From assembly GCA_012839865.1 (NCBI GenBank), contig DUMO01000005.1:1-61873 (forward strand): a DNA stretch of 61,873 bases. The letters run 5' to 3'. Numbering within the stretch: position 1 is the first letter of the stretch; every line of letters starts with the position of its first letter. The notes below the pieces were generated by a model. It was not told the origin of the DNA. It saw only the letters and a program-made list of their open reading frames with translations, and searched no databases. Positions 1 through 61,873 of this stretch are shown piece after piece. Source of the DNA: Clostridiaceae bacterium (GTDB lineage: Bacteria; Bacillota; Clostridia; CAYPLH01; DUMO01). The position numbers and the translations under genes were made by a program.

Positions 1-1241
1 AGCAAATATATCAATACCTGATGAATATAAACATCAACTATGAGTCAATTGAAAAAAGGTTTGCAATAATGCAGGATGTTTTTAAAGAACTCTTTTATGT
101 AAAACTGATAAAGGAGCCTGAAATCGATGAGGGTATTATAAAGGAATTGAATCTGGACCCTGCCGACTTTGATAACATTGCAGTAATTAGCTACACTTTA
201 AACTTCAAACCCGAGTTTTACAAGTTTGAGCAGAATAACGAAAAGCTTGGCAAAATCAACTTCTCCATAAAAGAAATGGTTGATTTTGTGCTAAAGAACA
301 TGAACGTCAACAGCTATTCCTTCCAGGTTAATTCCAACTCCTTTATTTCTATTCTTCTTCTTTCCGGTAAGAATTTCAACGTCCAGGATTTTGAGAATAA
401 AGTTCTTGGAATACTTAAGAATGACAGTGATATATTATATGTGAATTTTGCAGTAAGCAGGGTCTATCATGGATTGCACGAATTAAAGACTGCCTATAAT
501 GAAGCCCTGGAGTATTCAGAGTACTGCTCCATAAGAATGGAATCACAGTTTGCGACCTTTGAAAAAGTCAAGAACATTAAAATTCAGAAGATTCCGAAGA
601 AATTGTTCACGAAAATCAGGTCAATAATCGAACTTATTGAATTTGACAACCTGGAGGCAAGTTTTATTGAGTTAACAGAATACCTGGAAGAGAAAAATGT
701 ACCTATAATTTATATAAAAAGCGGATTAATAACAATTGTAAATGATCTTCTCGGAAAGGCTGAAATTGAAGGTGTCAATCCAGAGGGGATAGAAAGCATA
801 TACAAGGAAATTGAAGTACTCAGGACTAAAGAACGATGTGATGAAATCATAAACAAAATATGCAAGTTATGTAAAGCAGCTCTTGAACAGATGAATGAAA
901 ACACCAGCGGGAACAGTATAGTTGAGGATATGGCTGCATATATCAGCAAAAACTACAGTGAAGATATAAGTCTTGATTTGTTTGCTGAAAAATACCGTAT
1001 GTCGCCAATTTACCTGTCGAAGTTGTTCAAGGATTGCAAAGGGGTAAACTATATGGATTACCTGAATGATGTAAGAATGGAAAAGGCAAAAGAATTTTTG
1101 CTTAATACGGATATAAAAATAAAAGATATATCAGTGAAGATTGGTTATAAAGACCCAAATGCCTTTATTAAAGCATTTAAAAAGAATTTCGGGGTTTCAC
1201 CCGGGAAGTTCAGAAGAATCAATCTGGTGATGGAGCTCTGA
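1..1241 (+). CDS. AraC-family transcriptional regulator, 5'-truncated by window edge
   Basis: The reading frame is open to the first base of the window, so the ATG at 21 is probably internal and the gene begins upstream. The last ~100 residues form an AraC-type double helix-turn-helix domain: the first HTH is around DISLDLFAEKYRMSPIYLSKLFK and the second around IKDISVKIGYKDPNAFIKAFKK, ending in the usual FGVSPGKFR. The preceding ~290 residues resemble the cytoplasmic central region of large membrane-bound AraC regulators (about 750 residues in Paenibacillus and Clostridia) that control LplB/YtcP-type sugar transporters. The gene lies directly upstream of such a transporter, so it is probably its activator. 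No sensor domain is visible in the window. Confidence 0.85.
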   Translation, partial: QIYQYLMNININYESIEKRFAIMQDVFKELFYVKLIKEPEIDEGIIKELNLDPADFDNIAVISYTLNFKPEFYKFEQNNEKLGKINFSIKEMVDFVLKNMNVNSYSFQVNSNSFISILLLSGKNFNVQDFENKVLGILKNDSDILYVNFAVSRVYHGLHELKTAYNEALEYSEYCSIRMESQFATFEKVKNIKIQKIPKKLFTKIRSIIELIEFDNLEASFIELTEYLEEKNVPIIYIKSGLITIVNDLLGKAEIEGVNPEGIESIYKEIEVLRTKERCDEIINKICKLCKAALEQMNENTSGNSIVEDMAAYISKNYSEDISLDLFAEKYRMSPIYLSKLFKDCKGVNYMDYLNDVRMEKAKEFLLNTDIKIKDISVKIGYKDPNAFIKAFKKNFGVSPGKFRRINLVMEL

Positions 1242-1429
1242 CAAGGCATCCGGCAGGTGGATTTCTCTGTTGACGATGTGCTGGAAATACTTTTTTTATA
1301 AAATGGATGAGCAGTCTGAACAATAGTCTGAAACCATCGAAACGAAAACTATAGCTGCAATGAACAGGTGGGACATAAAAATAAACCCACGCAACAGTAT
1401 CTGAAAGTCAAAGGAACATCAACCTATTG

Positions 1430-1461
1430 CCACCGGAAGAAGGACTATTCCGGTGGTTTTT
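1430..1461 (+). terminator. Rho-independent terminator of the AraC gene
   Basis: A perfect 9-bp stem (CCACCGGAA at 1430-1438 with TTCCGGTGG at 1448-1456) is followed by five T residues at 1457-1461. It separates the regulator from the transporter operon, which therefore needs its own promoter. Confidence 0.9.
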
Positions 1462-1667
1462 AACGCTGCAGCGACCAATTAAATGATCAAAGAACATGAT
1501 GAATAATTGACTGGTTTTATCAAATTCTTATGCGGCAAAGTAATAAAAACAAAAAATATGCTCATTTTGATTAATAACCGCACGAAAAATTTAAAATATA
1601 CATTTTTTTATTTTATAGTTATTTTTCAAGTTTGTTGATAAAAGCAAGCAACATTAAGAAAGAATTA

Positions 1668-1697
1668 TTTACAAAGGATGTTTGACCGAATTAAGAT
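1668..1697 (+). promoter_or_regulatory. Weak promoter candidate for sugar ABC operon
   Basis: TTTACA at 1668-1673 is separated by 18 bases from TAAGAT at 1692-1697. The -10 match is poor, as expected for an activator-dependent promoter, so this is a guess from position and partial consensus only. Confidence 0.25.
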
Positions 1698-1751
1698 AAT
1701 ATCAGCAAGCGCAGCGATTCTTGCACACTATATTAAGGAGGCCAAAAAACC

Positions 1752-2717
1752 GTGAAAGCGGCAGTAATCGAGAAACCAAGGACTGCAATAAAGAAAGCAT
1801 CTCCTATACAGAAAAAATCCTTTATTAAGCGGTTTAATGAAAGCAAATATTTGTTGTTGTTGTTTCTTCCTTGTTTTTTATATTTTGTAATATTCAAATA
1901 TCTGCCTATGTTCGGTATCATTATTTCTTTTAAAAACTACAATTTGTATAAAGGAATATTGAACAGCCCCTGGGTAGGCTTGAAATATTACAGGATGTTT
2001 TTTGAAAACCCTGATTCTTTCAATATTATAAGAAATACAATTTTGCTTGGAGTATACAGATTGTTTTGGGGTTTTCCTGCGCCAATAATATTTGCACTTG
2101 TATTAAATGAAGTCAGGAATAATACTTTTAAGAGAGTTGTTCAAACCATCAGCTACCTGCCTCATTTTATTTCAACTGTAATAATTGCAGGTATGGTGCT
2201 GCAGTTTACATCTCCGAGAAATGGATTTATCAATGTTCTGTTGAAAAATATAGGACTCCAACCTATTAATTTTATGGTGTTGCCACAATGGTTCAGGACA
2301 ATATATATAGGCTCCGGCATATGGCAGGATATCGGCTGGAGCGCCATAATATACCTTGCCGCACTAACCAGCATAAACCCGGAATTATATGAAGCGGCTA
2401 CTGTTGACGGTGCAAACAAATGGGACAAGATTTGGAATGTTACACTGCCAGGTATCGCGCCTACCATAATAACGTTGTTTATACTAAACACCGGTAAAGT
2501 TCTTGATATTGGGTTCGAAAAAGTATTCTTGCTGTATAATCCTGCTATTTACAGGACTGCAGATGTCATCAGCACCTATGTGTACAGAATAGGGCTGCAG
2601 AACAGGAATTTCAGCTATGCAACCGCAATTAACATGTCCCAATCAATAGTTTCATTGATTTTGGTTACCTCAACAAATTATCTTAGCAAAAGGCTAAGCG
2701 AGACCAGTTTATGGTAG
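1752..2717 (+). CDS. Carbohydrate ABC transporter permease, LplB/YteP type
   Basis: This is a membrane permease subunit of a binding-protein-dependent sugar importer. The 321-residue product has a basic N-terminus, a first membrane segment (YLLLLFLPCFLYFVIFKYLP) and several further hydrophobic helices. The ABC-coupling EAA loop is visible as EAATVDGANKWDKIWNVTLP, which docks onto the ATPase. GTG is the start, 10 bases after a perfect AAGGAGG at 1735-1741. The second permease follows after 10 bases, indicating one operon. No ATPase gene is present here; transporters of this family commonly share a genome-encoded MsmX-like ATPase. Substrate is unknown, but an oligosaccharide is likely from the two GH3 genes downstream. 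Confidence 0.93.
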   Translation: MKAAVIEKPRTAIKKASPIQKKSFIKRFNESKYLLLLFLPCFLYFVIFKYLPMFGIIISFKNYNLYKGILNSPWVGLKYYRMFFENPDSFNIIRNTILLGVYRLFWGFPAPIIFALVLNEVRNNTFKRVVQTISYLPHFISTVIIAGMVLQFTSPRNGFINVLLKNIGLQPINFMVLPQWFRTIYIGSGIWQDIGWSAIIYLAALTSINPELYEAATVDGANKWDKIWNVTLPGIAPTIITLFILNTGKVLDIGFEKVFLLYNPAIYRTADVISTYVYRIGLQNRNFSYATAINMSQSIVSLILVTSTNYLSKRLSETSLW

Positions 2718-2727
2718 GTGATGGAAT

Positions 2728-3588
2728 ATGATAAAAAAAGGTATGATATTTACATTCTTAAAAGTTTCATTTCTGTTGTTTATATGTGCTATTACCCTGT
2801 ATCCTTTTTTACACATGATCGCAGTATCCTTTAGTGCCAATCTGCCGGTCATGCAAGGCAAGGTAGGGTTAATACCGATAGGTTTTAATATATCGGCATA
2901 TAAGGAAGTATTTCAAAACAAGATGTTGTTTACAGCATACAAAAATACAATAATATATGTGGTCGGACGTACCCTTATCGGGCTCCTGGTTACCTCCTGC
3001 GGCGCATATGCGCTGACAAAAAAACATATGTTGTTTCATCGGTTTTTCTCACTGATGGTGGTATTCACCATGTTTTTCAGCGGCGGAATGATTCCAACAT
3101 ACCTGGTTATGCAAAAACTAAACCTGATTGATACCAGGTGGGGAGTTATACTGATAAATTGCGTTTCTGTTTGGTATCTCCTGTTAATGAGAACATTTTT
3201 CAGCAGTATACCAAAGGACCTGGAAGATTCGGGGAAGATCGACGGGCTGCAGGATATTGGAATACTCTGGTATATAATATTACCACTTTCCAAGGCTGCT
3301 ATTGCTACAATCGGTTTGTTCTATGCTGTTGCAATGTGGAACTCATTTTTCAACCCGTTTATTTACCTGAACTCACCTGAAAAGTATCCGCTGCAGGTAA
3401 TCTTAAGGCAGATAGTAATTGCAAATGATATGAAGGCAATAGAATATGCCGGTGAAGATGCAGCTGCCATGCCTGAATCTATTAAATACGCAACAATAAT
3501 GGTTTCCACCATTCCGATAATCCTGGTATATCCTTTCATTCAGAAATATTTTGTGAAAGGTGTAATGATTGGTTCGGTAAAAGGTTAA
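2728..3588 (+). CDS. Carbohydrate ABC transporter permease, YtcP/LplC (MalG-like) type
   Basis: The 286-residue second permease subunit pairs with the preceding LplB-like protein. It has an N-terminal membrane helix (FLKVSFLLFICAITLYPFLH), multiple later helices and the EAA loop near EDSGKIDGLQDIGILWYIILP. The C-terminus ends in YFVKGVMIGSVKG, typical of this family (QKYFVKGVMIGSVKG-like ends are common). The start ATG overlaps a weak GGTGATGG ribosome site and lies 10 bases after the previous stop, consistent with co-translation. In this family the two permeases form a heterodimer in the cytoplasmic membrane. Confidence 0.93.
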   Translation: MIKKGMIFTFLKVSFLLFICAITLYPFLHMIAVSFSANLPVMQGKVGLIPIGFNISAYKEVFQNKMLFTAYKNTIIYVVGRTLIGLLVTSCGAYALTKKHMLFHRFFSLMVVFTMFFSGGMIPTYLVMQKLNLIDTRWGVILINCVSVWYLLLMRTFFSSIPKDLEDSGKIDGLQDIGILWYIILPLSKAAIATIGLFYAVAMWNSFFNPFIYLNSPEKYPLQVILRQIVIANDMKAIEYAGEDAAAMPESIKYATIMVSTIPIILVYPFIQKYFVKGVMIGSVKG

Positions 3589-3784
3589 AACAATTATATG
3601 ATTATTAAATGTAATTATTAAATTAGAAAGCCAGTTTGTGACTTTCTGATCAAGATTATATTGGATTACCCCGGATTTGCAGCTTGCATCGCAGTCCATA
3701 TGTGGTTGGTTTGAAGAACAGAGTCACAATAAGACTTGCCGGGGTTATCTTAATATATAAAAAACAAGAAAGGATGTGCAATCT

Positions 3785-5347
3785 ATGAAAAAGTATGCTC
3801 TATTGGTACTGGTTCTTTTACTGGTAATGAGCATGTTAACCGGGTGTGTCGTCGGTAAGACCGGCGGGGATGCGACTAAGGATGGTACAAATGGTACAAC
3901 AGGTGATGTCAATAAAAAAGATCCACCAGTTACACTTACTATGATGATTCAGTCGCATGCAAGCTGGCCTTATAATCCTGACTGGTATGTATGAGATCTG
4001 ATTGAAGAGGTTCTTAATATCAAGTTCGATGTAACGACAGTTATAGGTAACGACTATGAAGATAAGCTCAACATAACCCTCTCATCAGGTCAATTGCCCG
4101 ACATTATTCATGTAATGGGCGGTCCTACTGAAATCAATCAGATCGGGGCTAGCGGGGCTTTGTTGGATCTCATGCCGTATATGGATAAAATGCCTCACTT
4201 TAAAAAGTATGCTGAAGAAAATCCAACAAAAATCCTGAAGTACTTGAATGCCGAAGGTCAACTCTACTGCTTCCCTCCGGGACAGGCAGCAGGTGAAACA
4301 AACAGAAGAGGCTGGATGTACCGCAGGGATATTTTCGAGAAGCATAATATTCCGGTTCCAACCACAAGTGACGAGTTATATGCAGTAATGAAACAGCTGA
4401 AAGAATTATATCCCGACAGTTATCCCTATACCTGGAGAGGTGGACTCAGCTCCCAGATTGAGATGTTTGTTCCTCTTTGGGGCACAGGATGGAAGGCATA
4501 TTATGATTTTGATGCCGGAGTATACAAATACGGTCCTATCGAAGATGCATTCAAAGAAATGGTTGAGTGGGTAAACAAAGCATACAAAGATGAGCTGCTT
4601 CCTCCCGACATTCTCTCTCTGAACACTGCAGGATGGCAGAATCTTGTATCAACCAGCAAAGTATTTATTATTACTGACTACCTTACCAGAATAGACTCTT
4701 TTAATGACGCTGTAAGAGAAGAAAACCCTGATTTCACCATTGCTTATATGAAACCTATCGCAATGGGTTCAAAGGGAGAACAAAAATTCACATACTCGAC
4801 CATTATTTCCAACGCACTTACAATAAGCTCCACAAACAAGAATCTTGACGCAACCTTCAAATTGTTTGACTTCTATTATTCAGATGAAGGTGAAGACCTG
4901 TTGAGCTGGGGTAAAGAAGGTGTGACTTATCAGGTTGTTGACGGTAAGCGCAAGTTCATCGATTGCAACTCAATTGCTGACATAAGAAATAAATATGGTT
5001 TTACTACCTATGGCACCAGCGCTGACTTTGATTACAACTCACATATGAGCACATTCAGCCCCGAGCTTTATGAAGGTTATATGGAAGGTGTCAAGTATGA
5101 CATGCCTGAGCAGCCTGAACCCGCTTTCACTCAGGAAGAATATGAAGAGATTGTTCATCTCGAAGAAGCTTTGAGAAAGCATAAGGAAGAAGCTGTAGCC
5201 AACTTCTTCATTGGCACCAGAAGCCTGAGCGAATGGGATCAATACGTGCAGGAAGTTAAGAACCTTAAAGTAGACAGATACCTGGAGCTCCACAATAATG
5301 CCAATAAGCGTATGCAGGAGCGCATGAAGGAATTGTTGGGAAATTAA
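3785..5347 (+). pseudogene. Extracellular sugar-binding lipoprotein, interrupted by one in-frame TGA
   Basis: The coding frame starts at ATG 3785 (AGAAAGGA ribosome site 10 bases upstream) with a lipoprotein signal peptide ending in the lipobox LTGC (Cys21). It then runs through 69 codons to a TGA at 3992-3994 and continues in the same frame, with no further defect, to the stop at 5347. Read through, the product would be about 520 residues, normal for the LipO/YtcQ family of solute-binding proteins. The TGA falls in DWYV-stop-DLIEEVLNIKF, where relatives usually have Trp (V-W-x-x-I-E-E), so TGG to TGA is the simplest change. The rest of the protein (SGQLPDIIHVMGG onward) looks intact. It is either a recent nonsense mutation, a sequencing error, or read through at low level. 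Without it the two permeases would lack their cognate receptor. Confidence 0.85.
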
Positions 5348-5392
5348 CTTAAGCAACAACTAAAAAACTGGTTCATAAATCATATTAATTTT

Positions 5393-5427
5393 GAAAGAAT
5401 GATGTTGGCCTCCAACATCATTCTTTC
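5393..5427 (+). terminator. Perfect 16-bp stem-loop after the sugar-binding protein gene
   Basis: The arms at 5393-5408 and 5412-5427 are perfectly complementary around a 3-base loop. The descending arm ends in TTCTTTC and is followed by ATAAATTG rather than a clean T-run. It probably ends or stabilises the transporter mRNA and lowers read-through into the GH3 genes. Confidence 0.7.
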
Positions 5428-5576
5428 ATAAATTGTTACACCTAACTGAAAAATACTCCTATTTAATTTTTAGTCTCAGTACAAATACTATACATAACGA
5501 TCAAAATTTATGATATGACTTGCTTGAACCACTACGATGAAAGTTTATATGAAATATAATGAGGAGGAGTCTTGTC

Positions 5577-7280
5577 TTGAAACAGAATCAATTCATTAAA
5601 AACCTGATTTCCCGAATGACTATTGAACAAAAAATTGGAGCCGTTGTAACCCTTGGATTTGCAGGAACTGTAATAAGACCTCATATTTATGAATATATAC
5701 ACAAATACCATTGCGGGGGCTTCAGGCTGTCGCCCAACAGCAGGGGTTTTGGCAGCTATGTGGACCCAAAGAGCGGTAAAACGGTGGTGAAGATAGAAAA
5801 TACCTCCGGTTATAAAGAAGGTGTTTCAGCACCTTTTCTGACCGGTTCACAATATAAGGAGATTCTTGACAAACTTCAGGAGGAAGCAATGAGCAGGCCT
5901 CTTGGAATACCGTTGCATTTTTCATCGGACCAGGAGGGTGGAAGCAGCGCAAATTTATATTTTGCAGACACCCATGTTTTCCCCAAGCCGATGGGAATAA
6001 GAGCATCGGGGGACAGCAGGATGGCATACGACGTTGCTTTTGCGGTGGCAAGGCAGTGCAGGGCAATCGGAGTTAACTGGATACATTCTCCCACCCTTGA
6101 TATCAACATAAACCCCGATAACCCCAGAACATATACCAGGGCTTATTCGGATAATGCAGAGGAAGTAATTGAGTATGCGGAGCAGGCTTGCCGGGGATTC
6201 AAAGACGGCAGGATTATAACAGCAGCAAAGCATTTTCCCGGAGCAGGGAGCTCAAGCAAGGACCCGCACTATAACTTATTGGAGATTGACACAGACAGGG
6301 ATACATTGCTGAACAGGGACCTTTTGCCATATAAAGTTTTGATTGAAAAAGGACTTCTGCCCTCCGTAATGGTATCTCACGGAATTTATACAGCTCTTGA
6401 CGAAAATGATGTGTCTACGGTATCGAAAAAAATAATAACCGGAATCTTAAGAGAGGAGTTTGGATTCGAGGGGGTTATAACAACAGACAGCATGACTATG
6501 GCAGGTGTAGCAGCAAGGTATGGAGTTGCAAAAGCTTGTGCATTGTCTCTTGCAGCAGGCTCAGACCTTGTGCTTATGAAAGCAGAAAATGAGCTGGTGG
6601 ATGAAACCTTTGCAACAATAAGAGAATTTGTGGAGCAGGGCAAGATAACCGAAAAGGAACTGGATGAGAAAGTCTACAGGGTTCTGAACTTAAAATATGA
6701 ATACGGTCTTTTCACCCAGGGCAACATATGGCATGAAACCTCAGAGGAGGTTGCAAAGGACGAGAAAATAATCAGTTTGTCCAGGCTGGCGGCCAGAAGA
6801 TCTGTTATTGCAGCCAGAAATAATAATGCATTCCCCCTGGATAAAGACAGTAAGTTTTTGGTAATTGAACAGATGAACGGTGCAGGAGCAAATGATGCTT
6901 ACTGGCATCCGGGGTGTCTTTACGAGAGTTGCTTAAAATACAGCAAGAATGCAAAATACCTGGAAACCGCCTATTCCTATGATTCTGAAGACAAAGAAAG
7001 AATACAGAAAATGATCCGGGATTTTGACACTGTTGTTATGACCAACTTCTACAGAAGGGGAAAGAGATCCAACACTGAATTTATAGAAGAATTGTTGAAT
7101 GACAAAACTAAAAAATTTATTTTGATTGCCAATACACCTTATAAGCTGACCGCACCTGATAACGCGGAAAATGTTATTGTCACTTTATCAACAGGTCCTG
7201 AGAACATGAGGGTTGTGGCAGGGGTATTGTTTGGCGGGATTGAGCCGGAGGGCGAGTGGCCGGTTAAATATCGGTTGTAA
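5577..7280 (+). CDS. GH3 glycoside hydrolase, NagZ-like (copy 1)
   Basis: This is a predicted cytoplasmic glycosidase (no signal peptide) of family GH3, closest in layout to two-domain beta-N-acetylglucosaminidases of the NagZ type. In the 567-residue product the TIM-barrel domain carries KHFPG followed by the Asp229-x-His231 pair (KDPHY) that matches the NagZ acid/base dyad. The nucleophile is Asp304 in VITTDSMTM. A Rossmann-like C-terminal domain fills about residues 385-567. The usual KHFPGHGD is changed to KHFPGAGS. I place the start at TTG 5577, because an upstream in-frame ATG at 5559 overlaps the ribosome site GGAGGAG (5563-5569), and this start aligns with that of copy 2. The substrate is probably an N-acetylhexosaminide, but a phosphorylase or another hexosidase is possible. 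Confidence 0.85.
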   Translation: MKQNQFIKNLISRMTIEQKIGAVVTLGFAGTVIRPHIYEYIHKYHCGGFRLSPNSRGFGSYVDPKSGKTVVKIENTSGYKEGVSAPFLTGSQYKEILDKLQEEAMSRPLGIPLHFSSDQEGGSSANLYFADTHVFPKPMGIRASGDSRMAYDVAFAVARQCRAIGVNWIHSPTLDININPDNPRTYTRAYSDNAEEVIEYAEQACRGFKDGRIITAAKHFPGAGSSSKDPHYNLLEIDTDRDTLLNRDLLPYKVLIEKGLLPSVMVSHGIYTALDENDVSTVSKKIITGILREEFGFEGVITTDSMTMAGVAARYGVAKACALSLAAGSDLVLMKAENELVDETFATIREFVEQGKITEKELDEKVYRVLNLKYEYGLFTQGNIWHETSEEVAKDEKIISLSRLAARRSVIAARNNNAFPLDKDSKFLVIEQMNGAGANDAYWHPGCLYESCLKYSKNAKYLETAYSYDSEDKERIQKMIRDFDTVVMTNFYRRGKRSNTEFIEELLNDKTKKFILIANTPYKLTAPDNAENVIVTLSTGPENMRVVAGVLFGGIEPEGEWPVKYRL

Positions 7281-7366
7281 ATCATTTGCCAGAAGCCGCA
7301 AAAAAGGTTAAATGACTGGTTTGCTGCATCCGGCATTATATTTTAATTATGATAGGAGTGTTGACT

Positions 7367-9076
7367 GTGCAGGAGAATAAATTTGTGAAGAACCTTGTTT
7401 CAAAAATGACTTTGGAACAAAAGGTGGGTGCGGTTTTGACCCTTGGATTTGCAGGCAATGTTATAAGGCCGCATATTTATGAATATATTGAAAAGTATCA
7501 CTGTGGCGGATTCAGGTTGAGTCCCAACAGCCGTACCTTTGGAAGTTATGTGGACCCTGAAACCGGCCATGTTGTCGTTAAACTGGGAAACATTGACGGA
7601 TACAAAAAAGGCGTTGAGCCGCCATATGTAACCGGAGCACAGTATAAGGAAGTACTTGACAAGCTCCAGAAGTGTGCAATGAACCGGCGGCTTGGAATAC
7701 CGCTGCATTTTTCAACAGACCAGGAAGGTGGAAGCAGTGCGGCAATCAGAACCGGTGGATATCAGTTGTTTCCCAAGCCCATGGGCTTAAGGGCAACTGG
7801 AGACAGTAAACTGGCTTATGAGGTAGCCAGGGCAATTGCCCGCCAAATGAAATCTGCAGGCATTAATTGGCTTCACTCACCGGTTCTTGATATAAATTCA
7901 AATCCTGACAATCCCAGTATAAATACCCGTGCCTATTCCGACCGGGTTGAAGAAGTGATTGAATATGCAAGGCAAACATGTATTGGTTTTAAGGAAGGAA
8001 AGCTTATTGCAGCAGCAAAACACTTCCCGGGGGATGGAGGTTCCGGTCGGGATGGGCACTATGGAATAACGGTTGTTCATTTTGACAAGGAAACAATTTT
8101 AAATAGAGAAATTCAACCATACAGGGTTTTGATAAAGGAAGGACTTCTGCCGTCAATTATGTCATGCCATGTGCTTTATCCGGCCCTGGATGAAGAATAT
8201 GTCGGAACATTGTCAAAGAGAATACTGACGGGAATACTGCGGGAGGAATTGGGTTTTGAAGGTGTTATAACCACTGACAGCATGACCATGGGGGCTATAG
8301 CCGTGAAATACAGTGTTCCGGTTGCCTGCGCCATGTCTCTTGCTGCAGGGGCGGACCTGGTATTGATGAAAGCTGAAAATGAACTGGTGGACCAAACCTT
8401 CAATACTATTTTAAGATATGTGGAGGAAGGCAAACTGCCTGAGAAGGAGCTTGACCAAAAGGTTTACAGGGCGCTGAAAATGAAATATGATTACGGATTG
8501 TTCACAAACGGAAATCTGTATCATGAAACACCGGAGGAAGTTGCCAAAGATGAAAAAATAACATTGCTTTCGAAGATTGTTGCCCAAAAATCGGTATTGG
8601 TTGCAAGAAACAGGAGCAATCTCCTTCCTTTGCCGGAGAATGAAAAGATATTGGTTATTGAGCAAATGAATACCGGGGCAAATGATGCTTACTGGCACCA
8701 TGGAATTCTTTACGAGAACTGCCTGAAATACAATAAAAAAGTTTCATATCTTGAAACTTCATACTCTTATGATGAAGAAGACAAGGAAAGAATTAAAAAG
8801 GCTGTCTCACAGAACGACACAATTGTTATAACAAATTTTTATAAGCGCGGTACCAAAAGCAATACCAGGTTTGTTGAGGAAATATTGAAAGACAAAAGCA
8901 AAAAGTTTGTTTTAATAGCCAATACACCTTACAAGCTGAATATTCCCGATGAAGCCGATAATGTTATTGTCAGTTTTGCAACAACTCCCTGCAATATGGA
9001 AGTTGTGGCAGGTGTGCTTTTTGGGAAAATCCAGCCTGAAGGCGAATGGCCGGTGCAGTATTGGCCGGGGGACTGA
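7367..9076 (+). CDS. GH3 glycoside hydrolase, NagZ-like (copy 2, tandem paralogue)
   Basis: The 569-residue product is homologous to the preceding GH3 protein along its entire length, including the N-terminus (MQENKFVKNLVS versus MKQNQFIKNLIS), so the pair arose by tandem duplication. The acid/base dyad Asp229-x-His231 (RDGHY) and the nucleophile Asp304 (ITTDSMTM) sit at the same positions. The binding motif again deviates, here KHFPGDGG. GTG 7367 is chosen as start because AGGAG at 7354-7358 precedes it by 8 bases; ATG 7349 lies upstream of that site. The different residues after KHFPG suggest the paralogues have diverged in substrate preference. No signal peptide is present, so it acts in the cytoplasm on imported material. 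Confidence 0.85.
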   Translation: MQENKFVKNLVSKMTLEQKVGAVLTLGFAGNVIRPHIYEYIEKYHCGGFRLSPNSRTFGSYVDPETGHVVVKLGNIDGYKKGVEPPYVTGAQYKEVLDKLQKCAMNRRLGIPLHFSTDQEGGSSAAIRTGGYQLFPKPMGLRATGDSKLAYEVARAIARQMKSAGINWLHSPVLDINSNPDNPSINTRAYSDRVEEVIEYARQTCIGFKEGKLIAAAKHFPGDGGSGRDGHYGITVVHFDKETILNREIQPYRVLIKEGLLPSIMSCHVLYPALDEEYVGTLSKRILTGILREELGFEGVITTDSMTMGAIAVKYSVPVACAMSLAAGADLVLMKAENELVDQTFNTILRYVEEGKLPEKELDQKVYRALKMKYDYGLFTNGNLYHETPEEVAKDEKITLLSKIVAQKSVLVARNRSNLLPLPENEKILVIEQMNTGANDAYWHHGILYENCLKYNKKVSYLETSYSYDEEDKERIKKAVSQNDTIVITNFYKRGTKSNTRFVEEILKDKSKKFVLIANTPYKLNIPDEADNVIVSFATTPCNMEVVAGVLFGKIQPEGEWPVQYWPGD

Positions 9077-9288
9077 ATAAAGACAAGAAGAGGCAGCAAG
9101 CACATGCTTGTTGTCTGCAAAGTGGCTCCGGGAGACTGAACAAAAGTGAAAAGAGCAACCAGCATGTGCTCATTGCCCTTGAAGCATCCAGGGAGAATTG
9201 AATAAGGCTGAAAGGGGCAGCAAGTATATGCTGGTTGCCTTAAAGCGGCTCCGGAGGATTGAATAAAGAAGAAGGAGACTTGATAGAT
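9064..9288 (+). repeat. Imperfect ~62-bp tandem repeat, three and a half units, one hairpin per unit
   Basis: The motif CCGG(G/A)GGA-TTGAATAA recurs with its TGA at 9074, 9137, 9199 and 9260, giving spacings of 63, 62 and 61 bases. The first TGA is the stop codon of the GH3 gene, so the duplication starts inside that gene's 3' end. Each complete unit holds an inverted repeat: GCAGCAAGCA/TGCTTGTTG, GAGCAACCAGCA/TGCTCATTGC and GGCAGCAAGTA/ATGCTGGTTGCC. Base changes within the units mostly retain pairing, which hints at a selected RNA structure between the GH3 and HAD genes. Confidence 0.8.
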
Positions 9289-10185
9289 ATGAGTGTTAAT
9301 TTTGATACAGTGAACAGGGTAGCCCTTGAGCTTAAGGACAAGAGAAGAAGCGAATATGCAATAGCCCTCGACTTTGACGGCGTTTGCAAGCTTTTTTCTG
9401 AGCATAAGCACCAGATAATGTCGACGCTTCTTTTTCTTCACCTATATGAGTTCCAGAGGGTACCCTTTAAGATATATAAGCAATGCTACAACTATATAAA
9501 TTTCCAGTCGGAATATGCAGGCAAGGAAAGATTTTTATGTGCAAACGAGCTTGCAAGGTATCTGACTCAAAAAGGCTATAATTGTGCTTTGCCTGGGCTC
9601 CATGCGGCAGTGGAGGAACTTCAAAAAAAGGGTCTTAAGTTGTCGGAGAAAAATCTGAAGGCATATGAAGCCAATAACGATGTATCCCGTGCCTTGTCCT
9701 GGAGCACCGAGGTGAACAAAAGAGTTTCCGAGCTTAACGAAATAGGGCTTACGCCTGGGATTAATGAAAATATTTTTATCCCTTACAGGGATGTTTGCGA
9801 CTTTTTTGTGGTGACCACTGCCACAGAAGCAACACTTCCTCCTTTAATGGAAAAAGAGTCTATTGATTTTATAGCGCGCTATTTGGGCCAGGAAACGGCA
9901 ACAAAGGCCGAAAGCCTTATCGGACTGTCTTACAGTGGCTACAAGGTTGTGTTCATGTTTGGAGACAGCCTGGAAGACAGCCGCGCAAGCCATACTGCCA
10001 TGGAAAATAAAGCTGATGGGTCAAACATAATATTTGTTCCTGTTATTCCCGGGCAGGAGGAGGACTGCTTTGAAAAGGGCAGGGAAATAATCCGGCTGGC
10101 CCTGGCAGGCGATTTAATTGAGGCTGAAAGTATAAGCAAGCAGGCTCAATCAAACTTCAGGGGCAAGGAAGTCAGTGTTTTGTAA
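9289..10185 (+). CDS. HAD-superfamily hydrolase
   Basis: The 298-residue product has the haloacid dehalogenase motifs. Motif I is ALDFDGVC near residue 30 (the first Asp is the nucleophile, the second the acid/base), motif II is the Thr in VVTTATE, and motif IV is FMFGDSLEDSRAS with the Mg-binding acidic residues. A helical cap of about 120 residues is inserted after motif I. ATG 9289 is preferred over upstream TTG codons because AAGGAG at 9272-9277 lies 11 bases before it. It follows the GH3 genes and may dephosphorylate a sugar phosphate produced by the pathway, but the substrate cannot be read from the sequence. Confidence 0.8.
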   Translation: MSVNFDTVNRVALELKDKRRSEYAIALDFDGVCKLFSEHKHQIMSTLLFLHLYEFQRVPFKIYKQCYNYINFQSEYAGKERFLCANELARYLTQKGYNCALPGLHAAVEELQKKGLKLSEKNLKAYEANNDVSRALSWSTEVNKRVSELNEIGLTPGINENIFIPYRDVCDFFVVTTATEATLPPLMEKESIDFIARYLGQETATKAESLIGLSYSGYKVVFMFGDSLEDSRASHTAMENKADGSNIIFVPVIPGQEEDCFEKGREIIRLALAGDLIEAESISKQAQSNFRGKEVSVL

Positions 10186-10231
10186 TTCAGGAGTTAATAA
10201 AGATTGATTTAATATGAATCCAGGCAAGCTT

Positions 10232-10255
10232 GGCGCTGCACATATTGACAGCGCC
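10232..10255 (+). terminator. GC-rich hairpin after the HAD gene
   Basis: GGCGCTG at 10232-10238 pairs with CAGCGCC at 10249-10255 around a 10-base loop, followed by TCAAAATTATT. The T-tract is weak, so it may be a leaky terminator before the amidohydrolase gene. Confidence 0.55.
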
Positions 10256-10375
10256 TCAAAATTATTGCATCACGGGAACAAGCAAAAAATTTTGCCAAAG
10301 TCGATTTATTATATTGAAGGTACAGGCCTGACATGATTTTTTGCAGTTGCCAGGCATCGTACGGGGAGGGAAACT

Positions 10376-11404
10376 ATGATATTTGAAAAAGAAGACTATA
10401 GCAGCGAACCTTATTCACCTTATGTAAAGCAGCGGGAGACTTTGGATAACGGATTTTCAAAAGGATGGGGCTTTTATTTTCATCCAAATGAAGAATACTG
10501 GTTTGATGTCCACAGTCACCTTGGTCCTGTGAAATCCCACTCGGAACTTTACAAATTGTTGGATGAATGGTTTGCAAGACTTGATGCCTTCAGGCTTGGC
10601 AGGCTACTACTTATATCGCCTCTGCCTGAGGACCCTGACAAGTTTGAAATTTACAGGAACTTGACCAATCAGGATGCCGGATTCAACTGGATTTTCAGGA
10701 TGAACTTTGACAGGCCGGATTTGGATTTGTTTAAAAAAGCCCTGGAATGTAAAGCAATTGGTTTAAAATTGCATAATTCACCAATTATGAAGGGCCAGGC
10801 AAGCCCTGATATCTGGCTGGGGGATGAATGGAGCAGGATTTTTTCCCTGGCGGAGGAAAAAAACATCCCAGTTTTATGGCATGTTACCCAGAGAGTCAGC
10901 AGGTCTCCATATCATGGAGGAGGAGAGAATGCCTATTGGTCCGAAGGATGGAAGAAGGGCGTCAAGTTCACCAATGAAGACCTTCTCCAAGTATGTCTGA
11001 AATTGCTGGAGAAATATAAGAACCTCAAGATTATAGGGGCACACCAGTTTTATGTGGGGCTGGACAGGCTTGCTTCTCTTTTTGAAAGCCATGAAAACCT
11101 GTTTGTAGATACAAGTGTAGGATTTTACTTAAGATGGGCTGATGACTTGTATGAAAATGACAGGGAAATACTAAGAAATTTCTTTATTAAATACCAGGAC
11201 CGTATTTTGTTTGGTTCGGACTCCATTCTGACACCCGGAGGTATAGACGAATACCTGGTTCAGGCATTTTTGTGCCATGCAAGGTTTATAAGCAAGCTCA
11301 GGCTGCCTTATGATGTCCTGGAAAAAGTAGCCCATAAAAATACTGAGAAATTGTTCGGGCTAAAAACGATGACCGCTGAGAGAAGAGGTAATGCAAGGCC
11401 GTAA
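10376..11404 (+). CDS. Amidohydrolase-family metal-dependent hydrolase
   Basis: The 342-residue protein resembles the amidohydrolase-2 group of TIM-barrel metal enzymes. The metal-binding elements appear in order: DVHSH (about residue 43), the GLKLH strand, LWHVTQ, IIGAHQF and LFGSDS near the C-terminus. Members hydrolyse or decarboxylate small ring compounds and lactones, so its role at the end of a sugar catabolic locus could be lactone opening or deacylation. A GGGAGGG ribosome site precedes the ATG by about 7 bases. It converges on the next gene with only 12 bases between stop codons. Confidence 0.78.
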   Translation: MIFEKEDYSSEPYSPYVKQRETLDNGFSKGWGFYFHPNEEYWFDVHSHLGPVKSHSELYKLLDEWFARLDAFRLGRLLLISPLPEDPDKFEIYRNLTNQDAGFNWIFRMNFDRPDLDLFKKALECKAIGLKLHNSPIMKGQASPDIWLGDEWSRIFSLAEEKNIPVLWHVTQRVSRSPYHGGGENAYWSEGWKKGVKFTNEDLLQVCLKLLEKYKNLKIIGAHQFYVGLDRLASLFESHENLFVDTSVGFYLRWADDLYENDREILRNFFIKYQDRILFGSDSILTPGGIDEYLVQAFLCHARFISKLRLPYDVLEKVAHKNTEKLFGLKTMTAERRGNARP

Positions 11405-11416
11405 TAGCATTTTTTG

Positions 11417-13168
11417 TCAATCATCAGACATCTCACCTGTGGTTTCTTTTGATTTTACAAGACAAACCGTGTATCGATTTGTTTGAAAAGATATTGATTC
11501 AACGTTGAATGGCAGAGGGAGTTTATAGGAATTAACAGCCTCTGAGGCTGCAAATTCCAGTTCATAGACTCCCTCCATCATTCTAAAGACAGCTATTCCA
11601 TCAGCGTTTGTTACCGAATAAAAAGCCTGCCCTTCACTTTCCAAAGTACTACCGTTAAGCTTTATTATAGCTCCCTCAATGGGATTGTAGTCCCCATCCA
11701 GTACTTCAAGTTCAATAATGCCCGGTTTATTGACCTTTCTGTCCAGGTATACGGTTATTATGGTTGTACCGGATTCCTTCAGTTCAAAATAGAACGGAGA
11801 GGGCATGTAAAATTCTTCAATAGCTTCATTCTGGATAAATGAGCAACGAAATGTTCCTTTGGCCAATATAAGCTTTGTGCCATCCTCGTTTGTTGTGCCC
11901 TGTTCATTGAAAAAGCGATCCTTTTCCCATGATTCCCCGGCAACCTGAACTTCGATGCCCGTTACAGGCAATCCGGTTTCTCTTTCAACAACCCTCAGGG
12001 AAAATGCATAAATAGTACTGTTTTCAGCAGGTATAACCCTTATCTTTTGTGTATCCTTGTATGCAAGTTTATGCACTATGTCCGACAAGTTGCCGGATGT
12101 TATGCTTTTGCCTGCAGCATAGACAGTCAGGCCAAATTTAATTAAAGTAAGCAGAAACAGGATAATGGTCAATATTGATCTGATTTTTGCCATACTGAAA
12201 AAAACCCGTATGAATTGGTTTGCAAAAGTTGCAGACTTAAATTTAACAGGCATGGGCTTTTTACCAAAGAATACTTTTATTTTCCGGAGTAAATAATGTA
12301 GTAAAAATGGCAGCAACAACAGGGCAACCCCTCCCAAAACAAGGCAACGGGTAGCTGGTGTCACAGAGGCTAAAATATAAGAAGCCGATACATCCCGCTC
12401 CAGAGGCAGTGAGCTTGCAACAGGCTCAAGAAAAGCATATACTGCTGTGTGAAGAAGCAAGCCTGATACAAGGCTCAAGGCTCCACACAAGAGCAAGGAA
12501 ATCCGAAGTCTTAACCTTAAGGTTCCAGGTTTGGCACCTATGGAAATAAAGCCTGCATGGACTGCAAGAAAAGCCAGTACGCCGATGAGAGGCAAGTATT
12601 TCAGTATATTGCATATAAGTTTCACTGCCATGATACCGTCGATTATGTCATAGCGGTTTAGATAAGTGAGTATTGCCTCAAGATTAATTTTTTCAATTTT
12701 GTTGATTATATTTATACTTGCCGGAAACTCATTGCTATTTAGGGCAGGGGCTCCGGTTTCCGGTGAATTTGCCGTGTGAAAACCGGAAGTGTTTAGGTAT
12801 ATGTCCGGTAAAAAAGCAACCTCGTCGCTAAAATAGCGAAAAATACCTTCCCTTATATTATCAAGGTTTGATCGTACCATTTCACGAGTTAATTTACTGT
12901 CTATTGCACCAAGTACATTCATGAACCGGTCGGACATGTGAGGATAGTATTTCTCAACGTCCTTTAAAAGAGAAGATATTGATTCATTAACAGCTTTTTC
13001 AGCGTGGTTGTAAATGTTGTACTTCGAAAAGAGCTCCTTGTGGAACTCAGGGTTCAGTATAGTAAGGTTAATAATGGCAGAAACAATTGCCATATAAAGA
13101 CAGAGTCCTGCTATAACTGAAACTGCAACCGAAATGATTTTGCAAATGAAGAGTCGGGGTAAATTCAC
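11417..13168 (-). CDS. Multi-pass membrane protein with two transthyretin-like C-terminal domains
   Basis: I do not recognise a named family for the whole protein. The 583-residue product has a membrane helix at about 10-35, a ~150-residue soluble loop rich in helices, then four helices at about 189-210, 221-246, 263-294 and 330-352. The C-terminal ~230 residues look extracytoplasmic, with two beta-sandwich units like carboxypeptidase-regulatory/transthyretin folds (RVVERETGLPVTGIEVQV and LEVLDGDYNPIEGAIIKLNG). These units often bind surfaces or carbohydrates. GTG start with AAGGAG 11 bases upstream. It is transcribed alone, divergently from lipB. A cell-surface role is likely; the exact function is unknown. 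Confidence 0.75.
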   Translation of the reverse strand: MNLPRLFICKIISVAVSVIAGLCLYMAIVSAIINLTILNPEFHKELFSKYNIYNHAEKAVNESISSLLKDVEKYYPHMSDRFMNVLGAIDSKLTREMVRSNLDNIREGIFRYFSDEVAFLPDIYLNTSGFHTANSPETGAPALNSNEFPASINIINKIEKINLEAILTYLNRYDIIDGIMAVKLICNILKYLPLIGVLAFLAVHAGFISIGAKPGTLRLRLRISLLLCGALSLVSGLLLHTAVYAFLEPVASSLPLERDVSASYILASVTPATRCLVLGGVALLLLPFLLHYLLRKIKVFFGKKPMPVKFKSATFANQFIRVFFSMAKIRSILTIILFLLTLIKFGLTVYAAGKSITSGNLSDIVHKLAYKDTQKIRVIPAENSTIYAFSLRVVERETGLPVTGIEVQVAGESWEKDRFFNEQGTTNEDGTKLILAKGTFRCSFIQNEAIEEFYMPSPFYFELKESGTTIITVYLDRKVNKPGIIELEVLDGDYNPIEGAIIKLNGSTLESEGQAFYSVTNADGIAVFRMMEGVYELEFAASEAVNSYKLPLPFNVESISFQTNRYTVCLVKSKETTGEMSDD

Positions 13169-13341
13169 TTATCCGGCTTCTCCTTCCTGAATGTAGCTAT
13201 TTAAAATATAGTAGGCTTGAGATAGATTATTACAATAATAATATCATAATTAAATTTTGAGTTAAAAGGTAAGTTCTGGTGCCGGTAAAATGCATGCATT
13301 TTTTTGATGCTGTATTGCAGCACCAGGGCTGTATGTCATAA

Positions 13342-13369
13342 CCAAAAGGCCCAACCGGGAGCCTTTTGG
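13342..13369. other. Inverted repeat just upstream of the lipB promoter
   Basis: CCAAAAGGC at 13342-13350 is perfectly complementary to GCCTTTTGG at 13361-13369. It ends three bases before the -35 box of lipB, in the divergent region, so it may be an operator rather than a terminator. Confidence 0.5.
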
Positions 13370-13372
13370 TGT

Positions 13373-13401
13373 TTGCATACTCTTTACAAGTGTAGTATAG
13401 T
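13373..13401 (+). promoter_or_regulatory. Sigma-A-type promoter of lipB-lipA
   Basis: TTGCAT at 13373-13378 and TATAGT at 13396-13401 are 17 bases apart. The predicted transcript would begin about 60 bases before the lipB start codon. Confidence 0.65.
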
Positions 13402-13467
13402 ATAGACAGTAAGCTTGCGGTATGATTATTCACTTACAGAAAAACTAACTTAAAAGGAAGTATCGGG

Positions 13468-14160
13468 ATGAACATCAACGTAGTAAAACTGGGTCAAATG
13501 AGGTATTCAGAAGCCCTTGGCATTCAGGAAAAACTTCTTGCTTTGAGGCAGGAGGATGCAGTAGATGATACACTTTTAATTGTTGAACATCCCCCTGTAA
13601 TTACCCTTGGGAGAAGAGGCAAAGGGCAAAACATTCTTGTTCCTGAAGAAAAGCTTTCAGCTGAAGGTATTGAGATCTACGAAGTAAACAGGGGCGGTGA
13701 CGTAACTTATCACGGACCAGGGCAGATTGTGGGGTATCCAATAATGAACCTGAAAAATCATGGCCGTGATGTAAGAAAGTTTGTTTGGAATATTGAGGAA
13801 GTGATTATTGAACTTTTAGACAGGGAATTTGGCATAACTGCAGGCAGGATAAACGGGCTTACTGGTGTCTGGGTCAACGATGAGAAGATAACTGCAATAG
13901 GCTTTGCAATAAAACATTGGGTTACCATGCACGGGTTTGCATTTAATGTCAATACAAACCTGGAACATTTCAAATGGATAATACCTTGTGGCATAAAAGA
14001 CAAAGGTGTTACTTCGGTGGAGCGCATTTTGAACAAGCGTCAGGAATTTCAGGCTGTAGTTGATATGGTCATAAATCATTTCTGCCGTGTATTTGATATG
14101 AATCCCACCCCTGTAGATATAAATACAATTTTAAGCAAAGCAGGTGATACTGTTGAATGA
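13468..14160 (+). CDS. lipB: Lipoyl(octanoyl) transferase LipB
   Basis: LipB moves the octanoyl group from acyl carrier protein to lipoyl domains of the 2-oxoacid dehydrogenase and glycine cleavage complexes. The 230-residue product has the family signature [18 protein letters not shown], the conserved Lys region around [20 protein letters not shown], and the catalytic Cys in [17 protein letters not shown]. The length is normal. The ATG lies about 7 bases after an AAGGAAG site. Its 3' end overlaps the lipA start, so the two enzymes of endogenous lipoate synthesis are translationally coupled. Confidence 0.96.
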
Positions 14161-15013
14161 AAGAAAACCGGAATGGCTGCGGATAAAGGTAAGAGGCGGG
14201 CAGAACAATGCCTATGTTGAAAATATGCTTGAAAGGTTCAACCTTAACACGGTTTGTGAAGAAGCCAACTGTCCCAACCGGATGGAGTGCTTTGGCAGAA
14301 ATACCGCCACCTTCATGATTTTGGGAAACAACTGCACAAGAAATTGCACTTTTTGCAATGTTACCAAGAAAAAACCTGAGCCGGTGAATCAGGATGAACC
14401 TTTAAACATCTCCCGGGCTGTCAGGGAACTTGGTCTTGCCCATGTAGTCATAACCTCTGTAACAAGGGATGATTTGCCTGATGGAGGGGCAGGGCATTTC
14501 TACAATGTAATCAGAAGCATTAAAGAAAACAACCTGGATGTCACGGTGGAAGTATTGATTCCGGATTTTAAAGGAAGCCTGGAATCTTTGCGTACGGTAA
14601 TAGAAGCTAAACCGGATATAATAAACCATAACGTGGAAACAGTTCCGCGGCTGTATCCGGAAGTCCGGCCCATGGCTGTGTATGAAAGATCCCTGGAGCT
14701 ATTGGAAAGAGTTAAGAAAATTGATGAAGGGATTTATACAAAATCCGGCATAATGGTGGGTCTGGGTGAAAAAAAGGAAGAGGTTTTAGCGGTATTTGAT
14801 GACTTAAGAAAAGCAGGCTGCGATTTCCTAACCATAGGACAGTATCTTGCACCGTCAAAAAAGCATCATCCTGTTGTTGAGTACATACACCTGGATGTGT
14901 TCAGGGAATACAAAGAAATAGCATTGGAAAAGGGCTTTTTGAATGTCGCATCAGCTCCATTGGTCCGAAGCTCATACGATGCAGCCAAGATGCTGCGAAA
15001 AAGTGAACAATAA
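14153..15013 (+). CDS. lipA: Lipoyl synthase LipA (radical SAM)
   Basis: LipA inserts two sulfur atoms into protein-bound octanoate. The 286-residue product contains the auxiliary-cluster cysteines in [12 protein letters not shown] and the radical SAM CxxxCxxC motif in CTRNCTFC. The C-terminal SSY motif appears as VRSSYDA. I place the start at TTG 14153 ([12 protein letters not shown]), with AGGTGA just upstream, rather than GTG 14144, which overlaps that site. Overlap with lipB is 8 bases. A truncated copy of the dispersed repeat begins 9 bases after the stop codon. Confidence 0.95.
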
Positions 15014-15430
15014 GTGAATAGTTTCTAAGAACAAGGCTCGTATTTTGAGAAAACGCACGGGCGTGCTGAAGGCAAAAATGCTAACGCTTTTGATGCGCCA
15101 TCCATGGCGCTAGAAGCTAAAAAAACATCCTGTTTTTTTCACGCATTTTTGCCTTCAGCTCACCTGGCTTTCCAACAAAATAAAGCCATTTGTTATTGTT
15201 CTGCACACATTTCATTTTTCATACAGATTCAATCTATATATAGTTCGTACTTTCGTACAACGCGCCAATCATATTGCACTTTGCCTGAACATCGTTGTAA
15301 ATACTGAATTAGAGCCGTTTGATTATGAAATAATACTTAAGGCAGGGGCGTACTTATCGGGAAATATTTGATAGGTTATGACAGTCATGGTAACATTTAG
15401 CTACCAAATTATTTAAAAGGGTGAGCTTGA
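15014..15430. other. Intergenic region between lipA and the DUF4097-like gene
   Basis: The first half (15022-15213) is a truncated, reversed copy of the palindromic dispersed repeat. The second half is AT-rich unique sequence. It includes a small hairpin, TGGTA at 15387-15391 with TACCA further downstream, close to the ribosome site of the next gene. No coding frame here is convincing. Confidence 0.6.
15022..15213 (-). repeat. Dispersed palindromic element, copy 1 (reversed, right half missing)
   Basis: Read on the minus strand, it begins with GAAATGTGTGCAGAAC at 15213 and continues with CAATAACAAATGGC. It includes the internal module bounded by AGGCAAAAATG and CATTTTTGCCT, then TTTTCTCAAAATACGAGCC, and stops matching after TTCTTAGAAA at 15022. 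The right half present in copies 2-4 (GGGGGCATCG onward) is absent. An additional GCGCCAT/ATGGCGC palindrome is in its centre. Confidence 0.8.
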
Positions 15431-16273
15431 ATGAGACGTGGTTTTTGTATCCTTTTTCTGTTGCTATTGCCGATTTGCATGCCTGCTTGTTCAATTTCAA
15501 GAGCCAGTGCGGGCTCAGGCCTGACGCAATGCCATTTTCGGAAAAGCTATCCGGTGGACGAACCAAAAGAACTTAGAATAAGCAGCTTTGGAGGGAAGGT
15601 GGAAGCTTATTCATGGAGTAAGAATGAGGTGTGGATTGAGGTGACCGGAACAGTAAATTCAAGTGAAAAGGAGCTGAAGGAGGAGCTCTTAAGCAATATC
15701 AGAATCAATGAAGAAGAAAGCTCAAAAAACCTTTGCATTGACATAGCATACTACGGCTCCCCGAAGTACGGAAAAAAGTGCAGCGCAAATGTAGTATTGT
15801 ATCTTCCCAGGGAGTGGAGGCACTTTTCCATTAAGCTTGACAGGGGGGAACTTAATCTTATAGATGATTTCAGAGGTGTTATGAATGCAGAATTGGGTAC
15901 GGTGGATGTAAATATCAGAAGCTTTTTTGGCTTGCTGGATATCAGGAATGACAGAGGGAATGTCTGTATATCAAATGGCAAGTTAAAAACAGGTTCCCGA
16001 ATCTGTTGCAACACCGGAAATGTTAGTATTAAATCAGACCTGGAAGAAAGAGGAAACTACGAAATTGGAACAGGTTTTGGAGACATCAGGCTTCTTTTTC
16101 CTTACGGCAAGTTTTTGGAAATCAACAGCATCGGCAACATGATTAAGAATGAGTTCGCACTTGCTGATAATGTTGCAACATCTCACAACCACTCCTCATC
16201 CGGCAACCCGGTGCAAGTTAATATCAGGAGTTCTGCCGGCAGTATCAGCATTGAAAAATATGCTAAGAGATAA
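15431..16273 (+). CDS. DUF4097-like beta-rich lipoprotein
   Basis: The 280-residue product starts with a lipoprotein signal peptide (ILFLLLLPICMPAC, lipobox Cys20). It is followed by a repetitive beta-strand region with short repeats of the type G-x-V-x-I/V, as in the putative adhesin DUF4097/DUF4098 family (RGELNLIDDFRG, LGTVDVNIRSFFG, RGNVCISNGKL, TGNVSIKSDLE). Such proteins are predicted beta-helices or beta-solenoids on the outer face of the membrane. AAAGGGTGA precedes the ATG. It appears monocistronic between lipA and prs. The exact role is unknown. Confidence 0.75.
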   Translation: MRRGFCILFLLLLPICMPACSISRASAGSGLTQCHFRKSYPVDEPKELRISSFGGKVEAYSWSKNEVWIEVTGTVNSSEKELKEELLSNIRINEEESSKNLCIDIAYYGSPKYGKKCSANVVLYLPREWRHFSIKLDRGELNLIDDFRGVMNAELGTVDVNIRSFFGLLDIRNDRGNVCISNGKLKTGSRICCNTGNVSIKSDLEERGNYEIGTGFGDIRLLFPYGKFLEINSIGNMIKNEFALADNVATSHNHSSSGNPVQVNIRSSAGSISIEKYAKR

Positions 16274-16358
16274 TGAGAACTCAAAGTACTTTTTCTTTAA
16301 TAGTGAAAGCTATTGTGTGGTATGTTAAAGAATTTGTCGAAATATTACTTTTATACAT

Positions 16359-16386
16359 TTGATTTTTCGAGAAATAGTGGTAATAT
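16359..16386 (+). promoter_or_regulatory. Candidate promoter for PRPP synthetase gene
   Basis: TTGATT at 16359-16364 is followed after 16 bases by TAATAT at 16381-16386, about 88 bases before the start codon. Only moderate agreement with consensus. Confidence 0.4.
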
Positions 16387-16473
16387 ATCATTGGCTATAT
16401 TATTGCTGTCTGGAATTTTGGGTAGTTGCTGCAGCTTATTTTATATTAATAGCTAAAGGAGATAAGCGTTAAT

Positions 16474-17634
16474 ATGAGTGGGATTCAAAAAGTACCGGTA
16501 GGACCTCTGGGTATTATTGCAATGAATGGAACCGAAGAGTTGGGAAGACAGGTTAATGACTGGATATACAAAAGAAGATATGAATTTCTGGAAAGCGACG
16601 AGAAAAACATTGCTTTTCCCGGATTTTTAAGAGAATCTTTTATAATTTCGGCGGATGTTATAAGATTTGCCAATGGCGAAGGAAAAGGGGTTATCAACAG
16701 CACTGTTCGAGGACATGACATTTTTATTCTAATTGACATTGGAAATTACAACTGCAAATTCAAAATGTTTGGTATGGAATGCCCCATGAGTCCCGATGAC
16801 CACTTTCAGGATTTGAAAAGGATAATTGCAGCTATTGGAGGCAAGGCGCGCCGTATAACTGTAATAATGCCCATGCTCTATGAAGGCCGTCAGGACAGGA
16901 GACAGTCAAGGGAGTCTCTTGACTGTGCAGTTGCACTTCAGGAACTTGCGAATCTCGGAATAGACAATATCATTACCTTTGACGCCCATGAACCCAGAGT
17001 GCAAAACGCTATTCCGTTGAAGGGATTTGAAAACCTTTCTCCGGCATATCAAATAGTGAAAGCCCTTATCAACACTGAGAAAGATCTGGAACTTAACAAG
17101 GAAAAGATGATAGTGGTAAGTCCCGATGAAGGTGCCGTTGAAAGGAATATTTACTATGCCACCAGTCTGGACCTGAGCCTGAGCATGTTTTACAAGCGCA
17201 GAGACTGCACCAGGGTGGTAAATGGAAAAAATCCGATTATCAATCATGAATACCTGGGAGATGAGGTAGTAGGAAAAGATGTGCTTATAGTTGATGATAT
17301 AATATCCTCGGGTGAATCAATGCTTGATGTCGCAGAAGAGCTGAAAAGCAGAAAGGCCAGAAGAATTTTCATTGCATCTACTTTTGCACTGTTTACAAAC
17401 GGCATTGAAAGTTTCGATAAAGCTTACAAGGAAGGCATTTTTGACCGCTTGTATTCCACAAACCTTACCTACAGGAAACCTGAACTTTTAAATGCTGAGT
17501 GGTATGTTGACGTGGATCTCTCCAAGTTTTTATCGTTTATTATTGATATGCTGAACCATGATCAATCCTTGAGCTACCTGATTGATCCCAGAAATAAGAT
17601 TAATCTGTTCCTGAAGGAACGCGGACTCAGGTAA
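16474..17634 (+). CDS. prs: Ribose-phosphate pyrophosphokinase, long clostridial variant
   Basis: This enzyme makes PRPP from ribose 5-phosphate and ATP for nucleotide, histidine and tryptophan synthesis. The PRPP-binding loop VLIVDDIISSGESM and the segment GRQDRRQSRESL with FDAHEP are clear. At 386 residues it is roughly 70 longer than the classic bacterial enzyme. The extra length lies in the N-terminal part and in the C-terminal tail after the PRPP loop. Clostridia are known to encode such longer Prs proteins. An AAAGGAGA site precedes the ATG. It appears to be a single-gene transcript facing the convergent TPR gene. Confidence 0.92.
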   Translation: MSGIQKVPVGPLGIIAMNGTEELGRQVNDWIYKRRYEFLESDEKNIAFPGFLRESFIISADVIRFANGEGKGVINSTVRGHDIFILIDIGNYNCKFKMFGMECPMSPDDHFQDLKRIIAAIGGKARRITVIMPMLYEGRQDRRQSRESLDCAVALQELANLGIDNIITFDAHEPRVQNAIPLKGFENLSPAYQIVKALINTEKDLELNKEKMIVVSPDEGAVERNIYYATSLDLSLSMFYKRRDCTRVVNGKNPIINHEYLGDEVVGKDVLIVDDIISSGESMLDVAEELKSRKARRIFIASTFALFTNGIESFDKAYKEGIFDRLYSTNLTYRKPELLNAEWYVDVDLSKFLSFIIDMLNHDQSLSYLIDPRNKINLFLKERGLR

Positions 17635-17756
17635 AAGGCAGCCTGGTTTGCTCCGGTTTTATAAATCATGGGGCTGTTGAATAATTTTTCGGATTCCAAA
17701 CTTAGAGCCATGAATTTTGCAACGAGATGAAAACCTGGGGTTCGGCATGTAAACTA

Positions 17757-18710
17757 TTAGGAAACATACCCGTAAAATTTAAGGATTTTTTCTTCTTCAT
17801 CAGTCTGATGTGCGATATCGAGATCTTTCAGCCGGATAAAGGTTGCTGCTACCAGCTTGTCAACCCAGCCGGATTTTAAAAGCCTGCTGCAACATTTGAA
17901 TGTCAGGTTGTTGTACACCGAATTCTCACTGCACTGGTAGAGAAACAACCATAGGCTTGAAGGTGGGGGGAAGATGCCAAGACTGTCCATGGAATCAAGA
18001 ATGGACAGGGCTTTTTCCAGTTTTCCGCTTTTTAAAGCTGATAAAAGGATGATATTGGTATAATCCGCTGTACAGTCCTTTGCATCCGGCAGTTTAGCAA
18101 ATTTACCCGCAACAGCTTCATTCTTCAAAACTGCACTGTCAGTTGAAGACAGTGCTTTAATCAATGCCCATCTCATATTGTCATCAAGCCCGTCCAGTAC
18201 AACACACTTTTTGAACAATTCGACTGCGGTGGAATCTTCCTGATGATTATGGAGGCAATAAATGCAAAACAAAAGATTAAGAACAGGATTGTCCGGTTGT
18301 TTTTTCAGAATCCTTTTTGCCGAGTTTATGAAATAGTTTAGAAAAACCCTTGACACCAAACTTTGACGGGCAGGGTCCAGTTTGCTGCTGTTGAACTGGC
18401 TGCTTACGATTTCTGCAATTTCCTTCTTGTAAATATTCCGCATGTTAATGCTTCTTTTATATTTGCTGCACAGGTAAACAGCCTTGATATATTTACCCTT
18501 CAGAATCAATATTTCAATGAGGCCCAACTTGGCACGGGTATAGTACCTGTCCAGTTCCAATGCCTTTTTCATATGGCTTTCCGCCTCTTTTAAATTGCTG
18601 TTCTGCATATGCAGCTTTCCGAGGCAGTAATAACCGTAGGGCTTCTCGGGGTTGTTCTTTACATAGTTTTCATATTTTAAAATTCTTATATCAGTCTTGA
18701 CAGATTCCAT
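17757..18710 (-). CDS. TPR-repeat protein, third gene of the ZorAB-like module
   Basis: The 317-residue product has no signal peptide. N-terminal tetratricopeptide repeats are visible, for example KPYGYYCLGKLHMQNSNLKEAESHMKKALEL and the next helix pair TRAKLGLIEILILKGKYIKAV. The remainder is all-helical and repeat-like (LNLLFCIYCLHNHQEDSTAVELFKK). It lies 71 bases downstream of the ZorB/MotB-like gene on the same strand with GGAG before its ATG, so it is probably co-transcribed. A cytoplasmic scaffold or docking partner for the motor complex is an inference from position and fold only. Confidence 0.75.
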   Translation of the reverse strand: MESVKTDIRILKYENYVKNNPEKPYGYYCLGKLHMQNSNLKEAESHMKKALELDRYYTRAKLGLIEILILKGKYIKAVYLCSKYKRSINMRNIYKKEIAEIVSSQFNSSKLDPARQSLVSRVFLNYFINSAKRILKKQPDNPVLNLLFCIYCLHNHQEDSTAVELFKKCVVLDGLDDNMRWALIKALSSTDSAVLKNEAVAGKFAKLPDAKDCTADYTNIILLSALKSGKLEKALSILDSMDSLGIFPPPSSLWLFLYQCSENSVYNNLTFKCCSRLLKSGWVDKLVAATFIRLKDLDIAHQTDEEEKILKFYGYVS

Positions 18711-18781
18711 GTTATACTCCGCTTTGGATATTTATTTATAAAACAAACCGGTTGCTTCCTTCATGCTTTTATTACCTGAAC

Positions 18782-19801
18782 CTAGTTGGCAATTTCAGTT
18801 TCATCGAGATAGTCATTTATAATGCTTTGTATGTTGGAGTCCTTGATAACAACCGATATTTCTATTCTCCTGTTTTGCTGCCGCCCTGATTCGGTATCGT
18901 TGGATGCAATGGGGCGAAACTCTGAGTAACCGCTTGCAGCAAAATACTCACCATATTTATTTTCCAAACTCGGATTGAATTCCATAAGCTTGTTTACCAC
19001 ATTATAAGCTCTTTCCGCTGAAAGCTTGCGGTTGCTTTCCGGATCGCCAATTGAGTCTGTATGGCCTTCTATTACTATTGCATCAATATAATTTTTTACC
19101 TCGTTATCATCCAGCAGCTCTTCAAAGGCAAGGGATAACTGAAGAAGCAGCGGGAAGCCCACAGGTTTTATTTCAGCCTTTGCAAAGTCGAAAAACAGGC
19201 TTTCATTTATAATTATGTTTGCATTATCACCTATTGAAACAAGGGGTTCACCTTTATCATTCGAGTTGCCGATCTTTTCCTCTATGGATTTTTTGACTTT
19301 CTCAAGAACACTAATCCTGAGCAGCGCAATATCCTGAAGCTTCAAGCGAAGTTTTTCAAGTTCCGCATTACTGGCTGCAATTATCTTTTTCTGATTCTCC
19401 AATTGTTCAAGAGTAATGGCAATAAGAGTTTCCTTGTTTGCCAGTTCTGTTTCTTTAGTCAGAATTATCTGGTTCTGTTTTTCAATTTCATCACTGAGCA
19501 GTATCAGTTGAAGCTTGCTTTCTTCCAATTGAGCCTTGGTTTCCTCAATATCCACCTCAAGAAGGCGTAGTTGTTTTTCCGCTTCCTCAATTTCCAGGTT
19601 TTTTGCATCAAGTGTCAATTGTGCCTGTTCAAGGTTCAATTTTGCTGTTTCGAGGTTTTTCCCGGTTAACAGGTTTTGAATATATGTTAGCAGCATAATA
19701 AAAAACAAAATTAATACTATAGTAGATATTACGTCGGTAAAGGAAGGCCAGAAGTTTTCCGTACCGCTTAAGTTTCTGAATCTTCGCGTTCTCACCTTCA
19801 T
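18782..19801 (-). CDS. MotB/ZorB-like stator protein with long coiled coil and OmpA domain
   Basis: The 339-residue product is built like MotB/ZorB. It has a short cytoplasmic N-terminus, one membrane helix (about 18-42) carrying Asp23 in WPSFTDVIS at the position of the proton-binding Asp of MotB-type stators, and a C-terminal OmpA-like peptidoglycan-binding domain (about 195-320) with EGHTDS, NRKLSAERA and RQQNRRIEI. A coiled coil of about 125 residues (50-175) separates membrane and OmpA domains and is much longer than in flagellar MotB. It is the partner of the upstream channel-like gene. Flagellar MotB is less likely because no motility gene is nearby and the channel partner has a ZorA-like tail. 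Confidence 0.85.
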   Translation of the reverse strand: MKVRTRRFRNLSGTENFWPSFTDVISTIVLILFFIMLLTYIQNLLTGKNLETAKLNLEQAQLTLDAKNLEIEEAEKQLRLLEVDIEETKAQLEESKLQLILLSDEIEKQNQIILTKETELANKETLIAITLEQLENQKKIIAASNAELEKLRLKLQDIALLRISVLEKVKKSIEEKIGNSNDKGEPLVSIGDNANIIINESLFFDFAKAEIKPVGFPLLLQLSLAFEELLDDNEVKNYIDAIVIEGHTDSIGDPESNRKLSAERAYNVVNKLMEFNPSLENKYGEYFAASGYSEFRPIASNDTESGRQQNRRIEISVVIKDSNIQSIINDYLDETEIAN

Positions 19802-19875
19802 TTGACAAACACCCCGTTTCCGTCTGTATATTGAGGTTTAAATGATTACTTTCCTCACGCCGCTAATGTGAATCC

Positions 19876-19906
19876 AGGCTTGAAAAAAGCAGGCTTAATC
19901 AAGCCT
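19876..19906 (-). terminator. Intra-operon terminator with competing antiterminator pairing
   Basis: On the minus-strand transcript, 11 bases after the channel gene stop, AGGCUU pairs with AAGCCU (19906-19901 with 19896-19891) and is followed by GCUUUUUU: a standard terminator. The same 5' arm can instead pair over 8 bases (AGGCUUGA, 19906-19899) with UCAAGCCU beyond the U-tract (19883-19876). The two structures exclude each other, so expression of the stator and TPR genes may be attenuated relative to the channel gene. Confidence 0.7.
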
Positions 19907-19916
19907 TTCCCAGGGA

Positions 19917-21368
19917 TTACAGATCCTTTTGAATTAATTTGATTATTTCATTCATTTTATTGTCAACCCTGGCGGATGCAGTCTCACTGTATGTCAGAAA
20001 CTGATCCGGGAGTGATGATATAGTCCGTGACATTATTTTTTCATTTTCTCCGAAGGACTCCAATATGTCATATATTTCTTTAAGTATTGCATTAATCTCC
20101 CTTGACAACTCCTGAGAAACGGTTTTAACCGTATCTGACAGGCTCCGGTCGAAAGATTTGGAAACTTGTTCGCCAAGCAGGCTGATTTCCTTGCTTATTC
20201 CGGCCATGAGACTTGTGAAGTTTTCCCGGTATTTTTGCATGTCCCCTTCACGCTGGGACATTTCGTCCTTCAACATCTGTCCAAATTCCTTTATGCTCAC
20301 TGTTGCTTCCCTGACCTTGCCAACAAGGGTCTCCATGTCCTCCACAACTTTTTTATTTTGGGCATTTAATTCGTTTACTGCAATCTGGACATCTTTTGAG
20401 AAGGCTTCCATTGAGTTGAAATTGTCAAGCAGTATTTTGGATGAATTCTTAAGGGCTTCGGTTACCTTTATAAAGCTTACATCCATTATTTCAATATTGT
20501 TTCGCAAATTTACATTAAATTCGGTGAAATCTCTTATGTTTTCGGCAAAATTCTTCAGCGAACGGTCGAATTTCTCAACGGTATTATCCAGAGCTTTTGA
20601 AGACAGGGTTACTTCCATGACTACATTCTTAAGTTTTTCGCCTAAGGAATCAGTCATTGCCACCAGGGAATTTTCGATTTTCTTGCCAAACTCTGTGAAA
20701 GTGTCCCTTAAAATTCTGTTCCTAACTTCGTATTCCGATTCCTTATCCCTGGAGATAATCAAAGAAACCGTATTATCCAGGTATTCTTCAATATGTACCA
20801 TTAAATTTTCCCGGCATTCTTCTACATTAAAAATTACGTTCAGCACTGTTAATATTATGGAGAAGGCAATTCCAAAAAGGCTGGTTGTAAATGCCGTAGA
20901 CATTCCTCTTAAGGATGTCAGAAGACTTACCCCCAGGGTTCTGAACATTTCTATTATTTGGTCACTGTCAATTCCCATCATCATTGAAATTAACTCGCCA
21001 ACTGCCAGGGTCAGACCGACAAATGTACCAAGAAGTCCAAGGGCTATAAGGGTTGATATGGAATTTCTCAAGAATCTTTCCGCAACCTGCATTGGACCAA
21101 GGGATGTCTCAAAATGCTTTTCAATTATTGCCTGCGTATTTACTTCCCTGCTGCCGAGAGCAGTGCTCTCATAATCACTGACTATATCATTTAAAAAATC
21201 TGATCTGAACTTTCCGCCCCGCGGCCTTTCCAAATCTGCCAGTATTTTTTTGTATTGGCTTCTGAGTATGAAAATGGCTGTTACGGCAATTATAAATACG
21301 GCAGTCGTAATAAACAGGATAATATAAGCTATTGGATGAAGATTGCTGAAAGCGTATTGAAAAGTCAT
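19917..21368 (-). CDS. MotA/TolQ/ExbB-type proton channel protein, ZorA-like with long helical tail
   Basis: The 483-residue product has membrane helices at about 12-35, 104-131 and 157-181. The MotA/TolQ/ExbB signature is around ISTLIALGLLGTFVGLTLAV and GMSTAFTTSLFGIAFSI. About 300 residues of helical, coiled-coil-prone sequence follow (KIENSLVAMTDSLGEKLK and onward), projecting into the cytoplasm. A long cytoplasmic tail is the hallmark of ZorA rather than MotA or ExbB. The start is ATG 21368, preceded by AAGGAG; an upstream ATG at 21386 overlaps that site. Together with the downstream Asp-containing stator it should form an ion-driven membrane motor. No ZorC, ZorD or ZorE is adjacent. Confidence 0.83.
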   Translation of the reverse strand: MTFQYAFSNLHPIAYIILFITTAVFIIAVTAIFILRSQYKKILADLERPRGGKFRSDFLNDIVSDYESTALGSREVNTQAIIEKHFETSLGPMQVAERFLRNSISTLIALGLLGTFVGLTLAVGELISMMMGIDSDQIIEMFRTLGVSLLTSLRGMSTAFTTSLFGIAFSIILTVLNVIFNVEECRENLMVHIEEYLDNTVSLIISRDKESEYEVRNRILRDTFTEFGKKIENSLVAMTDSLGEKLKNVVMEVTLSSKALDNTVEKFDRSLKNFAENIRDFTEFNVNLRNNIEIMDVSFIKVTEALKNSSKILLDNFNSMEAFSKDVQIAVNELNAQNKKVVEDMETLVGKVREATVSIKEFGQMLKDEMSQREGDMQKYRENFTSLMAGISKEISLLGEQVSKSFDRSLSDTVKTVSQELSREINAILKEIYDILESFGENEKIMSRTISSLPDQFLTYSETASARVDNKMNEIIKLIQKDL

Positions 21369-21470
21369 TTGATCCACTCCTTGCATAGAGAAGCATACAG
21401 CCTCTTAATTTTATCTTTCATATTTTACTTAGATTCATTAAAACTGTTTTTTGTTCCTAAGATTTTCCTG

Positions 21471-21485
21471 GTTCCGTTTCGGAAC
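21471..21485. other. Short perfect inverted repeat, operator candidate
   Basis: GTTCCG and CGGAAC flank a TTT spacer, about 100 bases upstream of the ZorA-like start and 305 upstream of dinB. Symmetry is perfect but only 6 bp per arm. Confidence 0.35.
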
Positions 21486-21665
21486 AATCAATAGTTTCAA
21501 GCCGGCATTATATTAATGCGAAAGGCAATACTAAAAATGTAAATTGCCGGATAATTATAGGTAGTACTGAGGAAATTTGAGCATATTTGTTATTTAAATA
21601 ATAACACAAAGAAAGTTGAAGGCGCAATACAAATTATTTCTACTTAATATATACACAGGGGACGT

Positions 21666-21790
21666 TTGATTGATATAATTGATGTGGGCTTAAGTGCCCA
21701 TGGGGTGCGCATAAGAAATATAAAATATTGAAGCTGTTGATTGATGCAATTTATGTGAGTCTTAACCCACACGGAAGGTAAAGACGTGCC
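21666..21790 (+). repeat. Two imperfect ~71-bp direct repeat units upstream of dinB
   Basis: TTGATTGATATAATTGATGTG at 21666 recurs as TTGATTGATGCAATTTATGTG at 21737. Each is followed by a small hairpin (TGGGC/GCCCA in unit 1, TGTG-GT/AC-CACA in unit 2). The second hairpin lies next to the dinB ribosome site. Confidence 0.6.
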
Positions 21791-22981
21791 ATGAAAAGAA
21801 TCATATTTCTTGTTGATATGAATGCTTTTTTTATAAGCTGTGAAATGTCCAGGAATAAAAGCCTTAAGGGCAAGCCTGCAGCTGTAGCGGGGGACCCCAA
21901 ATACAGATCAGGTATTATTCTGGCTCCAAATTATGAAGCCAGAAAATACAACATTAAAACAACCATGCTGGTCCATGAAGCAAAAAAGCTTTGCCCCGAC
22001 TTGATTTTAGTACCGCCGGATCATAAATTTTACAGCCAAAAGTCAAGGGAAGTCATGGGCATTTTGTCCCGTTATACACCTGTCATCCAGCAAAACAGCA
22101 TAGACGAAGCCTGGCTTGACCTTACGGGGTGTACACTTCTTTTTGGTTCTCCCCGGGAAATTGCTGAAAATATTATGAAAACTTTAATGGTTGAACTGGA
22201 TTTGTGGTGCTCCATTGGCATATCTGAAAATAAATTTCTGGCAAAGATGGCCTCTGAAAGGAAAAAGCCCCTTGGAATCACTGAAATATGGGTTTCAGAT
22301 ATCAAGGAGAAAATCTGGCCTCTTCCAGTAAGGGAAATGTACGGGATAGGAAAGCAGACGGAGAAAAAGCTGGTTGAGATGGGTTTGTTCACAATCGGAG
22401 ACATCGCTGCCTGCGATCAGAATATTCTGTATGAAGCCCTTGGCAAGTACGGTATTGAACTTAAGAGGCTTGCCAACGGAATAGATACTTCCCCCGTGGA
22501 GGCTAGTCCGGTCCAGGACAGCAAATCAATAAGCAGAAGTGAAACTTTGGCCAGGGATATAACCGATCTGGAGGAGGCAAAAGTTGTTTTGATGGAACTT
22601 GCCGAGGAGGTTGGTATTCAGGCAAGGGAACAGAATTTCAAAGGAAAAACCGTATCGATTACAATAAGGTACAGCGACTTCAAAACCGTCACCCGGCAAA
22701 AGACAGTAAAGCCTACATTTCTTACAAAGGAAATATACAAGGCAGGAGAAAAGCTCCTTGAAGAAAACTGGAATGACAAAAAACCTGTCAGACTGCTGGG
22801 AATTGGACTTAGCAGCAACATTACCGACAAGTTTACGCAGTTGAATTTGTTTGATATAATTGAATCTGCACCTGAAGGGAAAAAGCAGGAAAAACTTGAA
22901 CTTGCCATGGATTCCATAAGAAAAAGATTTGGAATGGATGTAATCAAAAGGGCAAAAATACTTAAGGATAACGATGACTGA
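21791..22981 (+). CDS. dinB: DNA polymerase IV (Y-family translesion polymerase)
   Basis: The 396-residue product has the Y-family catalytic motifs: DMNAFF near residue 9 and SIDEAWLDLTG near residue 105, giving the metal-binding acidic residues. A helix-hairpin-helix thumb region (REMYGIGKQTEKKLVEMGLFTIGD) and a C-terminal little-finger domain follow. It copies damaged DNA in an error-prone manner. A steric-gate-like position follows DMNAFF. Bases GGAAGG precede the ATG by about 12. No SOS box is evident, so DNA-damage control here is not shown by sequence. Confidence 0.95.
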   Translation: MKRIIFLVDMNAFFISCEMSRNKSLKGKPAAVAGDPKYRSGIILAPNYEARKYNIKTTMLVHEAKKLCPDLILVPPDHKFYSQKSREVMGILSRYTPVIQQNSIDEAWLDLTGCTLLFGSPREIAENIMKTLMVELDLWCSIGISENKFLAKMASERKKPLGITEIWVSDIKEKIWPLPVREMYGIGKQTEKKLVEMGLFTIGDIAACDQNILYEALGKYGIELKRLANGIDTSPVEASPVQDSKSISRSETLARDITDLEEAKVVLMELAEEVGIQAREQNFKGKTVSITIRYSDFKTVTRQKTVKPTFLTKEIYKAGEKLLEENWNDKKPVRLLGIGLSSNITDKFTQLNLFDIIESAPEGKKQEKLELAMDSIRKRFGMDVIKRAKILKDNDD

Positions 22982-23054
22982 AGGAGAAAATCTTACGTAA
23001 AAGTTGCCTGTAAGCCCGACTTATACGGGATAACCATAATAAAAGGAGAAAAAA

Positions 23055-23663
23055 ATGCCGGACATAGAAATAATCAAGTCATACTATATACCGAAGATTG
23101 AGAAGTATAATGAGGATTATAAGATTTTGGGATGGGAAAGCAGGGAAGCACAACTCAAAAGATTTGAAATACTGACAAGTCATGTTGACCTTAACGGAAA
23201 AAAATTGCTGGATGTTGGCTGCGGTCTTGGTAATCTTCTGGAATTCCTTGAGAGCAATAATATCAATGTTGACTACACCGGTGTCGATATTCTGGAGGAA
23301 ATGATCACCCTGGCAAAACAGAAAAACCCTGGAGGAAAATTTTACTTTATGGATATATTCAGCGAAAGCTTCTTTAATGAAGGTTCCTTTGATATTGTCT
23401 ATTCTTCAGGTATATTCAATCTCAAAATAAGTGACAACATGGGTTTTCTCAAAAAGGCCCTGAAAACATTTTTTACCCTTTCCAAAGATATGGTCGTTTT
23501 CAACCTTCTTTACTATAAGTCCCGGGACAAGGAGGACATGTATTATTACTACAGCGAAGGAGACATTGACAAGGGGTTGGCCGAGATCTCCATCTGCCCT
23601 CAGGAGATCAAATATGTCAGAAACTATCTGTCCAATGATTTAACGGTGATATGCAAAGCCTGA
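23055..23663 (+). CDS. Class I SAM-dependent methyltransferase
   Basis: The 202-residue product shows the Rossmann methyltransferase motif I KLLDVGCGLGNLLEFL, the acidic residue after strand 2 (YTGVDILEEM) and motif post-II FYFMDIFSE / FDIVYSSGIFN. The substrate is unknown; small-molecule or protein targets are both possible. It starts 74 bases after dinB with AAAAGGAGA before the ATG and may share its transcript. A stem of CCCG-GACTTATA-CGGG type in the gap is too small to call. Confidence 0.85.
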   Translation: MPDIEIIKSYYIPKIEKYNEDYKILGWESREAQLKRFEILTSHVDLNGKKLLDVGCGLGNLLEFLESNNINVDYTGVDILEEMITLAKQKNPGGKFYFMDIFSESFFNEGSFDIVYSSGIFNLKISDNMGFLKKALKTFFTLSKDMVVFNLLYYKSRDKEDMYYYYSEGDIDKGLAEISICPQEIKYVRNYLSNDLTVICKA

Positions 23664-23986
23664 TGTATGATGATCCTTTACGATTCAATTTGTTTGCCGG
23701 AGTATAAGAAAGGTTGAATTTTTCTGATGTGAAAATGAACCTTGGAATCAACCTGTTATGGTAAAGAAGCAGGTTAAATCTGTCTGGCTCAACACCTCGA
23801 CCAGGATGTTTCGAGGAATGTGCCACTAGTTGCCGTTCTGTTTTTCTTTTGGAATAATCATTTTATCAGGAGTATTTTTGCATTTGCAGTCATATGTATA
23901 TTTATATGACCGGAAGATTCCCGGAAGCAGATTAACCGGGTTGATTTTTCGGGCATGATAAAATAAAACCGGTGAAAGGTGCAAAA
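23664..23986. other. Intergenic region, 323 bases
   Basis: I see no gene, repeat family member or clear promoter. Several CCGG-containing short inverted segments lie near 23910-23975 (CCGGAAG, CCCGGAAG, AACCGGGTT), but without a consistent structure. The site GAAAGGTG at 23975-23982 is the ribosome site of the next gene. Confidence 0.5.
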
Positions 23987-25129
23987 ATGGCTGCAAATAC
24001 AATTTCTCCGAAAAAAATTGCCGGAGTCTACATAGGTACCGTAGTAGGTGCCGGGTTTGCGTCAGGCCAGGAAATTCTCCAGTTTTTCTGTGTGTTTGGG
24101 AAAAATGGCTTCTTCGGTCTTATTCTTGTGACGGTACTTTTTGTTTTTTTCGGTTATCTGATAATGGATATGGGTTATAGCTTAAAATCAAAATCCCATA
24201 TTGAAATCATTCAGATGGTAGGCGGAAAACATATTGGAAGGCTTGCGGACATTATTATAACCTTTTTTTTGTTTGGCAGTTTGACTGCCATGATTGCCGG
24301 AGGCGGCGCCATGTTTAAAGAAAACTTCGGCATATCACCCGTCCTGGGCAGCCTTATTATGGCTGTTGCTGCATCTGTCACATGTTTGTTCGGAATCAGG
24401 GGGGTCATGAATTCCATCAGCTTTATTGTACCCTTCCTGCTTGCCGCTGTCTTATGCATAGGGCTTTTCTCCATGTTTTCAGGTAAAGCAGGTTTTCCCG
24501 ATTCCGAAGCTCTGATTGCATCCAGCAGGCTTTTGGCAAATTGGCAGTGGGCTGCCTTGTTGTATGTATCATACAACATTCTTCTTTCAATTTCTGTTTT
24601 AGGCCCCCTTGGAGCAAATTCCTTCAGCCGCAAGTCTGTAAAAGCGGGAGCCTTTCTGGGGGGAATGGGTTTGGGTATTGGCTCTGCAGTAATATATATG
24701 GCGCTTCTTAAAAACATGCCGGGTGTTCTTGAGTTTGAAATACCCATGATATATATTGCCGGAAAGATGGGGTTTATCCTTCAGTTGGCATATGCCGCAG
24801 TACTATTGATGGAAGTTTATACAACAGCTGTGAGCAGTCTCTTCGGGTTTGTTTCAAGATTAACGGACATTGAATCGGGAAAAGGCAAATGTGCGATCGT
24901 TCTTACTGCTGTCATGTCATTTTTAGCAAGCCGGGTAGGCTTTACCAACCTGGTGAAGTACCTTTATCCGGTGGTTGGTTATTGCGGTATTGTTCTTTTA
25001 ATTTTGCTTGTTTATCATAAAATCAAGTCTTTTATTTGTGCCCATTTTGTTATCTGGTTTCGGAAAAGAGAACTCCATTGCCGTCAGGCCAAATACCATG
25101 GTTTACATAAGCCGCCGACACATATTTAA
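23987..25129 (+). CDS. YkvI-family membrane protein, LeuT-fold transporter-like
   Basis: The 380-residue product is almost entirely hydrophobic with about ten membrane helices. The N-terminal helix GVYIGTVVGAGFASGQEI has the glycine-rich break seen in APC/LeuT-fold amino-acid transporters and in the YkvI group of Firmicutes. ATG 23987 is preferred over GTG 23972 because GAAAGGTG lies between them. The last ~25 residues (FRKRELHCRQAKYHGLHK) are basic and cytoplasmic. The substrate is unknown. It is upstream of an ABC importer but 113 bases and a stem-loop separate them. Confidence 0.8.
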   Translation: MAANTISPKKIAGVYIGTVVGAGFASGQEILQFFCVFGKNGFFGLILVTVLFVFFGYLIMDMGYSLKSKSHIEIIQMVGGKHIGRLADIIITFFLFGSLTAMIAGGGAMFKENFGISPVLGSLIMAVAASVTCLFGIRGVMNSISFIVPFLLAAVLCIGLFSMFSGKAGFPDSEALIASSRLLANWQWAALLYVSYNILLSISVLGPLGANSFSRKSVKAGAFLGGMGLGIGSAVIYMALLKNMPGVLEFEIPMIYIAGKMGFILQLAYAAVLLMEVYTTAVSSLFGFVSRLTDIESGKGKCAIVLTAVMSFLASRVGFTNLVKYLYPVVGYCGIVLLILLVYHKIKSFICAHFVIWFRKRELHCRQAKYHGLHKPPTHI

Positions 25130-25183
25130 TTTACTACTACAGGGCGGGAAAGGATATAATGCCTGTGATTACATAAAGCAAGA

Positions 25184-25235
25184 ACCCTTTTCAAGGTGAA
25201 AGAATATACTATTGGTATAGAGCTTAGAAAAGGGT
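25184..25235 (+). promoter_or_regulatory. Long inverted repeat that would sequester the ribosome site of the ABC ATPase gene
   Basis: ACCCTTTTC at 25184-25192 is perfectly complementary to GAAAAGGGT at 25227-25235, which contains the purine-rich ribosome site seven bases before the ATG at 25242. Within the loop, TATAC and GTATA form a second small hairpin. This could be a translational switch. I do not recognise a known riboswitch consensus. Confidence 0.55.
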
Positions 25236-25241
25236 GCAAAG

Positions 25242-26009
25242 ATGAGCGATATAGTTGCAGTACATAATCTTGGAATGAAGTATCATTCACTGAACGGAGA
25301 AATTGATGCTTTAAAAAATGTAAATTTCACAGTAAAAAAAGGTGAATTTATCTGTATAGTAGGACCAAGCGGCTGTGGAAAATCCACATTGCTTTCGCTT
25401 TTAGCCGGCCTTTTGAAACCTACCGAGGGGGAAGTGTATATAAAAGGCAAAAAAGTATCGGGAGCTTCCCTTGATGTCGGTTATATGTTTCAAAAAGATC
25501 ATCTTTTTGAGTGGAGGACAATACATAGAAACGTATTAATCGGTCCGGAAATACGAAGGACACTCACCGACGAAACAAAGGAGTATGTCCTGAATCTTCT
25601 CAAAACCTATGGCTTATACGAATTCAAAGACAAATATCCAAGTCAGCTTTCAGGCGGTATGAGGCAAAGAGCAGCCCTTATCAGGACTATTGCTACAAAG
25701 CCTGATATTTTGCTTCTTGATGAAGCTTTTTCCGCCCTTGATTACCAGACAAGACTAGCCGTTAACGATGACATTTATTCCATAATAAAAAAAGAGAATA
25801 AGACAGCCATACTGGTAACTCATGATATAGCTGAAAGCATCAGCATGGCAGACAGGGTGTTTGTTTTTTCAAAAAGGCCGGGTACCATCAAAAACATTTA
25901 TGAGATCAAGCTAAGCTGTCCTCAGAGGACTCCGCTGTGTTCCAGAGATGCACCTGAATTTCGCTATTATTTCAACAAGATATGGAAGGAGCTTGATGTA
26001 CATGTCTGA
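25242..26009 (+). CDS. NitT/TauT-type ABC transporter ATP-binding protein
   Basis: The 255-residue ATPase has Walker A GPSGCGKST, a Q-loop at FQKDHLFEW, the ABC signature LSGGMRQR, Walker B ILLLDEAF and the H-loop VTHD. The short Q-loop wording and the permease type place it with nitrate/taurine/aliphatic sulfonate/thiamine-precursor importers. Its stop overlaps the permease start by 8 bases, showing translational coupling. Translation may be controlled by the inverted repeat just upstream. Confidence 0.92.
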   Translation: MSDIVAVHNLGMKYHSLNGEIDALKNVNFTVKKGEFICIVGPSGCGKSTLLSLLAGLLKPTEGEVYIKGKKVSGASLDVGYMFQKDHLFEWRTIHRNVLIGPEIRRTLTDETKEYVLNLLKTYGLYEFKDKYPSQLSGGMRQRAALIRTIATKPDILLLDEAFSALDYQTRLAVNDDIYSIIKKENKTAILVTHDIAESISMADRVFVFSKRPGTIKNIYEIKLSCPQRTPLCSRDAPEFRYYFNKIWKELDVHV

Positions 26010-26811
26010 CATGGATAAGAATATTTCCCCTGAACACAAGTTATTCCTCTTGAAGGTTAAAAGACAGAAAATAGCTGTAAATACTGCAAGAATAGCAATT
26101 CTGGTTGCTTTGATCATACTCTGGGAAGTCCTGGCCCAATTCAGGATGATTGATTCATTTATTACCAGCTCTCCTTCCAGGATAGTAAGGACCCTGGTCA
26201 ATTTATACAGGGAAGGCACGTTGTTTCGACATATCCTGGTAACTTGCTCTGAAACTGTAATAGGATTTTTGCTTGGCACGTTGTTAGGGACTCTGATTGC
26301 AGTGATTTTATGGTCTTCCAGTTTCCTGGCCAGAGTATTTGAGCCTTATCTGGTTGTGCTCAACAGCCTGCCTAAAGTTGCCCTTGGACCAATATTCATA
26401 GTCTGGGCGGGGGCAGGACCTGTGTCCATTATCATGATGGCCCTGGCAATATCTCTGATTGTAACAATCATGGAAGTATTAAACGGTTTTCTCGGTGTTG
26501 ACAGGGATAAGATCAAGCTCATGGAGGCCTTTGGAGCAAACAGGTTTCAAACATTTGCAAAAGTTGTACTACCATCAACAAGACCAGTTATTATGAATGC
26601 TCTCAAAATAAATGTTGGTTTATCCTGGGTTGGAGTAATAATGGGAGAATTTCTCGTGTCAAAAGCTGGAATAGGATATCTGATAGTTTATGGCGGGCAG
26701 GTATTCAAACTGGATCTTGTCATGGCAAGTGTTATTATTCTGGGGATTGCGGCAACCCTGATGTACCATGGTGTTTTATTCCTGGAAAGAATTTTGTTCA
26801 GGAATTCATAA
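26002..26811 (+). CDS. NitT/TauT-type ABC transporter permease
   Basis: The 269-residue product has about six membrane helices in the SsuC/TauC arrangement (ILVALIILWEVLAQF first, then ETVIGFLLGTLLGTLIAVIL). The coupling loop is seen as LMEAFGANRFQTFAKVVLPSTRP. I choose ATG 26002, 10 bases after AAGGAG (25986-25991); ATG 25996 is only 4 bases away. It overlaps the ATPase gene. The substrate cannot be read from the sequence. Confidence 0.9.
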   Translation: MSDMDKNISPEHKLFLLKVKRQKIAVNTARIAILVALIILWEVLAQFRMIDSFITSSPSRIVRTLVNLYREGTLFRHILVTCSETVIGFLLGTLLGTLIAVILWSSSFLARVFEPYLVVLNSLPKVALGPIFIVWAGAGPVSIIMMALAISLIVTIMEVLNGFLGVDRDKIKLMEAFGANRFQTFAKVVLPSTRPVIMNALKINVGLSWVGVIMGEFLVSKAGIGYLIVYGGQVFKLDLVMASVIILGIAATLMYHGVLFLERILFRNS

Positions 26812-26884
26812 CCTTAAGGTATTGCAGAGGGAGCTTTGCAAGGTTGGTTCAGTATAAAAATTATTATAAATTGGAGGTATTTAT

Positions 26885-27880
26885 ATGAAAAAAATAATCT
26901 TGCTGATCATAGCTGTGATTGGAGTTGTACTGCTGCTTGCTTCCTGTACGAATACAAAGGAAGGGATGATAAAGATAAGACTTAATGAAGTTACCCATTC
27001 GGTGTTTTACGCACCGCAGTACGTAGCAATAAACAAAGGATTTTTCAAGGAAGAAGGACTGGATATAGAACTGTACAACGGGGGCGGGGCAGACAAGGTA
27101 ATGACTGCAGTGCTTTCAGGGCAGGCGGATATAGGATTTGCCGGTGCTGAGACTGCAATCTATGTTTACAATGAAGGTAAGGAAGACTATTGTGTTGTTT
27201 TTGCACAGCTTACCAGGTGTGACGGTTCTTTTCTGGTTGGGCGAAATCCTGAACCGGATTTTACGTGGAGCAATCTGACCGGCAAGCATATAATCGGAGG
27301 TAGAAAAGGCGGCATGCCTTGTATGACACTTGAGTATGTCCTTAAAAAGAACGGGGTCATTCCGGGCAAGGATGTATTGGTGGACACTACAGTGCAGTTT
27401 GATTTGATGGCCGGTGCTTTCACCGGAGGAATGGGGGACTATGTAACACTTTTTGAACCTACAGCCTCCATGCTGGAGAAGGAGGGCAAGGGATACGTTC
27501 TTGCGTCAGTAGGTAAAGGAAGTGGTGAAACTCCGTATACAACTTATTTTGCAAAGAAAAGCTATATTGAAAAGAATCCCGGAATAATTCAGAAGTTTAC
27601 AAATGCTTTATATAGGGGGCAGGTATGGGTTATGGAGCATACTCCGGAGGAGATAGCCGAGGTTATCAAACCTTCGTTCCCTGACACGGATTTAGAGTTG
27701 CTCACCATGGTTGCAAGAAGATACAAGGAAGTAGACGCATGGAAGACTGAACCCTATATCAAAAAAGAAGCATTGGAACTTTTGTATGAAGTTATGACGG
27801 AAGCAGGAGAACTTGACAAAAAGCCGCCTTATGAAGAGATTATTGATAACAGCTTTGCAGAAAAAACCGTTAAGAAATAA
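26885..27880 (+). CDS. NitT/TauT-type substrate-binding lipoprotein (NMT1/THI5-like)
   Basis: The 331-residue product begins with a lipoprotein signal peptide (LLIIAVIGVVLLLASC, lipobox Cys21). The body is a periplasmic-binding-protein-II fold of the NMT1/THI5-like group: VFYAPQYVAINKGFFKEEGLDIEL, GGGADKVMTAVLSGQADIGFAG. It delivers substrate to the preceding permease and ATPase, 73 bases upstream. Similar proteins bind sulfonates, nitrate, riboflavin or pyrimidine thiamine precursors; no TPP or FMN riboswitch is visible to decide. A strong terminator follows at 28074-28106. Confidence 0.9.
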   Translation: MKKIILLIIAVIGVVLLLASCTNTKEGMIKIRLNEVTHSVFYAPQYVAINKGFFKEEGLDIELYNGGGADKVMTAVLSGQADIGFAGAETAIYVYNEGKEDYCVVFAQLTRCDGSFLVGRNPEPDFTWSNLTGKHIIGGRKGGMPCMTLEYVLKKNGVIPGKDVLVDTTVQFDLMAGAFTGGMGDYVTLFEPTASMLEKEGKGYVLASVGKGSGETPYTTYFAKKSYIEKNPGIIQKFTNALYRGQVWVMEHTPEEIAEVIKPSFPDTDLELLTMVARRYKEVDAWKTEPYIKKEALELLYEVMTEAGELDKKPPYEEIIDNSFAEKTVKK

Positions 27881-28073
27881 TGCCAATACAAAATAAAAAA
27901 TTGATGTTTACATAAGAAAATTGTTGGTATAAATATCATGGAACCAATATTAGAATAATGAGGTCTAATAATTTGATTATTCCTTAAAGTTGCATAAAAG
28001 CATTACCCGTAACTTTATGGAGATAATTCAAGTTACAACTGAATAGAGATATCATAACCAACAACCCCCCCTT

Positions 28074-28106
28074 AAATGAGTACGGCCCCCTCCGTACTCA
28101 TTTTTT
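28074..28106 (+). terminator. Rho-independent terminator of the NitT/TauT ABC operon
   Basis: A 12-bp perfect stem (28074-28085 with 28092-28103) around a 6-base loop leads into six T residues at 28101-28106. Confidence 0.93.
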
Positions 28107-28121
28107 AACATCCGCCATGAT

Positions 28122-28150
28122 GCATTACACTTGTGCGATTCTGCACGTTA
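28122..28150 (+). promoter_or_regulatory. Possible sigma-G-type promoter for sspH
   Basis: GCATT at 28122-28126 and CACGTTA at 28144-28150 with 17 bases between resemble the forespore sigma-G pattern (GCATR / CATNNTA) with one mismatch. The position, about 90 bases before the sspH start, fits a spore gene. Confidence 0.35.
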
Positions 28151-28243
28151 ACCTATGAAAAATGTTTTGTAATAATAAGAAAATAATTGCGGAAAAATAC
28201 TTTAGGGCAGAATTCCCAAAAAATAATCAGGAGTGATGCAAGA

Positions 28244-28426
28244 ATGGATGCTAAAAGGGCAAGAGAGATTTTTGAGTCTTATGGGGTTATTGATGTATTG
28301 CACAACAACCAGTCAGTCTGGATAGAGTCTTTAAACGGAAACGAAGCAAAGGTCACATATATTGAGAGCGATAAAACTGTTGATGTACCTATCAGTCAGC
28401 TTGTAGAGGGTGATCCTATAGAATAA
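28244..28426 (+). CDS. sspH: H-type small acid-soluble spore protein
   Basis: The 60-residue product begins MDAKRAREIFESYG and ends with IESDKTVDVPISQLVEGDP, matching the SspH family of minor spore proteins made in the forespore. AGGAG at about 28230 precedes the ATG; an in-frame upstream ATG at 28187 has no ribosome site. This gene shows that the organism forms endospores. Confidence 0.88.
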   Translation: MDAKRAREIFESYGVIDVLHNNQSVWIESLNGNEAKVTYIESDKTVDVPISQLVEGDPIE

Positions 28427-28453
28427 AGATGGTTTGCAGTTAACAAAAAACTC

Positions 28454-28482
28454 TTTTGCAAAATATATTTGTTTGCTATAAT
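28454..28482 (+). promoter_or_regulatory. Extended -10 promoter for the TSCPD gene
   Basis: TGCTATAAT at 28474-28482 is a perfect extended -10. The -35 region (TTTTGC at 28454 with a 17-base spacer) is weak, as often tolerated with a TGn extension. Confidence 0.6.
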
Positions 28483-28560
28483 ATGATTGCTTTGCGGAAG
28501 GTAGTTATACTTCCTGAAAATAAAGGCTATATTGATTATACTTGGGATAGGGGTCATAAA

Positions 28561-28824
28561 ATGACATATGTAACAAAGGGAGTCTGCTCCAAAAGTATTA
28601 ACATCAGCGTTGAGGATGGAATAATTAAAAGTGTTGAATTTGTCGGAGGCTGCAACGGAAATCTTCAGGGAATAGGAAGGCTTGTGCAGGGAATGAAGGT
28701 GGAAGAGGCTATACAAAGGCTGAAAGGCATTTGTTGCGGGCAAAAGGATACATCATGCCCCGACCAGTTGGCAACAGCCCTTGAAAGCATGATTGAAACC
28801 CGGGCTGACAAACAGGCAATATGA
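28561..28824 (+). CDS. TSCPD-domain protein, TIGR03905 type
   Basis: The 87-residue product is a single TSCPD domain: TKGVCSKSINISVEDGIIKSVEFVGGCNGNLQGIGRLVQGM, then ICCGQKDTSCPDQLATAL near the end. The four conserved cysteines suggest metal binding. The same domain occurs at the C-terminus of class II ribonucleotide reductases, where it shuttles reducing power, so a redox or regulatory partner role is plausible. I start at ATG 28561 with AGGGG 8 bases upstream, downstream of the mapped -10 box. The longer frame from 28456 would overlap the promoter. Confidence 0.85.
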   Translation: MTYVTKGVCSKSINISVEDGIIKSVEFVGGCNGNLQGIGRLVQGMKVEEAIQRLKGICCGQKDTSCPDQLATALESMIETRADKQAI

Positions 28825-28899
28825 TTTAAATAATTTTGCCGAATAATAAATAAAGGCAGTTGAGCTGCTCATGTCTTTGGCCTATGGGAGAGTCACTGT

Positions 28900-29133
28900 T
28901 CAGATGTTCCATAAAATAAATCGGTTATTTAGCAAATCCGGCGGGAATCCTCCGCATTTGAATGGGGAGATGAAAGCCGTGAGCATATAACATATTAAAA
29001 AAGTACCTGTGTAGGAATAGCCACAAAACCATCCCAGCAGTAGAGGGTTTGGACACCCCGGAAGCGTACCGATGGAACAGTCATTGTTTCGTTGAGAGCT
29101 CGAAGCTCGCCATTTCAATGGCGATGTAGTTCA
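28900..29133 (+). mobile_element. IS200/IS605-type right-end remnant (tnpB tail and omega-RNA-like region), nuclease gene missing
   Basis: The segment ends with a stem-loop (TCGCCATT at 29107-29114 with AATGGCGA at 29117-29124) followed by TGTAGTTCA at 29125-29133. This closely resembles the conserved right ends of IS605-group tnpB elements (GAAGCTC-stem-GTAGTTCA). Upstream, the frame ending at TGA 29093-29095 reads GHPGSVPMEQSLFR, reminiscent of the disordered TnpB C-terminus. An in-frame TAG at 29018 shows decay. No tnpA or tnpB body lies in the window, so this is a solo right end or deletion remnant. Identification rests on remembered consensus. Confidence 0.5.
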
Positions 29134-29156
29134 CCAAAAAGGTAGCCAAGAAGATT

Positions 29157-29422
29157 GAAATGTATGCAAAACAATAACAAATGGCTTTATTTTGCTGGAA
29201 AACCATGTGAGCTGAAGGCAAAAATGTGTGAAAAAGCAGGATGTTTTTTTAGCTTTTTTTAAACTGCAGAGGGCGAGTAAAAGCAGTAGCATTTTTGCCT
29301 TCGGCAATCCTGTGTGTTTTCTCAAAATACGAGCCTTGTTCCAGAAAAGCTTGGGGGCATCGAGCCCCGCTCGCTTTTGGCTGGATTTTGCTTCGCAAAT
29401 AGCCCTGTTCTTCATATATTTC
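29157..29422 (+). repeat. Dispersed palindromic element, copy 2 (long form)
   Basis: It begins GAAATGTATGCAAAAC and ends GTTCTTCATATATTTC, imperfect terminal inverted repeats. It contains the optional internal module (CTTTATTTTG to GTGTG, with AAGGCAAAAATG / CATTTTTGCCTT arms) and the common right half: TTTTCTCAAAATACGAGCC, GGGGGCATCGAGCCCC and ATTTGCTTCGCAAAT. This is the only complete long copy in the window. Confidence 0.82.
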
Positions 29423-29482
29423 AGGTTGCGTTTGAACAGTAGCTTTGCATATATTGGTACAAAAAATTATTTAAAAATTCTG

Positions 29483-29511
29483 TTGACATTATTTTTTTTT
29501 GCTCTTATAAT
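29483..29511 (+). promoter_or_regulatory. Consensus sigma-A promoter of tRNA-Lys
   Basis: TTGACA at 29483-29488 and TATAAT at 29506-29511 are both perfect and separated by 17 bases, ending 20 bases before the tRNA. Confidence 0.93.
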
Positions 29512-29531
29512 AAATAGGTGCTTGGTGATAT

Positions 29532-29607
29532 GCGCCATTAGCTCAGTTGGTAGAGCACCTGACTCTTAATCAGGGTGTCCCGGGTTCGAGTCCCTGATGG
29601 CGCACCA
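29532..29607 (+). tRNA. tRNA-Lys (anticodon CTT)
   Basis: The 76-nt gene folds as a cloverleaf: acceptor stem GCGCCAT/ATGGCGC, D-loop AGCTCAGTTGGTAGAGC, anticodon loop CTCTTAA with CTT at 29565-29567, and T-arm GGGTTCGAGTCCC. The discriminator is A and the CCA end is encoded. Anticodon CUU reads AAG lysine codons. It has its own perfect promoter and terminator. Confidence 0.97.
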
Positions 29608-29620
29608 GATATGTAAATAA

Positions 29621-29645
29621 AAAACCGCCTGTATAAGGCGGTTTT
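29621..29645. terminator. Bidirectional terminator between tRNA-Lys and the convergent lipoprotein gene
   Basis: AAAACCGCC at 29621-29629 pairs with GGCGGTTTT at 29637-29645. The A-run on one side and T-run on the other allow termination from both strands. Confidence 0.9.
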
Positions 29646-29663
29646 GTTGTTTTACCGGGTAAT

Positions 29664-30293
29664 TTACTCACCTGCTTCACCATCAAAATTAAAGCTTTCT
29701 TCCATCTCCTCTATTGCAGCAACCATTCCTCCAAGTATTGCATTCCTGAACTCGTCGTTGGCATCTATTTTCCAGCTGTTCTCATGACTGTACAGCATGA
29801 CTTCAACTGTGGATGTTTTCATTTGGTTGTCTTCTCTTTTTAATAAGTCTGTATAAATTTGTTTCATCTGTTCATTCAACTCTTCATCGCTTATTGCATT
29901 TTCACCTGCAAAGGCATTGCTGAGAGCAAGGGCAAACATTTGCGGGAAGAACTCCTGCATGATGATACCCATATCTATATTTGTAATTTCAACTTTGACC
30001 GTAGCTGCGTCGTTGCCTGCTTTTGAAGAAGATAAAACCTTGAAACTCAATTTGTTAAATATAAGTTTGAGGGTTTCTTCATTCTCCATGAACTCATCAT
30101 CTTCTGCCACTGTATCTCCTTCAAACAAGTCGTCGAATTCGAAATATTTGCCTGCCGTTTCCCTGTCCATATTCTTAACAGCGGTTAAAGCATTTATTAC
30201 AGCCTGTTCCGGTGTTTCAGCCTTTTTTCCACAGCCTGTGGCAGCAGCCAGTACTAACAAAATAATAATAAATATGTAAACTTTATTACGCAT
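29664..30293 (-). CDS. Small extracytoplasmic lipoprotein, NTF2-like/DUF4878-like
   Basis: The 209-residue product has a lipoprotein signal peptide (IFIIILLVLAAATGC, Cys21). It is followed by a helix-strand region starting TPEQAVINALTAVKNMDRETAGKYF. That opening and the strand SFKVLSSSKAGNDAATVKVEITNID resemble NTF2-like DUF4878 or DUF5105 lipoproteins. The C-terminal part is acidic (MEESFNFDGEAGE). Function is unknown. It is monocistronic and shares its terminator with tRNA-Lys. AGGAG lies 8 bases before the ATG. Confidence 0.78.
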   Translation of the reverse strand: MRNKVYIFIIILLVLAAATGCGKKAETPEQAVINALTAVKNMDRETAGKYFEFDDLFEGDTVAEDDEFMENEETLKLIFNKLSFKVLSSSKAGNDAATVKVEITNIDMGIIMQEFFPQMFALALSNAFAGENAISDEELNEQMKQIYTDLLKREDNQMKTSTVEVMLYSHENSWKIDANDEFRNAILGGMVAAIEEMEESFNFDGEAGE

Positions 30294-30525
30294 TTAATAA
30301 TGCTCCTTTCTCTTACTTTGTTTTATATTACCAAAAAGTGCAAATGATTTCAACCAAGTTCTTCCGAAATACCCAAAAATTTTTTACTACATTCATTGGC
30401 TCAATGTTATTTCAATAAAGTGGAATGTGCAAATTTTTTCAGACCTTTCTTATATATTTTTTTGATATCTTAATATATACTGGGGTTAGAATATATAAAT
30501 ATTATACAGATTGGAGTGAATTGTC

Positions 30526-31314
30526 ATGAAATACTCATTTATGAGTTTTTCCACACCTGGACTTGATTTTGATCAAATTTTAAAGGTAGCAAAACTATAT
30601 GGATATAATGGGTTTGAACCACGTATTGATGCAGGTCATAAACACAACATTGAATCAACTTCATCAAAAACTGCTCTGAGGGAAGCAAAGCTGAAAGCTG
30701 CAGAAGCAGGTATAAAAATTTGCTGCATAGCCACTTCCTGCAATTTCTCAAATCCTGATATTACCGAGGCGAATATTGAATCCGCAAAGCGGGCCCTTGA
30801 CCTTGCCGCGGAAGTTGAAGCTCCTGCAATAAGGGTTTTCGGAGGATTTATCCCCGAAGGCGTGAGCAGGGAGAAAAGCCGTGATTTGGTTATTAATGCC
30901 ATGATAAAGCTTGCTCCGATTGCAGCCGACAGAAATGTATCAATTTGCATTGAAACCCATGACAGCTGGTGCGACCCTGCACAAGTTGCGGATATTGTCA
31001 GGAATGTCAACCATCCTAATGTTGCCGTCAACTGGGACATAATGCATCCTGTGTTAAGGGAAGGGTATACGATTGAAAAGTCATTCAATACTTTAAAACC
31101 CTGGATTAAGCATGTACATGTCCATGACGGCACATTTGAAAACGATAAACTGGAGCTGAAACCCATAGGCCAGGGCAGTGTGGATCATAAAGCTGCAATT
31201 AATCTGTTGAAGGATTTGGGCTACAATGGATTTATAAGCGGAGAATGGATTGATTGGGAGCCTTACGATATACACCTGCCTCGTGAAATAGCAACACTGA
31301 AAAGTTATGAATAA
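30526..31314 (+). CDS. Sugar phosphate isomerase/epimerase family TIM-barrel protein
   Basis: The 262-residue protein belongs to the xylose-isomerase-like AP-endonuclease-2 fold. Metal ligands can be placed at ICIETHDSW (Glu and His), NVAVNWDIMHP (Asp and His), KHVHVHDG and ISGEWIDW (Glu). Relatives isomerise or epimerise keto-sugars or inositol derivatives. TGGAGTGA precedes the ATG. It stands alone, upstream of the rpsB promoter. The substrate is unknown. Confidence 0.85.
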   Translation: MKYSFMSFSTPGLDFDQILKVAKLYGYNGFEPRIDAGHKHNIESTSSKTALREAKLKAAEAGIKICCIATSCNFSNPDITEANIESAKRALDLAAEVEAPAIRVFGGFIPEGVSREKSRDLVINAMIKLAPIAADRNVSICIETHDSWCDPAQVADIVRNVNHPNVAVNWDIMHPVLREGYTIEKSFNTLKPWIKHVHVHDGTFENDKLELKPIGQGSVDHKAAINLLKDLGYNGFISGEWIDWEPYDIHLPREIATLKSYE

Positions 31315-31375
31315 AACGCCAGGTAACATCTGTGGCAGGCAGACAGCAATTGTTGAAAATGTTTTGAAAAATTTG

Positions 31376-31404
31376 TTGATTAATATATTTTATTGTGTTA
31401 TACT
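31376..31404 (+). promoter_or_regulatory. Promoter of rpsB
   Basis: TTGATT at 31376-31381 and TATACT at 31399-31404 are 17 bases apart, with an extended TGT before the -10. The transcript would carry a leader of about 100 bases. Confidence 0.75.
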
Positions 31405-31429
31405 ACTCAACGGAAAAAATACACACCTG

Positions 31430-31489
31430 GCAGGACTTGCGGGCGGTTGCCTTCGGGTTTCCTGCAGGGCTGACTGCCGGGGAGGTATT
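31430..31489 (+). promoter_or_regulatory. Structured rpsB leader, candidate S2 autoregulatory element
   Basis: GCAGGA at 31430-31435 pairs with TCCTGC at 31460-31465, enclosing GGGCGGTTGCC. A second segment, GGGCTGACTGCC, follows before the AGGAGG site. Ribosomal protein S2 leaders are known in several bacterial groups; that this is one is inferred from position and folding only. Confidence 0.4.
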
Positions 31490-31509
31490 AAACGATAGGA
31501 GGAAAAAAC

Positions 31510-32343
31510 ATGTCAGTTATATCAATGAAACAACTGCTCGAAGCTGGTGTACACTTTGGCCATCAGACAAGAAGATGGAACCCTAAAATGGCAGAATATA
31601 TATTCATGGAAAGAAACGGAATATATATTATTGACCTGCAAAAGACTGTCAAGAAAATCGAAGAAGTTTATTTCCTGATCAGAGACCTTGCCATGAACGG
31701 TGAGCGCGTTCTTTTCGTAGGTACGAAGAAACAGGCCGCAGAGTCAATCAGGGAAGAGGCTGAAAGATGCGGAGAATTTTTTGTAAACGTCAGATGGCTG
31801 GGCGGAATGCTTACCAACTTCAACACAATTCGCAAGAGAGTGGAAAGGCTCAACAAGCTTAATGAAATGGAACAGGAAGGCGTATTTGATGTCCTTCCCA
31901 AGAAAGAAGTAATAAAGCTTCGCGGCGAAATGGAGAAGCTTGAAAAGTATCTTGGCGGAATCAAGAATATGGACAGACTTCCTGGAGTACTGTTTGTAGT
32001 TGATCCGAGAAAAGAAAGAATTGCAGTTTTGGAAGGCAGAAAACTGGGTATTCCGGTAGTTGCAATAGTTGACACCAACTGTGATCCGGACGAAGTGGAT
32101 TATGTAATACCCGGTAATGATGATGCAATCAGAGCTGTCAAGCTGATTGCTTCAAAAATAGCTGATGCAGTTCTTGAAGGCAAGCAGGGTGAACAGACTG
32201 AAGCTGCAGCCGGCAACAATGAACCCGTAGCTGAAAATGTATACGAAGAAGCTGAAAATGTTGAACGCGCAGAAGTAGACATCAATGATTTTGCTGAAAA
32301 CATGGATGTTGCGGAAAATGAATTTTCAAGCGAGGAAGAATAA
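31510..32343 (+). CDS. rpsB: 30S ribosomal protein S2
   Basis: S2 binds late to the small subunit and bridges S1-type mRNA interaction. The 277-residue product has the family signature [27 protein letters not shown] at the N-terminus and [37 protein letters not shown] in the middle. About 45 acidic residues at the C-terminus ([19 protein letters not shown] and on) form an extension beyond the usual end. AGGAGG precedes the ATG by 7 bases. It opens the conserved rpsB-tsf-pyrH-frr order. Confidence 0.98.
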
Positions 32344-32359
32344 TAACAACTCTGATTTA

Positions 32360-32390
32360 TGCATCCGGTCCTGATTGCGGACCGGATGCA
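32360..32390 (+). terminator. 12-bp stem-loop after rpsB
   Basis: TGCATCCGGTCC at 32360-32371 pairs perfectly with GGACCGGATGCA at 32379-32390. No T-run follows, so it may be an mRNA 3' stabiliser or leaky terminator between rpsB and tsf. Confidence 0.6.
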
Positions 32391-32474
32391 TAAACCGGCA
32401 TACATAGACTGAATAAACTGTTTTACTGAAAAACTATTAATAAAGGGTCATGGACAATATCCGGCCCAATAACA

Positions 32475-32492
32475 AAGGGCATCAATGCCCTT
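32475..32492. other. Tight palindrome in the rpsB-tsf spacer
   Basis: AAGGGCAT and ATGCCCTT flank two bases. It could be a second hairpin on the rpsB-tsf transcript or a binding site. Confidence 0.45.
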
Positions 32493-32628
32493 GAAGTTTG
32501 GATGCTTTTTAAGGTGAACCGGAAGCTGTTTGCCAAAGAGCAGTCAGAGTATAAAAAGCGATTATAGCTGGTTATAATAGTAAATAATATGTTTGACGGA
32601 TATTATATATTGTTTGGAGGTTTGGATA

Positions 32629-33273
32629 ATGATTAGTGCGAGTGTTGTAAAGGAACTTCGTGACAGAACCGGAGCCGGAATGATGGATTGCAAAAAAGCC
32701 CTTATGGATGCAAATGGCGATATGGACAAGGCAATTGAGATTTTAAGGGAAAAAGGCCTGGCGGCCGCTGCCAAAAAGGCAGGCAGGATTGCCGCAGAAG
32801 GTCTTGTTGAGTCATATATTCATGGTGGCGGACGAATCGGCGTACTTGTTGAAGTTAATATTGAAACTGATTTTGCAGCAAAAAATGAAACATTCAAGAC
32901 TTTCGTAAAAGATATTGCAATGCAAATTGCTGCTTCCAACCCCGAATACATAAGCAGGGATGATGTACCGGGGAATGTAATTGCCAAAGAAAAGGAGATT
33001 TTAAGAAATCAGGCTTTGAATGAAGGCAAACCGGAAAAGATTGTTGATAAAATGGTTGAAGGAAGGATTGAAAAATTCTTTAAGGAAAAATGTCTTTTAG
33101 AGCAACCTTTTATCAAAGATCCGGATAAGACAGTCGAACAGCTTCTTAAAGAGAAAATTGCTGTTATCGGCGAAAATATAGTTATCCGCAGATTTGCAAG
33201 ATTTGAAAGAGGAGAAGGAATAGAAAAGAAGGAAGAAAACTTCGCCGATGAAGTAATGAAACAGATAAAATAA
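32629..33273 (+). CDS. tsf: Elongation factor Ts
   Basis: EF-Ts exchanges GDP for GTP on EF-Tu. The 214-residue product has the N-terminal UBA-like domain signature [19 protein letters not shown] and the core motif [22 protein letters not shown] 32629 is chosen because GGAGG lies 8 bases upstream; the frame from 32593 has no ribosome site. The product is of the shorter Gram-positive type. It follows rpsB after a 285-base spacer with two hairpins. Confidence 0.97.
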
Positions 33274-33283
33274 GAAAAATACC

Positions 33284-33312
33284 AAGGGGAACATCAAGGT
33301 GTTCCCTTTTTT
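33284..33312 (+). terminator. Rho-independent terminator of tsf
   Basis: GGGAACA at 33287-33293 pairs with TGTTCCC at 33300-33306, extended by AAG against the start of six T residues at 33307-33312. Confidence 0.92.
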
Positions 33313-33330
33313 ATGGCATTGTTTAAATTC

Positions 33331-33530
33331 CCGGTGGTAAAGATGACACCTAATGTAAATGGGACAGGGGAGTCCCTGAGCTTATTGCCTGAACTACAGG
33401 TGATAAAACTGATACCCGATGCAAACAGGGCAGGGGAGTCCCCAAAAGTTTAGTGTTTGAATTACGGGTGGTAAAACTGACACACAAAGTAAACGGAGCA
33501 GGAATGCGTGCTCCGGAGTTTGAAAATTTA
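33331..33530 (+). repeat. Three imperfect ~67-bp tandem units between tsf and pyrH
   Basis: The core GGTGGTAAA-TGACAC recurs at 33333, 33399 and 33467 (spacings 66 and 68). Each unit continues into AAA-GGG-CAGGGGAGTCCC-like sequence that can fold: GGGAC/GTCCC in unit 1, a GGGG/CCCC version in unit 2, GGAGCA/TGCTCC in unit 3. The stem bases differ between units while pairing is kept. Confidence 0.75.
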
Positions 33531-33542
33531 GCTGTCAAAAGT

Positions 33543-33569
33543 GACCGGATGGATTTTATCCAACCGGTC
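33543..33569 (+). other. Stem-loop in the pyrH leader
   Basis: GACCGG at 33543-33548 pairs with CCGGTC at 33564-33569, with an inner GGAT/ATCC helix around TTT. No T-run follows, so it is not a standard terminator. It may influence pyrH expression. Confidence 0.5.
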
Positions 33570-33609
33570 TATCAAAATAAAATTCTAATTAGACGGGGGT
33601 AAAAACCTG

Positions 33610-34320
33610 ATGCAAACACCAAAATATAAAAGAGTCGTACTAAAAGTTAGTGGAGAAGCGCTGGCGGGAGACAAGGGTTTTGGACTTGACAGTCACACTA
33701 TAAACAGCATTTCGGACAGCGTTGTTGAAGTTTATAAAATGGGAGTTGAAATTGCCATAGTTGTAGGTGGCGGTAATTTCTGGAGAGGCAGAAGCGGGAA
33801 AGGCATGGACCGTACAACCGCAGATCATATGGGAATGCTGGCAACAGTTATTAATGCCCTGGCGCTGAGGGATGCCTTTGAAAGCAAAAATATTCCAACC
33901 CGCGTTCAAACTGCAATAGAAATGAGACAAATAGCAGAGCCATATATAAGACTCAGAGCAATAAGACACCTTGAAAAAAAGCGAATTGTCATATTTGCCT
34001 GCGGTACAGGCAACCCGTATTTTTCAACGGATACCGCTGCTGCATTGAGAGCTGCTGAAATTGACGCAGATGTTATTCTTCTGGCTAAAAAAGTTGACGG
34101 AGTTTATGACTCGGATCCCAAAGACAATCCCGCCGCTCAAAAATTCAGCAGGCTTAAATATCTTGAGATACTCAACAATCGCCTGGGAGTTATGGATTCC
34201 ACCGCAACTTCATTGTGCATGGATAATAACATTCCAATAATAGTTTTTGGACTGGATCAGCCCGAAAACATAGTTAAAGTTGTCCTTGGGCAGGACATTG
34301 GTACAACGATTAATGAGTAG
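33610..34320 (+). CDS. pyrH: UMP kinase
   Basis: PyrH phosphorylates UMP to UDP and belongs to the amino-acid kinase fold. The 236-residue product has the N-terminal [19 protein letters not shown], the glycine motif [12 protein letters not shown], and the [21 protein letters not shown] region with the Asp residues of the active site. Length is normal. The ribosome site is GGGGG about 8 bases before the ATG. It lies in the standard position between tsf and frr. Confidence 0.97.
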
Positions 34321-34500
34321 TCTGGCGGATTTGTATTTGGAATCAAGGTTCAACCCGCAATTTGCAGATTTGCCATAAAATAAAATTTGGGATTGCATAA
34401 TTTGTATTATGTATATAAAATTATATTTGTGTATGGAAAATTTGTTGCGTGACGAAAAAATTCGCATATCCATGTTGCCTTATGAAGCTATGCTTTTATG

Positions 34501-34519
34501 TACTGTTTTTTAAACAGTA
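34501..34519. other. 19-base perfect palindrome upstream of frr
   Basis: TACTGTTT and AAACAGTA flank TTT, 23 bases before the frr ribosome site. Being AT-rich, it is a better operator candidate than a terminator. Confidence 0.4.
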
Positions 34520-34554
34520 TGAAAATTAAGACTTTGAATTTGGGAGGGGTAATT

Positions 34555-35112
34555 ATGGCTAAAACTGAGTACAAACCGATTGAAGAAAAGATGAAAAAGA
34601 CAATAAGTGTCTTGAAAGCCGAACTCAATAGTTTGAGGGCTGGTCGCGCCAACCCGGCAATTCTTGAAAAAATATCAGTGAATTATTATGGGGTTCCTAC
34701 TCCAATTACTCAATTAAGCAATATTTCAGTTCCTGAGGCAAGGGTAATAGTTATACAGCCCTGGGATTCAAAGATGCTGAAAGAAATTGAAAGAGAAATT
34801 CAAAAATCCGATATCGGCATTAATCCAATTAATGACGGTAAAATCATTCGCCTGATATTTCCCACCCTTACCGAAGAAAGAAGGAAAGAACTTATTAAAC
34901 AAGTAAAAAAGAGCGGTGAGGAGTCCAAGGTTGCCATCAGATCAATCAGACGTGATGCCATGGAAAACTACAAACAGATGCAAAAGAAAAGTGAGATTAC
35001 AGAAGATGATCTGAAGGCTACAGAAAAGGATATACAGGAGCTTACAGATAAATATATAGAAGAAGTGGATAAAACAGTTGAAGCAAAAAATAAGGAAATA
35101 CTTGAGGTTTAA
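34555..35112 (+). CDS. frr: Ribosome recycling factor
   Basis: RRF, with EF-G, splits post-termination ribosomes. The 185-residue product carries the tip-domain signature [23 protein letters not shown] and the C-terminal helix motif [27 protein letters not shown] 34555 is set by GGGAGG about 7 bases upstream; an upstream ATG at 34498 lies within the palindrome region. It is followed after 3 bases by a small PASTA-like gene. Confidence 0.97.
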
Positions 35113-35115
35113 TGC

Positions 35116-35316
35116 ATGTTGCCTGACATTGCCGGATATACTCTTGATGAAGCAAGAAAAATTCTGGATAAGCAAGGTTACGAAATATACAATGTAAAAG
35201 TTACTGCTCCACCTGGAGAAAGAATCACTGATTATGATGATTTTTTCAGGGTCGTAAAGGTCATGCCGGTTGACGGCAATAAAGTAGAGTTGCTGGTTGT
35301 AAAGCCCCTCCAATAG
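35116..35316 (+). CDS. Small single-PASTA-domain-like protein
   Basis: The 66-residue product reads LPDIAGYTLDEARKILDKQGYEI, then VTAPPGE, and ends RVVKVMPVDGNKVELLVVKP. This is the helix-strand pattern of one PASTA unit as found in Ser/Thr kinases and penicillin-binding proteins, but without a membrane segment or partner domain. It starts 3 bases after the frr stop and its stop lies inside the terminator hairpin, so it is transcribed with frr. Its conservation at this position in related clostridia is something I believe but cannot check. Function is unknown. Confidence 0.75.
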   Translation: MLPDIAGYTLDEARKILDKQGYEIYNVKVTAPPGERITDYDDFFRVVKVMPVDGNKVELLVVKPLQ

Positions 35317-35326
35317 GAGGGGTTTG
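35305..35326 (+). terminator. Terminator at the end of the frr unit
   Basis: CCCCTCC at 35305-35311 pairs with GGAGGGG at 35316-35322 around AATA, followed by TTTGT. The stop codon of the PASTA-like gene is in the loop and stem. Confidence 0.75.
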
Positions 35327-35372
35327 TCATGTACCGATATTTTTTAGCAATTTTGCCGTTATGACACATCTA

Positions 35373-35402
35373 TTGCTTTAAGTTTGTCAACTATATTATA
35401 AT
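35373..35402 (+). promoter_or_regulatory. Promoter of the uppS-cdsA-dxr unit
   Basis: TTGCTT at 35373-35378 is followed after 18 bases by a perfect TATAAT at 35397-35402. The start of uppS is about 65 bases downstream. Confidence 0.55.
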
Positions 35403-35468
35403 AGGAGTGGTCATGCGGAAACTATTACCTTGGTTTTGTTTTCTTAATTTTGTTTGGAGGAGTTAATA

Positions 35469-36215
35469 CTGTTTAGAATAGACTGGTTTGGAAAGAATAA
35501 CCTGTTAAGCAAAAAGGAAAGGCTGCCCGGGCATATTGCCATAATTATGGACGGGAACGGGCGTTGGGCGCAAAAAAGAGGTTTGCCGAGAACGGCAGGA
35601 CACAGGGAAGGCGCCCGGACCCTTAACAGAATAGTTAAATACTGCAGCACTATCGGTATCAAATACCTTACCGTGTATGCGTTTTCAACAGAAAACTGGT
35701 CAAGGCCGAAAAGTGAAGTTGATGCCTTAATGGAGCTTTTAAAGGAGTATCTTGATAAAGCCGACAAGGAACTTGAAGGGCATGATGTTAAAATAAACGT
35801 GCTTGGCAGCAGTGAAAGGCTTTCGGAGGATTTAAAGAAGAAAATTTCAAATGTGGTTGAAAAAACAGCGAACAATAAGGGCCTTGTATTGAATGTTGCC
35901 TTCAATTACGGAGGACGGGATGAAATTGTAAATGCCGTCAGGAAAATAGCTCAGGATGTCAAAAATGGAAACATAAAAATTCAGGATATAAACGAGTCAT
36001 TGGTTTCAAAAAAATTGTATACTGCAGGAATGCCTGACCCGGAACTGGTAATACGACCCAGCGGAGAAAAAAGAATAAGCAATTTTCTCATCTGGCAATC
36101 TTCGTATGCCGAGCTTTGGTACTCAAATGTTTTATGGCCGGACTTTAAAGAAAAGCATCTTATGCAGGCCATAAAGGATTTCAACAAGAGACATAGACGG
36201 TTTGGGGGAATTTAG
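35469..36215 (+). CDS. uppS: Undecaprenyl diphosphate synthase (cis-prenyltransferase), unusual start codon
   Basis: UppS makes the C55 lipid carrier for cell-wall synthesis. The 248-residue product has HIAIIMDGNGRWA with the catalytic Asp28, YAFSTENWSRPKSEV, and the C-terminal RPSGEKRISNFLIWQ. The start is not standard. The ribosome site GGAGGAG is at 35456-35462 and the only plausible codons at the correct distance are CTG 35469 or ATA 35466. TTG 35454 overlaps the ribosome site, and the next ATG is the one inside the catalytic motif. I place it at CTG. It is immediately followed by cdsA. Confidence 0.93.
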   Translation: MFRIDWFGKNNLLSKKERLPGHIAIIMDGNGRWAQKRGLPRTAGHREGARTLNRIVKYCSTIGIKYLTVYAFSTENWSRPKSEVDALMELLKEYLDKADKELEGHDVKINVLGSSERLSEDLKKKISNVVEKTANNKGLVLNVAFNYGGRDEIVNAVRKIAQDVKNGNIKIQDINESLVSKKLYTAGMPDPELVIRPSGEKRISNFLIWQSSYAELWYSNVLWPDFKEKHLMQAIKDFNKRHRRFGGI

Positions 36216-37055
36216 TTGCTGACCAGAATAATTAGTAGTGTTGTAGGACTTGCCTTGCTTGTTCTTATTGTGCTGTCCCATCAGATTGTGCTTGGAATAA
36301 GCGCTTTTATTTTTTCGCTTATTGGAATTTATGAGTTTTATGCCGCCCTTTCAAAGCAAGGACATAAACCAATAAAACCCATAGGATATATAGCCTGCCT
36401 GCCGGTTCTGCTGGTTGGAATTTTTGGATTGTCGGACAGAGTTGGTAATTTCACGGATGTGATTAGAGTATTAAATTATTTTTTAATGGCAGTTTATGCA
36501 GTTATTATAATTTTACTTGCGCATCTTGTTTTTTTAAATAAGTCGTACAAGCTGGTCGACCTAGCCATAACTGTATTTGGAATACTGTATGTTCCATTCC
36601 TGTTATCATTTATAGTCTTAACAAGAAACATTGAAAACGGTCTTTACTTTATCTGGTTTATTTTCATTGGAGCCTGGGGCACAGACACATTTGCGTATTT
36701 TTCAGGCATACTTTTTGGCAAAAGAAAGATAATACCGGAAATAAGCCCTAAAAAGACAGTTGAAGGCACAATAGGCGGAATTTTCGGTTGCATGGCGATT
36801 ACTGCAATATACGGGGCGTTTATAAATAATTTCCTGAATATTGAAGTTCCTTTATATCATCTTGCAATCTTGGGTGCATTGAACGGCATCATTTCCCAGA
36901 TCGGCGACTGGAGTGCTTCGGCAATAAAAAGATATGCCGGAATAAAGGATTTCGGGAAGATAATACCGGGGCACGGTGGAGTTTTGGACAGGTTTGACAG
37001 TGTCCTTTTGATCGGACCTGTAATTTATTTTTATTTTAGCATTTTTCATTTATAA
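36216..37055 (+). CDS. cdsA: Phosphatidate cytidylyltransferase
   Basis: CdsA makes CDP-diacylglycerol from phosphatidate and CTP for phospholipid synthesis. The 279-residue membrane protein has about eight helices and ends with the exact family signature SAIKRYAGIKDFGKIIPGHGG-VLDRFDS (C-terminal third). The start is TTG directly after the uppS stop, with GGGGG upstream in uppS. This tight linkage implies translational coupling. Confidence 0.96.
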   Translation: MLTRIISSVVGLALLVLIVLSHQIVLGISAFIFSLIGIYEFYAALSKQGHKPIKPIGYIACLPVLLVGIFGLSDRVGNFTDVIRVLNYFLMAVYAVIIILLAHLVFLNKSYKLVDLAITVFGILYVPFLLSFIVLTRNIENGLYFIWFIFIGAWGTDTFAYFSGILFGKRKIIPEISPKKTVEGTIGGIFGCMAITAIYGAFINNFLNIEVPLYHLAILGALNGIISQIGDWSASAIKRYAGIKDFGKIIPGHGGVLDRFDSVLLIGPVIYFYFSIFHL

Positions 37056-37223
37056 TTAATTTTAGGAATGCCCCGTGAGGGTAGAATTGCAAAAACAGCA
37101 CGATGATGTTTGGCTTCTTCCCGGGGAAATGGTCATGGTATTGAGTAAGGCCATGAATACGCTTGCCTGAAACTGTGCAAATGAAATGGAAAATAATCTT
37201 AATGTACGAATGAGGAGAATTCA

Positions 37224-38366
37224 ATGGCTAAAAAAGTTACCATTCTGGGTTCAACCGGGTCCATCGGGGTGCAAACCCTCGACGTAGCCCGTAATTTAAA
37301 TATAAAAGTGATTGCCCTTTCCGCAAACTCAAATATTGATTTGCTTGTTTCGCAGGCTATTGAATTTAAACCTTTTTATGTGGCCATTGGCAGACAGGAA
37401 CTGGAAAAAGACTTGAGAGAGAAATTAAAAGGTCTGGACATCAATGTTCTAAGCGGCATGGAGGGAATTTTGAAAATCGCCTCCCTCAAGGAAGCAGATA
37501 CCGTTGTCAATGCGATTGTGGGTATTGCAGGTCTTCTGCCTACATTGGAGGCAATCAGGAGCAAAAAGGATATTGCTATAGCCAACAAGGAAACCCTGGT
37601 GACAGCGGGAGCCTTGGTCACCAGGGAAGCAAGAGAGCATGGTGTCAGGCTGCTGCCGATAGACAGTGAGCATTCTGCAATCATGCAATGTCTGGCAGGA
37701 ACCAATAGAGATGAGGTTGAAAGAATAATTTTAACAGCTTCCGGGGGACCTTTCAGGGGCAAATCCATGAGTGAGCTGAAAGATGTCTCACCTGAAGATG
37801 CCCTGAAACACCCTAACTGGAACATGGGTCCCAAAATAACCATTGATTCGGCCACTCTTATGAATAAGGGCCTGGAAGTAATAGAAGCCAGATGGCTTTT
37901 TGGAATCCCCTTTGATAAAATAAAAGTTGTAATTCATCCGCAAAGCATTATCCATTCAATGGTTGAATATGTGGACGGATCATATATGGCACAACTGGGA
38001 GCGCCTGATATGAGAACTCCGATACAACTGGCTCTTACCTGGCCGGAAAGGGAAAAAAGCAGTTTTAGAAAACTGGACTTGATAAAAGCGGGAACATTGA
38101 CCTTTGAAGAGCCGGACTATGATGTTTTTCCATGCCTGAAGCTGGCATTTGACGCCGCCCAAAGGGGAGGAACAATGCCTGTTGTGCTGAATGCAGCCAA
38201 CGAGGAAGCTGTTGCGTTGTTTTTAAGGAAAAAAATCGGTTTTTACGATATACCCGGGATTATAAAAAAAGTAATGGAAAAGCATGATGTTTTGGATGCG
38301 GAAGTATTGGAAAATATTGAAAAATCAGATAAATGGGCAAGAAATGAAGTTCCTGGCATAAAATAA
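37224..38366 (+). CDS. dxr: 1-deoxy-D-xylulose 5-phosphate reductoisomerase
   Basis: Dxr converts DXP to MEP with NADPH, the first committed step of the non-mevalonate isoprenoid pathway. The 380-residue product has the NADPH-binding VTILGSTGSIGVQTLDVA at the N-terminus, the metal site in LLPIDSEHSAIMQCL, and the catalytic-loop segment TASGGPFRG with HPNWNMGPKITIDSATLMNKGLE. GAGGAG precedes the ATG by about 7 bases. With ispG downstream and uppS upstream the cluster links isoprenoid precursor and carrier-lipid synthesis. Confidence 0.97.
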   Translation: MAKKVTILGSTGSIGVQTLDVARNLNIKVIALSANSNIDLLVSQAIEFKPFYVAIGRQELEKDLREKLKGLDINVLSGMEGILKIASLKEADTVVNAIVGIAGLLPTLEAIRSKKDIAIANKETLVTAGALVTREAREHGVRLLPIDSEHSAIMQCLAGTNRDEVERIILTASGGPFRGKSMSELKDVSPEDALKHPNWNMGPKITIDSATLMNKGLEVIEARWLFGIPFDKIKVVIHPQSIIHSMVEYVDGSYMAQLGAPDMRTPIQLALTWPEREKSSFRKLDLIKAGTLTFEEPDYDVFPCLKLAFDAAQRGGTMPVVLNAANEEAVALFLRKKIGFYDIPGIIKKVMEKHDVLDAEVLENIEKSDKWARNEVPGIK

Positions 38367-38438
38367 TTGCTGACAGATTATATTTGTGCTGTTGGAGATG
38401 AGAAGTTTTTTGCAGCTTGAATACAGGAGGTGGTTATA

Positions 38439-39734
38439 ATGCGTTTTATACTTGTTTTTCTCGCATTTAACCTTATAGTAATTGTTCACGAAATAGGCCA
38501 CTTTATGGTGGCGAAGCTTTCCGACATACAGGTGCATGAGTTTTCGATTTTTTTCGGTCCCAAACTTTTTGGATTTAAAAAGGGGGAAACCGAATACAAT
38601 TTCAGATTGCTCCCCTTAGGCGGATATGTGAGGATGGAAGGGGAGGAAGAAAAATCAGAAAGCAAGCGGGCTTACAACAAAAAGCCTTTGCTTGTGAGGG
38701 CGGCGGTTTTGTTTTCCGGACCGCTGGCGAACCTGTTATTTGCATTAATTACCCTTACAATAGTTATATCCATTACCGGTTACTCCACAACTGTCATTGA
38801 TACTGTAGTGGAAGGCTCTCCTGCTGAAAGGGCGGGACTTATGGCCGGTGATAAAGTCATATCCTATGACGGGCGAAGAATTTATCAAACCATGGACCTG
38901 GGTGTGTTCCTTTATTATACTGTGAAAGGTGAACCGGCACCGATTGTGGTTGAGCGAAACGGGACCAGACAGGAATACATTTTGCAGGCAGATGTCATAC
39001 CTCCGCAGGAAAGGTATATTTTCGGATTTGTACCAAAATCGGCAGAGGGCACCGACTCAAACGTTGTTCAGTCGGTGGATGCCGCTTCTCCGGCCGGAAA
39101 GGCCGGTTTGCTGCCAGGGGATAAAATAATCAGACTGGATGACATTGAGATTACAAACAGACAGCAAATAAATGATTACACCATGCAGAAGAAGGATAAC
39201 CCGATAAAAGTCACCGTACTCAGGGACGGGAGTGAAAAAGAACTTAATATCACACCTTATCTGGTTAAATCAGATGAACAGTATGATTTGGGCCTTATAT
39301 TTGCAACAGCGGAGCCAAACATCTTGTCAGCCATTGGCCAGGCTGTGGCTTATTCATTATCTACCATAAGAAGCAGTTATCTTTCGATTCTGTGGATGAT
39401 TACAGGGGCTGTTGCCATCGGTCAGGCCATGGGTCCTGTCGGGATAATTGATGCAATGAATGATGTTGTTCAGCAGAGTCCGACCTTCTCTTTAGTAATA
39501 TTAAACCTGCTTAATGTATCAGCTTTTATCAGCATTGCCCTTGGAATATCCAACCTTTTGCCGATTCCCCCGGCTGACGGAAGCAAGCTTGTTCTTCTCG
39601 GGGTTGAGGGAATCAGGAGGAAACCTATTCCTATAGAAAAAGAAGCCTTTATAATGATGGCTGGATTTATAATCATGCTTTTGCTGCTGGTTATTCTGAC
39701 ATATAACGATATATTAAGGGTGTTTTTCAGTTAA
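38439..39734 (+). CDS. rseP: Site-2 metalloprotease RseP/RasP (M50)
   Basis: RseP/RasP cleaves membrane-embedded substrates such as anti-sigma factors and signal-peptide remnants. The 431-residue product has the zinc motif HEIGH at about residue 17 in the first membrane helix. Two PDZ domains follow (GSPAERAGLMAGDKVISYDG and ASPAGKAGLLPGDKIIRLDD), and the second metal-binding motif is NLLPIPPADG, where the usual LDG is ADG. ATG 38439 is set by AGGAGG 8 bases upstream. Two PDZ copies in tandem, as in E. coli RseP, is slightly more than many Bacillus homologues. Confidence 0.95.
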   Translation: MRFILVFLAFNLIVIVHEIGHFMVAKLSDIQVHEFSIFFGPKLFGFKKGETEYNFRLLPLGGYVRMEGEEEKSESKRAYNKKPLLVRAAVLFSGPLANLLFALITLTIVISITGYSTTVIDTVVEGSPAERAGLMAGDKVISYDGRRIYQTMDLGVFLYYTVKGEPAPIVVERNGTRQEYILQADVIPPQERYIFGFVPKSAEGTDSNVVQSVDAASPAGKAGLLPGDKIIRLDDIEITNRQQINDYTMQKKDNPIKVTVLRDGSEKELNITPYLVKSDEQYDLGLIFATAEPNILSAIGQAVAYSLSTIRSSYLSILWMITGAVAIGQAMGPVGIIDAMNDVVQQSPTFSLVILNLLNVSAFISIALGISNLLPIPPADGSKLVLLGVEGIRRKPIPIEKEAFIMMAGFIIMLLLLVILTYNDILRVFFS

Positions 39735-39856
39735 GCTGAGTTTTTGAAAGGGTTTTGCGAAGCCCTGTTATTAAGTTGCTGTGTAAATTGGTAATACAGG
39801 ATTTTGTTTTTACAAAATATTTAAATTATTACAATTTTTAAATGGTGAAGCACAAT

Positions 39857-40942
39857 ATGTCAATTAATCAAGGGTATATAAAACGCAGAGTTTCGAAAAA
39901 ATTCAATATAGGGGATGTTTTGATTGGCGGGGATGCGGAAATTTCCGTCCAATCAATGACCAACACAAATACAAGGGATATAAAGGCAACGGCGGAACAG
40001 ATAAAAAGGCTTGAGGATGCCGGTTGTGATATAGTGAGAGTTGCAGTTTTTGATCTGGAATGCTGCGAAGCCATCAGGGAAATAAAAAAGCATATTAAAA
40101 TTCCCCTTGTGGCGGATATTCATTTTGATTACCGCCTCGCACTGGAAAGCATGAAGGCCGGCGTAGACAAAATAAGGATCAATCCGGGAAACATCGGTGA
40201 TGCGGAACGTGTGAAAAAAGTTGTGACAATGGCGAAAGAAAGAGGCATCCCGATAAGGATTGGAGTAAATTCAGGCTCCCTGGAGGGATCCATCCTGGAT
40301 AAGTATAACGGAGTGACTGCCGAAGGGATGGTGGAAAGTGCCCTGTATCATGTAAGAATACTGGAGGAGCTGAATTTTGATAAAATTGTAATTTCAATCA
40401 AATCCTCAAGCGTTCCCCTGACCATAGAAGCATACCGACTGATATCGCAAAAATGCTCTTACCCCCTTCATCTTGGAGTTACGGAAGCGGGCACTGTTTT
40501 CGGGGGTACTGTAAAATCCGCGGTAGCTTTGGGGTGTCTTCTGGCTGAAGGTATTGGCGATACAATAAGGGTTTCCCTGACCGGAGACCCTGTTGAGGAA
40601 ATCAGGGCAGGACATGAAATTTTAAAATCCCTTGGACTTCGGAAAAGCGGAATTGAGCTTGTTTCCTGTCCAACTTGCGGAAGGTGCAATATCGACCTTA
40701 TCAATATTGCAAATGAAGTGGAAAAAAGGCTTTCTGATTTTAACAAAAGCATTAAAGTGGCGGTTATGGGTTGTGCGGTTAACGGACCCGGAGAGGCCAG
40801 GGAAGCGGATATTGGGATTGCCGGGGGCAGAGGTGAAGCCTTGTTGTTTATGAAGGGAAAAATAGTAAGAAAAATCCCCCAGGAAAGAGTTGTTGATGAA
40901 CTTGTTGCAGAAATCAGGAAAAATTTCGGTGATGAACTCTAA
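39857..40942 (+). CDS. ispG: 4-hydroxy-3-methylbut-2-enyl diphosphate synthase (flavodoxin)
   Basis: IspG (GcpE) reduces MEcPP to HMBPP with a 4Fe-4S cluster in the MEP pathway. The 361-residue product begins with a TIM-barrel ([17 protein letters not shown]-like) and ends with the cluster ligands CPTCGRC and [17 protein letters not shown] choose ATG 39857, with GGTGA upstream; ATG 39842 includes that site. It sits 123 bases after rseP. Confidence 0.96.
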
Positions 40943-40972
40943 CTGCCCTACTTGTGAAAAGAGGAGAATTTC

Positions 40973-41605
40973 ATGAGGGTTAGTGCGATAATACCGGCAT
41001 ATAACGAGGAAAAAACAATATGCCAGGTAGTGAACTCAGTGAAAAACACTCGCCGTATAGGCGAGATTATAGTGGTCAGTGACGGTTCCATTGACAATAC
41101 GGCAATCAATGCCCGAAAATGTAATGTTAACGTAATAGAACTTAAAGAAAACGGTGGCAAGGGAGCTGCTATAAAAGCAGGGCTTGAAGCTTGCAGCGGT
41201 GATGTCATATTGCTTTTGGATGCCGACCTTGTCGGGCTTCTTGACAGTCACATTGAGGATTTGCTTTCACCGGTGCTGGACCATGATTACGATATGTCCA
41301 TAGGGGTCTTTACCAAAGGCAGACTGGCTACGGATCTGGCACACCGGATTTCACCCTATCTTTCAGGCCAGAGAGCTTTAAAAAGGAGCATACTGGAGAG
41401 TATTTCGTCACTTCCGGAATACGGGTATGGGCTGGAAATCGCCATGACACTATATGCATATGAAAATAAGCTGAGAGTAAAGCATGTTGAGTTAAGCAAC
41501 CTTACTCACATTATGAAAGAAGAGAAATATGGCTTCTATAAAGGCATGATTGAGCGCTTTAAAATGTACCGGCAGGTTTTAAAAGGAGCAAGATACCTGA
41601 AATAA
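40973..41605 (+). CDS. Family 2 glycosyltransferase (soluble, short)
   Basis: The 210-residue product is one GT-A domain with no membrane helix. It shows SAIIPAYNEEKTICQVV at the N-terminus, the nucleotide-binding VVSDGSIDNT, GGKGAAIKAGL, and the DxD motif in LLLDADLVGL. The acceptor is unknown; the layout resembles dolichyl-phosphate or glucosyl-3-phosphoglycerate synthase-like enzymes. It starts 30 bases after ispG with AGAGGAG and is probably in the same transcript, just before polC. Confidence 0.85.
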   Translation: MRVSAIIPAYNEEKTICQVVNSVKNTRRIGEIIVVSDGSIDNTAINARKCNVNVIELKENGGKGAAIKAGLEACSGDVILLLDADLVGLLDSHIEDLLSPVLDHDYDMSIGVFTKGRLATDLAHRISPYLSGQRALKRSILESISSLPEYGYGLEIAMTLYAYENKLRVKHVELSNLTHIMKEEKYGFYKGMIERFKMYRQVLKGARYLK

Positions 41606-41660
41606 TGAGGGGTTGCATAAAACCACTAGGTGGAATATTTTTTGCAACTTAAGAAAAAAT

Positions 41661-41764
41661 TCCGTGGCTATTGGATTGCCTGGATGGGTTCTGCAAAAAA
41701 GCCATGGTTATTGGGTTGACTGAACGGGTTCTGCAAAAAAAGCCCGTGATTTTGGTCAATGAGA
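41661..41764 (+). repeat. 40-bp tandem repeat upstream of polC
   Basis: Unit 1 (41661-41700) and unit 2 (41701-41740) are exactly 40 bases each and share TTGG-TTG-C-TG-A-GGGTTCTGCAAAAAA. A partial third unit (GCCCGTGATTTTGGTCAATGA) follows to about 41764. They are non-coding despite an open frame from 41671. Confidence 0.7.
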
Positions 41765-41823
41765 TGAAAATGCATGTTTTTCAAAAGAAAAAGAGTGTTA
41801 GAAATACAAGGGGTTGTAAGGTC

Positions 41824-44800
41824 ATGGAAAATTCAGCATATAAAGAATGGTTTTATTCACTGGCGGAGGCAGAAGATAAAGAAATAATAAATAATGTATC
41901 CATCGACAGTGTTAACGTATATAAGAAAACCGGTAAACTTGAAGTAGTCATTTCAGCCGATAAATTGGTGCCTGCAGCGTTTATATGCAGGCTTGAAGAT
42001 ACATTAAGCAAGAAATTGGGAATCAGTACCGTGGTTGTTAAACCCAGGTTCAATATAAATACTCCTCTTGATAACGTATTATCCGAATATTGGGAAGACA
42101 TACTGTATCTGGTGGGCCGTAAGATTGCTCTTACCAACAGTATTTTGACCAAGTCAACTTACGAACTGTCAGGGTCAAGGCTGACTGTAAATCTGAAAAC
42201 TGTAGGCAGTGACATTGCCAGGTCCCAAAAATGCGATTCAGTTATTCAGGAAATCATATATAATCTCTTTAACCAGGAAGTCAAGGTTGAGTTTGTTGAT
42301 GCTGCCATTGATGAAGAGGCAAAGAAAGAATATTTTGAAAATAAAGAAAATGAAGAAATGGAGCTTATTAACAATATTATAGATTTCAAAAGCATAAAAT
42401 CCGGAAAAAAGTCTTCAAGAAACAGGCATAATGATGCAGAGGACAATTTCAAAAGAATAATTATAGGTAAAAAATTCAATGATAAGCCGGTTCCAATGAA
42501 TAGTATCAATGAAGCATCCGGGAAAGTCACAGTGGCCGGAGATGTTTTCAAGGTTGAAACCAGGGAGATCCGTGGTGGCAAGACACTGTTCACTTTCAAT
42601 GTCACCGACTATACAAATTCTCTTACGGCAAAACTGTTTCTTGAGAAGGAAAAACTGGCCAGGGTGCAGGAGGCAATCAGGGAAGGTACCTCCGTTAGTA
42701 TCAGGGGTGAGGTGCAGTATGACAAATATGCAAGAGACATCGTTCTGTTAGCTTATGATATTATTGAAGTGGAAAAAGAAGTAAAAAAGGATAACGCTGA
42801 AACAAAGCGTGTTGAACTTCATCTGCACACCCAGATGAGTGCCATGGACGGCGTTTCTCCAGTGAAGGACATAGTGAAACGAGCCATAAGCTGGGGGCAT
42901 AAGGCGGTTGCAATAACCGATCACGGTGTATTGCAGGCTTATCCCGATGCCTTTGCAGCTGCAGGAAAGAATATTAAAATCATTTACGGAGTGGAATGCT
43001 ATCTTGTAGACAGTCAGATTCCCATTGTGTTTCGCTCAAAGGGCCAGTCCCTGGATGGAGATTTTGTTGTTTTTGACATTGAAACCACCGGCCTTGATCC
43101 ATTCACAGATAAAATTACCGAGATTGGCGCAGTCAGAATAAGTAACGGACAAATCCTTGAGGAATTCAGCACATTTGTCAATCCCGAAATCAGCATACCT
43201 GAAAATATTGCTAAGCTTACAGGTATTGACGATAATCTTGTGGCAAACGCCCCCAGGATTGAAGAAGTGCTGCCCGAATTTTTGAAATTCGTCGGGGATA
43301 GTCCTCTTGTAGCCCATAATGCAACCTTCGATTATGGATTTATAATGCAAAACTTAAGAAAACTTGACATGAAAGCCGAGTATACACTGATAGATACTCT
43401 TGAGTTGTCCCGCAAGCTGTTCCCTGATTTGTCCAAATACAAACTCAGCAGCGTTGCAAAGCATTTGCAGTTGGAATCAGACAGATATCACAGGGCATCC
43501 GATGATGCCGGCATACTTGCAAGAATTTTTATAAAATGCATTGAGCTTTTGAAGAAAAGAGAAGTCAAAAATCTGGATGATATCGAAAAATGTTTTGGAA
43601 CCGACGATCAGGACGTTTTGAGAGCCGAACCCTTTCATGCCATACTGCTGGCTAAAAACCGGACAGGACTTAAAAATCTTTACAGGATTGTGTCGGATTC
43701 GCACATAAAATACTTCTATAAAAAACCCAGGGTGCCCAAAAAGCTCCTGGCTGAATTCCGTAACGGCATTATTGTAGGAAGTGCCTGTGAAGCCGGAGAA
43801 ATTTTTCGAGCCATCCTTGAAAATAAAAATGAAACGGAAATTGAAAAACTGGTCCGGTTCTATGACTATCTTGAGATTCAACCTCTGGGGAACAACCGTT
43901 TTTTAATAAACAATGGAACCGTAAGAGGTGAAGAGGATTTAATCAACATCAATAAAAAAATTATCGAGTTGGGGGGAAAATTCAACAAGCCTGTTGTAGC
44001 CACGTGTGATGTGCATTTTCTTGATGAAAAGGATGAGGTTTTCCGGAGAATCATAATGGCAGGACAGGGATACGCGGATGCGGATTACCAGGCTCCCCTG
44101 TATTTTCGCACAACTGAGGAGATGCTGCGGGAATTTGAATACCTGGGGCAGGAAAAGGCATATGAGGTGGTTGTTGAGAACACAAACAAAATAGCCGGAA
44201 TGATTTCAGACATTACACCCGTTCCCAAAGGAACCTTCCCGCCCAAGATGGAAGGTGCGGAGGAACAGATTAAAAATATGGCCGAGAGCAAGGCAAAGGA
44301 AGTTTATGGGGACCCTCTTCCAAATATTGTAAGGGAGAGGTTGGACAAGGAACTTAATTCCATTATCAAGAATGGATTTGCCGTAATGTACCTGATAGCT
44401 CAGAAACTTGTTGCCAAGTCCATGAAGGACGGGTATCTTGTCGGGTCCAGGGGTTCGGTGGGCTCATCCTTTGTGGCAAACATGGTGGGAATTACTGAAG
44501 TCAACTCCTTGCAGCCGCATTATCTGTGTACAAACTGCAGGCATTCGGAATTCATTACAGACGGAAGTGTTGAATGCGGATTTGACTTGCCTGACAAAAA
44601 CTGCCCGAAATGCGGAAATCCAATGAGCAAGAACGGTATGGATATTCCTTTTGAAACCTTCCTGGGGTTTGAAGGTGACAAGGAACCGGATATTGATCTG
44701 AACTTCTCCGGAGATTATCAGCCGGTTGTACATAAATATACCGAGGAATTGTTTGGGGTTGGGCATGTTTTCAGAGCAGGCACAATTACAACAATTGCCT

Positions 44801-46107
44801 CCAAAACCGCCTTTGGCTTTGTAAAGGGATACCTGGACGAGCGGGGGCTTGTGGTGACCAACGCCGAAATCGAGAGGCTGGTAAACGGCTGCACCGGCAT
44901 TAAAAGAACCACCGGGCAGCATCCCGGAGGTGTAATGGTCATTCCCCAGGATATGGAGGTATATGATTTTTCACCTGTTCAAAGACCGGCGGATGATGTG
45001 TCCTCGGATGTAATAACCACGCATTTTGATTATAACTTTCTCCACGGGAGCATTCTAAAACTGGACATACTTGGACATACTGTTCCGACAATCATCCGAA
45101 TGCTTGAGGACCTCACAGGTGTTGATGCAAAAAGCATTCCCTTTGATGATCGAAAAACAATGAGTTTATTTTCAAGCACCGAAGCTCTGGGGATAAAGCC
45201 CGAGGATATTGGGTATGAAGTCGGAACCCTGGCAATTCCGGAGTTTGGTACAGGTTTTGTTATTGGAATGCTTCTTGAAACAAAACCCAGTATGTTTTCA
45301 GAACTTGTCAGGATATCGGGTCTTTCCCACGGTACCGATGTGTGGCTTAATAACGCACAAGAGCTGATAGCCCAAAATATAACTACACTGTCAAAAACCA
45401 TATGCTGCCGTGACGATATCATGCTGTACCTGATATACCAGGGTCTGGAGCCGAAAACTGCATTCTTTATAATGGAAGACGTCAGAAAGGGCAAAGGCGT
45501 AAAACCGGAATATGAAGAAAAAATGAAAGCCAACAATGTTCCGGACTGGTATATTGAATCCTGCAAAAAAATAAAGTATATGTTCCCCAAAGCCCATGCT
45601 GCGGCTTATGTGATGATGGCATACAGAATCGCATGGTTCAAGGTGTATTATCCCATTGAGTTCTATACTACATATTTCACCATTTGCGCGAACGATTTTA
45701 ATGCAGCTCTGATGGTTAACGGACCTGAAAGAGTAAAGGCTGAAATAAAAAAGCTTAAGTCCAAGGTTGGAGAGCCTACACAAAAGGAAAAGGACCTTTT
45801 GACAATACTTGAAGTGGTTAATGAGATGTACGCAAGGGGAATCAAGTTTTTGCCTGTGAATTTGTATAAATCCGATGCGTCGAAATTCACCATGTGTGAT
45901 AACTATATTCTGCCGCCTCTCATCGCCCTTCAGGGGTTGGGGCTTTCAGCGGCCTGCAATATAGTGGAGGCAAGAAAAGCCGGCAGGTTTACATCAGTTG
46001 AAGACCTGAAGCAAAAATCCAAAATAACCAAGGCGGTTGTTGATATTCTGAAAGAAAACGGATGCCTGGAAGGCCTGCCCGATAGCAATCAAATGAGCTT
46101 TTTTTAA
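41824..46107 (+). CDS. polC: DNA polymerase III alpha subunit, PolC type
   Basis: PolC is the main replicative polymerase of low-GC Gram-positives. The 1427-residue product has, in order: an N-terminal helical region, an OB fold (about 230-320), a PHP domain beginning VELHLHTQMSAMDG (about 328), and a proofreading 3'-5' exonuclease inserted in the PHP domain (DFVVFDIETTGLDP, about 412). The PHP remainder, a zinc-finger-like segment (CTNCRHSE and CPKCGNPM) and the polymerase core with PDIDLNFSGDYQ (about 955) follow. ATG 41824 is chosen with AGGGG upstream because the frame from 41671 runs through tandem repeats. The length is usual for PolC. Confidence 0.97.
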   Translation: MENSAYKEWFYSLAEAEDKEIINNVSIDSVNVYKKTGKLEVVISADKLVPAAFICRLEDTLSKKLGISTVVVKPRFNINTPLDNVLSEYWEDILYLVGRKIALTNSILTKSTYELSGSRLTVNLKTVGSDIARSQKCDSVIQEIIYNLFNQEVKVEFVDAAIDEEAKKEYFENKENEEMELINNIIDFKSIKSGKKSSRNRHNDAEDNFKRIIIGKKFNDKPVPMNSINEASGKVTVAGDVFKVETREIRGGKTLFTFNVTDYTNSLTAKLFLEKEKLARVQEAIREGTSVSIRGEVQYDKYARDIVLLAYDIIEVEKEVKKDNAETKRVELHLHTQMSAMDGVSPVKDIVKRAISWGHKAVAITDHGVLQAYPDAFAAAGKNIKIIYGVECYLVDSQIPIVFRSKGQSLDGDFVVFDIETTGLDPFTDKITEIGAVRISNGQILEEFSTFVNPEISIPENIAKLTGIDDNLVANAPRIEEVLPEFLKFVGDSPLVAHNATFDYGFIMQNLRKLDMKAEYTLIDTLELSRKLFPDLSKYKLSSVAKHLQLESDRYHRASDDAGILARIFIKCIELLKKREVKNLDDIEKCFGTDDQDVLRAEPFHAILLAKNRTGLKNLYRIVSDSHIKYFYKKPRVPKKLLAEFRNGIIVGSACEAGEIFRAILENKNETEIEKLVRFYDYLEIQPLGNNRFLINNGTVRGEEDLININKKIIELGGKFNKPVVATCDVHFLDEKDEVFRRIIMAGQGYADADYQAPLYFRTTEEMLREFEYLGQEKAYEVVVENTNKIAGMISDITPVPKGTFPPKMEGAEEQIKNMAESKAKEVYGDPLPNIVRERLDKELNSIIKNGFAVMYLIAQKLVAKSMKDGYLVGSRGSVGSSFVANMVGITEVNSLQPHYLCTNCRHSEFITDGSVECGFDLPDKNCPKCGNPMSKNGMDIPFETFLGFEGDKEPDIDLNFSGDYQPVVHKYTEELFGVGHVFRAGTITTIASKTAFGFVKGYLDERGLVVTNAEIERLVNGCTGIKRTTGQHPGGVMVIPQDMEVYDFSPVQRPADDVSSDVITTHFDYNFLHGSILKLDILGHTVPTIIRMLEDLTGVDAKSIPFDDRKTMSLFSSTEALGIKPEDIGYEVGTLAIPEFGTGFVIGMLLETKPSMFSELVRISGLSHGTDVWLNNAQELIAQNITTLSKTICCRDDIMLYLIYQGLEPKTAFFIMEDVRKGKGVKPEYEEKMKANNVPDWYIESCKKIKYMFPKAHAAAYVMMAYRIAWFKVYYPIEFYTTYFTICANDFNAALMVNGPERVKAEIKKLKSKVGEPTQKEKDLLTILEVVNEMYARGIKFLPVNLYKSDASKFTMCDNYILPPLIALQGLGLSAACNIVEARKAGRFTSVEDLKQKSKITKAVVDILKENGCLEGLPDSNQMSFF

Positions 46108-46176
46108 GAAATATAATTTATGAATAAGAGCTATAATTCAGATATTTGCTTTTATAAAGAAGCAACAGTTGAAATT

Positions 46177-46310
46177 GAAATGTATGCAGTACAATAACAA
46201 ATGGTTTTCTCAAAACAAGAGCCTTGTTCTTAGAAAAGCCCGGGGGCATCGAGCCCCGCTCGCTTTTGGCCGGATTTGCTTCGCAAATAGCCCTGTACTG
46301 CATACATTTC
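46177..46310 (+). repeat. Dispersed palindromic element, copy 3 (short form with perfect ends)
   Basis: GAAATGTATGCAGTAC at 46177-46192 is the exact reverse complement of GTACTGCATACATTTC at 46295-46310, so this 134-bp copy has perfect 16-bp terminal inverted repeats. It lacks the internal module of copies 1 and 2: CAAATGG is joined directly to TTTTCTCAAAA. The internal hairpins GGGGGCATCGAGCCCC and ATTTGCTTCGCAAAT are intact. ATT on both sides may be a 3-bp target duplication. Confidence 0.88.
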
Positions 46311-46376
46311 ATTCCTTTCAGCTGCTCATTTATCGATACTAATTGCAAGGTTTTTTAGGAATGAATAAATATTATA

Positions 46377-46405
46377 TTGATTAATGTAAATAATAATGAT
46401 ATAAT
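46377..46405 (+). promoter_or_regulatory. Promoter of the rimP-nusA-infB operon
   Basis: TTGATT at 46377-46382 and a perfect TATAAT at 46400-46405 are 17 bases apart. The start site would be about 46412, upstream of the stem-loop. Confidence 0.75.
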
Positions 46406-46438
46406 ACTATTGACTAAAAGCAAATTGGCTATTATGTA

Positions 46439-46463
46439 AAAGAGTGGGTTGTTCCCACTCTTT
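46439..46463 (+). terminator. Leader stem-loop of the rimP-nusA operon, attenuator candidate
   Basis: AAAGAGTGGG at 46439-46448 pairs perfectly with CCCACTCTTT at 46454-46463 around TTGTT, between promoter and rimP. The stem ends in TTT but the following CATATTATT is a poor T-tract. Since the operon encodes NusA, termination-based feedback is plausible. Confidence 0.55.
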
Positions 46464-46503
46464 CATATTATTCGGTATGTTGAGAGTGTAACAGGAGGAC
46501 GTT

Positions 46504-46968
46504 ATGGCCAAAAGAAAAGTAGAGGAGATAGTTGAAGAAATTGCTTTGCCGGTGGTTGAGAATAAAGGATTTGAGCTTGTGGATGTCGAATTTGTAAAAG
46601 AAGGTTCAAGCTGGTTTTTAAGAGTATATATAGATAAACCCGGCGGAATAACCATTGATGACTGTTCGGATGTCAGCAACGAGCTTGGCAAATTGCTGGA
46701 TAAAGCCGACCCCATACAGGGAAGTTATTATCTTGAAGTGTCTTCACCAGGCCTTGAAAGACCATTGAAAAAGGACAGGGATTTTGAAAGGTATAAGGGA
46801 GAAACAGTTGAAGTGCGAACATTCAGGGCTATTGACGGACATAAGGTTTTTGAAGGAACACTGTTGGGTCTGGTTGAAGGAAATATCGAAATTGATAAGG
46901 ACGGGCAGTTTTTAAAATTCCCCAGGGAAAGCGTGGCATCAGTGAAAAAAGTATTCAAATTTAAATAG
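46504..46968 (+). CDS. rimP: Ribosome maturation factor RimP
   Basis: RimP assists 30S subunit maturation. The 154-residue product has ENKGFELVDVEFVKEGSSWFLRVYIDKPGGITIDDC in the N-terminal domain and YYLEVSSPGLERPLKKDRDFERYKGE leading into the SH3-like C-terminal domain. AGGAGG precedes the ATG by about 5 bases. It is the first gene of the conserved rimP-nusA-ylxR-ylxQ-infB-rbfA operon. Confidence 0.96.
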   Translation: MAKRKVEEIVEEIALPVVENKGFELVDVEFVKEGSSWFLRVYIDKPGGITIDDCSDVSNELGKLLDKADPIQGSYYLEVSSPGLERPLKKDRDFERYKGETVEVRTFRAIDGHKVFEGTLLGLVEGNIEIDKDGQFLKFPRESVASVKKVFKFK

Positions 46969-47075
46969 TATTTTTTTTTGGCTTGTAAATTTTTGTGATT
47001 GTTTGGATTTTACTGGACATTAACATAATTTGATTATAGAAAGAGAATATAGAAAGCGGGAGGTTGGTAAGCATT

Positions 47076-48269
47076 ATGAGCGTAGAATTAATTCATGCAT
47101 TAAAACAATTGGAAAAAGAAAAAGGGATCGATAAAGAGGTACTTCTCGAGGCAATAGAAGCAGCTCTTATTTCTGCTTATAAAAAGAATTTTGGTTCAGG
47201 CCAGAATGTTAAAGTTCATATTGACAGGGAAACAGGGAATGTAAAGGTGTATTCCCTCAAGGTTGTAAGAAGCAAGGTGGAGAATCCTCAAACAGAAATA
47301 TCCCTGGAGGAAGCCCATAAGATAAATTCACTTTTAATAGAGGGAGATACCGCTGAAATTGAAGTGACTCCCAGAACCTTCGGCCGGATTGCCGCCCAGA
47401 CCGCAAAGCAGGTTGTCGTGCAGAGAATCAGGGAGGCTGAAAGAGGTATTATTTATGATGAATTTGTCAACAAGGAAAGTGATATAGTTACAGGCATTGT
47501 CCAGAGAATTGAGCGCAAAAACGTGATTATCGATTTGGGCAAGGCTGAAGCTGTTTTAACTCCCACCGAACAAGTGCCTGGTGAGGTCTATAATTTTGGA
47601 GACAGACTGAAGTTGTATGTTCTGGAGGTGAAAAAGACTTCAAAAGGCCCCCAGATTATGGTTTCAAGGACACATCCGGGGCTTGTCAAGCGCCTTTTTG
47701 AATTGGAAGTGCCTGAGATTCATGATGGTATTGTAGAAATAAAAAGCATTGCAAGGGAAGCGGGATCCAGAACAAAGATTGCCGTATTCTCGAAAGATGA
47801 TAATGTGGATCCCGTTGGAGCCTGTGTCGGGCAGAAAGGCACCAGGGTAAATGCAATTGTTGATGAGCTTAAGGGCGAAAAAATTGATATAATAAAATGG
47901 AGTATCAATGCAGAAGAATATATTTCAAGCAGCCTGAGCCCTGCCAAGGTGATAAGGGTTGATTTGGATGAAGAGAATAAAACAGCAAAAGTAACCGTAC
48001 CGGATTTCCAGCTTTCCCTTGCTATCGGAAAAGTCGGGCAGAATGCAAGGCTTGCTGCCAAGCTGACAGGGTGGAAAATTGACATCAAGAATGAATCGGA
48101 GCTTCGTGCTACCATTGAGCAGCAGTTGCTCAATTTTGACCATGATTATGATCCTTCAAAAATGGATTATTACGATGAAGATGACGAATATATTGAAGAT
48201 GACGTCAATGAGGAAGACTATGAAAGTGACGATGCACCGGATGGTGCAGATGAAGAAGGGGATATGTAG
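47076..48269 (+). CDS. nusA: Transcription elongation/termination factor NusA
   Basis: NusA binds RNA polymerase and nascent RNA. The 397-residue product has the N-terminal polymerase-binding domain (MSVELIHALKQLEKEKGIDK), an S1 domain (SDIVTGIVQRIERKNVIIDLGKAEAVL) and two KH domains (VGACVGQKGTRVNAIVDELKGEKID and LAIGKVGQNARLAAKLTGWKIDI). The C-terminus is an acidic tail of about 30 residues (DYDPSKMDYYDEDDEY). ATG 47076 is chosen with GGGAGG 12 bases upstream; TTG 47064 directly abuts that site. Confidence 0.96.
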   Translation: MSVELIHALKQLEKEKGIDKEVLLEAIEAALISAYKKNFGSGQNVKVHIDRETGNVKVYSLKVVRSKVENPQTEISLEEAHKINSLLIEGDTAEIEVTPRTFGRIAAQTAKQVVVQRIREAERGIIYDEFVNKESDIVTGIVQRIERKNVIIDLGKAEAVLTPTEQVPGEVYNFGDRLKLYVLEVKKTSKGPQIMVSRTHPGLVKRLFELEVPEIHDGIVEIKSIAREAGSRTKIAVFSKDDNVDPVGACVGQKGTRVNAIVDELKGEKIDIIKWSINAEEYISSSLSPAKVIRVDLDEENKTAKVTVPDFQLSLAIGKVGQNARLAAKLTGWKIDIKNESELRATIEQQLLNFDHDYDPSKMDYYDEDDEYIEDDVNEEDYESDDAPDGADEEGDM

Positions 48270-48318
48270 ACTGGAGTGTTGTCAAAAAAGAAGTTTTTTG
48301 AGGGGGTAGATTGCATAG

Positions 48319-48597
48319 ATGAAGAAAAAAAAGGTGCCGATAAGAATGTGCATCGGCTGTATGGAAAATAAGCCGAAGAAAGAGCTTATACGGGTTGTAA
48401 AAAACAAGGAAAACGAAATATCAATAGACTTTACCGGGAAAAAACCTGGGAGAGGGGCGTACATTTGCAATAATCCCGAATGCCTGAAAAAGGCCCAAAA
48501 AGCCAAAAGACTTGAAAAAGCTTTTGAATTGCCGATAGACAACACAATTTTTGAAGAATTGCAAAAACAAATGGAGGGTTTAAATGAAGGATCTTGA
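48319..48597 (+). CDS. ylxR: YlxR family protein (RNA-binding, RNase P modulator family)
   Basis: The 92-residue product has the family signature PIRMCIGCMENKPKKELIRVV and GRGAYICNNPECLKKA. YlxR of B. subtilis has been described as an RNA-binding protein that modulates RNase P (RnpM). It overlaps ylxQ by 14 bases in the nusA operon. The start is an ATG with GGGGG about 14 bases upstream, a rather long spacing. Confidence 0.92.
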   Translation: MKKKKVPIRMCIGCMENKPKKELIRVVKNKENEISIDFTGKKPGRGAYICNNPECLKKAQKAKRLEKAFELPIDNTIFEELQKQMEGLNEGS

Positions 48598-48931
48598 AAG
48601 GGCATACTGTAATATAGGACTTGCATTAAAGGCGGGAAAGCTTGTTTTGGGCGCCCATGCCTGCGAGGAATTTATAAAAAACGGTAAGGCCATTTTGGTT
48701 ATTGTTGCAGATGATGCATCTTCCAACACCAAAAAGAAGTTTAATGATATGTGCGAGTTTTACAATACTGAAATAAGGTTTTTCGGAGATAAAGAAACAT
48801 TGGGGAGGTATCTTGGAAAAGAAAACAAAACTATTGCAGCCGTGACAGATTTAAACCTGTCAAAGCTAATTGCATGTACGATTGACAGCATTGAAAATTT
48901 AACGGGGGTGAAGGATATTGAAAAAAACTAG
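48584..48931 (+). CDS. ylxQ: L7Ae/L30e-family ribosomal-like protein YlxQ
   Basis: The 115-residue product is an L7Ae-type kink-turn RNA-binding fold: [43 protein letters not shown]. Its role is probably in ribosome or small-RNA structure. It overlaps ylxR at its start and infB at its end by 14 bases each, so translation is tightly coupled. GGAGGG lies 7 bases before the ATG within ylxR. Confidence 0.92.
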
Positions 48932-51900
48932 AATATATGAACTTGCAAAAGAACTTAATACAACAAGTAAAAGGTTGATAGAGAAGCTTGAGGAGATAAA
49001 TATAACTGTAAAGAATCATATGAGCTTTCTGGATGATGACCAGCTGAATGCCCTCTATGACCATATTGGAGTTATAAGGCATAATGATGGCAGCGGTACG
49101 GAAGCTGATAATTTGCCTGAACCTCCGAAAATTCAAAAAAAGACTGAACCTAAAAAGGAAGTAAGGGATATTCCGAGAATAATCCGAAAAACCGAGATTA
49201 TTATTGATTCAAAGAATGATTATAATAAAGAAAGCCTGCAAGGTTCCCAGGACAGCAAGAAGGACATTGACAAGAAAAAGAAGGGCAAGCGGGAATTCAT
49301 CAAAGTTGCGGATAACAGTTCCGGTTTAAGACCCGGACTTACCAGAAGCACGGGATTTGATTACGTGAATGAGCTTCTGAGCGCAAAAAAAGCTGAGAGA
49401 CTGAAAGAAGAGAAGGAAAACAGGCAAAAGGAATTAAGAAGCGCGGAAGCCGGGGCTTCAGAAGCCAGAGATCAAAAAGCCAAAGTGGAAAACAAACAGG
49501 CAAGCCCGGAACATCCGGAGAAGAATGAAGCTTTCAGGGCTGCCAGGGGAGCCGCCCAGGAACCTTTGACCGGACAGAAAGCAGCTCCAACTGACAAGAA
49601 GACCCAGGAAGCCAGGACAGTGCCTGATACATTGCAGAAAGTTTCAGATGAGGAAAGTCAGAGAAAGAAGACCGATGCAGGTCCGAAGGAGTCTCCTGCG
49701 GCACGAGCCGGTGAACAGCCCAGGAAGATTGAACAGCCCCCGAAAACTCCCGCGCAGGGCAGAACCGGTGCCAAGGCTGAAACCACTGCTCATGAACATG
49801 CTAAAAAGGACCCGGTAAAAGAAGGAAAAGAAAAACAAGACACAGCAGCCTTTAAAACTACGGATGAATCTCAGGTTAAAGCAGAAACTAAAGCTATAGA
49901 CGAAAAATTGGTTAGAAGTGAGGATACTAAAGGGAAGACGGAACATATGGTCACTAAGGAACAAGATTACGACAGGAATGTCAGAAGAGGGTCTGTTGAT
50001 ATTTCTCAAAAGAAAAAAGCGGAAAAGGTTCAAACACCTATTGCTAATATTCAAAGTATTGACTTGCTGGATGTCAAGTCGGAAAAACCGAAAGTAATAA
50101 AGAAAGAATATGAAAACAAATATCAGGTCAAAACTGAAAAGAAGGAAAGCAAGAAGGAAGTATTAAAAACATCAGGACGAAAGCAAAAGTTTTCTCCTGA
50201 AAGTCTGATAATCGGTCAAAAGAAAAAAATATCCGAATTATTGACGGATGACAGCTATACACTTGAGCTGCTTGACGATGAAATGCCAACAGGCAAGAAA
50301 AAGTTCCCGAAACCAGGCAAGGATGTCAGGAAAGTGGACAAAAAGCAGAAGCATATTCCTCAAAAAGCAGTTTTGACTTCAATAACAATACCTGCAACCA
50401 TCACTGTGAAGGATCTAGCGGAGGCTTTGAAAAAAACAGCCAGTGAAGTCATAAAGAAATTAATCGGTTTGGGAGTTATGGCAGCAGTGAACCAGGAGAT
50501 AGATTTTGACACTGCAACCCTGGTTGCCGATGAATTTGGAGTAAAAACTGAAAAACAGGTAGATATTAATGAAGAGGATATACTTTTTGATGAGTCTGAA
50601 GATAAAGAAAGTGATTTGGTTCCAAGACCGCCTATTGTAGTTGTAATGGGCCACGTAGACCATGGAAAAACGTCCTTGCTTGATGCAATCAGGGAAAGCC
50701 ATGTAGCTGCCACCGAAGCCGGTGGAATTACACAACACATAGGCGCATACATGGTTGAAATCAACGGAAGAAAGATAACCTTCCTGGATACCCCCGGTCA
50801 TGAGGCATTTACTTCAATGAGAGCAAGGGGTGCCCAGGTCACTGATATTGCAATACTGGTTGTTGCCGCCGATGATGGTGTAATGCCCCAAACTGTTGAA
50901 GCCATTAATCATGCAAAAGCTGCCAATGTTGAAATAATTGTTGCAATTAACAAGATTGACAAACCCGGCGCAAATCCGGACAGGATAAAACAACAGTTGA
51001 CAGAACATGGGCTTCTTCCGGAAGAATGGGGAGGAAACACCATATGCGTCAACATATCTGCCAAAAAGAGGACCAATATTGAAGAACTCCTGGAAATGGT
51101 GCTCCTGACCGCTGATGTGCTTGAGTTGAAAGCTAATCCCGACAGACAGGCAAAAGGTACTGTAATTGAAGCCAAGCTTGACAAACAACGCGGTGCTGTT
51201 GCTACACTTATAGTTCAAAAGGGAACCTTAAGAAGCGGAGATACCCTCATTGCAGGCACATCCGTCGGGCATATCAGGGCAATGTATGATGACAAGAATA
51301 ACAAAATTGATGAGGCAGGACCGTCAACTCCGGTTGAAGTACTTGGTCTGGATGAAGTGCCACAGGCAGGAGAAGTATTTTATGCAGTAACTGATGAGAA
51401 AATTGCGAGGCAGCTTGTTGAAAAAAGAAGAAACAGCTTGAGAGCAGCTCAAATAAAAGCAACCTCAAAAGTTTCACTGGAAGATTTGTTCTCCCAGATA
51501 CAGGCTGGTAATATTAAAGACCTGAACATAATCGTAAAAGCCGACGTGCAAGGCTCGGTGGAAGCTGTGAAGCAGTCACTTGAGAAGCTGTCAAACGATG
51601 AAGTCAGGGTTAATTTGATTCATGGCGGTGTGGGGACAATTAATGATTCAGACGTTCAACTTGCTGAGGTAACCAACGCAATCATTATTGGTTTTAATGT
51701 AAGACCCGGAGCAAATGTGGCTGAAGCTGCAAAGACTGCGGGAGTTGATTTGAGACTGTACAGGGTCATATACGATGCAATCGAAGACATTCAGGCAGCT
51801 ATGAAAGGATTGCTCGAACCAAAATTCAGAGAAGTTATAATCGGGCATGCCGAAGTAAGGCAAACTTTCAGGGTCTCCGGAATTGGCACCATAGCAGGAT

Positions 51901-52121
51901 GTTATGTAACAGATGGAAAAATACAAAGAAATTCGGAAGTAAGGCTGGTTAGAGACGGAATAGTTGTTCACGAAGGAAAACTGGGGTCCCTCAAACGCTT
52001 TAAAGACGATGTAAAGGAAGTGGCCCAGGGGTATGAATGCGGTATGACTCTTGAGAACTATAACGATATAAAGGAAAATGATGTTTTTGAAGCTTTCGTT
52101 ATGGAGGAAGTTAAAGAATAA
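48918..52121 (+). CDS. infB: Translation initiation factor IF-2
   Basis: IF-2 brings initiator tRNA to the 30S subunit in a GTP-dependent way. The 1067-residue product has an N-terminal IF2N helix domain ([23 protein letters not shown]). A very long, charged, low-complexity linker (about 75-480) rich in Lys, Glu and Ala follows. A second IF2N lies near 500 ([22 protein letters not shown]). The G domain has GHVDHGKTS (about 577), DTPGHEAF and NKIDKP, and then domains II-IV complete the protein. The start is TTG, inside ylxQ, with GGGGGTGA upstream. The linker is longer than in B. subtilis. Confidence 0.97.
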
Positions 52122-52135
52122 AGGGAGATGGCGCT

Positions 52136-52492
52136 TTGAAGAACAGGACTAACCGAATTGCTGAAGAAATGAAAAAAGAGATAAGTGACATTATTCAAAA
52201 TCAAATAAAAGACCCGAGACTGCCACCCATGGTGAGCGTAGTCCGTGTAGAGGTTACACGGGATTTAAGGTATGCCAGGGTTTATGCAAGCGTGTTGGGA
52301 GATGATGCTTCAAAAGAGGGCGCAATTGCCGCTTTGAAAAGCGCATCCGGTTTTATACGCAGGGAAGTCGGGCAAAGAATCAAGTTAAGGTATACCCCTG
52401 AATTGGTTTTTGAGCTGGATGACTCAATTGAACATGGTGTATATATGAGCAGGCTCATAGATGAAGTTGTAAAGAATAAAGAAGAGCAATAA
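52136..52492 (+). CDS. rbfA: Ribosome-binding factor A
   Basis: RbfA is a KH-type protein needed for 16S rRNA 5'-end processing. The 118-residue product has RIAEEMKKEISDIIQNQIKDPRLP and ELVFELDDSIEHGVYMSRLIDE. TTG start with GGGAGATGG about 8 bases upstream, 14 bases after infB. Confidence 0.95.
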   Translation: MKNRTNRIAEEMKKEISDIIQNQIKDPRLPPMVSVVRVEVTRDLRYARVYASVLGDDASKEGAIAALKSASGFIRREVGQRIKLRYTPELVFELDDSIEHGVYMSRLIDEVVKNKEEQ

Positions 52493-52548
52493 CCGTGTAA
52501 TCAGGTTCAAAAACCATGTTGTTGCAGCGTGGCAGACAGGATGACAAG

Positions 52549-52586
52549 CCCCGGTAAAACAATCCGCACCAGGATGTGAGCCGGGG
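52549..52586 (+). other. Nested stem-loop between rbfA and nrnA
   Basis: CCCCGG at 52549-52554 pairs with CCGGGG at 52581-52586, and ATCC/GGAT (52562-52565 with 52572-52575) forms an inner helix. No T-run follows. It may be a processing or stability element within the operon. Confidence 0.45.
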
Positions 52587-52646
52587 TAAAGCATATTACC
52601 GTAATAATTTTTCAATTTTCGTGTTTCTTCCTAAGGATGGTAACAA

Positions 52647-53615
52647 ATGTTGGACAGTATAATTGCAATAATCGAAAAAGCAGAGAAAATAACCATATTG
52701 CCTCATATTTTTGCTGACGGAGACTGTCTTGGATCAAGTTTCGCCCTTGCTATGGCTTTAAAAAGAATGGGTAAAAAAGTTGAAGTTTATCTTGAAGAAG
52801 AAATTCCTCAAATGTATGAATTTCTGCCGGGTAAGGAGATTTCTTCCGTTTACAGGGGCGAACGTATCGAACCGGGTCTTGCTATAGCCATCGATACAGG
52901 AGATGTGGAGAGGTTGGGCTCAAGGTACGGTATATTCAAAGCAGCGGAGATTACCGTGAATATTGACCATCACTCCACCAATACGATGTTCGGATTCTAC
53001 AATTATGTAGATAGAAACTCCTCAGCTTCAGCGGAAATAATTTACCGGATGCTTAAGATGATGGACACAGGCCTTGACGAAAAGATTGCGGTTTTGCTTT
53101 ATGTAGCGATAATCACTGATACCGGAGGTTTCAGATACAGCAATACTACACCCCAAACCCACATTATTGCCGGGGACCTTTTGAATTTCGGCATAAATGT
53201 TGCTGAAATTTCAGCTAAAGTGTTTGACAGGACATCTTTGGCAAAAGTCAGGTTAATGGGTGAAGCAATTCAAAGTCTTGAGATTTTGGAGAATGGTAAA
53301 ATATCCGTTATCACCATTACCGACGAAATGATATCAAGGGTGCAGGCAAAAGAGGAAGACTGTGACGGGCTTGTCAACCTGGCTAGAAATATAGAGGGTG
53401 TAGAGGCGGCAATTATGCTCAGGCATAGGGGGAAGGATGAAATCAAGGTTAATTTTAGATCAAACGGCAATATTGACGTTTCCAGGATTGCCATAATGTT
53501 TTCCGGCGGAGGCCATCCCAAAGCTGCCGGTTGTACAATAAGGGGAGATTTGGAAAAAGTAAAGGAAATGGTGCTTGCCAAGATCAAAGCCTCCCTGATT
53601 GCAAATCTGCAGTGA
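52647..53615 (+). CDS. nrnA: DHH-family phosphoesterase NrnA (oligoribonuclease / pAp phosphatase)
   Basis: NrnA degrades short RNA oligomers and 3'-phosphoadenosine 5'-phosphate. The 322-residue product has the DHH domain motifs: LPHIFADGDCLGSS (motif I), IDTGDVERLG (motif II) and NIDHHSTN (DHH motif). The DHHA1 substrate-binding domain at the end carries FSGGGHPKAAGC. The position between rbfA and truB is usual for Firmicutes. Confidence 0.93.
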   Translation: MLDSIIAIIEKAEKITILPHIFADGDCLGSSFALAMALKRMGKKVEVYLEEEIPQMYEFLPGKEISSVYRGERIEPGLAIAIDTGDVERLGSRYGIFKAAEITVNIDHHSTNTMFGFYNYVDRNSSASAEIIYRMLKMMDTGLDEKIAVLLYVAIITDTGGFRYSNTTPQTHIIAGDLLNFGINVAEISAKVFDRTSLAKVRLMGEAIQSLEILENGKISVITITDEMISRVQAKEEDCDGLVNLARNIEGVEAAIMLRHRGKDEIKVNFRSNGNIDVSRIAIMFSGGGHPKAAGCTIRGDLEKVKEMVLAKIKASLIANLQ

Positions 53616-53631
53616 GGTTGTGAGTTGAAAA

Positions 53632-54603
53632 ATGAATGGAATGATTAATATAATAAAGCCTCCCGGGATGACATCCTTTGATGTGGTAGGCTTTCTCAGG
53701 AGGACTCTTAATGTAAAAAAGGCAGGGCACACGGGGACGTTGGATCCTGCTGCATGTGGTGTTTTACCGGTTTGCCTGGGCAGCGCAACCCGTGCCATTG
53801 AATTTTTAACTGACAATGATAAAAAATACAGAGCTGAACTTACCCTTGGCATTGAGACTGATACCCAGGATTCCACAGGGCGGGTTTTATCGGAAAAGCA
53901 GGTAAGTTTAAGTGACAATAATATATTGGATGTAGTTAAATCCTTTGTCGGGAAAATTGAACAGGTGCCACCTATGTATTCAGCCATAAAGATTAATGGC
54001 AGAAAACTGTATCAGCTTGCAAGAGAAGGCGTTATTGTCGAAAGAAAAGCAAGAACCATTCAAATCCATTCGATTGAAGTTTTACAAATCCGAAATAATA
54101 GAGTATTATTTGATGTGGAATGCTCCAAGGGAACATATATAAGAACATTGTGTGCGGATATAGGTTCAAAACTTGGTTGTGGAGGGCATTTGTCTTTTCT
54201 TTTGAGAACAAAGGCAGGCAAGTTTACTCTTGATACGGCGGTAACCCTTGAGAAAGCGAGGGATTCTGTACTGGCGGGAAGAATAAATGAAAAGCTGCTT
54301 GGGGTTGATTATGTCTTTTCTCATTTGCGAAAGGTGATACTTGACGATGATCAGTATAAACTTTTTAAAAACGGAGGATTCCTGCTGATACCAGATAAGG
54401 TGCACACTGAAACGAACTTTCATGGAGAAGGTGATACTATTCTTATAAATTCACCTGTGCATGAAAGTTGCCAGGGAAATGTCTGCTCCGCAAAAGAAGG
54501 GGATATTTTAAGGGTTTACGATTCAAATTTAAAATTTGCAGCCCTTGGGGAAGTTGTAAGGAAAGGTAAGCTTTATATCAAGTCAAAGAAGCAATTTATA
54601 TGA
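53632..54603 (+). CDS. truB: tRNA pseudouridine(55) synthase TruB
   Basis: TruB makes pseudouridine 55 in the T-loop of tRNAs. The 323-residue product has INIIKPPGMTSFDVVGFLRR, the catalytic KAGHTGTLDPAACGVLPVCLG with the active Asp in TLD, and VECSKGTYIRTLCADIG. The C-terminal ~90 residues form a PUA-like domain. It starts 16 bases after nrnA. Confidence 0.96.
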   Translation: MNGMINIIKPPGMTSFDVVGFLRRTLNVKKAGHTGTLDPAACGVLPVCLGSATRAIEFLTDNDKKYRAELTLGIETDTQDSTGRVLSEKQVSLSDNNILDVVKSFVGKIEQVPPMYSAIKINGRKLYQLAREGVIVERKARTIQIHSIEVLQIRNNRVLFDVECSKGTYIRTLCADIGSKLGCGGHLSFLLRTKAGKFTLDTAVTLEKARDSVLAGRINEKLLGVDYVFSHLRKVILDDDQYKLFKNGGFLLIPDKVHTETNFHGEGDTILINSPVHESCQGNVCSAKEGDILRVYDSNLKFAALGEVVRKGKLYIKSKKQFI

Positions 54604-54654
54604 TGGGATTTGACTAAAAAACACCATTGTGCAAGACTGTTACGGGGGTTTGTT

Positions 54655-55608
54655 ATGAAAATTATCAAAAGCTCACCAGATGAAAAACCAATCATAGATG
54701 AGCAATGTGGAGTCGGACTTGGTATGTTCGATGGATTGCATATAGGACATATGGCGTTGATAAACACCCTTGTAAACGAGAGCCGGCTTCTTGGATTAAA
54801 GTCGGTTGTTTACACATTCTCAAGCCATCCGGAAAATATACTGAGCGGAAAGGCTTTCAATTCATTAATAACGCTGCAGGATAAAAAGGTTGAATTATTA
54901 TCTGAAACAAAAGTGGATTACCTGTATTTTGAAGACTTTAATGAAAGTTATTGCAGGATGAGTCCCGAAGAATTCGTTACCGCTATTTTGCTGGACAAGC
55001 TTGGAATGAAGCTGGCAGTTGCAGGCTTCAATTATAGGTTCGGACATAAAGGCCAGGGGGATGTAAATGAATTGAAAAGGCTTGGAGAAAAATATGGCTT
55101 CAAAGTTATAATAATTCCCAAAATCAAAATCAATAACGAGGTGGTTAGCAGCACCCTTATCCGGGGCTATATAAAGAGCGGGAAAATGGACCGGGTGTTT
55201 GAGCTTCTTGGCAGGCACTACTCCATAACAGGCAAAGTAACAAGCGGGAAAAAGATAGGAAGCCAGATAGGATTTCCGACTGCCAATATCGAACCGGATA
55301 ACGCCCTGGCAATACCGCCCTTTGGTGTTTATATTACCGTTACAATAATTGACGGTGTAAAGTACAACAGTATAACAAATATAGGGTTGAATCCTACTGT
55401 CGGAGTGCTTGAGCACCCTGTGGTGGAGACCCATATTTTAAATTTTGATGGAGACTTATATGATAAAAAAATCGAAGTATTTTTTATTGCAAAGCTCAGG
55501 GGGGAAAAGACCTTTAAAAATAAAAGCGAACTGAAAAAACAGATTTGCATGGACATTGATTCTGCAAAAAAATATTTTAGCCTGAATGCAAGCACTATTT
55601 GCTTATAA
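54655..55608 (+). CDS. ribF: Bifunctional riboflavin kinase / FMN adenylyltransferase
   Basis: RibF converts riboflavin to FMN and FAD. The 317-residue product has the N-terminal nucleotidyltransferase domain (GVGLGMFDGLHIGHMALI, and the SSTLIRGYIKSGKM region) and a C-terminal flavokinase domain (GKKIGSQIGFPTANIEPD and TNIGLNPTVG). I choose ATG 54655, with GGGGG just upstream, because family members begin near MKIIKS; the frame from 54610 adds a poorly supported extension. Confidence 0.95.
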   Translation: MKIIKSSPDEKPIIDEQCGVGLGMFDGLHIGHMALINTLVNESRLLGLKSVVYTFSSHPENILSGKAFNSLITLQDKKVELLSETKVDYLYFEDFNESYCRMSPEEFVTAILLDKLGMKLAVAGFNYRFGHKGQGDVNELKRLGEKYGFKVIIIPKIKINNEVVSSTLIRGYIKSGKMDRVFELLGRHYSITGKVTSGKKIGSQIGFPTANIEPDNALAIPPFGVYITVTIIDGVKYNSITNIGLNPTVGVLEHPVVETHILNFDGDLYDKKIEVFFIAKLRGEKTFKNKSELKKQICMDIDSAKKYFSLNASTICL

Positions 55609-55627
55609 TATGAGAGGAGCATTTTCG

Positions 55628-56611
55628 TTGACAATACATGGCACTTTGGATAACAACAAAAAAGTAAAATCTGCATTGATGCTGGTTGCAACCGGAGTAC
55701 TCTGGAGCTTTGGAGGGGTTTTTATCAAGCTGGTAAACTGGAATCCCTTTGCAATAGCAGGTTCCAGGAGTGCAATAGCCGCTTTGATAATGTTATTGTA
55801 TATTAGAAAATCAAAAATAAAAGATTTCTTGTGTAAATCAAAAAAACCTGCCGGCGGGGAAATTGCTGATTTGCCAGCCTCAAGCAATGCAAGGGCCTTT
55901 AAGGAATATTTAAAAAACTTAACAGCTGTACAGATATTGGGAGCAGTTTTCTATGCTGCAACGGTAATATCCTTTGTAGCCGCCAACAAGCTTACAACCG
56001 CAGCCAATGCCATATTGCTGCAATATACGGCGCCAATATACATATTGATTTTCGGTGCATGGTTTTTGAATGAAAAAGCCACAATGGTGGACTGGATATC
56101 GGTTTTTTTCACTTTTGCAGGAATGATCCTGTTTTTTCTGGATGATTTATCCGGAGGAAACCTGTGGGGAAACCTGCTTGCCATATTCAGCGGAGTTACT
56201 TTTTCGGTAATGGTAATGCTGTTTCGAAAGCAAAAGGAAGGGTCACCCATTGAATCTGCCTTTTTAGGAAATATTGTTACGGCAATTGCAGCAATTCCTT
56301 TCATGTTTCAATCGGTGCCGAAGGATGTGGGAAGCTGGATTGGGATTTTATTTCTCGGGGTTTTGCAGCTGGGAATATCCTATATACTTTACTCAGAGGC
56401 TATAAAGCATGTTTCCGCCCTGGAAGCTTCGCTTATTCCCATTATTGAACCAATTTTAAACCCAGTGTGGGTTTTTATCGGTGACGGTGAAGTTCCGGGA
56501 CCCTGGTCAATTGTCGGTGGTATAGTGGTATTGGTCTCAGTTACCGGCAAGTTTGCGTATCTTGCAATGAAGGCGGGAAATTCGAACCACAGGGAGATTA
56601 GTGCTAATTGA
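55628..56611 (+). CDS. EamA/DMT-superfamily transporter
   Basis: The 327-residue product has ten predicted membrane helices in two EamA repeats (ALMLVATGVLWSFGGVFIKLVNWNPFAIAGSR at the start; LWGNLLAIFSGVTFSVMVMLFRKQ at the start of the second half). DMT members export or import metabolites; the substrate is unknown. A ~35-residue polar loop (KSKKPAGGEIADLPASSNA) interrupts the first half. The start is TTG 55628, 8 bases after GAGAGGAG; the frame from 55586 overlaps ribF. A terminator follows. Confidence 0.85.
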   Translation: MTIHGTLDNNKKVKSALMLVATGVLWSFGGVFIKLVNWNPFAIAGSRSAIAALIMLLYIRKSKIKDFLCKSKKPAGGEIADLPASSNARAFKEYLKNLTAVQILGAVFYAATVISFVAANKLTTAANAILLQYTAPIYILIFGAWFLNEKATMVDWISVFFTFAGMILFFLDDLSGGNLWGNLLAIFSGVTFSVMVMLFRKQKEGSPIESAFLGNIVTAIAAIPFMFQSVPKDVGSWIGILFLGVLQLGISYILYSEAIKHVSALEASLIPIIEPILNPVWVFIGDGEVPGPWSIVGGIVVLVSVTGKFAYLAMKAGNSNHREISAN

Positions 56612-56652
56612 TGGAAATAGCTTTTTGTATCTTTTTATGCATTAAATGTCTT

Positions 56653-56683
56653 GCTGCGGAAAGACGCAGCCTTTAGTTTTTTG
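56653..56683 (+). terminator. Rho-independent terminator after the EamA transporter
   Basis: GCTGCG at 56653-56658 pairs with CGCAGC at 56665-56670, followed by CTTTAGTTTTTTG. Confidence 0.8.
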
Positions 56684-56801
56684 TTAATACATGTTTCAGG
56701 TGCCATCTGATAAAGGTAAAATAAATGAGTTGACTCAATATAAGGTACATCAAGGTTTGACTTGCAAGTAATCATGAAAAAAAGATAACAGGGGTATAAT
56801 T

Positions 56802-57710
56802 ATGAAAAGAGTAGTCAGTGTAAGTATTGGTTCACCGGCAAGAGACAAGAAGGTTGAGACTGAGATTTTGGGTGAGAAATATATAATTGAACGTATAGGT
56901 ACCAATGGTGATATTAAAAAGGCCATCAGGCTGATCAGGGAATTGGATGGCAAGGTTGATGCCTTTGGAGTTGGCGGGATAGATTTATATATAAGAGGAG
57001 TAAAGAAGAAGTATATAATCCGTGATGCTGTACCCATCGTGAATGCAGCAGTAATAAGTCCCATAGTAGATGGTACGGGTATCAAGAACACACTTGAAGG
57101 ACAGGTTGTAAAACGTCTGCAGAAAGATAAAATTTTGGACCTTAAGAATAAAAAAGTCCTGATTACTGCTGCAGCCGACAGGTTCCAAATGGCAAAGGCT
57201 TTTTTTGAATCAGGTTCGGATGTAATAATAGGAGATTTGATTTTTGCACTGGATATACCAATACCCATCAGAAGCATCAGAGCTTTCGGGATACTGGCGG
57301 CAATTGCAATTCCGATTATATCAAGGCTGCCCTTCAGCATGGTTTATCCAACCGGGGAAAAACAGGAAGAGGTTAATGAAGAGAAGTATGCCAGGTATTA
57401 TTACGATGCAGATATAATTGCAGGTGATTTTCATTATATAAAAAAGTATATGCCAAGGGATATGGTTGGAAAAATTATAGTAACAAACACTGTAACTTCA
57501 GATGATGTTAAAATGCTGAAAGAACGCGGCCTCAGCATGCTTGTCACCACTACACCCGAACTTGACGGAAGGTCCTTCGGGACAAATGTAATTGAAGCCG
57601 TTTTGGTGAGCATATCAGGCAAAAAGCCCGATGAACTCAGTGAGAAGGATTATTATGAGATTCTGGAAAAGCTTGACTTGAAACCGAGGGTGGAATATCT
57701 TAATGATTGA
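56802..57710 (+). CDS. Conserved Rossmann-like protein (often labelled quinate 5-dehydrogenase-like)
   Basis: The 302-residue protein resembles a clostridial family commonly annotated as quinate 5-dehydrogenase. I see no shikimate-dehydrogenase signature. What is visible is a first domain with VSVSIGSPARDKKVETEILGEKY and a Rossmann-like VLITAAADRFQMAKAFFESGSDVIIGDLIFAL. The part DIIAGDFHYIKKYMPRDMVGKIIVTNTVTSDDVKMLKERG looks like a further alpha/beta unit. It stands alone behind a terminator. Treat the name as provisional. Confidence 0.7.
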   Translation: MKRVVSVSIGSPARDKKVETEILGEKYIIERIGTNGDIKKAIRLIRELDGKVDAFGVGGIDLYIRGVKKKYIIRDAVPIVNAAVISPIVDGTGIKNTLEGQVVKRLQKDKILDLKNKKVLITAAADRFQMAKAFFESGSDVIIGDLIFALDIPIPIRSIRAFGILAAIAIPIISRLPFSMVYPTGEKQEEVNEEKYARYYYDADIIAGDFHYIKKYMPRDMVGKIIVTNTVTSDDVKMLKERGLSMLVTTTPELDGRSFGTNVIEAVLVSISGKKPDELSEKDYYEILEKLDLKPRVEYLND

Positions 57711-57802
57711 TGTGCAGGAGTATGTTGCACATGTTTGGGTATCTTTTTCTTTTTACATGTAATCTTCTATTAAATGCAGCGGTCAGTGTGTTTCTCTTTT
57801 CT

Positions 57803-57933
57803 GATATTTTCATAAACTGAACCATTGGTTTTCTCAAAATAAGAGCCATGTTCCAGAAAAGCTCGGGGGCATCGGGCCCCGCTTGCTTTTGGCTGGATTT
57901 GCTTCGCAAATAGCCCTGTTTTTCATACATTTC
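57803..57933 (+). repeat. Dispersed palindromic element, copy 4 (short form, decayed left end)
   Basis: It carries CCATTGGTTTTCTCAAAATAAGAGCC, the GGGGGCATCGGGCCCC hairpin, ATTTGCTTCGCAAAT and the right end GTTTTTCATACATTTC. The left end (GATATTTTCATAAACTG) is degenerate. Like copy 3 it lacks the internal module. Confidence 0.78.
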
Positions 57934-57990
57934 GTTCATGTGAGAAAGACAGTAATTCAAAAATTCCCGGGTAATTAATTTTCCAAAATA

Positions 57991-58020
57991 TTGAATAGTA
58001 TGGTAGAATTTTATTATACT
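57991..58020 (+). promoter_or_regulatory. Promoter of yfmF-yfmH
   Basis: TTGAAT at 57991-57996 and TATACT at 58015-58020 are separated by 18 bases, about 105 bases before the yfmF start. Confidence 0.5.
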
Positions 58021-58126
58021 ATAAATAAGTTCAATGGCAACACTTGCATAAAAAAGGTTTGATTCGCTTTGCGCCAATATAGGTTTGGCTTGAATATATA
58101 AAATAAACATTGAAAGGAAAGATAAA

Positions 58127-59416
58127 ATGAATGAATTAATTGAAAGGGAAGAAGTATCAAAAATCGCATCTTTTAATAGCATTGACGTTTTCAGCATCAA
58201 GACGGAGAAGTTTAAAACAAACGCCATTCATATCTTTTTCAACGACAACCTCAGTGAAGAGAATGTTACCAAAAATGCGCTGGTTCCTGCGGTATTAAGA
58301 AGAGGTACTGAAAACCATCCCACATTCAAGGATTTGGCCCTGTATCTGGAGCAATTGTACGGAGCGTCCTTTGACTGTGGTGTTGTAAAGAAGGGCGAAC
58401 AGCAGATAATTAATTTTTATATTGAATACATTTCAGACAGGTTTGTTCAGAAAGATGAAAACATTTCAGAAAAAGCCGTGGACCTTCTCATTGAAATTCT
58501 TACCAGGCCTGTTCTGGAAAATGGTTTGTTCAAACCGGCTTATGTGGAGCAGGAAAAAGAAAACCTGAAAGACAGGATAGAAGGGCGAATCAATGACAAG
58601 GTTCAATATGCAGTGGAAAGGTGCCTGGAGGAATTATGCAAAGGTGAACCCTACGAATTGTATGAATATGGAAAAGTGGAGCATCTTCCGAATATCACCC
58701 CGGAGGAATTATACCGCAGGTATATATATATTATTGAAACCCTGCCGATGCGTGTATTTATATCCGGTGACAGCAGCGACGGGGTAATAGAGGGCATTGT
58801 AAACAAGCTGAAGCAATTCCCCAGAGGTGAAATCAAAAAAGTGGAAATACCGAAAGCGAAAAAGCAGCCTGAAGCCATAAGGGAAATAACCGACAGGATG
58901 AATGTAAATCAAGGCAAATTGTCTCTTGGATTCAGAACAAATATTATGGCGGATGATGACAACTATTATGCCCTTGCGGTATACAACGGGATACTGGGTG
59001 GAGGCATTCACTCAAAACTGTTCCAGAATGTAAGGGAGAAGGCAAGCCTGGCATATTATGCTTTTTCAAGGCTTGATAAGTTTAAGGGGCTGATGGTTAT
59101 CAGCAGCGGCATTGAAATTGCCAATAAAAACAAGGCTATTGACATTATCAGGGAGCAAATGGAGGATATAAAGAAGGGCAATATTACAGATTATGAGTTT
59201 GATTCCACTTTGAAATCCTTTGAAACTACTTTAAAATCCATTGCAGACAGCCACACCGGAATGGTGGATTTTTATCTGAGTCAGGTGCTGTACAGTACAG
59301 GTGACACCCCCGCCTCCTTCATCAATAAGATTAAATCCGTGAAAAAGGAAGATGTAATCAGGGTTTCAAACATGATTGAGCCAGGTGTGGTATATTTTCT
59401 AACCTCAATGGAATAA
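58127..59416 (+). CDS. yfmF: M16-family peptidase-like protein YfmF (non-catalytic partner)
   Basis: The 429-residue product has the M16 fold (GGGIHSKLFQNVREKASLAYYAFS in the second half) but no HxxEH zinc motif in its first half, so it is the inactive partner of a heterodimeric M16 pair. In B. subtilis yfmF and yfmH belong to the set linked to 5-aminopentanol modification of EF-P. Here it directly precedes yfmH by 22 bases. Start ATG with AAAGGAAAG upstream. Confidence 0.88.
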   Translation: MNELIEREEVSKIASFNSIDVFSIKTEKFKTNAIHIFFNDNLSEENVTKNALVPAVLRRGTENHPTFKDLALYLEQLYGASFDCGVVKKGEQQIINFYIEYISDRFVQKDENISEKAVDLLIEILTRPVLENGLFKPAYVEQEKENLKDRIEGRINDKVQYAVERCLEELCKGEPYELYEYGKVEHLPNITPEELYRRYIYIIETLPMRVFISGDSSDGVIEGIVNKLKQFPRGEIKKVEIPKAKKQPEAIREITDRMNVNQGKLSLGFRTNIMADDDNYYALAVYNGILGGGIHSKLFQNVREKASLAYYAFSRLDKFKGLMVISSGIEIANKNKAIDIIREQMEDIKKGNITDYEFDSTLKSFETTLKSIADSHTGMVDFYLSQVLYSTGDTPASFINKIKSVKKEDVIRVSNMIEPGVVYFLTSME

Positions 59417-59438
59417 ATTTGAAAAAAGGAGCGTTATT

Positions 59439-60719
59439 ATGGATATAAGAATTATTGAATATAAAAACCTTAATGAAAAAATTTATGTATATGAGCATAA
59501 AAGCGGACTTTCGGCCTTTGTCGTGCCCAAGAAGGGTTATTCAAAGAAATTTGCCACCTATGCGACCAATTATGGCTCTGTTAACAGCGAGTTTATTATA
59601 CCCGGTGAAAATAATATAACCCGGGTTCCGGAAGGAATTGCCCACTTTTTGGAGCATAAGCTGTTTGATCAGGAGGATGGCAGCATAATGGACAAATTTT
59701 CCGAACTTGGGGCTGATCCGAATGCATACACGGGCTTTAACCAGACAGTCTATCTGTTTTCCTGTACGGACCGGTTTAATGAAAACTTCAACCTTTTGCT
59801 GAGGTTTGTCCAAAATCCATATTTGACTGATGAAAGCATTGAAAAAGAAAGGGGCATTATTGGCCAGGAAATAAAAATGTACCAGGACCACCCGGACTGG
59901 AGGGTATTTTTCAATTACCTGGGAGCCCTGTATCATAACATGCCGGTAAAAATTGATATTGCAGGAACCATAGAAAGCATATCCAAAATAGATAAGAAGA
60001 CATTGTTAACCTGCTACAATACATTCTATCACCCCTCAAATATGATAATACTTGTAGTAGGGGACGTTGATCCCGACGATATCTTTAACAAGGTTGAAAG
60101 CAGCATTAAAACAAAGGAAAGCAGGTCTGAAATAAAACGAATATTCCCACAGGAACCGGAAACAGTCAATGAAAAATATGTAGAGTTGAGCATGCCGGTA
60201 TCGACACCTCAGTTTCAAATGGGTTTTAAAGACAAAGCCGGATTTCGAGGCAAAGCCCTGCTGGAAAGAGAAGTTGCCGTGGATATGCTGCTCGAGATGA
60301 TTGTGGGAAAAAGCTCGGAATTGTACGATAGTTTATATAATGAAGGATTAATAAACAGCACTTTCAGTTTTGACTATATGATAGAAGAAGACTATGCACA
60401 TTCCATTATTGGCGGAGAATCCAAGGACCCCATCAAGGTAAGAGACAGAATTGCCGCTCAGATTGAAAATATTAAGGCAAAGGGGCTTGACCGTTCTGTC
60501 TTTGAAAGAATCAAGCGGTCAAAATATGGACGGTTTTTGAGACAATTGAACTCTGTGGAGAATATTTCCTATTTCTTTATTTCAGTTTATTTTAAAGGTG
60601 CATATGTGTTTGATTATGCTCAGATATATGATAAAATAACTTTTGAATACGTAAATGAGGTATTCAATGATCATTTTGATTTGGAGAAACTTGCACTATC
60701 AGTAGTAAAGCCTGTATAG
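59439..60719 (+). CDS. yfmH: M16-family zinc peptidase YfmH
   Basis: The 426-residue product has the zinc-binding HFLEH (about residue 69) and the downstream third ligand Glu in GIIGQEIKMYQDHP. The structure is the two-domain M16 half. It is expected to pair with YfmF to form the active chamber. AAAAAGGAG precedes the ATG by about 8 bases and lgt follows after 10 bases, so the three genes form one transcription unit. Confidence 0.9.
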   Translation: MDIRIIEYKNLNEKIYVYEHKSGLSAFVVPKKGYSKKFATYATNYGSVNSEFIIPGENNITRVPEGIAHFLEHKLFDQEDGSIMDKFSELGADPNAYTGFNQTVYLFSCTDRFNENFNLLLRFVQNPYLTDESIEKERGIIGQEIKMYQDHPDWRVFFNYLGALYHNMPVKIDIAGTIESISKIDKKTLLTCYNTFYHPSNMIILVVGDVDPDDIFNKVESSIKTKESRSEIKRIFPQEPETVNEKYVELSMPVSTPQFQMGFKDKAGFRGKALLEREVAVDMLLEMIVGKSSELYDSLYNEGLINSTFSFDYMIEEDYAHSIIGGESKDPIKVRDRIAAQIENIKAKGLDRSVFERIKRSKYGRFLRQLNSVENISYFFISVYFKGAYVFDYAQIYDKITFEYVNEVFNDHFDLEKLALSVVKPV

Positions 60720-60729
60720 GGGGAGAAAA

Positions 60730-61873
60730 ATGAACATAATAGAATTTCCGAAATTAGGCATAAGCCTTGACATTGATCCAGTAATCTTTTCCTTCGGGAA
60801 AATCAATGTATACTGGTATGGGGTTTTTATTGCAATAGCTTTTGTATTGGCTGTTATTTTTGCCCTGAGGGACAGCAAAAAGTTTGGCGTGGATGAAGAA
60901 ACCCTTATAGATGCAATACTATTTGCTGCACCTGTTGCAATAATTTTTTCAAGATTGTATTATGTGGTCTTCAGTTGGTCTGAGTTCAAAGACAACCCGT
61001 CTGAGATTTTCAAGATATGGCATGGCGGCCTGGCAATATATGGGGCAATAATCGGTGCTTTTCTCACAACAATGGTTTTTTGCAAGATCCGAAAGCTTAA
61101 TATGTGGAAAATGTTTGACATTGCCGCTCCTTATATCTTAATGGCCCAGGCTATCGGACGATGGGGAAATTTCATCAACCAGGAGGCTTTTGGCGGAAAT
61201 ACTTCTCTTCCCTGGGGAATGACCGGCAACAAAATTGCAAGTCAGCTGAAAATTTACCAGATTCAAGGAATTAATGTGGATCCGGCTCTTCCGGTTCACC
61301 CCACATTCCTCTATGAGTCCCTCTGGAACTTTGCTGCTTTTGGTTTTCTATTATGGTTCAGAAAGCATAAAAAGCTGGATGGAGAAGTGACTTTTCTATA
61401 TATGGTTTTATATGGATTCGGAAGGTTCTGGATTGAAGGCTTGAGGCTGGACAGTCTTTGGCTTGGCCCCTTCAGGATATCACAACTTTTGGCTGCGGTG
61501 TTTGTGGTTGCTTTTTCAGCACTTATTTATTTTAGGAGAAAGAGATTCGAAAGTCTGGAAGTTGAAACTGCAGAAATTGGCTCCAGTGAATATGGAAATA
61601 TTCTCAGGAAACTGAATGAAGAGACGGATAGCATCGTTGAAGATGCCGCAGAGGATTTTGAGGAAACAGAAGATAGAGATACCGGCAGTCTGGAAGACGC
61701 GGATGAAGCGGTTGAGGAGGAAACCTGCGACCTGAAAGATGCAGGTGAAGCAGTTGAAGACGCAACCAGCGAGAAGGAAGATACCGGTGAAGCCGGTGAA
61801 AGTGAAGCAGGAGACTCTGAAGATGCCGGTGAAGCAGATGCAAGTGAAACAGGGGACTCTGAAGATATCAGTG
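60730..61873 (+). CDS. lgt: Prolipoprotein diacylglyceryl transferase with long acidic C-terminal tail, 3' end outside window
   Basis: Lgt transfers diacylglycerol to the lipobox Cys of prolipoproteins, a step needed for the several lipoproteins encoded in this window. The membrane core (about residues 1-265) has the signature AIGRWGNFINQEAFGG and HPTFLYESLWN. Instead of ending after the last helix (ISQLLAAVFVVAFSALIYF), the frame continues for more than 110 residues to the window edge. This tail is acidic and low in complexity, built of Glu, Asp, Ala, Gly and Ser with recurring GDSED and GEA motifs. The start ATG has GGGGGAG about 4 bases upstream. Confidence 0.93.
   Translation, partial: MNIIEFPKLGISLDIDPVIFSFGKINVYWYGVFIAIAFVLAVIFALRDSKKFGVDEETLIDAILFAAPVAIIFSRLYYVVFSWSEFKDNPSEIFKIWHGGLAIYGAIIGAFLTTMVFCKIRKLNMWKMFDIAAPYILMAQAIGRWGNFINQEAFGGNTSLPWGMTGNKIASQLKIYQIQGINVDPALPVHPTFLYESLWNFAAFGFLLWFRKHKKLDGEVTFLYMVLYGFGRFWIEGLRLDSLWLGPFRISQLLAAVFVVAFSALIYFRRKRFESLEVETAEIGSSEYGNILRKLNEETDSIVEDAAEDFEETEDRDTGSLEDADEAVEEETCDLKDAGEAVEDATSEKEDTGEAGESEAGDSEDAGEADASETGDSEDIS

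Follow-up and report, generated by a model that had tools for sequence, protein, structure and literature searches.

The cassette and its genes

The window, which is the whole stretch of DNA analyzed, is 61,873 nucleotides long and comes from a Clostridiaceae bacterium. On its minus strand, between 17757 and 21368, there are three co-directional ORFs: ZA, ZB and the TPR gene. They code for a long-tailed channel subunit, a stator with an OmpA domain and Asp23 in its membrane helix, and a TPR protein, as the earlier note had read them, with the channel tail now put at ~280 residues. The features recognized were:

17757..18710, minus strand: TPR protein, 317 aa, alpha-helical superhelix
18782..19801, minus strand: ZB, 339 aa, ZorB/MotB-like, with a single TM helix carrying Asp23, a coiled coil and an OmpA peptidoglycan-binding domain
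18869..19192, minus strand: OmpA-like domain of ZB, residues 204-311, with invariant N257, L260, S261, R264, R311 and R312, the last just outside the Pfam match
19271..19660, minus strand: predicted coiled coil of ZB, residues 48-177, free of Pro and Gly
19733..19735, minus strand: codon of ZB Asp23, an invariant residue predicted to accept ions and corresponding to ZorB D24/D21
19917..21368, minus strand: ZA, ZorA-like channel subunit of the MotA/TolQ/ExbB type, with a helical cytoplasmic tail of ~280 residues
19947..20051, minus strand: C-terminal tip motif of ZA, residues ~446-480, with P460, Q462 and Y466 invariant in long forms
20091..20366, minus strand: tail segment of ZA, residues 341-432 (~90 residues), which tracks the TPR gene
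20829..21335, minus strand: channel domain of ZA, residues 18-186, with T121 and S169 invariant in two pore-type helices

The longest ORF of ZA spans 19917-21386 and codes for 489 aa, the numbering used here for ZA residues. A better start is the ATG at 21368, with a Shine-Dalgarno sequence (AAGGAG) upstream at 21382-21377; this is also the coordinate given in the earlier note. All three ORFs were kept in dozens of genomes, and homologous pairs had dN/dS well below 1, which excludes chance ORFs. A promoter and terminator scan gave signals at or close to chance level. The neighbors in the window were prs, lipoyl genes and dinB, among them the two housekeeping genes (prs, dinB) pointed out earlier.

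Motor subunits and TPR protein

The best profile matches of ZA were the ZorA profiles, with scores far under the family cut-offs for NCBIfam ZorA_2 (45.2 bits, cut-off 100) and ZorA_1 (23.3 bits, cut-off 190). The PADLOC ZorA match (9e-14) spanned residues ~95-181, and Pfam MotA_ExbB remained sub-threshold (13.6 bits, cut-off 22.9). Apolipoproteins and designed coiled coils also matched the ZA profile and were set aside as low-complexity helix matches. In the single-chain AlphaFold model, the channel domain was helical and led into a tail of ~280 residues that was helical throughout, the tail being modeled at low confidence.

ZB was matched by PADLOC ZorB (1.2e-26) and Pfam OmpA (1.3e-11). Its membrane motif reads W18-P19-x-F21-x-D23, with Asp23 invariant in 26 homologues; the corresponding Asp in ZorB (D24/D21) has an ion-accepting role (PMC11890865). 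The long coil that the earlier note saw in ZB was found in the window (~130 residues, 48-177), but its length is not a constant of the family, the uninterrupted coil varying from 45 to 144 residues in the nine homologues checked.

Several TPR models matched the TPR protein, and AlphaFold predicted a full-length alpha-helical superhelix (mean pLDDT 92.7). Invariant residues were R180, P208, W254 and G281-W282. No TM helix or signal peptide was apparent. Foldseek returned only generic TPR superhelices, a fold also found in PilF/PilW, LapB, OGT TPR and MamA. Unlike generic TPR adaptors, the cassette protein lacked a TM anchor and a catalytic domain and matched no specific family; its own family was confined, in our sample, to genomes with the ZA tail.

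Comparison with known motors

The closest relatives of ZA and ZB by profile, sequence and Foldseek were ZorAB from Zorya types I-III (Shewanella ANA-3 PDB 8vvn; PDB 8qyd). The ZorAB layout claimed earlier was thus borne out, with ZorAB as the nearest known motor in both sequence and fold. Shared with ZorAB were the ZB Asp in a W-x-S-F-x-D motif, the OmpA peptidoglycan domain and the adjacent A and B genes; a long helical ZA tail resembling that of ZorAB was predicted, at low confidence, in the single-chain model. The residues typical of 5:2 ion-driven rotary motors (MotAB/ExbBD/TolQR/GldLM/ZorAB), a membrane Asp in the B subunit and Ser/Thr in the pore helices of the A subunit, were present as ZB D23 and ZA T121 and S169, all invariant.

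Unlike in Zorya, the cassette had no adjacent ZorC, ZorD or ZorE, the TPR protein being in their place. This agrees with the earlier note: Zorya effector genes were neither adjacent in the window nor found in the neighbor scan of related loci. A search for EH_Signature (ZorC) in 37 genomes gave no match, the control being equally silent. A cytoplasmic beta-sheet of the A subunit has been reported as Zorya-specific (PMC12505986). None was predicted in the ZA single-chain model, which had no strand of at least three residues and showed isolated bridges only near 56 and 59.

The channel fold of ZA also resembled TolQR/ExbBD (Foldseek ranks 2-9), which are generic ion transporters whose B subunits are said to have no OmpA domain (PMC12505986). 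In contrast, ZB has an OmpA domain, TolA/TonB were unseen in the cassette, and no Omp85/BamA was detected in cassette hosts, with positive controls.

With flagellar MotAB/MotPS the cassette shares a channel plus an OmpA-anchored stator with a membrane Asp. An alternative flagellar stator, or another flagellar service, would fit this MotA/MotB superfamily membership and the presence of FliG in 27/37 TPR-positive genomes. However, ZA lacks a MotA family match and has a ~280-residue tail on the A subunit, profile and fold matches prefer ZorAB and TolQ/ExbB over MotA, and there are no flagellar genes nearby in the window. Best matches to MotAB, named earlier as refuting, were not obtained, and the window's genome carries its own separate flagellar MotA/MotB pair. 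The cassette also occurs without detectable FliG in three fairly complete genomes (G038, G048, G208), and no flagellar genes were among its best-represented neighbor families. We consider a flagellar role very improbable, and rejected the stator on the profile and fold matches, the separate MotAB and the FliG-less hosts.

Distribution and inheritance

The TPR family was detected in 29 of the 391 sampled Clostridia genomes, all 29 also encoding ZA, and in 0/340 genomes without ZA. The TPR gene is therefore strictly linked to ZA, the opposite of the absence of linkage that had been proposed as a refutation. Beyond the class, a 398-genome draw of the phylum contained no member other than the window's own. 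ZA, ZB and TPR were adjacent at about 30 loci from several families, with differing neighbors, and start-stop overlaps between ZB and TPR were common. Within two families the cassette was near-universal (11/11 and 14/14 genomes). We conclude that ZA-ZB-TPR is a stand-alone, chromosomally inherited cassette across Clostridia. A genome-contig search with a single ZA sequence gave only one locus, L005, whose contig appears to be that of G119.

The cassette could be an anti-phage system, a form of Zorya with the TPR protein standing in for ZorC/D/E either as effector or as effector adaptor. In its favor, the closest motor relative is ZorAB, with the long ZA tail and OmpA-anchored ZB, and Zorya effectors are modular (PMC11890865). 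Against it, profile searches of the TPR protein revealed neither a nuclease nor a helicase domain, and the cassette is near-universal within families at a fixed position. Its neighbors were housekeeping genes, and a PADLOC scan covering 88 neighbors from 12 loci yielded only single, scattered matches among the 25 families listed, none named Zor. ZA had no match among plasmids, and no relative turned up in viral contigs; the plasmid search gave one short, weak match, in the OmpA part of ZB. A mobile defence element was rejected on these searches. Near-universality within families, housekeeping neighbors and the lack of plasmid and viral matches to ZA point toward an inherited envelope machine rather than a defence island. 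The earlier note had not chosen between defence and physiology; the prevalence of the cassette, its synteny and its absence from mobile elements now favor physiology, and we regard phage defence as quite improbable.

Coupling of tail and TPR, and loss of modules

The ZA segment 341-432 and the TPR gene occurred together at 37 loci and were both missing at 19, with one exception (L070), where TPR was present and the segment undetectable. Counted by homologue, the segment was found in 37/38 TPR-accompanied and 0/19 TPR-less proteins. In the family f7 (g7/g44), segment and TPR were jointly absent and the motor was kept, at the same chromosomal site as the three-gene loci. The f7 clade was well supported (100/99.9), and a single clade of all TPR-less proteins was rejected (AU p=0.004), pointing to changes that arose independently. 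The motor thus seems valuable also on its own.

The reverse was found in the family f53, where the motor was missing and tail plus TPR were retained in 6/14 genomes, through three separate events (single clade rejected, p=2e-7). For the ZB-less genomes, e.g., G347, absence of ZB refers to the locus. The motor-less genus g74 had the TPR-linked segment 341-432 tandemly triplicated. Tail and TPR of motor-less loci had dN/dS of 0.08-0.19, indicating purifying selection, with dS near saturation in most of these comparisons. Two ZB-less pairs, L048/L077 and L077/L039, had dN/dS of 0.26-0.30 in the channel vs 0.09-0.11 in the tail; the contrast was weaker in L048/L039 (0.17 vs 0.11). Because several lineages dropped the motor and kept tail and TPR, this half appears to be a module with its own job, and motor and tail+TPR look like separable modules. 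The motor losses also differ from Zorya and speak against defence, since Zorya requires ZorB and ion flow (PMC11890865).

The core could then be a membrane-tethered tail+TPR scaffold, e.g., for division, wall synthesis or secretion, with the motor only an anchor or dispensable regulator. The three independent losses with tail and TPR kept under constraint, and the triplicated segment, would fit such a scaffold. Yet the motor persists in most TPR-positive lineages, its key residues being invariant, and f7 g7/g44 retain it without segment and TPR. We find a scaffold with a subordinate motor rather unlikely. A further, tentative possibility is a new class of machine for signalling or force output. 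Its conserved part would be a coiled-coil tail, tethered to the membrane and served by a TPR adaptor of its own; in most lineages a wall-reading ZorAB-type motor would drive or gate it, the two having been uncoupled repeatedly in evolution. The cytoplasmic TPR hub could then take its input from several interchangeable sources, of which the motor is one.

Proposed mechanism

The cassette probably encodes a ZorAB-type wall-anchored motor or sensor with a tail-docked TPR output, having a role in physiology rather than phage defence. We infer ion flow, stoichiometry, rotation, docking between tail and TPR, the client and the envelope role as follows. ZA and ZB would form an ion-conducting motor of the ZorAB type, presumably 5 ZA : 2 ZB, with the ZB axle gripping the peptidoglycan of the monoderm wall. 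As ions pass ZB Asp23, the ZA ring would turn or switch against the wall, a movement that the bundled tail of ZA may transmit into the cytoplasm. There, the tail would be bound by the TPR protein, with residues 341-432 or their vicinity as the likeliest docking site, and the TPR protein would be an adaptor relaying the tail state to an unlinked cytoplasmic client; information could also flow the other way, from TPR to motor. The putative role in envelope physiology would be wall-state sensing or force output.

The open-access literature searched yielded no account of a clostridial MotA/ExbB-OmpA-TPR cassette. The kind of motor, that of ZorAB, is already known; a TPR protein of its own in place of a DNA-destroying effector sets this one apart. 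This vertically inherited monoderm branch suggests that ZorAB-type motors reach beyond phage defence. The natural deletion series, with the motor lacking segment and TPR in some lineages and tail+TPR lacking the motor in others, separates input from output. It makes the role of the long tail directly testable, and could reveal by what route an ion motor anchored to the cell wall signals to the cytoplasm. The ZA tip motif was also recognizable in both the motor-less homologues and the f7 homologues without TPR, its retention in the latter suggesting that the tail is only partly TPR-specific.

Composition of the cassette and likeness to ZorAB

The cassette consisted of three minus-strand genes, with prs downstream and a divergent dinB upstream:

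19917-21368, minus strand: ZA, a ZorA-like channel subunit of the MotA/TolQ/ExbB type with a long cytoplasmic tail; SD AAGGAG at 21382-21377
18782-19801, minus strand: ZB, a ZorB/MotB-like subunit combining a membrane helix that carries W18-P19-F21-D23 with a coiled coil and an OmpA domain
17757-18710, minus strand: TPR protein, modeled by AlphaFold as a helical superhelix along its full length (pLDDT 92.7)

Between ZA and ZB we recognized a short terminator-like hairpin (19891-19906, minus strand), which could reduce ZB relative to ZA; the frequency of such hairpins was not above that in shuffles. Elsewhere the window had two glycoside hydrolase family 3-like genes in tandem that closely resemble each other (5559-9076) and, between lipA and prs, a gene for a predicted secreted lipoprotein-like protein (15431-16273).

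ZA matched the PADLOC ZorA profile (9e-14) and, below threshold, Pfam MotA_ExbB and NCBIfam ZorA_2 (45 bits, cut-off 100), while ZB matched PADLOC ZorB (1e-26). Against solved structures, ZorA were the only channel proteins matched by the ZA profile, and ZorB was the top match for ZB. Foldseek ranked type I ZorA first for ZA, followed by TolQ and ExbB, with modest scores. The cassette belongs to the ion-driven motor superfamily and is ZorAB-like, but it is not Zorya, because no Zorya effector genes were adjacent, ZA scored below the curated family cut-off, the cytoplasmic beta-sheet reported for Zorya was not found in the single-chain ZA model, and the island context was missing. B subunits in a survey of generic ion transporters were described without an OmpA domain (PMC12505986), whereas ZB has one. 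The window genome encoded a separate flagellar MotAB pair, and FliG was common, not universal, among cassette hosts. No description of the cassette was found in the open literature searched.

ZorAB depends on peptidoglycan binding by ZorB, on the membrane Asp and also on its ZorA tail (PMC11890865). By analogy, we infer a mechanism, putatively in a 5:2 assembly, in which ZB would grip the peptidoglycan, ion flow past its D23 would move the ZA ring, and the movement would be passed onward through the ZA tail. In the simplest reading the TPR protein would be the receiver, docking near ZA residues 341-432; a client and a cellular role are likewise presumed. What the data establish are the domains, the gene linkage, the segment-TPR coupling, the loss events and the selection.

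Distribution and genomic context

ZA relatives were found in 51 of the 391 genomes from the class Clostridia. In the fetched loci, the ZA-ZB-TPR order was repeated in six families (f1, f7, f12, f21, f39 and f53) and, in a diverged form, in f23 (L070). ZB/TPR start-stop overlaps were frequent, and the cassette neighbours were unrelated between families. The TPR family profile matched 29/391 genomes of the class, all 29 ZA-positive, and 0/340 ZA-negative ones; elsewhere in the phylum Bacillota, the family was not found in a 398-genome draw.

Within families, the unit was near universal (11/11 genomes in f39, 14/14 in f53). In f7, it was found in 11/11 genomes of the four long-ZA genera and, as a short form, in 5/5 of genus g44 and 6/14 of g7, with 0/2 in g226. 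The neighbours were mainly metabolic or housekeeping genes, and PADLOC gave only isolated helicase-like or single matches among 88 neighbours from 12 loci. ZA had no match on plasmids and no relatives in viral contigs. Together, the near universality, the housekeeping neighbours and the lack of plasmid or viral copies of ZA are typical of a core physiological gene set and not of a defence island. Omp85 was absent in 30 cassette genomes, with seven control genomes positive, and therefore ZB should face a monoderm wall.

Two loci from family f14 (L071, L072) encoded short ZA and ZB, followed by a co-directional conserved 582-aa gene and more conserved genes; this is a two-gene motor in a different operon setting. 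Another locus (L094:8513-14371) encoded a further ZorAB-like pair, of 555 and 275 aa, that overlapped a gene of 1133 aa without PADLOC match, a possible additional ZorAB-type system with a different and large partner.

Coupling of the ZA tail segment with the TPR gene

ZA had 289-392 residues in TPR-less homologues and 481-532 in those with TPR and full motor. A profile from window ZA residues 340-432 divided the two groups: 37 loci had both segment and TPR, and 19 had neither. The one exception was the diverged L070, with TPR and without segment. In a tree built from the ZA channel plus ZB, the TPR-less proteins did not form one clade (AU p 0.004), and the TPR-less f7 genera g7 and g44 were nested with TPR-bearing genera in the f7 clade (support 100/99.9). 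Their genes share a chromosomal site with genus g113, next to the same conserved clusters (c10, c14, c15, c21, c22). Segment and TPR thus changed jointly on two or more occasions. In f7 ZA proteins without TPR, the C-terminal tip motif (residues ~446-480) was retained, and thus it is not the TPR-specific part of the tail.

Motor loss in f53

The ZA tail was present in 14/14 f53 genomes, six of which were missing ZB at the locus. L048 and L077 still had the ZA channel, in altered form, and in L076 and all three genomes of genus g74 it was replaced by a short membrane-anchored N-terminus. The TPR gene came directly next in 6/6 ZB-less genomes. The TPR tree required three motor losses, a single clade being rejected (p 2e-7). 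In g74 the tail segment was triplicated. Three motor-less ZA relatives had one N-terminal membrane helix and the TPR-linked segment in three tandem copies of ~84 residues:

L068:5502-7019, motor-less ZA relative
L069:9009-10436, motor-less ZA relative
L075:9314-10765, motor-less ZA relative

Tail and TPR were still under purifying selection (dN/dS 0.08-0.19, with dS near saturation). Two ZB-less comparisons, L048/L077 and L077/L039, gave a dN/dS of 0.26-0.30 for the channel versus 0.09-0.11 for the tail. The motor is separable from tail and TPR. In the ZB-less L077, the TPR gene was split into two overlapping ORFs of 258 and 65 aa (10411-11384), by either a frameshift or an assembly error.
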